Virus record (IMG/VR): IMGVR_UViG_3300027833_000169
Coordinates: 1-29,727 of that record
DNA: 29,727 nucleotides
From: a virus
Strand: one strand, 5' to 3'
Part shown: positions 1 through 29,727 of the stretch, in pieces
Layout: every line of letters starts with the position of its first letter
Position numbering within the stretch: the stretch's first letter is position 1
Notes under the pieces: model-generated
The model's input: only the letters and a program-made list of their open reading frames with translations
Database searches by the model: none
Told to the model about the DNA's origin: nothing
Position numbers and translations under genes: made by a program

Positions 1-242
1 ATCTTTTGCTACCCCGTAACCACTTACCCGTTAAGGGACATAGTAATTTGGTGAGGGATAGACGAACTGGCGTTATACTAAATACAAACAAGGCTGAGAT
101 AGAAACGTCAAAAAAACTAAAACTAGTACAACAAGAAAAAGATCAACGAATTATACGTCTTACCGACGAAGTGGACACTCTTAGAAATGATGTCCAACAA
201 ATAAAAGAATTACTTTTTCGTTTAGTAGAGGATAAGAAATGA
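1..242 (+). CDS. Small virion-associated-type protein, probably 5'-truncated
   Basis: The reading frame is open to the left edge. A TTG at 6 could start it, but the preceding in-frame codon is also sense, so the true start may lie outside the window. The visible protein (about 78 aa) begins with the segment PVKGHSNLVRDRRTGVILNT, a motif I recall from small conserved proteins of T4-like marine phages found near baseplate and fibre genes; their function is unknown to me. The second half, from about residue 36 to the end, is charged and heptad-like (LTDEVDTLRNDVQQIKELL) and should form a coiled coil. The stop overlaps the next start (ATGA), implying translational coupling with the fibre-like gene at 239. 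A structural or assembly role is inferred from context only. Confidence 0.7.
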   Translation, partial: LLLPRNHLPVKGHSNLVRDRRTGVILNTNKAEIETSKKLKLVQQEKDQRIIRLTDEVDTLRNDVQQIKELLFRLVEDKK

Positions 243-1411
243 GTAACATTATACAATCAGTCCATCTCGCAGACAACATCAATGCGGCCTTCGATAAGAT
301 CAATGAAAACTTCGATCTTATTAACACAGGTAAAGTTGGTGGTGGGATCGATTCTGAAAAATTGGCTGCGATATTAGACTCTGACTATTTCATCACAATC
401 ATTAATGAAGACTATATTAATCAATTTAATCTTTCTCTGGACGTTGACTTTACAGACGTTGATGCTGGGATCGCAGCAAATGCTTCTGCACTATCTTCCC
501 TCACCACTAGTATCACTGACATTGATGGCACTTTAACTATACTGGCATCGGATGTCACATCTCTATCGACATCACTGACCGACACTCAAGCAGGCATTAC
601 CGCAAATTCTACTGCGATGGCATCGCTTACTAGTAGTATCACACAGACAGAAGCTTCACTAGTTATACTTGCGCAAGACGTAGTAGACTTAGAAACTAAT
701 TTTACTGGCAACATAACTATAGACTCAGATTTGGTAGTTTCTGTACTTTCAAATAGTACCGCATTCTCTGGATTGGAGTCTTCGATTGAGGTTGTCGATG
801 GTAGAGTTACTGCTCAGTCTTCGGACATTAGTGATTTGTCTAATGAGATTTCCATTGTAGATTCCGACAATAAAGTTTTGATCTCAGCGGAAGGTGCGGC
901 ACGTTCAGCACTAACCTCTTTAGTGACCACTAATGGAAATAATATATCCACGATTCAGGGAAGTATTACTGCCCTCACAGGTAAAATAGACACAGTAGAC
1001 TCAGCTGGTAACCCCACCACTTTCGTTGCACTAGCAACAGAGTCACTACAGGCCGAAGTCACACGAGTAGAAGGGTTGATAACAACAAATTCTACTTGGG
1101 GTATAGACCTAGTTGCTGGTACCGAAGCCAATCCACATATTGCTGGTATCAAGTTCGGTAATGACGGTGCAACCGCAGATTTCGCATTGACCGCAGACAC
1201 ATTCAAGATTATCAATGCTTCTAATAACGAGATTCAACCATTCACTATTTCTGGTAATGAAATAGAATTGTCAAATGCAACAGTTACAGGGAATCTAAAT
1301 ATAGGTTCAAACCTCAGTGGTGCTCATATGGAATTGAAAGATGATATCACTAAAGTATTTGACGCGTCTGGTCAACTACGTGTTGCACTAGGTAATCTAA
1401 CCGGACTATAG
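239..1411 (+). CDS. Tail fibre / tail-tip-like protein with J-type C-terminus
   Basis: A 390-aa protein. The N-terminus (INAAFDKINENFDLINTG) is a short helical motif common at the start of fibre proteins in T4-like marine phages. Residues about 70-290 are Ser/Thr/Ala/Leu/Asp-rich pseudo-repeats (SLTTSITDIDGTLTILASDV and variants) expected to form a trimeric coiled coil or beta-stalk. Residues about 285-390 (WGIDLV, IAGIKFGNDG, DFALTADTFKI, PFTISGNEIEL, then a beta-rich tail) resemble the C-terminal part of lambda J-type tail-tip proteins; this is recalled from family patterns, not searched. There are no Cys or membrane segments. It is translationally coupled to the upstream gene and followed at short spacing by small beta-rich proteins and a chaperone-like gene, as in fibre cassettes. 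I am confident it is a virion fibre-type protein, less so of its exact place in the tail. Confidence 0.75.
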   Translation: MSNIIQSVHLADNINAAFDKINENFDLINTGKVGGGIDSEKLAAILDSDYFITIINEDYINQFNLSLDVDFTDVDAGIAANASALSSLTTSITDIDGTLTILASDVTSLSTSLTDTQAGITANSTAMASLTSSITQTEASLVILAQDVVDLETNFTGNITIDSDLVVSVLSNSTAFSGLESSIEVVDGRVTAQSSDISDLSNEISIVDSDNKVLISAEGAARSALTSLVTTNGNNISTIQGSITALTGKIDTVDSAGNPTTFVALATESLQAEVTRVEGLITTNSTWGIDLVAGTEANPHIAGIKFGNDGATADFALTADTFKIINASNNEIQPFTISGNEIELSNATVTGNLNIGSNLSGAHMELKDDITKVFDASGQLRVALGNLTGL

Positions 1412-1418
1412 GTGTATT

Positions 1419-1700
1419 ATGAGTTACGGACTATACATTTCTGATGGTGTTAATGGATCAGTTATTACAAACTCCAATAATATTTTTAATGAGGAAATAT
1501 ACCAGTCTCAGGCTGGAACTATTACAGGTAATAGCACCCTTGATTTGAATATAGAAGATGTTGGTAATCCGGCATTAATATCTATAGAATTAACAACAAA
1601 CAGTAGTGTAGAATTCTCGACTTCAGGAAATACATTATCGTTACAGAACCCTCTATCTGGGGACTACGCATTTAATTTAAAAGTTTTTAGGTTCCAATAA
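1419..1700 (+). CDS. Small beta-rich tail/fibre accessory protein
   Basis: A 93-aa protein with ribosome-binding site AGGTG 5-9 bases before ATG. It opens MSYGLYISDG, matching the first motif of the next protein (HGLVVKNNNG and YGLMIKNSDG), so the two probably share a fold: a short beta-strand pair typical of small tail proteins that begin 'YGL-x(5)-G-x(3)-DS'. The rest is Asn/Ser/Thr-rich with alternating hydrophobic residues, consistent with a beta-sandwich. There is no signal peptide or membrane segment. Its stop overlaps the next start (TAATG), so it is coupled to the gene at 1700. The specific role is unknown; position suggests a decoration or receptor-contact subunit of the fibre/tip complex. 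Confidence 0.65.
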   Translation: MSYGLYISDGVNGSVITNSNNIFNEEIYQSQAGTITGNSTLDLNIEDVGNPALISIELTTNSSVEFSTSGNTLSLQNPLSGDYAFNLKVFRFQ

Positions 1701-2479
1701 TGTCAGATGATCATGGGTTGGTTGTAAAAAACAATAATGGCGGTGTCATGTTTGATTCTCGTAAGGGAATGAGCAGTTACGTCGTAAGAGAAATCGGGAC
1801 AGGAGTTGAAACTTCATTCACCTTAAACGACGGTGATATAGTATTTGCTAAACGACCATCAGGCACTTCTAATAATTGGTGGACGGATAAGATAATATTT
1901 GGAAGTAGTACCCTCGGCCCATTGGGCCCACCGGAAAACCCTAGGTCATATGGATTCTTTGCATATACAGATTTTTCGTCAGGGGTATCGGCAGAAATCA
2001 ACCCAGTCGTAATGGATTACTTTGTTGTAACACATGCAAGAAACATAGATGTTAGTTCCGAAGACTATGGTTTGATGATAAAAAATAGTGACGGTTCTCT
2101 TCAATTCGACAGTCGTGCGATAAAGAACGGACAACACTTTTTGATCACAGACTACTATCCGCCTAGAACTTTTGACGGTGACCCATATAGTGCACCAGTA
2201 GGTGGACTAGGAGATATGGATGGTTACTGGTCGATGAATTGGACGACGGGACTTGATATTGCAAATGATGTTGCAGCAATATCAGTACGTGGACTGAAAT
2301 GGATAGGTGTAAGTTCCAGTGCCGGAGCAACAGGGCCAGTCATCGAAGCATTCTTTGATGTTGGCGGTGAAGAGGGTGGATTTGGTGGTGAAGAGGGTGG
2401 ATTTGGTGGATCCACAACATCAACAAGAACGTATGACCGCCGAATAAACGGTATGATTCTGGGTGCAGAACTAATTTAA
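1700..2479 (+). CDS. Duplicated-motif tail/fibre protein with Gly-rich loop
   Basis: A 259-aa protein with two internal homologous modules: HGLVVKNNNGGVMFDSR near residue 5 and YGLMIKNSDGSLQFDSR near residue 123. Each is followed by Tyr/Trp-rich beta segments (VVTHARNID; WSMNWTTGLDIA). This motif is typical of small phage tail proteins of unknown function. Residues 223-236 are two tandem copies of GEEGGFG, encoded by a 21-bp direct repeat, followed by a short Thr/Arg-rich tail. The Gly-rich segment could act as a flexible or receptor-exposed loop, as in some fibre adhesins; that is inference. The gene overlaps the previous stop by one base and is followed after 9 bases by the chaperone-like gene. 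Confidence 0.65.
   Translation: MSDDHGLVVKNNNGGVMFDSRKGMSSYVVREIGTGVETSFTLNDGDIVFAKRPSGTSNNWWTDKIIFGSSTLGPLGPPENPRSYGFFAYTDFSSGVSAEINPVVMDYFVVTHARNIDVSSEDYGLMIKNSDGSLQFDSRAIKNGQHFLITDYYPPRTFDGDPYSAPVGGLGDMDGYWSMNWTTGLDIANDVAAISVRGLKWIGVSSSAGATGPVIEAFFDVGGEEGGFGGEEGGFGGSTTSTRTYDRRINGMILGAELI
2366..2407 (+). repeat. Two exact tandem copies of a 21-bp unit
   Basis: Copies at 2366-2386 and 2387-2407 are identical and in frame, each encoding GEEGGFG. The length (7 codons) lets copy number change by slippage without a frameshift. Confidence 0.9.
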
Positions 2480-2488
2480 GAGGAACAC

Positions 2489-2929
2489 ATGATTTATTAT
2501 ATTGCGACCATTAAAAACGGTCAGATACAAACATTAAAATTAGCAAGCGGAGATAACGCAGCTGAAGGAGTCCAAGAAAATGGGACAACTTTAGTACACA
2601 TTGATTTTCCCATTGATAATCGAATAGAATTTATCGAGACTAATTACTGGGACGGTGAGTGGTTACAAAGAGAACGTCCACCAAATGAACACTCTTCGTG
2701 GAATGGGTCATCGTGGGAATGGGATCTTGAATCATTGATGCCTCAAGTACGATCTGCCCGTAATACTATGTTGGCGAGAAGTGACTGGACTCAAATGCCG
2801 GACTCTCCGTTATCAGAAGATGACAAGTTAGATTGGCAAATATATCGTGAGGAACTAAGAAGTCTATCCTTTGTCCAAGACGATATCTCTAACTTACAGG
2901 ATGTTGATTGGCCAAAAGAACCAAAATAA
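2489..2929 (+). CDS. Tail (fibre) assembly chaperone-like protein
   Basis: A 146-aa protein with a good ribosome-binding site (AGAGGA, 2480s). The C-terminal ~60 residues carry the pattern of the phage tail assembly chaperone-like family (Pfam Phage_tail_APC type): R-N-x-x-L-x-x-SDWTQ, then PLSEDDK, W-x-x-YR-x-x-LR, ending in W-P-x-x-P. All these elements are present (RNTMLARSDWTQMPDSPLSE; WQIYREELRSL; DWPKEPK). The N-terminal half is a small beta domain with aromatic WDGEWLQRER and WNGSSWEWD segments. Proteins with this tail often lie directly downstream of fibre genes and are thought to help fibre folding or assembly, and this one closes such a cluster. A structural rather than chaperone role cannot be excluded. 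Confidence 0.75.
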   Translation: MIYYIATIKNGQIQTLKLASGDNAAEGVQENGTTLVHIDFPIDNRIEFIETNYWDGEWLQRERPPNEHSSWNGSSWEWDLESLMPQVRSARNTMLARSDWTQMPDSPLSEDDKLDWQIYREELRSLSFVQDDISNLQDVDWPKEPK

Positions 2930-2943
2930 TTACTTGCTATTTT

Positions 2944-2996
2944 CTCGAAGATAGTGTATAATGATGTTTGTTGTATACACTATAAATACATTCGAG
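2944..2996. repeat. Inverted repeat overlapping a late promoter
   Basis: A perfect 10-bp inverted repeat, ATAGTGTATA (2951-2960) and TATACACTAT (2974-2983), separated by 13 bases. Outer arms CTCGAA (2944-2949) and TTCGAG (2991-2996) extend it with an asymmetric internal gap. The right arm shares its last three bases with the TATAAATA promoter. It could be a DNA-binding site or an RNA hairpin in read-through mRNA. Confidence 0.7.
2981..2988 (+). promoter_or_regulatory. T4-type late promoter TATAAATA (P1)
   Basis: Exact match to the T4 late -10 element in the gap after the chaperone-like gene. By T4 geometry initiation would fall near 2994. An intrinsic terminator follows about 50 bases later, so this promoter may make a very short RNA or only read-through transcripts. 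Confidence 0.75.
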
Positions 2997-3006
2997 GAAA
3001 TGACCT

Positions 3007-3046
3007 AAAAAATGTGCATTGACTTCGGTTTTGCACATTTTTTTTA
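3007..3046 (+). terminator. Rho-independent terminator with UUCG loop
   Basis: Stem AAAAATGTGCA pairs with TGCACATTTTT around a loop region containing CTTCGG (a UUCG tetraloop closed by C-G). The descending arm runs into a tract of eight T. It ends the region-1 transcript just before a fresh late promoter. Confidence 0.9.
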
Positions 3047-3047
3047 T

Positions 3048-3055
3048 TATAAATA
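3048..3055 (+). promoter_or_regulatory. T4-type late promoter TATAAATA (P2)
   Basis: Exact TATAAATA beginning two bases after the terminator's T-tract. Expected start is about 3061, giving a 45-base leader before the tetrapeptide-repeat gene at 3106. Confidence 0.85.
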
Positions 3056-3105
3056 AACAGGTCATTAACAAATAAACTTTAACTTTAGCTAAAGAGAAAG
3101 CAAAC

Positions 3106-6100
3106 ATGTCAGCATCTAGTATACCACTAAAAATTAAGAATATCGATGGTGACCTACAGGAACTTACCCCAGCAGAAGAGATGTATCTCGCTGTAAAGGT
3201 AGGTGAAGCACTTGCAGAGGCCTCTGCTGGTGACATTGGAGACATCAGTCTAACCAATGGTGATAACATAGGTTCGTTCGTAGATTCATTCTATAATGAA
3301 CCATCGGGCACACACCCTATGTCTAACATCACTGGCACAACCGTAACTACTACTTTGAAACAGGTAAGTGGTTCCGCAAGTGAATCTGGTACTGATTTTG
3401 CCCGTCCTGTCGGTTATTACGCAGATAACGCAAATCCTGGCTTCTACGAAATGGTAGATGGGGATTTGGACAATCTCACAAATCGTGCACTGAAGAATCT
3501 TGAAACATTAGGACTTCAAGGAGCATTCCAACTTTCAACCACATCACCAGGCGGTGATTGGACAAAACATATTGATACAGTATTCTCGAATACTCTTGGT
3601 GACGGTACTACAACAGACTTTCATATCTGGAAAAGAACCACACTGGCATCACCCCCAGCTGGTATTGTAACCGCCCGGCCAGTTGCAACCGACTATGATG
3701 GATCTTCATCATTTAACGGTCTAAAAGAAATGTCCGACGCAGAGATCAAGTACACTCTCGGTCAACGTGCTAAGTCACTTAGGTCGACAGCAGGAGCCAT
3801 TGGTTCTTATCAACTCCGTTCATCTGTACAAGGTGTTCCAACATCAGCCGGAACTTGGGTTCCTCGTGGTTCTGCTGCGAATACTCAACGTACTATTGTT
3901 GATGGAACTTATTCTCGCACTCGCGCTTCTGCATACGCTCGTACAAGAGTTTCTGCATACAGTCGCAATCGTGTATCAACTTATACTCGAAACAGCGTAG
4001 ATACATTCGCACGTACGTTTGCTGGTGAATATACTGGTACCTATTCTCGTGAATTTGCCGGTGAATATACACGTGGCTATGCAGGGGATTACACTAGAAC
4101 TCGTCCCTCAACATATACCCGAAACCGATTAACTGCGTTCACTGGTTACTTTGCTGGTACTTATAACCGTGCAAGAGTTTCCGTTTACACACGCAATCGT
4201 ATAACACCATTTACAGGAACCTTCTCACGTACTCGTGCATCAGCATACACACGTGGTCGTGTTTCAACTTACGCAGGGACTTACGCAAGAACTCGTACTT
4301 CTGCTTACACTGCGGATTATACTCGTGCACGTGTATCAACATACACCGGAACTTACGCAGGAGTTTATTCTCGTAACCGTGTATCTGCATATGCTGGAAC
4401 TTACTCGCGTACACGTACTTCTGCTTATAGTCAACCATACACTCGTACACGTACTTCTGCATACTCTGCGGATTATACTCGTACACGTATAACTAACTAC
4501 ACTCGTGATCGTGTAACCAACTTTGCCGGCGTTTTCTCTCGTGCACGTGTTTCGACTTATACTCGTAATCGTGTTACAAACTTTGCTGGAAACTTCGTTG
4601 GTAACTATGCACGTGGATTCGTAGGTAACTATTCTCGTGGATTCGTTGGTAACTATGCTCGTGGATATGCTGGTGACTTCGTAGGTAACTACGCTCGTGT
4701 TTCTACTCGTACATCTACTCGTACTCGTTACTCTGCATATGCTCGCACCTCTACTCGTACTCGTTACTCTGCATACGCAAGAGATCGTGTTACTAACTTT
4801 GCCGGTAACTTTGTTGGTAACTATGCAACAACCTTTACTGGTGATTTCGTAGGTAACTATGCAAGAACTTCTACTAGAACTTCTACACGTACACTAAACT
4901 ATACTCGTACATTGTACTATGCTGGTAATTTCGTTGGAGATTACTCAAGAGCTCGTGCATTCTCCTATGTCGGAGATTATTCTCGTACTCGTGCAGTAGG
5001 AACTTCGTACACTGGTAACTATGGTCGTACTAGAACAGGTAACTACACTGGTAACTATTCTCGTGCTGCAGCTGGATACTACGTAGGTAATTACGCAAGA
5101 ACCTCTACTCGTGCTGTTGCATTCGTAGGTAACTTCACACGAAACCTGATCTCAACTCGGACAAGTATTACCCTCGGCGGAACATCATATTATGCTCGAT
5201 TCGTGTATAATCCAAACATGGGAGAACTGGTTCCGGTTTTCTATACCCGTACTGCAGCGGCCGGATATTACACTGGTAACTTTGTTACTGCCATGGCGTA
5301 TACGACGAACCGTTACCTGTCCAGTTATTACGCAGGAAACTACTCAAGGACTCGCGGCCAGAACTATGTAGGCAACTATGCTCGTAACCGTGCATTCTCT
5401 TTTGTTGGAGACTACTCAAGAGCTCGTGCCGCTACTCTTTACTACGTAGGTAACTACGGAAGAACTCGTACTGGTACCTACACTGGTAACTATGGTCGTA
5501 CAAGCACTCGAACTAGAACTGCTACAGGGACTTACGCAAGAACTGGATATTATGCTGGTAACTATGTCGGCGACTATGCAAGAACACGTATCACTAACTA
5601 TGTTGGCGACTTCACAAGAGATCGTATAACTAACTTTGCTGGTAACTTTGTCGGTAACTATGCTCGTGCATATGCCGGAGACTTTGTTGGCAACTATGCT
5701 CGTGGATATGCCGGAGACTTCGCTGGTAACTATACCGGAGAATACGCTCGTACTTCTGCAAGAACTCGTTACTCTGCATATATTCGTACTCGTACGTCGA
5801 CATATGTCCGTAACCGTTCTTCTGCGTACGCAAGAGATCGTATAACTAACTTCGCTGGTGACTTTACTGGTAACTATGCAAGAACCTTCACTGGTAACTA
5901 TGCACGTAACTATGCTGGCAACTTCATCGGTGATTTCGTTGGTGATTTCGCTGGTAACTATGTCGGTAACTACACTAGACAGTTCGGTGGCAACTATGTC
6001 GGTAACTATGCACGTAACTACGTAGGCGAATATGCCGGTACATATAGCCGTGGATTCGCTGGTGAGTACACAGGAACTTACACTGGTGTCTACTCGAACA

Positions 6101-6597
6101 CGTTCGGTGGTAACTATGTTGGTAACTATGCACGTAACTTCGCAGGCGAATACACTGGAACTTACTCGAATACTTTCACTGGTAATTACTCACGTGGTTT
6201 CTCTGGTCAGTACACTCGCGACTTCGCTGGTGACTTTACTGGTAACTATGCAAGAACATTTGCTGGTGAGTACACTGGAACGTATGCAAGTGACTTTGTA
6301 GGTGACTTCGTAGGTAACTATTCACGTGACTTCGTAGGTAACTACGGTCGAGTTCGTGTATCGGCTTACTCAAGACTACGTAACTCAACATACACTGGAA
6401 TTTACTCTCGTGACCGTGTATCAACATATGTTGGTGACTTCACTGGTAATTACTCACGTGGATTCACAGGCGATTACGCTCGTGACTTCGTAGGTAACTA
6501 TGCTAGAGCTTTCGTAGGTAATTACACTGGCGCAACAATCAGTGATACATTGGTTCACACACCAGAAACATATACCTTATACGTACGGGTTGCTTAA
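3106..6597 (+). CDS. Giant tetrapeptide-repeat virion protein
   Basis: A 1163-aa protein preceded by AGAGAAAG. Residues 1-268 form a non-repetitive head: IPLKIKNIDGDLQELTPAEE followed by a helical YLAVKVGEALAE, a start I recall in structural proteins of cyanophage-like T4 relatives, then YYADNANPGFYEM, FHIWKRTT and a Ser/Gly-rich linker. Residues about 269-1140 are an almost unbroken series of four-residue units [Y/F/R]-[A/V/T/S]-[G/R/S]-[N/D/T/A]. Arg/Ser-type units (YTRN RVST) dominate the first third and Gly-Asn-type units (FVGN YARG) the rest. I saw no Lys, His, Cys or Trp in the repeat region, and Tyr, Arg and Gly are strongly enriched. An insert near residues 686-715 (LGGTSYYARFVYNPNMGELV) breaks the register. 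A short non-repeat cap ends the protein. Similar Tyr/Arg/Gly-Asn repeats are, to my memory, annotated only as hypothetical or structural proteins. A long fibre or appendage is the best guess. Confidence 0.8.
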   Translation: MSASSIPLKIKNIDGDLQELTPAEEMYLAVKVGEALAEASAGDIGDISLTNGDNIGSFVDSFYNEPSGTHPMSNITGTTVTTTLKQVSGSASESGTDFARPVGYYADNANPGFYEMVDGDLDNLTNRALKNLETLGLQGAFQLSTTSPGGDWTKHIDTVFSNTLGDGTTTDFHIWKRTTLASPPAGIVTARPVATDYDGSSSFNGLKEMSDAEIKYTLGQRAKSLRSTAGAIGSYQLRSSVQGVPTSAGTWVPRGSAANTQRTIVDGTYSRTRASAYARTRVSAYSRNRVSTYTRNSVDTFARTFAGEYTGTYSREFAGEYTRGYAGDYTRTRPSTYTRNRLTAFTGYFAGTYNRARVSVYTRNRITPFTGTFSRTRASAYTRGRVSTYAGTYARTRTSAYTADYTRARVSTYTGTYAGVYSRNRVSAYAGTYSRTRTSAYSQPYTRTRTSAYSADYTRTRITNYTRDRVTNFAGVFSRARVSTYTRNRVTNFAGNFVGNYARGFVGNYSRGFVGNYARGYAGDFVGNYARVSTRTSTRTRYSAYARTSTRTRYSAYARDRVTNFAGNFVGNYATTFTGDFVGNYARTSTRTSTRTLNYTRTLYYAGNFVGDYSRARAFSYVGDYSRTRAVGTSYTGNYGRTRTGNYTGNYSRAAAGYYVGNYARTSTRAVAFVGNFTRNLISTRTSITLGGTSYYARFVYNPNMGELVPVFYTRTAAAGYYTGNFVTAMAYTTNRYLSSYYAGNYSRTRGQNYVGNYARNRAFSFVGDYSRARAATLYYVGNYGRTRTGTYTGNYGRTSTRTRTATGTYARTGYYAGNYVGDYARTRITNYVGDFTRDRITNFAGNFVGNYARAYAGDFVGNYARGYAGDFAGNYTGEYARTSARTRYSAYIRTRTSTYVRNRSSAYARDRITNFAGDFTGNYARTFTGNYARNYAGNFIGDFVGDFAGNYVGNYTRQFGGNYVGNYARNYVGEYAGTYSRGFAGEYTGTYTGVYSNTFGGNYVGNYARNFAGEYTGTYSNTFTGNYSRGFSGQYTRDFAGDFTGNYARTFAGEYTGTYASDFVGDFVGNYSRDFVGNYGRVRVSAYSRLRNSTYTGIYSRDRVSTYVGDFTGNYSRGFTGDYARDFVGNYARAFVGNYTGATISDTLVHTPETYTLYVRVA
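3910..6525 (+). repeat. 12-bp-period (tetrapeptide) repeat tract
   Basis: Codons 269-1140 of the gene at 3106. Aromatic or Arg residues recur every fourth codon, with common 12-bp words such as GGTAACTATGCA. Units are conserved mainly at protein level; third bases vary, so this is an old repeat under selection rather than a fresh microsatellite. The phase slips at least once, around the 5140-5360 insert. Confidence 0.9.
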
Positions 6598-6618
6598 TCA
6601 CTCATACTGTGGTATAAT
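6590..6618 (+). promoter_or_regulatory. Possible host sigma70-like promoter
   Basis: TTGCTT (6590-6595) and a perfect TATAAT (6613-6618) with 17-base spacing, at the end of the tetrapeptide-repeat gene. The -35 matches only about half of the consensus and the region is AT-rich, so this is weak. No TATAAATA is present in this gap, so the trio downstream may otherwise depend on read-through. Confidence 0.3.
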
Positions 6619-6620
6619 AT

Positions 6621-6660
6621 GAGATAGAACGGTGGGTCATTCATTTGACCCACTTATCTC
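6621..6660 (+). terminator. Hairpin without U-tract after the repeat gene
   Basis: Inner stem GTGGGTCA (6632-6639) pairs with TGACCCAC (6646-6653) around a 6-base loop. Outer arms GAGATA (6621-6626) and TATCTC (6655-6660) extend it. There is no T-run after it, so it may stabilise the 3' end of the upstream mRNA or attenuate rather than terminate efficiently. Confidence 0.55.
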
Positions 6661-6708
6661 AGCACTATATAACATTATAATTTGAATTGAAACCTTTGGA
6701 GATAATTA

Positions 6709-7170
6709 ATGAGTCGTAAGCAATGGATGGATAATGCCTTCTGGGAAACAGAGGACAAGAAAGAAGTCAACTGTATTCTAGAACTTGAAGATGATGTGGG
6801 TCGTGTAACACGTCAACAAATGATGCTAAACCGTGCTAATAAAGATGGTAGTGATAATGAATTGTTTAATGAATTAATTGACGCTCTAGGGGAAGAGGCT
6901 ATTGATAAGGAAACTATCGATAGAGTCACTCGCAAGAAGGCAGAGAAAGAAGAAGAGAAAATGCGTGATGAAGAACATCTAAAGGCACGCAAACTTGAGA
7001 AACTTTTCAACTATAAGATGGAAGCTTTCGAAGTCGAAGAGATTAAGAATTCTAAAAACCGTAAGTTAAAGGCAAAATTGCGTCGTGCAAAATCAAGAAT
7101 TGAAGTAGATCTTTATTCAATCATGATTCTTCAAGACCAACTTGAGGCCGTAGCTGATGGAAAAGAGTAA
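6709..7170 (+). CDS. Charged coiled-coil protein of T4-like marine phage type
   Basis: A 153-aa protein with a strong ribosome-binding site (TTGGAG). The N-terminus MSRKQWMDNAFWETEDKKEV plus CILELEDDVGRVTRQ resembles a conserved hypothetical protein I recall in cyanophage-like T4 relatives. Residues about 70-105 are a Lys/Glu-rich helix (RKKAEKEEEKMRDEEHLKAR), followed by a basic helical segment (KNSKNRKLKAKLRRAKSRIE) and a hydrophobic helix near the C-terminus. There are no catalytic motifs, signal peptide or membrane segment. It overlaps the glycosyltransferase-like gene by 14 bases, so the two are probably translated together. Function is unknown; a scaffold, chaperone or minor virion component for the adjacent fibre system is possible. 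Confidence 0.7.
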   Translation: MSRKQWMDNAFWETEDKKEVNCILELEDDVGRVTRQQMMLNRANKDGSDNELFNELIDALGEEAIDKETIDRVTRKKAEKEEEKMRDEEHLKARKLEKLFNYKMEAFEVEEIKNSKNRKLKAKLRRAKSRIEVDLYSIMILQDQLEAVADGKE

Positions 7171-7894
7171 AGGTTTTATTATAGTTGCGTCTAAGAAACG
7201 CAACTTTTATTCGTATGCAATCAACCTTGCTGAATCTCTTAGGGATTATTATGAACCTGAAGAAGAATGTAAGATTTGTTTGGTAACCGAAGAACAATTT
7301 ATCGACGATCGTGGTCGTGATGTTGCAGACGATATTATCTTTTGTGATGATCACTATCGCGCTAAGTTATGGGGGATGGCAAAATCTCCATATGATATAA
7401 CAATGTACATTGATGCTGACATGGAATGTGAGCACGAAGATATTATTAAAGTTTGGGATGAAATGAAAGATCACGACGTGGTCTTCTCAGCATTGACTGA
7501 TGACCGTGATTACATTTATGCGGAACGTGATTTCTCCACACCAGAAGGTATGTCTAAATTTACTCTTTGTGGTGGTGTGTGTCTATATGATATGACTAAA
7601 CCAATAGTTCGTGAGTTTATGGATGATTGGTGGGACTTAACATACAGACAAATGAATGATACTTGGTGGCCAGAAGGTTATATTGATTCTCTAAAATCTT
7701 GGGATCAATTCTCTCTTTGGTGGTTAACTGAGAAAGAAGAAAAATATAAGGATCTTAAAGTCGGCATCTTTGATGATGACTTGAGATGGAATTACTATAA
7801 TGCTCTAAATTGGGCACAAACGAAACCCGATAATGGGCCAGTGATATTACGTCACTTCTCTGCTGGGTTAAATAAGGATACTCCAATCGTATGA
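7157..7894 (+). CDS. GT-A-fold glycosyltransferase-like protein
   Basis: A 245-aa protein. It starts with a strand/helix typical of nucleotide-sugar transferases (GFIIVASKKRNFYSYAINLA), then a second strand ICLVTEE. A DxD-type metal/nucleotide-sugar site lies at residues 86-88 (MYIDADMECE), preceded by an Ala-Lys-Leu segment (YRAKLWGMAKSPYD). Downstream are CGGVCLYD near residue 138, a Trp-rich acceptor-region-like stretch (WWDLTYRQ; NDTWWPEGY), and a late H-F-S-x-G-L-N-K motif near the C-terminus, as in GT8-like enzymes where a terminal His helps bind metal. The expected activity is transfer of a sugar from a nucleotide donor, in the host cytoplasm. Acceptor unknown: DNA, a phage virion protein or a host surface precursor. 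The stop overlaps the start of the oxygenase-like gene (ATGA), suggesting they act together. Confidence 0.75.
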   Translation: MEKSKGFIIVASKKRNFYSYAINLAESLRDYYEPEEECKICLVTEEQFIDDRGRDVADDIIFCDDHYRAKLWGMAKSPYDITMYIDADMECEHEDIIKVWDEMKDHDVVFSALTDDRDYIYAERDFSTPEGMSKFTLCGGVCLYDMTKPIVREFMDDWWDLTYRQMNDTWWPEGYIDSLKSWDQFSLWWLTEKEEKYKDLKVGIFDDDLRWNYYNALNWAQTKPDNGPVILRHFSAGLNKDTPIV

Positions 7895-8598
7895 CACAGG
7901 TAAACGACCAATATCTCAGACACGTCGAGGTTAACAGCCCTGAACTGCTAGAGATTCTAAACGAATATTCTAAGTTGCATACCATGAAAGGTTTTGAGGA
8001 AAACTGTCATCTTACTGCTGCACAACACATACGTCAACGTCCATACTTTGTGGGCGAGAAACATATGAATGAGATTGTTGCACAAGGTACAGGACACGAA
8101 GGTTTTCCGGATGAACTAGTTGGTTACAACTTTAAACTTTCAGACAAAGCGCACATGATGTTTGATAAGGACGCTGATCCTATTTTCAAACGTGACATGA
8201 CTCTACATCTTCGTGACCTAAACGATAAGATGATGAACTTTTTGTCTGTCAAACACAATGCTCTTGCCGCAGTGTATCCGCCAGGTGGATTCATCTCATG
8301 GCACAACAATGCAAACGCTCCGGGCTACAACTTAATCTTCTCTTATTCAGAAGATGGTTCTGGTTACTTCGACTATATTCATCCGGAAACTAAGGAAGTT
8401 ATTCGCTGTCAAGATAAGCCAGGCGAGTGGACTTGTAAAGCAGCATACTTCGGTCACTACGGAGAAGATAACAAGACATTGTATCATGCAGCTTCTACCG
8501 AAGACTGGCGTTGCACAGTATCTTATGTTTTTGATTATTCAGATGAGTCAGCTGACTTCCGCGAAATGGTCTTAGCAGATATCGAATCTGTAGAATAA
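7891..8598 (+). CDS. 2OG-Fe(II) oxygenase-like hydroxylase
   Basis: A 235-aa protein coupled by ATGA overlap to the glycosyltransferase-like gene. The C-terminal half has the jelly-roll pattern of a viral 2-oxoglutarate/Fe(II) oxygenase-like family known from cyanophage-like T4 relatives: YPPGGFISWHNNANAPGYNL with His138, a distal H199 (LYHAAS) and Arg207 (WRCTVSYVF) that would bind 2-oxoglutarate. The usual HxD is replaced by H-N-N at 138-140, so the acidic metal ligand is missing at the expected place; either Asn substitutes, another acid serves, or the enzyme is atypical. The N-terminal 100 residues are helical with HLTAAQHIRQRPYF. Expected role is hydroxylation of a protein or nucleic-acid substrate. 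Neighbours suggest virion protein modification, which is inference. Confidence 0.75.
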   Translation: MTQVNDQYLRHVEVNSPELLEILNEYSKLHTMKGFEENCHLTAAQHIRQRPYFVGEKHMNEIVAQGTGHEGFPDELVGYNFKLSDKAHMMFDKDADPIFKRDMTLHLRDLNDKMMNFLSVKHNALAAVYPPGGFISWHNNANAPGYNLIFSYSEDGSGYFDYIHPETKEVIRCQDKPGEWTCKAAYFGHYGEDNKTLYHAASTEDWRCTVSYVFDYSDESADFREMVLADIESVE

Positions 8599-8606
8599 AA
8601 TCTATA

Positions 8607-8670
8607 TCTTCAAGCCTTAAACTGTTATAAATAGAGGTAGACGTTTTATAACAGTTTAAGGTTCTGAAGA
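8607..8670 (+). promoter_or_regulatory. Long inverted repeat masking RBS, with embedded late promoter
   Basis: Perfect 17-bp arms 8615-8631 and 8645-8661 (CCTTAAACTGTTATAAA and its complement) flank a 13-base loop. After a short internal loop, outer arms TCTTCA (8607-8612) and TGAAGA (8665-8670) pair as well. The right arm contains the likely ribosome-binding site (AAGG, 8658-8661) of the gene at 8673. The promoter TATAAATA lies across the left arm/loop, so late RNA would start near 8640, inside the loop, and lack the left arm. This matches the T4 arrangement in which hairpins silence late genes in early read-through mRNA. Confidence 0.8.
8627..8634 (+). promoter_or_regulatory. T4-type late promoter TATAAATA
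   Basis: Exact element within the inverted repeat at 8607-8670; expected start about 8640, giving a ~33-base leader to the ATG at 8673. Confidence 0.85.
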
Positions 8671-8672
8671 AT

Positions 8673-9029
8673 ATGGCAACTTACGAAGATTTCACAATAG
8701 ATCAAGGTTCTGATTTAGCTCTACAATTAGAGTTAGTAAATCCTGATGGTTCAACAAAGAACCTTAATGGATATACAGTTAGTGCTAAGATGAAGAAAAC
8801 CTTTCGAAGCACAGCTGAAGACACCGTTGATTTCTTAGCAATTGTAGCAGATCCTGCTGAGAATGGTGTTGCAACACTCTCCCTCACAAATATTCAAACC
8901 GACGCACTCTCTGCTCGTGGTAGATATGTCTATGATGTCGAACTGAGTTACTTAGACTCTGCCGGTAATTCCATAGTAGAAAGAGTACTAGAAGGTAAAA
9001 TAAAAGTCAATCCTTCGGTCACAAGGTAA
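8673..9029 (+). CDS. Small beta-sandwich structural protein
   Basis: A 118-aa protein beginning MATYEDFTIDQGSDLALQLE, followed by LNGYTVSAKMKKTF, ADPAENGVATLSL and GRYVYDVELSYLD. This layout (an N-terminal 'DQGSD' strand, a 'GYTV-x-A-x-M' strand, a Gly-turn and 'G-x-Y-x-YD-x-E') is characteristic of small virion proteins in T4-like marine phages and resembles the N-terminal domain of BppU-type baseplate proteins. An immunoglobulin-like beta-sandwich is expected. No catalytic residues. Translation is probably limited to late transcripts by the hairpin just upstream. The next gene follows after 6 bases, so the two form a unit. The exact location in the virion is unknown. Confidence 0.7.
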   Translation: MATYEDFTIDQGSDLALQLELVNPDGSTKNLNGYTVSAKMKKTFRSTAEDTVDFLAIVADPAENGVATLSLTNIQTDALSARGRYVYDVELSYLDSAGNSIVERVLEGKIKVNPSVTR

Positions 9030-9035
9030 TAACCC

Positions 9036-9914
9036 ATGCCTATAAGGAAGGTCTCAACTAGTCCTACAAACGACACCCTAGTTAAAAGAATTGGTGGTGT
9101 TGGTAGTAGTGGCACTAAAGTAAGAAAGGTTACTGTCGGTCGTCCGGTCAGTGCTGTGACTCAACATATCGGTGCAAACATCAAATCATTTGATGGTCTG
9201 GGTGATATTCCTAGTATCGAAGAGTTAAAGCTTGGTGAGTTCGGGATTAACACTCAAGACGGTAAGGTCTATATAAAGAGAGAGTATGATGGGGGAATTC
9301 AGACAATCGTGGAGATTGGAACTGGAACCGACAATCTTTCTGCTACAACAACATTTAACTCGTACATTTATACTTCCGAGGGAGATCTACAAACAATTAC
9401 TGGAGTCGATGATTCCGGTAACGTACTAGATTATGACCCCAACCCAAATTACGCCTCAAAAGTTCAGGTATATCTAAACGGTGTCTTACTCAACCAAGGG
9501 ATTGACTACGTTGCAGATACAGGGGACAGTATTGTCCTAACACACCTAGTAGATGCTGAGATGGTAGTCCAGATAGCAGCCTACAACTCGACAGGTGTTT
9601 CTCTTGGTAACGACCTTATCGTAGATGATCACTTTGCATTTACGGTAGGCACAGACGAAGAGACCAGATTCTATCATAATAGCGTAGATACCATATTAAA
9701 ACATATGGGATTCAATGATGCTAAGTTCAAGATTCAATATCTTAATGATGATAGGTTTATACTGGATCAAACAGGAGTCCAACTTCTTGGTTCCTACACA
9801 CTAAATGGTGAGGACATCACCACACAAACTACGATAGATCAGTTAGAGTCTAGACTCGATTCTTTAGATAGCGACATTGCTGAGATAAAGACTTTATTAT
9901 CCCAATTACCATAA
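9036..9914 (+). CDS. Fibre-like structural protein with Mtd_N-like motif
   Basis: A 292-aa protein. After a basic Ser/Thr-rich start (residues 1-50) comes SIEELKLGEFGINTQDGKVY, the 'L-x-x-GE-x-x-x-N-x-x-DGK-x-Y' pattern of phage tail-fibre N-terminal domains (Mtd_N/hyaluronidase-type), at about 60-80. Residues about 141-185 (VQVYLNGVLLNQGIDYV, IVLTHLVDAEMVVQIAAY) form a beta module also present in the two following genes. The region around 195-260 ends with FILDQTGVQLLG, and the last 30 residues (TTIDQLESRLDSLDSDIAEI) are a clear trimeric coiled coil. A fibre or fibre-adaptor is likely. Confidence 0.75.
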   Translation: MPIRKVSTSPTNDTLVKRIGGVGSSGTKVRKVTVGRPVSAVTQHIGANIKSFDGLGDIPSIEELKLGEFGINTQDGKVYIKREYDGGIQTIVEIGTGTDNLSATTTFNSYIYTSEGDLQTITGVDDSGNVLDYDPNPNYASKVQVYLNGVLLNQGIDYVADTGDSIVLTHLVDAEMVVQIAAYNSTGVSLGNDLIVDDHFAFTVGTDEETRFYHNSVDTILKHMGFNDAKFKIQYLNDDRFILDQTGVQLLGSYTLNGEDITTQTTIDQLESRLDSLDSDIAEIKTLLSQLP

Positions 9915-9966
9915 TACTCTATGCGTTTATTTTTAAAATAAATCTGTCAGTTAAGATTCATATTGA

Positions 9967-9974
9967 TATAAATA
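9967..9974 (+). promoter_or_regulatory. T4-type late promoter TATAAATA
   Basis: Exact match in the 96-base gap before the gene at 10011; expected start about 9980. Flanking AGTTAA (9949-9954) and TTAACT (9985-9990) make a weak distant inverted repeat. Confidence 0.8.
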
Positions 9975-10010
9975 AATGAGTAAATTAACTATTCTATAGT
10001 ATTACACCAT

Positions 10011-10376
10011 ATGATCAATATCAATAATAAATCTATAAATCGTGTACTTGCCGAAAGTCTTTTTAACTTAGCTAAATCTAAACAAGTTGAAGTGACTGCC
10101 GCGCCAGGACAAGAGACCCAACTTTTCGAATTAATCGAGGGTACTTCATCATCTACGTCAGGGCGTTCAGTAATACCGGAAGCTCAAGCATTTATCGCAC
10201 AAGGAGACACGGCACTATTCACCCTGAATGGTACCCCCTCTCGTGATGATCTAATAGACGTATGGGTCAACGATGTTCTTCAGCATCCTGAAGAAGTCTA
10301 TGAAACCATTGACGACACCATACAGTTTTTTGAAATCCCTCCGCAAGGAACGGATATATACATCAAATTTCGTTAA
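10011..10376 (+). CDS. Small fibre-associated beta-module protein
   Basis: A 121-aa protein. The ATG lacks an obvious Shine-Dalgarno sequence (the preceding bases are TATTACACCAT), so the start is less certain, though the frame is well supported. The N-terminus is a short helix (NRVLAESLFNLAKSK), followed by a Ser/Thr/Gly linker. The C-terminal 55 residues (DVWVNDVLQHPEEVYETIDD, then IQFFEIPPQGTDIYIKF) match the 'VFVNGVxQ-xxxxY-xxxxxxIxFxxxPPxGTxIxV' beta module of T4-like fibre proteins, seen in the neighbours at 9036 and 10441. It may be an adaptor or cap joining the fibres encoded around it. Driven by the late promoter at 9967. Confidence 0.65.
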   Translation: MININNKSINRVLAESLFNLAKSKQVEVTAAPGQETQLFELIEGTSSSTSGRSVIPEAQAFIAQGDTALFTLNGTPSRDDLIDVWVNDVLQHPEEVYETIDDTIQFFEIPPQGTDIYIKFR

Positions 10377-10440
10377 TATATTATTAAACGTTTTATCATA
10401 TAACAACCAACCAAAAACTCAAACCTAGGAGAATAACCTA

Positions 10441-13400
10441 ATGGCATTTAGGCAGATTAAATCGCCTGCATTAGCAGACAAGGCGGTACTCAATACCAAA
10501 CTTGACGAAAGTGCAGTACAAGGACAATCTACCCTTACAGGTATGGCAAATCCATCTGACTGTTTTACACTTCTTTATGATGTCGGTACAGACTCATTAA
10601 AGAAAATTACAGCAGACGCTTTCTTCTCATCGTTCTCAACGACCGATTTGCAAGAAGGGACTAACCAATACTTCACACCTGAACGGGCACAAGCTGCAGT
10701 TGCAAGCGACATCGCAGCATCAGTACTAGTAGAAACTAACCGCGCAACAGCCGCAGAAACTCTACTACAATCTAACATCGACGCAGAAGCATCTACACGC
10801 GCTCAAGCAGATGTTACTCTACAATCTAACATCACTGCGGAAGAAACTCGCGCTAAATTGCGTGAAGATTCGATCGAAGCAGCATCTGTATCTGCTGATG
10901 CTGGTCTTTCTACACGTATTGACAACATCTTAAGCAACACAGATTCAGCTGCGATCGATTCGTTCGTAGAAGTAATCGCTGCATTCGAAGACGCGGATGA
11001 CGTATTATCAGGTTCTATCATTGCTAACTCTTCTGCAATTACTGCGGAAACTGCACGTGCAATTGGTAAAGAGACTGAAAACGCAACTGCAATTGCAGTA
11101 GAAACTGCTCGTGCTACTGCTGCTGAAGTTGCAAACACTTCTCTATTAAGTGCAGAAGAGATCGCACGTATTGCTGCGGACACCGCATTATCTGCACGTG
11201 TTACAACTGAAGAACAAACTTCTACATCTTTGCAGACGCAAATCACCACTGAAGTTGCTCGTGCTGGATCTGCTGAATCAGTTCTTACACAAGATCTTGC
11301 TGATGAAGTTGTCCGTGCTACTGGCGCAGAAGCTGCAAACGCATTAAACTTAACAGACGAAATCGATGCTCGTGCTGTTGCTGATACTCAGGTTCGTACT
11401 GATATCGCTGCAGACATCGTTACTGCACAGAATGCTGCTCAGGCACACGCCGAAGCACAAGACGCATTAAAGATTGGTGACGCATCTGTAGACGGAACTG
11501 CGAACAACACTGTAACTGATCGAATTGCATCTTCTAAGTCTGGTGCGGAAAGTGTTTCGGCTGCTGATGCTGCTGCTAAAGTACTTGTCGAGAAGACACG
11601 TGCAGAAGCTGCTGAGTCTGGTTTACAGTCACAGATCACTTCTAATGATGGAGACATTACTGATTTACAAACTGCGGATTCAACTGAAACTGCTGCTCGT
11701 ATCGCAGGCGATTCTGGTCTACAGTCACAAATCGACTTCATTACTACTAACACAGATCCAGCTGCTCTAGACTCACTAACTGAAATTGTTGCTGCATTCC
11801 AGTCTGCTGACTCGGACATGTCTGCTCTAGTTTCTTCTAACACTACCGCAATCTCTAGTGAGAACACTCGTGCTACAGGTGCTGAAACTGTTCTGCAAAC
11901 TAATATCACTGCTGAAGCGTCTACTCGTGCTATTGCGGATACTGGTTTACAGTCACAAATCGATAACATCACACTTGATTATATCGGTCGTGATTCAGAC
12001 ACTCTTGCAACTGCAAAATCATATACTGATCAAGAAGCAGACGCGCATCAAGCTGTCGCCACGGCACATGCTGATGCACAAGATGCTGCACTTATCGGAG
12101 ATGCTTCTGTAAATGGTACTGTCGGTAATACTGTTACTGCTCGTATCGCAACTGCTAAGTCAGAATCTAATGCTTTCACTAGTTCACAGGTTTCTGCTGA
12201 AGCAGCAACTCGTTTAGCTGCAGATGACACATTATCTCTACGCACTACTGTACTAGAAGGTGAGATGGACACTGTTGAAGCTCTTGCTGCACAGAATGAA
12301 ATCGATCTACGTGCAGAAGAAGTTGCTCGTGCATCTGGTGATTCAAGTCTACAGGGTCAAATCGACGCTGAAGAAGCTGCCAGAATTCTTGCTGACTCTA
12401 CTCTGACATCTAACCTAGCGACCGAAGTTGCTCGTGCACAAGGTGTTGAGGCAACTAATGCTGCCGCAGTCGTTACAGAACGTCAACGTGCAGAAGGTGT
12501 TGAAGCTGGACTACGTACTGATGTAAACACTAATACTGTAAACATTACTGCAAATGCTGGTTCTATTACTGCTGAACGAACTCGTGCTCTAGCGGCAGAA
12601 GCTGCATTAGGTGTACGTGTAGATACTACAGACGCACTTCAAGCTGCTGATCACGCTGATAACCAAGCACAGATTACTGCCGAAGTTACTCGTGCATCTG
12701 GTGTTGAAGCTGGTCTACAGACTTCAGTAGATTCTTTACAAGGACAAATCACTTCTAACGATTCTGATATTTCTGCTCTTGCAACTCTACAGTCAAGTGA
12801 CCACGATGATAACCAAGCACAAATTACTGCTGAAGTTACACGTGCATCTGCTGCGGAAGTAGTTAATGCTGATGCGGTTGTTGCTGAAACTACTCGTGCA
12901 ACTGGTATTGAAGCAGGTCTACGTACTGATGTTGATTCTAATCAGACTCAGATCACTGCAAACGACGCAGACATTCTTGCTCTAGAAACTCTACAAGCTG
13001 CTGATCACTCTGATAACCAAGCACAAATTACTGCTGAAGTTGCTCGCGCTACTGCCGCAGAAGTTGTTAACGCTGCCGCTACTGCTACTGAAAAATTACG
13101 TGCAGAAGGTATCGAAGCTGGTTTACGTACTGATGTTGATTCTAACCAAACGCAAATCACTGCAAATGATGCAGACATTCTTGCATTAACAAATCTACAA
13201 GCTGCTGACCACGCAGACAACCAGACACAAATTACTGCTGAAGTAACTCGTGCAACTGGAATCGAAGCTGGTTTACGCACTGATGTTACAACTCTAGAAG
13301 GTCGTGTTGACTTTATCGTTTCTAACGATGATGGTGCTGCTCTAGATTCTCTAACAGAAATTGTTTCTGCATTCCAAGACGCAGATTCTGATCTAACGGG

Positions 13401-16347
13401 TGTTATTACTGCTAACTCTGGTCGTCTAACTTCTGTCGAGTCACGCGCAACTTCTCTAGAGACTCGTACTACTGATGTTGAAGCTCGCGCTACTGCTGTT
13501 GAGTCACGTGCAACTGCTCTGGAAACTGAACAGGGACTACAAGGTGGTCGTCTTACAGTCAACGAAAGTGACATTGACGCTCTAGAAGCTAAGCAAGGTT
13601 CTGCTACTCTAGCAACTACTGCAACTAACGTATCTGCCGCAATCAATGAGATTCACTCAGAACTAGATACTGAAGCTTCTAACGTCGATACTCTACAAAC
13701 AGAGATGGACGCAGTCGAAGTACGTGCAACTGCTCTAGAAACTGAACAGGGACTACAAGGTGGTCGTCTAACTTCTGTCGAAGGTCGTGCTACTGGTGTT
13801 GAGTCACGTGCAACTGCGCTTGAAACTAAGCAAGGTTCTGCTACTCTAGTCACTGTCGCAACTGATCTATCTGCTGCAATCAACGAATTGCACTCAGAAA
13901 TGGGTACTTCTCTTACTGATTTTGATGCTCTAGTAGCTCGTGTAACTACAGAAGAAGGTAATGTCGATACTCTACAGTCAGAAATGACCGCAGTAGAAGG
14001 ACGTGCAACTTCATTAGAAACTCGTGTAACTACAGAAGAAGGTAATGTTGACACTCTCCAGACTCAAATGGGTTCTACAGTACTTGCTACTGTCGCAACT
14101 GATGTTACTGGTGCAGTCAACGAGATCCACTCTGAACTAGACGCAGAAGCTGGTAAGGTCTCTACTCTAGAAAGTGAAATGAATGCTGTCGAAGGACGTG
14201 CAACTGCTGTTGAGTCACGTGCAACTGCTCTAGAAACTGAACAGGGACTACAAGGTGGTCGTCTAACAGTTAACGAGAGTGACATCGATGACTTAGAAAC
14301 TAAGTTAGGTACTGGTGTTTTCGATACTACTTCACAAATCATTACTGGTGCAGTCAATGAACTTCATGGTGAAGTTAATACTAATACTGCTGGACTTGTC
14401 GCTGTTGTTTCTCGTGCCGATGCCGATAGTGATGCACTTGCATCTGAAATCGTATCACGCACCGCTGCTGACACACTAATCCGTACTGATCTTGCTGCAC
14501 TTAGAACTACTGATCAAGCAGACTACATTGCTCGTGACGCGGCTGTTCTTGCATCTGCACAGTCTTACGCAGAAAGTGAAGCAGACGATGGCGAAGCCGC
14601 TGCTAAGATTTACGCAGACGGAATCGTTGCTAGTGAAGCAACTCTACGTGACAATGCTGATATCGTACTTGCTGGTCAAATTACTACTGAAGCAACTGCA
14701 CGTCAAGTCGCAGATAATGGTCTAGATACACGACTAGGTGTTGTTGAAGGCGAAATGTCTGCAACTCAACTTGCTGCTGGCGTAAATGCTGATGGAACAT
14801 ACGATACTCCAACAAGTACTACTCACCTTAATGCCTCTACTTCTCTAGCAGACGCTGATAAGAAGTTAGATACTGCACTCACCACTGAAAGTGCTTCACG
14901 TGTTTCTGGTGATGCAAGCTTGCAATCACAGATCGATGCTGAAATTGCTCGTGCTGGTGCTGCGGAAGGTGTTAACTCTACTGGACTAGCTGCTGAGATC
15001 GTACGTGCTACAGCTGCAGAAGTTGCAAACGGTGTATTAATCACCACTAACGCTGCTTCAATTGCATCTGAGTCATCTCGTGCACAAGGTGTTGAAGGTT
15101 CTCTACAAGGTCAAATCGACTTCATTACTTCAAACACTGACAGTGATGCTCTCGATTCATTGACTGAGATCGTTGCCGCATTCCAAAATACTGATGGTAC
15201 TCTATCAGGTCTAATCACACAGAACCAAACTGACATTGCAACTAATGCTTCAGGTCTTGCTCAGGAAATCAGTGATCGAATTGCTGGTGATACTGCGGTA
15301 CGTGGCGAGTTCGCTGCTGCTGACGCTGGGTTACAAACTCAAATTGACGGATTAGTATCTAAGTCCGGAGACGCGATGACTGGTGTCCTAGCAATGGGTG
15401 GAAACAAAGTTTCTGGTGTTGCAACTGGTACTGAAACTGCTGATGCGGTTAACAAAGGTCAAATGGACGCTGGTCTTGCTGCTCAACACATCTCTCAGTT
15501 CTCAACAACTAACCTTCCAGAAGGTAGTAACGAATACTTCACAACTGCGAAAGTACATGCTGCAGTAAGTGTAGTTGACGTTGCTGGTGAAGGTAAGGTA
15601 TCTGAGACTGATGGTGTGTTCTCTATAGACACTTCTAAGGCATTTGTTGAACTATCCGATGTTACTGATTCAACAATTGTTGGTAAAGAAGGTTTTGTTG
15701 CTCGTGTTAAGACAGATGGTTCAGGTATTGAACTTATAGACCCTGCTCAGTTATCATTCAATGACGCAAAACGTCAAGTGATTTCTGGTGACGGTGCACA
15801 GAGTACATTCGCTCTAAACTTCTACACTCAAGAAGCTAACGCAATGGTATTTGTTGGTGGTGTTATTCAGGATCCATCGGTTCACTATACGATTGATGCT
15901 GTTAATCAACAAATTACTTTCATGGCGGCTATCCCAGTTGGAACTCAAGCGGTAGTTATCGCTCAGTCTACTAACTCGGTTGGTGTACTAGATCCTAAGT
16001 CGGTCGGTCTTGAAACTCTTGCTGATAACATCAAAGTCTTCGAACAGGGTAACGATGTTGTTGTTGGAACTTCTGCTACAGTAGTTTCTACATTCAACAA
16101 AGTGACTACACGTTCTGCTAAGTACGTAGTCACCGTAGAAAATAACGGTGAATTCGAAACTCGCGAATGTCTAGTTATCCATGACGGAACAGAAGCATAT
16201 ATAACTGAGTACGGTATTCTATTCACAGGTAGTGATGTACTTGGTGATACTGACGTTCAGGTAAACGGTTCAAGTGTTGAGTTGACATATACAGCTTCGG
16301 TTGCTGGTGCAGTAGTATCAGTATCCGCTTCGTATATCGACGCATAA
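10441..16347 (+). CDS. Giant coiled-coil tail fibre protein (1968 aa)
   Basis: Ribosome-binding site TAGGAG. The N-terminus (MAFRQIKSPALADKAVLNTK) leads to a fibre motif TTDLQEGTNQYFTPERAQAA near residue 67. That motif recurs near residue 1690 as TTNLPEGSNEYFTTAKVHAA, so the shaft is bracketed by two copies. Between them are about 1600 residues of Ala/Thr/Glu/Asp-rich pseudo-repeats (EVTRATGIEAGLRTDV; VESRATALETEQGLQGGRLT) expected to form a long trimeric coiled coil. At least four copies of an 'ALDSLTEIVAAFQ-x-ADSD' module punctuate it. Residues 796-931 are two tandem 68-residue units. The distal ~250 residues are beta-rich: a FVGGVIQDPSVHYTIDA module at about 1784-1842, then RECLVIHDGTEAYITEYGIL. 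By analogy it is a long tail fibre whose C-terminal end contacts the host receptor. No chaperone gene follows directly. Confidence 0.85.
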   Translation: MAFRQIKSPALADKAVLNTKLDESAVQGQSTLTGMANPSDCFTLLYDVGTDSLKKITADAFFSSFSTTDLQEGTNQYFTPERAQAAVASDIAASVLVETNRATAAETLLQSNIDAEASTRAQADVTLQSNITAEETRAKLREDSIEAASVSADAGLSTRIDNILSNTDSAAIDSFVEVIAAFEDADDVLSGSIIANSSAITAETARAIGKETENATAIAVETARATAAEVANTSLLSAEEIARIAADTALSARVTTEEQTSTSLQTQITTEVARAGSAESVLTQDLADEVVRATGAEAANALNLTDEIDARAVADTQVRTDIAADIVTAQNAAQAHAEAQDALKIGDASVDGTANNTVTDRIASSKSGAESVSAADAAAKVLVEKTRAEAAESGLQSQITSNDGDITDLQTADSTETAARIAGDSGLQSQIDFITTNTDPAALDSLTEIVAAFQSADSDMSALVSSNTTAISSENTRATGAETVLQTNITAEASTRAIADTGLQSQIDNITLDYIGRDSDTLATAKSYTDQEADAHQAVATAHADAQDAALIGDASVNGTVGNTVTARIATAKSESNAFTSSQVSAEAATRLAADDTLSLRTTVLEGEMDTVEALAAQNEIDLRAEEVARASGDSSLQGQIDAEEAARILADSTLTSNLATEVARAQGVEATNAAAVVTERQRAEGVEAGLRTDVNTNTVNITANAGSITAERTRALAAEAALGVRVDTTDALQAADHADNQAQITAEVTRASGVEAGLQTSVDSLQGQITSNDSDISALATLQSSDHDDNQAQITAEVTRASAAEVVNADAVVAETTRATGIEAGLRTDVDSNQTQITANDADILALETLQAADHSDNQAQITAEVARATAAEVVNAAATATEKLRAEGIEAGLRTDVDSNQTQITANDADILALTNLQAADHADNQTQITAEVTRATGIEAGLRTDVTTLEGRVDFIVSNDDGAALDSLTEIVSAFQDADSDLTGVITANSGRLTSVESRATSLETRTTDVEARATAVESRATALETEQGLQGGRLTVNESDIDALEAKQGSATLATTATNVSAAINEIHSELDTEASNVDTLQTEMDAVEVRATALETEQGLQGGRLTSVEGRATGVESRATALETKQGSATLVTVATDLSAAINELHSEMGTSLTDFDALVARVTTEEGNVDTLQSEMTAVEGRATSLETRVTTEEGNVDTLQTQMGSTVLATVATDVTGAVNEIHSELDAEAGKVSTLESEMNAVEGRATAVESRATALETEQGLQGGRLTVNESDIDDLETKLGTGVFDTTSQIITGAVNELHGEVNTNTAGLVAVVSRADADSDALASEIVSRTAADTLIRTDLAALRTTDQADYIARDAAVLASAQSYAESEADDGEAAAKIYADGIVASEATLRDNADIVLAGQITTEATARQVADNGLDTRLGVVEGEMSATQLAAGVNADGTYDTPTSTTHLNASTSLADADKKLDTALTTESASRVSGDASLQSQIDAEIARAGAAEGVNSTGLAAEIVRATAAEVANGVLITTNAASIASESSRAQGVEGSLQGQIDFITSNTDSDALDSLTEIVAAFQNTDGTLSGLITQNQTDIATNASGLAQEISDRIAGDTAVRGEFAAADAGLQTQIDGLVSKSGDAMTGVLAMGGNKVSGVATGTETADAVNKGQMDAGLAAQHISQFSTTNLPEGSNEYFTTAKVHAAVSVVDVAGEGKVSETDGVFSIDTSKAFVELSDVTDSTIVGKEGFVARVKTDGSGIELIDPAQLSFNDAKRQVISGDGAQSTFALNFYTQEANAMVFVGGVIQDPSVHYTIDAVNQQITFMAAIPVGTQAVVIAQSTNSVGVLDPKSVGLETLADNIKVFEQGNDVVVGTSATVVSTFNKVTTRSAKYVVTVENNGEFETRECLVIHDGTEAYITEYGILFTGSDVLGDTDVQVNGSSVELTYTASVAGAVVSVSASYIDA
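12826..13233 (+). repeat. Two tandem 204-bp units in the fibre shaft
   Basis: Units 12826-13029 and 13030-13233 each encode 68 residues starting TAEV-x-RA-x-AAEVVNA and ending LQAADH-x-DNQ-x-QI. They differ at few residues. A shortened 50-residue version precedes them and a partial copy follows, indicating growth by unequal recombination. Confidence 0.85.
13510..14264 (+). repeat. Dispersed 44-bp near-identical repeats in the fibre shaft
   Basis: Copies at 13510-13553, 13726-13769 and 14221-14264 encode ATALETEQGLQGGRL. The last two are identical and the first has one mismatch. They are embedded in larger related modules (AINEIHSELD; EEGNVDTLQ), all in frame. Confidence 0.85.
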
Positions 16348-16358
16348 TTTAATAATTC

Positions 16359-16381
16359 GGGGGTGGCTTCTGTCCACCCCC
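16359..16381 (+). terminator. GC-rich 3' hairpin without U-tract
   Basis: GGGGGTGG (16359-16366) pairs perfectly with CCACCCCC (16374-16381) around a 7-base loop, 12 bases after the giant fibre stop. No T-run follows. The same stem recurs at 27215-27234. Confidence 0.65.
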
Positions 16382-16415
16382 ATCCCCTCAAACATTTTAA
16401 AAGGTATTAAATAAA

Positions 16416-19400
16416 ATGAGTTCTACAAACAATAAGAAATTTAGAATACAAAATGGTGCTGCGATTACTGGTGAAGTAACCGTAAACGGCCAAATTGTAA
16501 TAACCGAAGAAGGAAAGGTTACCGTCCCTGCTATTACTGAAGCAGTTGCATCTATTGTCGCATCCGACATTGCAACACTACAGAGTCAAGTAGACGCGAT
16601 CCTAGGTACTTCTCCAGAAAGCCTGAATACACTACAAGAAATTGTTTCTCTTTTCCAAAGCGAAGATGGCGACATTCAAACTTTAATTACAAACAACTCA
16701 ACTGCAATTACTGCAATGCAGGCTACTTTAACAAGTGGCGTTGCAACTACTTCACAGGGCGCTAAAGCAGAAACTGCTGTACAGAAATCTGACTTTGGAA
16801 CAGGTATTGTTTCTACGGAAGATTCGCTAGTACAAGATGACATGTCTTCAAATGCTCCTGCTTTCACTAGTCAAACATCATTAACCGCACCAGATCCTCA
16901 GCCGTCATCTAGATTATTCCAGCAGTACGGTGTGCAACATGGTAGCAGACATGATACTTTTCAAAAGGTCGGGGATTGGACTATTGTAGGAGTTTTGAAT
17001 GGCGACTATGGACAATTAGATGTTTATTATCAAAACCAAACCACCCCAACATATAGTTATGATAGTGCTAGTGCTATTTTTGGTGCGGTTGTTGGTACTT
17101 CCCGTGAATTACAGGGCCCCGCATCTGTATTGACAGAGACACATGTGTACGCATGTACTTGGGAAAACGGTTATGGTAACATAATCCATAAAATAAATCT
17201 TTCCACCGGAAGTGTTGACAAATCTTTCACTCTTGGCGACTCAGGTCACCAGTCCCAAGGAAGGCCTCATATAATCGGTGATATATACTACGGCGCTTTT
17301 TATAATGCACTAATCAAGTATGATATGAGTACTGACACTCAAGTTATTATGACAAATACGAGTCTTAGTGTAGGGGACTTAACCGCTTATTCGGGTATAT
17401 CGATTTCTGGAAATATCGCTGTGATGGCAGGTGGTAGCAACGCTACCAAAGAGATTGTTGTCGGTATTAACTTAGATTCTGGAACCAAAGCATTTGGTTT
17501 TGGTTCTCCTGCTTATTACGGCACTCCAGGCACACCTGGCCTGCCTCTAGGTACGCCAAGTGTTCCGGAACCTATTATTATAGGTGACAAGGTTTATGCG
17601 ATAGCAAATAATTATTTGTCGACTGCCAGTCAGTATCCTTACGTACGGATGAGTTATGACATATCTACCGATACAGTGTCTTATCACGATCTCCCAGCTG
17701 GTGCAGTGGGGTCTGGTAGTGTAAACGCATATGCTAGACAAGTAAGTATTGGGGATTACCTAGCTTTACACATCTCAGATAAGAGCGGTGTTTCAAAGGT
17801 ATATTTCTATCATAAAGATGATTTGGACACTCTTGTTCATACACATTCATTCGGACTTAATGAACACACACCATTTAACGCTGGTGGGTTGTACGTAACG
17901 GATGCTCTAACCGCACACTACGTCAGAATGATTGGTACAGACAAGATGACTTTAGAGATTACTAAGGTTGCTTTATCTGGAACAGCTGTATCTGGTAGTA
18001 TCTTGGTTGATCAGTCAGTAATCGCATCTAAGGTTTATGTTGATGCTGAGACTGCTGCAAGAACTGCCGCTATCGCTGCAATTCCTGCAACTGACTTGAC
18101 TCCATACTCAACTACTACTGAGATGAACTCATCTATTGCAACTGCTAAGTCAGAAGCTCAGACTTATGCGGATCAAGTTGTTGCTGCAACCGTAGATGCT
18201 GCTCCTGCCGCATTGGATACGTTGAATGAACTAGCGGCCGCATTAGGAGATGACGCAAACTTTGCATCAACAGTAACTTCATCTATCGCTACTAAAGCGG
18301 ACGATGTTGCAACTACTGCTGCTCTTGCGACTAAGGCAGACGATGCTGCAACTACTGCTGCTCTTGCTACTAAGGCAGATGCTTCAAGTGTTTCTTCTAT
18401 TGAAGATTTCTTGAATGGTAATGCTGGGGACGTAACTCCAACTGCACCAACTGTAGAATCTACTATTATGAGTCCTGTAAGCAGTGATAAGTGGGGACAA
18501 AAAGTTATAGTACATGATGATGTAGTTTTGGTAAGAGACAATACGTATATGCGAATCTATTCTCCTAATGATTTAGTTAATCATCTAGAGTTAGTTGGCG
18601 CATCCGACTCGGAGGCATTTGCATACGATCCAGTTACCAAGATTCTTATGGCTGGTAATGGTAAGTCTGGTACTAATCAGAACGGTTCTATTAACTTCTT
18701 CCATCTATCAGAACTAATAGCAGGCACAGGCCCGAAGAGACAAAGTTATGTACATACTTTAGATTCTGCAGCCACTGCTGATCCACAATTTGGTAGATCT
18801 GTTGCTTTTGCTGATGGTAAATTCTATGCCGCTAAATACAGTAATGATTATAGTGCTACACCAATGGTTCACGTTTGGAATGCGAGTGATATTGCTGCTC
18901 AAATGCCTACTGACGGATCAGAACTATTGTCAATAACACCGATAACAATTACAGCTCCTCCAGCCGCGGATAATCGTGGTTATTGGGGATATGATATGGC
19001 AGCTGCAGGAAATTATTTCTATGTTTTCGATATGTTCTACAGTCAAGTCTCAAATGTAGCTGGTGCAATATTTGTCTATAACACTTCTGATAATCAACTT
19101 GTAGCTACATTAGAGTGTTCAGAGGATGTTAAGTACTTTGTGGCTGCTACCGAAAATTATTATGCTGTTCATTGGCATGGCATTAATCCTACTAAAACTA
19201 GGGTTTATCAAGCTGGAACAAATACCCTTGTTGCCGAACTTCGGGGTGTTGATTGTCGATCTGATAGAATGTACGAATTTGGTAATAATTTGTCGTTTGG
19301 TTTTAGTGATTCTGTTTCCGGTGATAAAGGTGTGGCAATATATGATACTAGTGATTTCTCTAAGGAACCAATAGAGATTACGACTGGTTCAGAACATCAT

Positions 19401-20339
19401 ACTGTATCTTCTGCCCAGAAATTATACGCACACACTAAACCTAATGTACAGGTATATGATGTTTCTTCACTTGGTGGTTTCTCATTACAAGATGACTTGG
19501 AAGCACTAATAACTGCTAACACTTCTGCAATTACTGCTGAGACTGCTGCAAGAACTGCCGCTATCGCTGCAATTCCTGCAACTGACCTTTCTGGATACTC
19601 AACTACTGTACAGACGACTTCTGCAATTGCTACTGCTAAGTCAGAAGCTCAGTCTTATGCAGATCAAGTTGTTGCTTCGACCATTGATGCTGCTCCTGCT
19701 TCTTTAGATACTCTTAACGAACTAGCTGCTGCTCTGGGTGACGATGCAAACTTTGCATCAACTATCACTGCATCTATCGCAACTAAAGCAACTGCTGCTG
19801 ATCTTACTGCATTAGAAGCACAGATCACTGGTGGCGTTGCAACTCTCGCACAGGGTGCTCTTGCTGATACTGCGTTACAACCAGCAGACCTTGTTGCAAA
19901 TACTACTGCTATTGCAACTAATGCTTCTAATCTTACTGCATTAGAGACTTCACACTCAGCAGACCTTGTTAACTTAACAGCTAAGACGTATGGTGTTACA
20001 TATGATCCGAACGCTGCTAATGTTGAGGTAGATTCTACATTAGATATGCAGACTAACGCAATCATAAATGTTGCTGCTCCTTCTGCAGCTGATGATGCCG
20101 CAACTAAAGCATACGTTGATGCTGGTCAAGTTGCAGCAATCTCTGCTTCTGCAGCTGCTTTGTCTGGTGGTCTATGTATCACTTATGATCCAGCAACTGG
20201 TACTATCTCAATAGACGAAACAGAAACTGCAGCGGCGTTACACGTTGCTTCTTCTGGAGATGCTAATGCACTAGGTAGTCAATCACCTTCGCACTACCGT
20301 ATCGATGTTTATGATGTAAACGGTACTATCGTTAACTAA
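16416..20339 (+). CDS. Modular tail fibre with two putative seven-bladed beta-propellers
   Basis: A 1307-aa protein. Residues 1-150: an N-terminal beta segment (FRIQNGAAITGEVTVNGQIV) and coiled-coil modules (ILGTSPESLNTLQEIVSLFQ; GVATTSQGAKAETAVQ). Residues about 165-540: about seven ~45-residue repeats alternating 'GD-x-x-Y-x-x' strands with 'x-x-YD-x-STDT' strands (IIGDIYYGAFYNALIKYDMS; VRMSYDISTDTVSYHDL), the signature of a beta-propeller. A short PGTPGLPLGTP loop sits in it. Residues about 543-675: coiled-coil modules (ETAARTAAIAAIPATDL; LDTLNELAAALGDDANFAST; ATTAALATKAD twice). Residues about 685-1020: a second, distinct seven-repeat propeller (WGQKVIVHDDVVLVRDN; FGRSVAFADGKFYAAKYS; VAGAIFVYNTSDNQLVATLE). 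From residue 1040 the coiled-coil modules repeat almost verbatim, then a C-terminal beta domain. The propellers are good candidates for glycan- or protein-binding domains. Late terminator follows. Confidence 0.8.
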   Translation: MSSTNNKKFRIQNGAAITGEVTVNGQIVITEEGKVTVPAITEAVASIVASDIATLQSQVDAILGTSPESLNTLQEIVSLFQSEDGDIQTLITNNSTAITAMQATLTSGVATTSQGAKAETAVQKSDFGTGIVSTEDSLVQDDMSSNAPAFTSQTSLTAPDPQPSSRLFQQYGVQHGSRHDTFQKVGDWTIVGVLNGDYGQLDVYYQNQTTPTYSYDSASAIFGAVVGTSRELQGPASVLTETHVYACTWENGYGNIIHKINLSTGSVDKSFTLGDSGHQSQGRPHIIGDIYYGAFYNALIKYDMSTDTQVIMTNTSLSVGDLTAYSGISISGNIAVMAGGSNATKEIVVGINLDSGTKAFGFGSPAYYGTPGTPGLPLGTPSVPEPIIIGDKVYAIANNYLSTASQYPYVRMSYDISTDTVSYHDLPAGAVGSGSVNAYARQVSIGDYLALHISDKSGVSKVYFYHKDDLDTLVHTHSFGLNEHTPFNAGGLYVTDALTAHYVRMIGTDKMTLEITKVALSGTAVSGSILVDQSVIASKVYVDAETAARTAAIAAIPATDLTPYSTTTEMNSSIATAKSEAQTYADQVVAATVDAAPAALDTLNELAAALGDDANFASTVTSSIATKADDVATTAALATKADDAATTAALATKADASSVSSIEDFLNGNAGDVTPTAPTVESTIMSPVSSDKWGQKVIVHDDVVLVRDNTYMRIYSPNDLVNHLELVGASDSEAFAYDPVTKILMAGNGKSGTNQNGSINFFHLSELIAGTGPKRQSYVHTLDSAATADPQFGRSVAFADGKFYAAKYSNDYSATPMVHVWNASDIAAQMPTDGSELLSITPITITAPPAADNRGYWGYDMAAAGNYFYVFDMFYSQVSNVAGAIFVYNTSDNQLVATLECSEDVKYFVAATENYYAVHWHGINPTKTRVYQAGTNTLVAELRGVDCRSDRMYEFGNNLSFGFSDSVSGDKGVAIYDTSDFSKEPIEITTGSEHHTVSSAQKLYAHTKPNVQVYDVSSLGGFSLQDDLEALITANTSAITAETAARTAAIAAIPATDLSGYSTTVQTTSAIATAKSEAQSYADQVVASTIDAAPASLDTLNELAAALGDDANFASTITASIATKATAADLTALEAQITGGVATLAQGALADTALQPADLVANTTAIATNASNLTALETSHSADLVNLTAKTYGVTYDPNAANVEVDSTLDMQTNAIINVAAPSAADDAATKAYVDAGQVAAISASAAALSGGLCITYDPATGTISIDETETAAALHVASSGDANALGSQSPSHYRIDVYDVNGTIVN
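18044..18095 (+). repeat. 52-bp direct repeat, left copy (before propeller 2)
   Basis: Identical over 52 bases to 19535-19586; encodes AETAARTAAIAAIPATD. The 1491-base offset is a multiple of three, so recombination would excise or duplicate the intervening propeller in frame. Confidence 0.9.
19535..19586 (+). repeat. 52-bp direct repeat, right copy (after propeller 2)
   Basis: Second copy of the repeat at 18044-18095. Downstream similarity continues with interruptions (ATAKSEAQ-x-YADQVVA; LDTLNELAAALGDDANFAST). Confidence 0.9.
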
Positions 20340-20361
20340 TCTTAAAGTAAAACTAAGATAT

Positions 20362-20392
20362 AAAGGGGAGACTTCGGTTTCCCCTTTTTTTT
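20362..20392 (+). terminator. Rho-independent terminator with UUCG loop
   Basis: AAAGGGGA (20362-20369) pairs with TCCCCTTT (20380-20387) around a loop containing CTTCGG, followed by a run of eight T in total. It separates the fibre block from the morphogenesis block. Confidence 0.92.
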
Positions 20393-20406
20393 ACATTTCT
20401 TTTTCA

Positions 20407-20414
20407 TATAAATA
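20407..20414 (+). promoter_or_regulatory. T4-type late promoter TATAAATA (first of pair)
   Basis: Exact element 15 bases after the terminator; expected start about 20420. One of two tandem elements before gp13. Confidence 0.85.
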
Positions 20415-20418
20415 AACG

Positions 20419-20426
20419 TATAAATA
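20419..20426 (+). promoter_or_regulatory. T4-type late promoter TATAAATA (second of pair)
   Basis: Second exact element, offset 12 bases from the first; expected start about 20432, a ~22-base leader before gp13. Confidence 0.85.
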
Positions 20427-20453
20427 GTATGTAACTAATATTGGATTATATTC

Positions 20454-21224
20454 ATGTATTCAACAAGCAAAGAAGAATTGATAGATTACTGCCTGCGTGC
20501 CTTAGGACATCCGGTAGTTGAAGTCAACGTAGACGAGGAACAACTGGACGATCGTATTGACGAGGCGTTACAGTGGTTTCGTGAAAATCATCCGGACGGT
20601 TCTAAACGATATTATCTAAAACACCAGTTGACTCAGACTGACATTGATAATCAGGCCGTAGATTTGAGCGACGACTTGGATCTTACCGCAGTTGTCCGTA
20701 TGATACCGATGAGTTTTAGTAATGCACACTCAGGTTGGTTCAGTGATGCATGGCAGTTTATGTCTCATACTATTAGCGACTTTGCTAATGGTGGTGGTTT
20801 ACTAGGGGATCTTGCACATTACGAACAGATGCAACAACAACTATCTCTACTCGATATGAAACTGGGTGGTCATCCACAAATCACATTTGATCGTCAATAC
20901 AATCGTATAAACCTACATGTTTCTAAAAGTACTCTGAAAGTAGATGACTTTATCATATTCGAAGTTTATGCCATACGTAACCCAGACAGTAGCATAAGTG
21001 AATACAACTCCCTCTGGAATCACAAGTTCTTAAAAGAATATTCAACTGCACTGATTAAACGTCAGTGGGGTACTAACCTAATTAAGTTTGACGGTATGAC
21101 ACTGCCTGGCGGTGTTACGGTCAATGCACGTTTGATCTATGAAGATGCCCTTGCGGACATTGAGAGACTCATGGAAAAATTCCGTAACGAAGAAGATGAA
21201 GGGCCCATGTTCTTCATGGGGTAA
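20454..21224 (+). CDS. 13: Neck protein gp13
   Basis: A 256-aa protein matching the T4 gp13 neck family (T4: about 309 aa). Visible family features are an N-terminal helix (EELIDYCLRALGHPVVEVNV), DEALQWFRENH, the central LSLLDMKLGGHPQITFDRQY, and the strongly conserved C-terminal pattern WNHKFLKEYSTALIKRQWG followed by NLIKFDGMTLPGGV. Gp13 and gp14 form the collar that seals the filled head after packaging and receives the tail. It is the first gene of the morphogenesis block, behind two tandem late promoters, and its ribosome-binding site is weak (TTGGA). Followed after 3 bases by gp14. Confidence 0.92.
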   Translation: MYSTSKEELIDYCLRALGHPVVEVNVDEEQLDDRIDEALQWFRENHPDGSKRYYLKHQLTQTDIDNQAVDLSDDLDLTAVVRMIPMSFSNAHSGWFSDAWQFMSHTISDFANGGGLLGDLAHYEQMQQQLSLLDMKLGGHPQITFDRQYNRINLHVSKSTLKVDDFIIFEVYAIRNPDSSISEYNSLWNHKFLKEYSTALIKRQWGTNLIKFDGMTLPGGVTVNARLIYEDALADIERLMEKFRNEEDEGPMFFMG

Positions 21225-21227
21225 TTG

Positions 21228-22100
21228 ATGGCAACTAATCCATATATAAGTCAAAAATACAGACCGGAACAGAATCTCTACGAAGATATTCTTATTGAAG
21301 CGATCCAGTTCTACGGACAGGACGTTTATTATCTCCCACGGGAAGTCGTGGAAAGAGAAGACATCTTCCTTGACAGCATCCAGTCACAGTTCTCGGACGC
21401 CTATAAAGTAGAAGTGTATATTGAAAACACTGAAGCATTTGATGGGGAAGGAGATCTATTCACTAAGTTTGGTATCGAACTCCGAGACCAGTCTACCTTT
21501 GTCATTGCACGTCGTCGGTGGAGAGAGTTAGTAGGCGATCGTCTTGCCGATAATCAATTCCGTCCTAGAGAAGGTGATGTTATATATCTCCCGTTATCCG
21601 AATCTTTATTCGAGGTAAAGAAGGTCGAGACAGAAACTCCGTTCTATCAGTTATCTCAACTACCACTATTCCGTATGCAATGTGAGTTGTTCGAGTACTC
21701 TGATGAGGACTTCGACACAGGTATGGTAGAAATTGATAAAGTTGAAACGGAAGCTGCATTCCAATACGAACTTGTTATGGGTGGTACTGGAGAAGTAGAG
21801 TACTATACGGTAGGTGAGAATGTTTCTCAAGACTTCACCGATTACCAGATTGAAGGTGAGGTAACATACTGGAATTATGAAACCAGATCACTTAAGATTG
21901 CACATACTGGTTCAACTGATGGAAAATATCGTTTATGGGCGACAGATCGTCCAATAGTAGGAAGCAATGCCTCCCTTACTCCGGTATCTTCGGATGAAGG
22001 AATAAATGAGATTCAACCACTTTCACAGAATAAAGTGTTTGATGATTTTGCTAATGATTTTGTGGACTGGAGCGAAACGAATCCGTTTGGAGACCCGTAA
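21228..22100 (+). CDS. 14: Neck protein gp14
   Basis: A 290-aa protein of the T4 gp14 neck family (T4: 256 aa). The ATG at 21228 (MATNPYISQKYRPEQNLYED) is chosen over an in-frame TTG at 21225. Family landmarks include the N-terminal NPY and the segment EAIQFYGQDVYYLPREVVER, FTKFGIELRDQSTFVIARRR, and REGDVIYLPLSESLFEVKKV. The C-terminus WSETNPFGDP matches the usual 'NPFG-P' ending. It acts with gp13 in head completion and tail attachment. Immediately downstream gp15 is displaced about 170 bases by a small zinc-finger ORF, which interrupts the usual order. Confidence 0.92.
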   Translation: MATNPYISQKYRPEQNLYEDILIEAIQFYGQDVYYLPREVVEREDIFLDSIQSQFSDAYKVEVYIENTEAFDGEGDLFTKFGIELRDQSTFVIARRRWRELVGDRLADNQFRPREGDVIYLPLSESLFEVKKVETETPFYQLSQLPLFRMQCELFEYSDEDFDTGMVEIDKVETEAAFQYELVMGGTGEVEYYTVGENVSQDFTDYQIEGEVTYWNYETRSLKIAHTGSTDGKYRLWATDRPIVGSNASLTPVSSDEGINEIQPLSQNKVFDDFANDFVDWSETNPFGDP

Positions 22101-22167
22101 TGAAATTTATTGTAAAAAAAGTATTGCCTTGAAAGGTAGAAAAATAAACTTAGGTGCGAAATATCAA

Positions 22168-22275
22168 ATGAAAACCAAAATATGTCCTCATTGTGGCACC
22201 GAAGGTAAGGGTGGTAATATGTCAAGATACCATTTCGATAATTGTAAAACGATTACTAAGGATTTATCACCATGA
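22168..22275 (+). CDS. 35-aa zinc-finger peptide (homing-endonuclease-type tail)
   Basis: ATG at 22168 encodes MKTKICPHCGTEGKGG, then NMSRYHFDNCK. The ligand set Cys-x2-Cys ... His-x3-Cys with 'M-x-R-Y/W-HFDNC' is the compact zinc finger that I recall both as a stand-alone small phage protein and as the C-terminal module of phage GIY-YIG and HNH homing endonucleases. The frame is open upstream to about 22006, overlapping gp14, and the segment just before the ATG (ALKGRKINLGAKYQ) is basic; a longer or eroded protein is possible. A candidate RBS (AGG near 22152) is rather far. The stop overlaps the gp15 start (ATGA), so it is positioned to be translated with gp15. DNA-binding is inferred. Confidence 0.6.
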   Translation: MKTKICPHCGTEGKGGNMSRYHFDNCKTITKDLSP

Positions 22276-23048
22276 TGGGAGGACACTTCTACCATAAACG
22301 CGTCCGTACTTGCGTTGCTGTATTCGGGTCAATGTTTAATGACCTACATGTTTTGAGAACAGACTCGAATGGCAAGGTATTATCTCAAGTAAAGGTTCCT
22401 TTATCTTATGCACCTAAAAGGTCGTTCATCGAACGTCTAGCAGAGATGAGTAACGGAGAAGAGGCAGAACGTAGAGTTGCTATCAAGCTTCCTCGTATGT
22501 CGTTTGAGATAACCTCTATCGCATATGACGCAGCACGTCAATTACCTAAAGTAAATGGGTTCGGTGGTATCGTATCTTCTGGGAACGAAACGCAACGTAA
22601 GGTATATGTCGGTGTTCCGTATAATGTTTCTTTCTCGTTATCAGTGTATGCTAAATCTCAAGATGATGCACTACAAGTTGTGGAACAGATTATACCATAC
22701 TTCGCACCTCAATACACACTAACCGTAAAACCTTTTGCGGATCAACCAGATATCAAAGAAGATGTTCCTATAGTACTCACTGGTCTAGATTTCCAAGACG
22801 ACTTCGAAGGGCCTATTGAACAAAGACGTACAATAATATATACTCTTAACTTCGAAATGCGAGTTAACTTCTATGGGCCAGAACTTACGTCACCGATAAT
22901 CCGTGAAGTAAACACCAATCTGAATCTGATAAATATAGATGACGAGGAAACTTTACTGGAGACTATAAATACTACACCAACACCGATAGACGTAAGTCCG
23001 GATAGTGATTACGGTTTCAGTACAGAGATAATCTTCCCTAATAATTAG
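22272..23048 (+). CDS. 15: Tail completion / sheath stabiliser gp15
   Basis: A 258-aa protein (T4 gp15: 272 aa). Landmarks: MMGGHFYHKRVRTCVAVFGS with MFNDLHVLR (T4 has the same 'FYN-x-S-x-RRY...LMGDLFSNI' layout), PLSYAPKRSFIERL, IKLPRMSFEITSIAYD, VPYNVSFSLSVYAKSQDDAL, VVEQIIPYFAPQYTLTV and RRTIIYTLNFEM. Gp15 caps the tail tube and sheath at the head-proximal end and provides the interface with the neck. ATGATG at 22272 offers two adjacent starts; AAGGA at 22258-22262 serves either. The next gene, gp16, follows after 10 bases. Confidence 0.92.
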   Translation: MMGGHFYHKRVRTCVAVFGSMFNDLHVLRTDSNGKVLSQVKVPLSYAPKRSFIERLAEMSNGEEAERRVAIKLPRMSFEITSIAYDAARQLPKVNGFGGIVSSGNETQRKVYVGVPYNVSFSLSVYAKSQDDALQVVEQIIPYFAPQYTLTVKPFADQPDIKEDVPIVLTGLDFQDDFEGPIEQRRTIIYTLNFEMRVNFYGPELTSPIIREVNTNLNLINIDDEETLLETINTTPTPIDVSPDSDYGFSTEIIFPNN

Positions 23049-23058
23049 GCCATATATA

Positions 23059-23448
23059 ATGAGTGATTCGAGTAATACCCCTGCCGTGGTTAAAGACGAG
23101 CAGACTAAAAATATAGCTACAGATTATGAATATTCAAGGGAGACTTACTACGACCTAATCGAAAAGGGTCGGGAGTCTTTAGAGTTAATGATTGAAGTTG
23201 CGCGAGAGTCAGAACACCCTCGTGCGTTCGAAGTTCTTTCTGGTATGATCAAGGGCATCTCTGACGTTAACGATAAGTTAATGGATCTGAACAAGAAACA
23301 AAAAGAAATTACCAAAGAAGACACCCCCTCATCCGAAGGTGGTATAACAACTAATAATAATTTATTCGTAGGTTCTACTACAGACCTTCAACGCATGTTA
23401 TTGGGTGCAGCTGATGAGAAGGTAATCGAACAAGACTCTGATGAATAA
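23059..23448 (+). CDS. 16: Small terminase subunit gp16
   Basis: A 129-aa protein (T4 gp16: 164 aa). The central helical segment (YDLIEKGRESLELMIEVARE, then SEHPRAFEVLSGMIKGI and VNDKLMDLNKKQKE) is the oligomerising core of the T4-type TerS. The C-terminus contains NNNLFVGSTTDLQRML, the conserved peptide of the gp16 family. It forms a ring that regulates the gp17 motor and recognises the concatemer. It overlaps gp17 by 8 bases. It is shorter than T4 gp16, mainly at the N- and C-terminal regions, as expected for phages outside the closest T4 relatives. Confidence 0.9.
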   Translation: MSDSSNTPAVVKDEQTKNIATDYEYSRETYYDLIEKGRESLELMIEVARESEHPRAFEVLSGMIKGISDVNDKLMDLNKKQKEITKEDTPSSEGGITTNNNLFVGSTTDLQRMLLGAADEKVIEQDSDE

Positions 23449-25051
23449 TTCGTTTCAAACTAGTGCATACAATGGTAACCCACAAGTCAAACGAGATGGT
23501 GTTGCAGAGGAGTGGGATAAAAAGAAACTCCGTGAATATAAGAAATGTATGGAGAACCCATCGTATTTCTGTAAGAAGTACGTTAAAGTCGTGCACCTTG
23601 ATAAAGGTCTTGTTCCTTTCAAGTTATACGATTATCAAGAGAAGATGTTCGAACACTTCAATGATAATCGATTCTCCATCGTTCTTGCTTGTAGACAGTC
23701 CGGTAAATCTATATCGTCTGTAGGATACATTCTATGGTATGCTCTATTCCACCCAGAGAAGACTGTTGCTGTCCTTGCTAACAAAGGTGCAACTGCACGT
23801 GAGATGTTATCTCGTGTGACATTGATGTTAGAGAATCTCCCATTCTTCCTCCAGCCTGGGTGTAAGGCACTCAACAAAGGGTCTATAGAATTCTCTAACA
23901 ACTCACGAATCATCGCTGCAGCTACGTCTGGGTCTTCTATTCGTGGTATGTCGGTCAACCTATTGTTCCTAGACGAGTTTGCATTCGTAGAGAATGCGGC
24001 AGAGTTCTACACATCTACTTACCCTGTAATCTCATCTGGTAAAGATACAAAAGTTATCATAACAAGTACCGCAAACGGTATCGGTAATACTTACCAGAAG
24101 ATATGGGAAGGTGCAGTACAGAAGGTCAATGAATATAAACCATTCCGTGTGGATTGGTGGGATGTGCCTGGCAGAGATGATAAGTGGAAAGCACAAACAG
24201 TTGCTAACACTTCTCAGTTACAGTTTGACCAAGAGTTTGGTAACACATTCTTTGGTACTGGTAATACTCTTATTGAGGGTCAAGTACTCCTAGACTTACG
24301 TGCTAGAGAACCTACTAGGAGATTAGAGGGTGGGGACTTATTGGTCTATGAGGATGTGATTGAAGAGCATCAGTATATCATGACAGTAGACGTTTGTCAA
24401 GGGCGTGGACAGGATTATTCTACATTTACAGTCTTTGATGTCTCGGTACAACCGTTCAGACAGGTGTGTGTATATCGTAACAACATGATATCCCCGATAC
24501 TATACCCTAACATAATATATAAATATGCTACAGCATACAACGAAGCATATGTTGTTATTGAGAACAATGATCAGGGTATGGTCGTGTGCGTAGGACTATA
24601 CCAAGATTTAGAATATGAGAACATCCACCTAGAGTCTGCTGTCCGAGCTGACGCCATCGGTATTCGCATGGACAGAAAGGTAAAGCGGATGGGATGTTCG
24701 TCGATTAAAGACATTATCGAAAACCATAAGTTAGATCTGGTTGATGAAAATACCATCATGGAGGTGTCTACATTCGTCTCTAAGGGTACTTCTTACGAAG
24801 CTTCAGTAGGTAACCATGATGACTTAATGATGAATCTGGTGATGTTTGGTTACTTTGTTGGGACGCAATCATTCGGTGATATGACTAACGTCGATATCAA
24901 ACAGATGTTATTTGATCAACGCATGAAAGAGATTGAGGACGATTTGCCACCGTTTGGTATTATAGACGATGGTACAGAGTATGCTCCTGTTGTCGACTTG
25001 ACAGACCCATATAGTATGGATTGGACGAACTACGAACCCGATGGCTGGTAA
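23441..25051 (+). CDS. 17: Large terminase gp17 (ATPase-nuclease)
   Basis: A 536-aa protein (T4: 610 aa). ATPase domain: Walker A CRQSGKS at 84-90 and Walker B LLFLDEF with Asp178-Glu179 (the catalytic Glu), plus VIITSTANG as motif III (coupling). Nuclease domain: three acidic clusters of the RNase H-like fold, Asp317 in MTVDVCQGRGQDYS, Glu374 in VVIENNDQG and Asp460/461 in GNHDDLMMNL. All expected catalytic residues are present, so the packaging motor should be active. It docks on the portal (gp20, downstream) and cuts and pumps DNA into the prohead. No intron or intein interrupts it. A TATAAATA inside it at 24518 is probably coincidental. Confidence 0.96.
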   Translation: MNNSFQTSAYNGNPQVKRDGVAEEWDKKKLREYKKCMENPSYFCKKYVKVVHLDKGLVPFKLYDYQEKMFEHFNDNRFSIVLACRQSGKSISSVGYILWYALFHPEKTVAVLANKGATAREMLSRVTLMLENLPFFLQPGCKALNKGSIEFSNNSRIIAAATSGSSIRGMSVNLLFLDEFAFVENAAEFYTSTYPVISSGKDTKVIITSTANGIGNTYQKIWEGAVQKVNEYKPFRVDWWDVPGRDDKWKAQTVANTSQLQFDQEFGNTFFGTGNTLIEGQVLLDLRAREPTRRLEGGDLLVYEDVIEEHQYIMTVDVCQGRGQDYSTFTVFDVSVQPFRQVCVYRNNMISPILYPNIIYKYATAYNEAYVVIENNDQGMVVCVGLYQDLEYENIHLESAVRADAIGIRMDRKVKRMGCSSIKDIIENHKLDLVDENTIMEVSTFVSKGTSYEASVGNHDDLMMNLVMFGYFVGTQSFGDMTNVDIKQMLFDQRMKEIEDDLPPFGIIDDGTEYAPVVDLTDPYSMDWTNYEPDGW

Positions 25052-25063
25052 ATTTACGATAAG

Positions 25064-25071
25064 TATAAATA
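25064..25071 (+). promoter_or_regulatory. T4-type late promoter TATAAATA before gp18
   Basis: Exact match 12 bases after the gp17 stop; expected start about 25077, a ~66-base leader. It gives the abundant sheath, tube and portal genes their own late promoter. Confidence 0.85.
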
Positions 25072-25142
25072 GAGTTATTGAAAGAAATACACCGTATTAT
25101 GAAAACTTATTATACCTTAACTAAAAAAAGAAGGACGCTATT

Positions 25143-26657
25143 ATGACTCTAAAATTATCCGAGTCGCCAGCAGTTTCCATTCGCGAGATTGACCTAACAG
25201 GAACTGTTCCTGCTGTCACTTCTACGACTGGTGCAATTGTAGGTGATTTTAATTGGGGCCCAGTAAACACGCCTGTTCTAGTCGGCAATGAAGCTGAACT
25301 AGTTGCTGTTTTCGGGAAGCCAACCAGTGGTGCTTTTGCAGGAGATTTTCTTGCAGCATCATATTTCCTTAAATACTCTTCAAGTTTGTTCGTTAGCCGT
25401 ATTAGTAATGGTGCGTATGCAGCTCAAACACCTTTCACCGCAAAATATCCTGGCCTACTAGGTTCTGACCTAGAAGTTTCTATATGTGGCCCAGTAGACG
25501 CTGGTGATGTAGATTCAGCTACTAACGAATGGGATAACTGGCAATACGCTTCACAGTTCTCCTCTGCCCCAGTTGGTGTCGAACGACACGTTATTGTACT
25601 TTTAGATAACGTAGTAGTCGAAACTTTCGAATATGTTTCATCGGTCGTTGGCGCAACAACTGATAACGGTACCAACAACTACCTCGTTGATGTCATCAAT
25701 GGACGGTCTTCTTGGGTTACTGTATCAGGAATGCCAGGAAATTACGACTTCGACTTTGCTGGTGGTACTAATGGCACTGCGCCTACTTCTAGCAATTACG
25801 CTAGTGGTTTCGACGTATATGCAAACAAAGAAAGTATTCAAGTAGATTTCTTGATTGCCCCAGCTGGCGGTCAGACAACTCCTACGGATATCCACACAGC
25901 TATGAACGCTATTGCTGCAACAAGAAAAGATTGTGTCGCGGTAGTATCGCCAGACGAAGCTTCAGTAGTGAGTGGAGATATGTCATCTTATGTGACCACA
26001 CTTAGCGAAAATTCATCTTACTTGATAGTTGATGGTAACTGGATTAAGGTATATAACAAGTATCTAGATAAGTACGATTTCATTCCAGCGGCATCTTCTA
26101 CAGCAGGTATTATGGCAGCTTCAGACGCAGTCTCTGCTCCTTGGTTCTCACCAGCAGGTTCACGTCGTGGACAATACCTAGGTGTTACCGAACTAGTACT
26201 TAACCCAAGCAAGACACAGCGCGATGCAATGTACAAATTGGGTGTTAACCCGATTGTAAGTATGCCTGGCCAAGGTGTTATGTTGTTTGGTGATAAGACT
26301 CACCTATCTCGTCCATCTGCATTTGACCGCATCAACGTTCGTAGACTATTCTTAGTTATCGAAAGAGCGATCAGCAAAGCTGGCGAAAACGCAATGTTCG
26401 AATTCAACGATGAGTTTACTCGTGCAGAATTCGTAAACATCGTAGAACCATTCCTACGGGAAATTCAGGGTCGTCGTGGTATCACTGACTTCCGTGTTGT
26501 TTGTGATGACACAAATAATACATCAGAAGTTGTTGACCGTAACGAATTCATCGCATCCTGCTTCATCAAACCAGCACGTTCAATCAACTACGTAACTTTA
26601 AACTTCGTAGCTGTTAGATCTGGTGTTGAGTTTGAAGAAGTCGTCGGCACAGTATAA
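25143..26657 (+). CDS. 18: Tail sheath protein gp18
   Basis: A 504-aa protein, clearly shorter than T4 gp18 (659 aa), so the outer protruding domains are probably reduced. Conserved elements: N-terminal LSESPAVSIREIDLTGTVPA and GAIVGDFNWGPVNTPVLVGN; SYLIVDGNWIKVYNKYLDK; SAPWFSPAGSRRGQYLGV; LGVNPIVSMPGQGVMLFGDK; RPSAFDRINVRRLFLVIERA; and the C-terminal CFIKPARSINYVTLNFVAVR. These C-terminal strands interlock subunits in the contractile sheath. Strong RBS (GAAGGA). Codon choice looks well optimised, as expected for an abundant protein. gp19 follows after 11 bases. Confidence 0.95.
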   Translation: MTLKLSESPAVSIREIDLTGTVPAVTSTTGAIVGDFNWGPVNTPVLVGNEAELVAVFGKPTSGAFAGDFLAASYFLKYSSSLFVSRISNGAYAAQTPFTAKYPGLLGSDLEVSICGPVDAGDVDSATNEWDNWQYASQFSSAPVGVERHVIVLLDNVVVETFEYVSSVVGATTDNGTNNYLVDVINGRSSWVTVSGMPGNYDFDFAGGTNGTAPTSSNYASGFDVYANKESIQVDFLIAPAGGQTTPTDIHTAMNAIAATRKDCVAVVSPDEASVVSGDMSSYVTTLSENSSYLIVDGNWIKVYNKYLDKYDFIPAASSTAGIMAASDAVSAPWFSPAGSRRGQYLGVTELVLNPSKTQRDAMYKLGVNPIVSMPGQGVMLFGDKTHLSRPSAFDRINVRRLFLVIERAISKAGENAMFEFNDEFTRAEFVNIVEPFLREIQGRRGITDFRVVCDDTNNTSEVVDRNEFIASCFIKPARSINYVTLNFVAVRSGVEFEEVVGTV

Positions 26658-26668
26658 GGGGTATAATC

Positions 26669-27193
26669 ATGTCATTAAGAGTAGACGATTTTAAAGCAAA
26701 ATTAAAAGGTGGTGGTGCACGTCCCAATTTATTCCGTGCGACAGTTAACTTCCCAGCATACGCTGGCGGTGATGCTGAACTAACTTCTTTCATGTGTAAG
26801 GGAGCTCAATTACCAGCTTCTCTTATAAACGTTATCGAAGTTCCTTTCCGTGGTCGACAGTTGAAGATTGCGGGCGACCGTACATTCGAACCGTGGACAG
26901 TTACCGTAATTAACGATACTGACTTTAGTACACGTAACGCCATGGAAAAGTGGATGAACGGTATGAATGGTCACAGTGCCAACACGGGTATCACTAATCC
27001 TGTCGCTTACCAAGCAGACCTAATTGTTGATCAGTTAGATAAAGATGGTTCGGTATTGAAGACATATAACTTCCGTGGTTGTTTCCCGACAAATGTTTCG
27101 GCAATCGACCTAAGTTATGAAACCAATGATGCAGTCGAAGAGTTCACAGTAGAGTTTCAAGTACAATACTGGGAGTCAGATACAACTAGTTAA
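26669..27193 (+). CDS. 19: Tail tube protein gp19
   Basis: A 174-aa protein (T4: 163 aa) with an AAGGGG RBS. Landmarks are MSLRVDDFKAKLKGGGARPN, LFRATVNFP, CKGAQLPASLINVIEVPFRG, RQLKIAGDRTFEPWTVTVIN, the helix RNAMEKWMNGMNGHS, and the C-terminal strand EEFTVEFQVQYW. Hexameric rings of this beta-barrel stack to form the inner tube through which DNA passes. The gene is followed by a GC-rich hairpin before the portal gene. Confidence 0.95.
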   Translation: MSLRVDDFKAKLKGGGARPNLFRATVNFPAYAGGDAELTSFMCKGAQLPASLINVIEVPFRGRQLKIAGDRTFEPWTVTVINDTDFSTRNAMEKWMNGMNGHSANTGITNPVAYQADLIVDQLDKDGSVLKTYNFRGCFPTNVSAIDLSYETNDAVEEFTVEFQVQYWESDTTS

Positions 27194-27214
27194 TGGTATT
27201 ATAAGTATATGAAT

Positions 27215-27234
27215 GGGGGTGGTTCTCCACCCCC
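27215..27234 (+). terminator. GC-rich hairpin after gp19, no U-tract
   Basis: GGGGGTGG (27215-27222), loop TTCT, CCACCCCC (27227-27234), followed by AATTTATTATT, i.e. A/T-rich but not a T-run. Same stem as at 16359-16381. It may partly terminate after the abundant sheath/tube mRNA or protect its 3' end, leaving less message for the portal. Confidence 0.65.
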
Positions 27235-27256
27235 AATTTATTATTAAGAGGATATT

Positions 27257-28759
27257 ATGGCAGACAACAATTTGTTTAAAGCGTTTGGATTTGAGATAAA
27301 GAGATCCAAAACCGCAAACAAGGAAGACGACAAAGCAACTTCTATTGTCCCTAAAGTGGATGAGGATGGTGCTGGGTATGTCACTGCCTCTGGTTCTTAC
27401 TTCGGTCAGTATGTCGACATGGAAGGCACTGGTGCAAAGGATAACCAAGAGTTAATCAGAAAATATCGCAATATGGCTGAACACCCAGAGTGTGATGCTG
27501 CGATCGAAGATATTATCAACGAATCAATAGTTTCTTCTGAACTAGAGAGTTCAATATCAATCAACCTAGATAAGGTTGAAGCTCCCGACAAAATTAAAAA
27601 GACTATAACTGAAGAGTTTGATGGTGTTGTAGCCATGTTGAACTTTGAAGAGTATGGTCATGACATGTTCCGTTCATGGTATGTTGACGGAAGATTATAT
27701 CATCATCTAATAGTTAACGAATCTAATCCTAAAGGGGGTATCTTAGAATGCCGTCCCGTCGACGCGACCAAGATTCGTAAAGTAAAGGAAGTGCAATACA
27801 AAAAGGACGCTAAGACAGGTGCGAAGGTCGTTGATGTAACAAACGACTTCTATGTCTATCAAGAGCGTGCTGGTGCAAACAACGGTATTAAGTTGACACC
27901 GGATTCTGTTTCGTATGTCACTTCAGGTCTTCTAGACACCAGTAAGAAACGCGTACTGTCGTATCTACAGAAGGCAATGAAACCAGTAAACCAATTACGC
28001 ATGATGGAAGACTCACTAGTCATCTATCGGATGGCCCGTGCACCTGAACGTCGTATCTTCTATATTGACGTAGGTAACATGCCCAAAGGTAAAGCAGAAC
28101 AACACCTTAAAGACATCATGTCTCGTTACCGCAATAAGATCGTCTATGACGCAAACAGCGGTGAGATCAAAGATGACCGCAAACATATGTCCATGCTAGA
28201 GGACTTCTGGTTACCTCGTCGAGAAGGTGGACGTGGCACAGAGATAAGTACATTACCAGGCGGAGAAAACCTAGGACAGATTGACGATATCATTTATTTC
28301 CAAAAGAAGTTGTATCGTTCATTGAATGTTCCATTAAACCGTTTGGAACAAGAGTCTCAGTTCTCTCTAGGAAGAACCACCGAGATCAATCGTGACGAAG
28401 TCAAGTTCCAAAAGTTCATTGACCGTCTACGTAAAAAGTTTGCACACTTGTTCCTTGGGATTTTGAAGAAGCAACTTATTCTGAAATCTATATGCACAGA
28501 ACAAGACTGGGAAGAGTGGAAAGGTCAGATGCAAATCGACTACTCCAGAGACAACCACTTTGTTGAGATGAAGGATGCAGAACTACTGCGTGAACGTCTA
28601 CAGACTATGGATCAGATCTCTGCTTACGTTGGAGAGTACTTCTCTCGTGAGTGGGTAATGAAAAACGTAATGATGTTTAATGATGAAGACATAGAAGATA
28701 TGTCAAAACAAGTCGAATCCGAGAATGCTCAGGGTGACGACGTTGAAGAGGAAATGTAA
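27257..28759 (+). CDS. 20: Portal vertex protein gp20
   Basis: A 500-aa protein (T4: 524 aa) with an AGAGGA RBS. Family landmarks: ELIRKYRNMAEHPECDAAIE and DIINESIV; FRSWYVDGRLYHHLIVN; MMEDSLVIYRMARAPERRIF; YIDVGNMPKGKAEQHLKDIM; SRYRNKIVYDANSGEI; EDFWLPRREGGRGTEISTLP; and LNVPLNRLEQESQFSLGRTT. The C-terminus is acidic (DDVEEEM). The dodecamer forms the head vertex for prohead initiation, gp17 docking and neck attachment. Its stop overlaps the next start (TAATG), coupling it to the gp67-like core gene. Confidence 0.96.
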   Translation: MADNNLFKAFGFEIKRSKTANKEDDKATSIVPKVDEDGAGYVTASGSYFGQYVDMEGTGAKDNQELIRKYRNMAEHPECDAAIEDIINESIVSSELESSISINLDKVEAPDKIKKTITEEFDGVVAMLNFEEYGHDMFRSWYVDGRLYHHLIVNESNPKGGILECRPVDATKIRKVKEVQYKKDAKTGAKVVDVTNDFYVYQERAGANNGIKLTPDSVSYVTSGLLDTSKKRVLSYLQKAMKPVNQLRMMEDSLVIYRMARAPERRIFYIDVGNMPKGKAEQHLKDIMSRYRNKIVYDANSGEIKDDRKHMSMLEDFWLPRREGGRGTEISTLPGGENLGQIDDIIYFQKKLYRSLNVPLNRLEQESQFSLGRTTEINRDEVKFQKFIDRLRKKFAHLFLGILKKQLILKSICTEQDWEEWKGQMQIDYSRDNHFVEMKDAELLRERLQTMDQISAYVGEYFSREWVMKNVMMFNDEDIEDMSKQVESENAQGDDVEEEM

Positions 28760-28992
28760 TGAGTGATTTAGAATTGGAAACAAACCCTACACTAGACCTA
28801 GTGAATGCCTTACAGGGTGGCAACTTTACTAGTGCAGAGGAACTATTTAACGGGATTTTAGGAGACAAGATGCAGCAGTCTCTAGATGCAGAGAAAGTTG
28901 CTGTCGCAGATCAGATGTTTAATGGTGTAGAACCAGTTGACGTAGATTTGGGTGATGAAGAAGTAGAAGCTATATTAGACATGGATGAGTAA
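28759..28992 (+). CDS. 67: Prohead core protein gp67-like
   Basis: A 77-aa acidic protein (T4 gp67: 80 aa). The central FTSAEELFNGILGDKMQQSL followed by DAEKVAVADQMF is the helix pattern of gp67-type core proteins, and the C-terminus is very acidic (DVDLGDEEVEAILDMDE). It sits between gp20 and gp21 as in T4. It would be an internal scaffold component, cleaved by the gp21 protease during maturation. Identification rests on position, size, charge and a recalled family pattern. Confidence 0.8.
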   Translation: MSDLELETNPTLDLVNALQGGNFTSAEELFNGILGDKMQQSLDAEKVAVADQMFNGVEPVDVDLGDEEVEAILDMDE

Positions 28993-29021
28993 TATTCAAC
29001 TAAAATTGCATTAATATTTAG

Positions 29022-29029
29022 TATAAATA
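29022..29029 (+). promoter_or_regulatory. T4-type late promoter TATAAATA (first of pair)
   Basis: Part of GTATAAATACT, repeated 16 bases later. Expected start about 29035. Confidence 0.8.
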
Positions 29030-29037
29030 CTTTTTTG

Positions 29038-29045
29038 TATAAATA
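29038..29045 (+). promoter_or_regulatory. T4-type late promoter TATAAATA (second of pair)
   Basis: Second GTATAAATACT copy; expected start about 29051, which would leave a leader of only about 15 bases containing GAGGA before the GTG at 29066. Confidence 0.8.
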
Positions 29046-29065
29046 CTCCTAAACGAGGACTTAAT

Positions 29066-29263
29066 GTGAAATCATTTAAAGATTTACGTGAATCTAAAGG
29101 CAAGATTGTCTTCAGTAAGAAGATGTCTAAATACCCTGTAGTTATCACAGATACTGGCAAAGGATTCCACCTATCGATTGATGGTGATTCTGTTGACACA
29201 TTTAAGTCACAGAAAGAAGCGGAATCAACCGCGAAACAAGTCCTCAAAGACTTAGGAAAATAA
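29066..29263 (+). CDS. Small protein in the gp68 position
   Basis: A 65-aa basic protein starting with GTG; GAGGA (29055-29059) is 6 bases upstream. An ATG two bases earlier is immediately followed by TGA and cannot start this frame. Sequence: MKSFKDLRESKGKIVFSKKM, then KYPVVITDTGKGFHLSIDGD and a C-terminal helix KSQKEAESTAKQVLKDLGK. T4 has the core protein gp68 (141 aa) here, but I do not see clear similarity; many marine T4-like phages have a short 'FKxFRE' protein at this place. Prohead core or protease-linked role is inferred from position. Confidence 0.65.
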   Translation: MKSFKDLRESKGKIVFSKKMSKYPVVITDTGKGFHLSIDGDSVDTFKSQKEAESTAKQVLKDLGK

Positions 29264-29264
29264 A

Positions 29265-29727
29265 ATGAAACTGATTAGCGAATACGTAGAGAACGATGTA
29301 CAATGCATTGTAGAAGCTAAAGATAATGGCGAGAAGAGTTACGTTATTGAAGGTGTATTTGCACAAGCAGACAAAAAGAATAGAAACGGACGAATTTACC
29401 CGAAGGCCATTATGGAGTCTGCGGTAAATAAGTACGTTGAAGAACAGGTTAGCAAGAAGAGGGCGGTAGGTGAGTTAAATCATCCTGAAGGCCCTACAGT
29501 TAACTTGGATAAAGTTTCTCACCTCATCACTGACCTTAAATTAGAAGGCAATGATGTGGTAGGAAGGGCACAAATATTAGATACTCCTATGGGTAAGATT
29601 GTAAAAGGTCTCTTAGAAGGTGGTGTTCAATTAGGCGTGTCAACTCGTGGTATGGGAAGTCTTGAGACAAGAAATGGCGTAAACTACGTCAAAGAAGACT
29701 TTATTCTTAGTACAATTGATATTGTGC
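29265..29727 (+). CDS. 21: Prohead maturation protease gp21 (3'-truncated by window)
   Basis: The first 154 codons are visible (T4 gp21: 212 aa). RBS TAGGA, one base after the previous stop. Landmarks: YVIEGVFAQADKKNRNGRIY (T4: YIEGIFMQAEVVNRNKRLYP), VGELNHPEGPTVNLDKVSHL with His73 as catalytic histidine, NDVVGRAQILDTPMGKIV, and LGVSTRGMGSLE with Ser126 as the nucleophile. It is a herpesvirus-assemblin-like serine protease that cleaves the scaffold and capsid proteins inside the prohead before expansion. The stop lies beyond the window. Confidence 0.93.
   Translation, partial: MKLISEYVENDVQCIVEAKDNGEKSYVIEGVFAQADKKNRNGRIYPKAIMESAVNKYVEEQVSKKRAVGELNHPEGPTVNLDKVSHLITDLKLEGNDVVGRAQILDTPMGKIVKGLLEGGVQLGVSTRGMGSLETRNGVNYVKEDFILSTIDIV

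Follow-up and report, generated by a model that had tools for sequence, protein, structure and literature searches.

A phage tetrapeptide-repeat protein with mirror-paired halves, probably a giant fold-back tail fibre

The window, a stretch of 29,727 nucleotides from the DNA of a marine bacteriophage, contains an open reading frame (ORF) of 1163 amino acids, most of which is a four-residue repeat; positions 3910-6525 correspond, codon for codon, to residues 269-1140. The genes of this region and the parts of the protein are compiled in Table 1. The location, with a tail-fibre chaperone gene upstream and genes for L-shaped fibre assembly and for the neck downstream, bears out the proposal of an earlier note on this DNA that the ORF encodes a fibrous, repetitive protein of the tail region of a phage. 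A frameshift artefact was rejected, since the ORF is single and clean and has relatives.

Table 1. Genes and protein parts at the repeat-fibre locus, in window coordinates.
Feature	Position	Strand	Evidence or remark
Tail-fibre assembly chaperone (Phage_tail_APC), directly upstream	2489..2929	+	PF16778, E 3e-14; phrog_4912
Whole repeat-fibre ORF, 1163 aa	3106..6597	+	Relatives of 534-3884 aa
N-terminal base domain, residues 1-270	3106..3915	+	AF2 pLDDT about 71-94 per ten-residue block; conserved in relatives
Outgoing stem arm, residues 269-685	3910..5160	+	Mirror-paired with the return arm over 417 residues, no gaps
Tip, residues 686-723, TSITLGGTSYYARFVYNPNMGELVPVFYTRTAAAGYYT	5161..5274	+	Repeat-free; mirror alignment ends here
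Return stem arm, residues 724-1140	5275..6525	+	Mirror pairs with the outgoing arm
C-terminal tail, residues 1141-1163 and stop	6526..6597	+	Ends ETYTLYVRVA; conserved in nearly all relatives
Charged protein of 153 aa, cassette gene 1, possible helper	6709..7170	+	Follows the repeat gene in related loci
Glycosyltransferase, glycogenin-like GT-A fold, predicted	7157..7894	+	AF2, Foldseek
Probable 2OG-Fe(II)-oxygenase-like protein	7891..8598	+	Invariant motifs, weak profile match
LtfC-like / L-shaped tail-fibre assembly protein	8673..9029	+	phrog_3304; PF23926 below cut-off

Residues 269-1140 had been described as following a strict period of four, in an early and a late flavour and lacking Lys, His, Cys and Trp. 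The period is confirmed by the identity autocorrelation, which peaks at lags 4, 8, 12, 16 and onward (z of 8.9, 16.9, 20.4 and 13.4 against shuffles at these four lags) and is depleted at odd lags, and none of the four amino acids occurs in any of the 872 repeat residues. Strict the period is not, as the phase slips seven times from residue 631 to residue 779 and the centre, at about 686-723, is free of the repeat. The two flavours do exist, but they are not merely early and late, since the two halves are complementary in mirror order. Position 1 of the unit is mainly Y (47%), F (23%) or R (19%), position 2 is A, T, V or S, position 3 is G (40%), R (34%) or S (12%), and position 4 is T, N, D or A. 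The unit FVGN occurs in 13 copies with 6 codon spellings and YART in 9 copies with 8; the spelling of identical units by several codon strings indicates selection on the protein, and a recent DNA microsatellite was rejected for the same reason.

The repeat belongs to no named family that we could find, as the earlier note had supposed: the whole protein matches no family in Pfam or NCBIfam and no sequence in the PDB, and its single match in PHROGs is weak (E 0.0015) and to a PHROG of unknown function. Pentapeptide repeats, collagen and other named repeat families give neither a profile match nor a matching period, the period here being four. With the complete AF2 model as query, Foldseek returns nothing below E 0.6 from PDB or BFVD, the unstructured stem perhaps blunting the search, and neither database offers a fold that matches the base domain. 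Four consecutive YxG[ND] units in bacterial genomes occur, among the listed matches that were inspected, only in short tracts of low complexity, with no more than about a dozen units, and our literature search turned up no match for a tetrapeptide repeat or a giant hairpin in tail fibres.

The two halves of the repeat pair in a single register of 417 gapless pairs, residue i of the first facing residue 1409-i of the second. Based on 46 non-redundant relatives, the mutual information between residues s+i and e-i+k peaks exactly at k=0, where it is 0.716 bits; most other multiples of four give about 0.46. The peak also holds when the distances from the base of 0-150, 150-300 and 300-450 residues are taken one by one. 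In the set of 47 sequences formed by the relatives and the window protein, the value within sequences is again 0.716, and matching the arms of one sequence with those of another lowers it to 0.408 (sd 0.017, max 0.455). Leave-one-out scoring of these 47 at 121 offsets each places the best register of the sequence itself exactly at 0 in 40 of them.

The pairing follows a code that can be read from the computed partner frequencies. At position 1, Tyr faces Tyr (1465 pairs seen, 840 expected) Phe faces Arg (447 seen, 139 expected) or Arg faces Phe; at position 3, the partners are Arg-Gly, Gly-Arg, Ser-Arg, Arg-Ser or Thr-Gly. Ser-Gly pairs are depleted (16 seen, 283 expected). Arg almost never faces Arg across the arms: position 1 has 9 such pairs where 139 are expected, and position 3 has 39 where 516 are expected. 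Scored with a code trained on the other sequences, itself left out, the window protein reaches 271, which is 19 SD above the value obtained when the units of its return arm are shuffled (131, sd 7.4, max 152). The sum 1409 gives it 161 allowed and 23 disallowed pairs, while none of the ten neighbouring sums tested gives more than 94 allowed pairs. The relative in phage C48C1, also left out of training, has 1029 mirror pairs, and three further left-out relatives (L069, L147 and L143) have mirror z values of 27-34, compared with 1.6 for an unrelated repetitive control protein. The short protein L069:5482 reaches just 2.6, and the mirror alignment of some relatives needs bulges. Local 40-residue windows clearly fix the register for residues 269-588 only (7/8 windows) and fail to do so for the 100 residues leading up to the tip.

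Insertions and deletions are mirrored as well. Eleven comparisons between close relatives yield 11 matched pairs of mirrored, equal-sized indels, whereas chance gives a mean of 0.33 and a maximum of 3 in 2000 randomisations; between L006 and L011, for example, the indels are 124, -44 and -28 on the way outward and -28, -44 and 124 on the way inward. Duplications mirrored in this way are the protein counterpart of the compensatory changes known from RNA stems. The indel lengths are not clean modulo four; it was on inspecting these lengths that the mirrored pairs came to light.

The AF2 model bears on the two ends of this pairing. The base domain, with its conserved motif SIPLKI..GDLQE.TP.EE.YLA, is predicted to be split between N- and C-terminal parts: a strand of residues 1137-1161, comprising residues 1137-1140 and the tail, closes it with a pLDDT of about 90, pairing with strand 251-272 in a register from 251:1158 to 272:1137. 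The tip, 38 residues at the centre of the repeat and 11-155 aa in the relatives, is modelled at low confidence as strands 698-700 and 709-711 around a turn. All of these base and tip strands fit i+j=1409, though they were predicted without the pairing code. The stem is unstructured in the model (pLDDT about 25), so the geometry of a ribbon is not directly predicted; the return of the C-terminal strand to the N-terminal domain implies that no single chain end would form the far end of the fibre.

These observations, together with the model of the base, make it probable that the tail fibre is a single giant fold-back needle with its stem inserted in a split base domain. The base domain (residues 1-270 with strand 1137-1161) would carry the inserted stem; the chain would exit the base, run outward for about 417 residues, turn at the small tip of residues 686-723, and return antiparallel beside the outgoing arm, in the exact register i + j = 1409, before finishing the base domain. 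The aromatic/Arg flavours are the two complementary arms of this fold-back structure. We infer that the stem is a beta ribbon, which at about 0.33 nm per residue would be about 140 nm long if fully extended; the pairing code would then set aromatic and Arg residues along one face of this very long ribbon and the small residues Ala, Thr, Val and Asn along the other.

The mirrored pairing alone is also compatible with an antiparallel homodimer, in which the partner of residue i is residue 1409-i in another chain, the bases lie at opposite ends and there is no central turn; this arrangement predicts the same co-variation at constant i+j and the same mirrored indels. We consider it improbable, since the C-terminal strand sits with the N-terminal domain of its own chain in the AF2 model, which a domain swap could mimic, and since a repeat-free centre with inserts of up to 155 residues suits a tip and would be awkward at a dimer crossing.

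The earlier note was right in spirit in proposing a new fibrous fold, but the folds that it offered, a tight solenoid or stacked beta-roll, leave the mirror register and the mirrored indels unexplained. In a beta-solenoid, beta-roll or triple-stranded beta-helix, successive units would stack along the axis, and the hydrophobic-x-Gly-x units are indeed similar to the VTGN repeats in structural proteins of S-RIM2 and to the VxG of the T4 gp5 beta-helix. Stacking, however, predicts a correlation of i with i+period, not a mirror correlation between halves or paired insertions of equal size, and matches in PDB sequence and fold searches are absent; such a fold is very unlikely. The S-RIM2 cyanophage structural proteins (GNVTG-type) likewise have a period of four, with hydrophobic-x-Gly-Asn/Asp units, and match the repeat weakly in tblastn (29% identity), but Val/Leu replaces aromatic/Arg, the tract is short, the N-terminal region is another one and the cassette is absent. 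The beta-helix of T4 gp5C has the octapeptide VxGxxxxx; it is similar to the 1163-aa protein as a phage fibrous repeat with Gly two residues after a hydrophobic residue, and differs in its period and in having no fold-back. In this triple-stranded beta-helix, three chains wrap around a common axis (PMC4576200). Hardly credible is the elastic or condensate-like sticker polymer that the earlier note also considered, an intrinsically disordered Tyr/Arg appendage: the low pLDDT across the repeat and the low-complexity, Tyr/Arg/Gly-rich composition agree with it, but disorder gives no reason for one register over 417-1029 pairs, for forbidding Arg to face Arg or for matching indels between halves.

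The fold-back needle would share its nested-insertion topology with T4 gp37, the receptor-binding tip of the long tail fibre (D10 collar with D11 stem and tip). In gp37, the base domain is split into residues 811-881 and 1010-1026, and the stem consists of equal-length arms, 882-931 and 960-1009, with the tip, 932-959, between them (PMC6957217); the needle is described as six-stranded and antiparallel (PMC7291167, PMC9659904). For the 1163-aa protein, the mirror register, the matched indels and the AF2 C-terminal strand point to antiparallel, in-register arms within a split base, and the repeat-free residues 686-723 to a tip inserted at the turn. The number of stem pairs is 50 in gp37, compared with 417 here (about 8 times) and 1029 in C48C1 (about 20 times). 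The gp37 structure also has a Gly-Phe contact between subunits and a needle that uses His-coordinated iron (PMC6957217), for which residues 269-1140 offer no His. Homology to gp37/gp12 is indicated neither by a PDB sequence match nor by a Foldseek match to the collar fold, a search that the disordered stem may blunt. We know of no tetrapeptide code in T4 gp37. By analogy with its six-stranded needle, the fibre would assemble as a trimer, and the variable tip may bind the host.

If this architecture is correct, few fold-back beta structures proposed for a single chain would be longer, and one gene would give some marine T4-like phages fibres of about 200 to more than 1000 pairs, the tip that contacts the host sitting at the turn and additional domains branching from one of the arms. 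In C48C1, the fibre would reach up to about 340 nm, and its six return-arm domains would form knobs on the side. The pairing rules, being readable from sequence alone, would be a candidate code for designing long protein fibres. Only tentatively do we suggest a new fibre class, characterized by 400 to more than 1000 consecutive pairs, a residue-coded ribbon, mirrored length evolution and enzyme-modified side chains (glycosyltransferase and oxygenase).

A three-gene cassette always follows the repeat gene, and two of its genes are relevant to the last of these characters. The glycosyltransferase contains the motifs YIDADME, WDQFSLWW and RHFSAGLNKD, and its AF2 model has a GT-A fold (pTM 0.83, the last 35 residues poorly modelled) that Foldseek matches best to glycogenin (E 1.7e-6), then to GlyE and LgtC. 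It is similar to GT8 enzymes in its DxD and its C-terminal H-x-S..K motif, the His region of which has low pLDDT. Identity to glycogenin and GT8 is only 15-17%, with a TM of about 0.45; Pfam gives no GT8 match and a weak one to PF00535, below its cut-off, and the profile match to a hand-collected GT8 set is weak (P 0.013). The oxygenase-like protein has the motifs YPPGGFISWHNNxN ... H199 ... R207xT, of which H138-N-N140, H199 and R207-x-T209 are invariant or nearly so in 25 sequences, with Asn where Asp is usual in HxD; it has no Pfam match, and its profile matches hand-collected PF13640 and PF05118 sets weakly, at the motif.

Glycogenin glucosylates a tyrosine, and it is plausible, at somewhat below even confidence, that the two enzymes modify the fibre, perhaps at Tyr, Thr/Ser or Asn; with a glycogenin-fold enzyme encoded next to the fibre, it becomes possible to test what enzyme genes beside tail-fibre genes do in these phages. 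Phage glycosyltransferases often modify host polysaccharide, and there is close to an even chance that both enzymes have no relation to the repeat, their targets being the host surface or other proteins of the virion. One ancestral gain could account for the co-occurrence, and synteny alone is weak evidence because gene order is kept over the whole tail block, including LtfC. The association is nevertheless tight: a repeat ORF is present in 119 of the 119 glycosyltransferase loci with 2.5 kb or more of upstream sequence, and the glycosyltransferase lies within 4 kb in 114 of 117 repeat loci and further on in the other three. The LtfC-like protein is found in 43 phage records, including phages without the module, but C48C1 is the one phage in which the base domain of the repeat protein, the transferase or the oxygenase turns up. 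A distant clade whose repeat is poor in Arg also argues for a connection, as its cassette includes another glycosyltransferase (phrog_1962, E 1e-8 to 2e-9).

The stretch, a virus record of 29.7 kb from IMG/VR, has head and tail genes of T4-like type, including those for portal, sheath, tube, terminase and neck. A comparison with 50,697 phage records gave a single close relative, Phage C48C1 (Kyanoviridae). The repeat that the earlier note had placed at 3910-6525 matches residues 269-1140 of the fibre protein to the exact codon, and its period of four, its lack of Lys, His, Cys and Trp, and the position profile of its four-residue unit were all confirmed on the translated ORF. The tally of weak repeat matches in phage records includes one Enterococcus phage record, outside the matches listed.

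Coordinates of the repeat-fibre ORF, its neighbours and features of related loci (L numbers)
Feature	Position	Remark
Repeat-fibre ORF	3106-6597	1163 aa
Tail-fibre assembly chaperone	immediately upstream of repeat ORF	PF16778
L-shaped-fibre assembly (LtfC) and neck genes	downstream of repeat ORF	
Negative-control repetitive protein	10441-16347	1968 aa
Upstream period-four aromatic ORFs	L061:1076-5389; L018:1037-5386; L036:1275-5378; L063:419-4981; L009:1039-5442	
Second glycosyltransferase	L152:11454-12206; L154:11481-12248	phrog_1962; after oxygenase-like gene

In the family of this protein, the repeat has a fold-back register, with a pairing code and mirrored indels. Alignments of close relatives show equal-sized insertions at two sites that are mirror images around the repeat centre, most clearly between loci L006 and L011 (outward +124, -44, -28, +80; inward +52, +28, -28, -44, +124). 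Eleven mirrored equal-size pairs were found in 11 comparisons, which have some sequences in common, against a mean of 0.33 and a maximum of 3 for random placement (2000 trials). The register was also tested without indels, as the dependence of residue s+i on residue e-i+k, where s and e are the first and last repeat aromatics. Across 46 non-redundant proteins, and in all three distance ranges, mutual information was maximal at exactly k=0, with secondary peaks at k=+2 and k=-2, as would be expected from diagonal neighbours on a beta ladder. It fell from 0.716 to 0.408 (sd 0.017, maximum 0.455 of 50) when the two arms came from different proteins; the outgoing and return arms therefore co-evolve inside each protein. 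The best register of the individual protein was exactly zero in 40 of 47, and those off zero include proteins with globular inserts or another repeat flavour.

Where position 1 of the unit faces position 1, Tyr-Tyr, Phe-Arg and Arg-Phe are enriched, while Tyr-Phe, Tyr-Arg and Arg-Arg are avoided; where position 3 faces position 3, Arg-Gly, Gly-Arg, Ser-Arg, Arg-Ser and Thr-Gly are enriched, and Arg-Arg, Ser-Gly and Gly-Ser avoided. Positions 2 and 4 oppose each other with a weaker dependence (about 0.2 bits versus 0.58). By this code, the two flavours of unit distinguished earlier, Arg-Ser/Thr and Gly-Asn, are complementary partners.

With a pair matrix trained without the window protein, the latter paired residues 269-685 with 724-1140 without a gap (417 pairs), leaving a 38-residue tip, and scored 271; with the return arms shuffled, the score was 131 (sd 7.4). 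C48C1, likewise left out, folded with 1029 pairs and a tip of 73 residues; its six inserts, 46-269 residues long, are all on the return arm. Members of the left-out groups L069, L147 and L143 reached z of 27-34, two-protein chimeras 9-12, and the negative control, a repetitive but unrelated protein encoded elsewhere in the window, 1.6. The 204-bp tandem repeat in the DNA of the control gene (12798-13258) has no relation to the four-residue repeat. The C48C1 inserts are globular domains bulging out within residues 1791-3256; several start with GPTTE, GPTTA or GPEAT, and the outgoing arm carries none.

An AlphaFold2 model built with 24 aligned relatives is confident for residues 4-270 and 1137-1163 (pLDDT mostly 75-94); for the repeat, confidence is low (pLDDT about 25). 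Residues 1137-1161 are predicted as a strand, whose only likely partner, judged from the secondary-structure string and not from coordinates, is the long strand 251-272 at the end of the N-terminal domain; the model thus shows the repeat as an insertion between neighbouring strands of a single split base domain. A weak, low-confidence hairpin (strands 698-700 and 709-711) lies at the exact repeat centre, and all these strands satisfy i+j=1409.

An antiparallel homodimer, retained as a less likely rival to the fold-back, would produce the same co-variation. For a chain folded back on itself, the stem would form a beta ribbon of antiparallel strands, reaching about 140 nm at full extension, given the beta-strand rise of 0.33 nm per residue. 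The base would join the virion and the variable tip would touch the host. By analogy with T4 gp37, the fibre protein would oligomerise, most likely as a trimer. That protein shares the nested topology, at 50 pairs (PMC6957217) compared with 417 here, and its structure has been described as an antiparallel needle of six strands (PMC7291167, PMC9659904). No homology of the window protein to gp37 was found, and we therefore propose a resemblance to the gp37 needle in the way it works, and not membership of that family.

One scan of viral contigs, which are metagenomic and in part redundant, yielded 68 loci, and later scans added further ones. Protein length runs from 534 to 3884 aa; nearly all of the proteins share the N-terminal domain (IPLK...GDLQE.T..E..YLAY) and C-terminal tail (G.TI.....ETYTLYVR.A), and large length variation is confined to the repeat. 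Some phages have a tandem pair of repeat ORFs (loci L125/L126, L132, L143, L147, L151 and L069/L154), and each of the two has a base domain and a C-terminal strand of its own. In some relatives, a different long ORF located 5' of the repeat gene likewise scores for aromatic units of period four; that of L061 has the end sequence TPTYTPTFTPTY.

Genes for proteins of 153, about 245 and about 235 aa come after the repeat gene in essentially all loci. For the 245-aa protein, AF2 (pTM 0.83) and Foldseek (E 1.7e-6) give a GT-A fold nearest glycogenin, and the 235-aa protein, with its invariant WHNNxN...H...RxT pattern, is suggestive of a putative 2OG-Fe(II) oxygenase. The repeat ORF occurs in 119/119 transferase loci having enough upstream sequence, and the transferase lies within 4 kb of the repeat in 114 of 117 repeat loci and farther downstream in the other three; because loci recur between the two scans, the counts are not independent. 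In a distant clade (L069, L152-L157), whose repeats are Arg-poor and Tyr-rich, there is an additional glycosyltransferase (phrog_1962, E 1e-8 to 2e-9). It is a reasonable hypothesis that the cassette enzymes modify the fibre, with Thr, Ser, Asn or the tip as likelier targets if the Tyr face is buried.

LtfC, the next gene after the cassette, is present in 43 phage records; among phage records, the repeat base domain, transferase and oxygenase occur in C48C1 only, and neither enzyme was found in the loci around LtfC of HTVC008M and P-HM2. Pelagibacter phage Mosig (L158) has a different annotated enzyme block upstream of LtfC, with two Asp_Arg_Hydrox proteins, aminotransferases, a methylase and an acetyltransferase, so enzyme genes adjoining fibre genes may be a broader theme.
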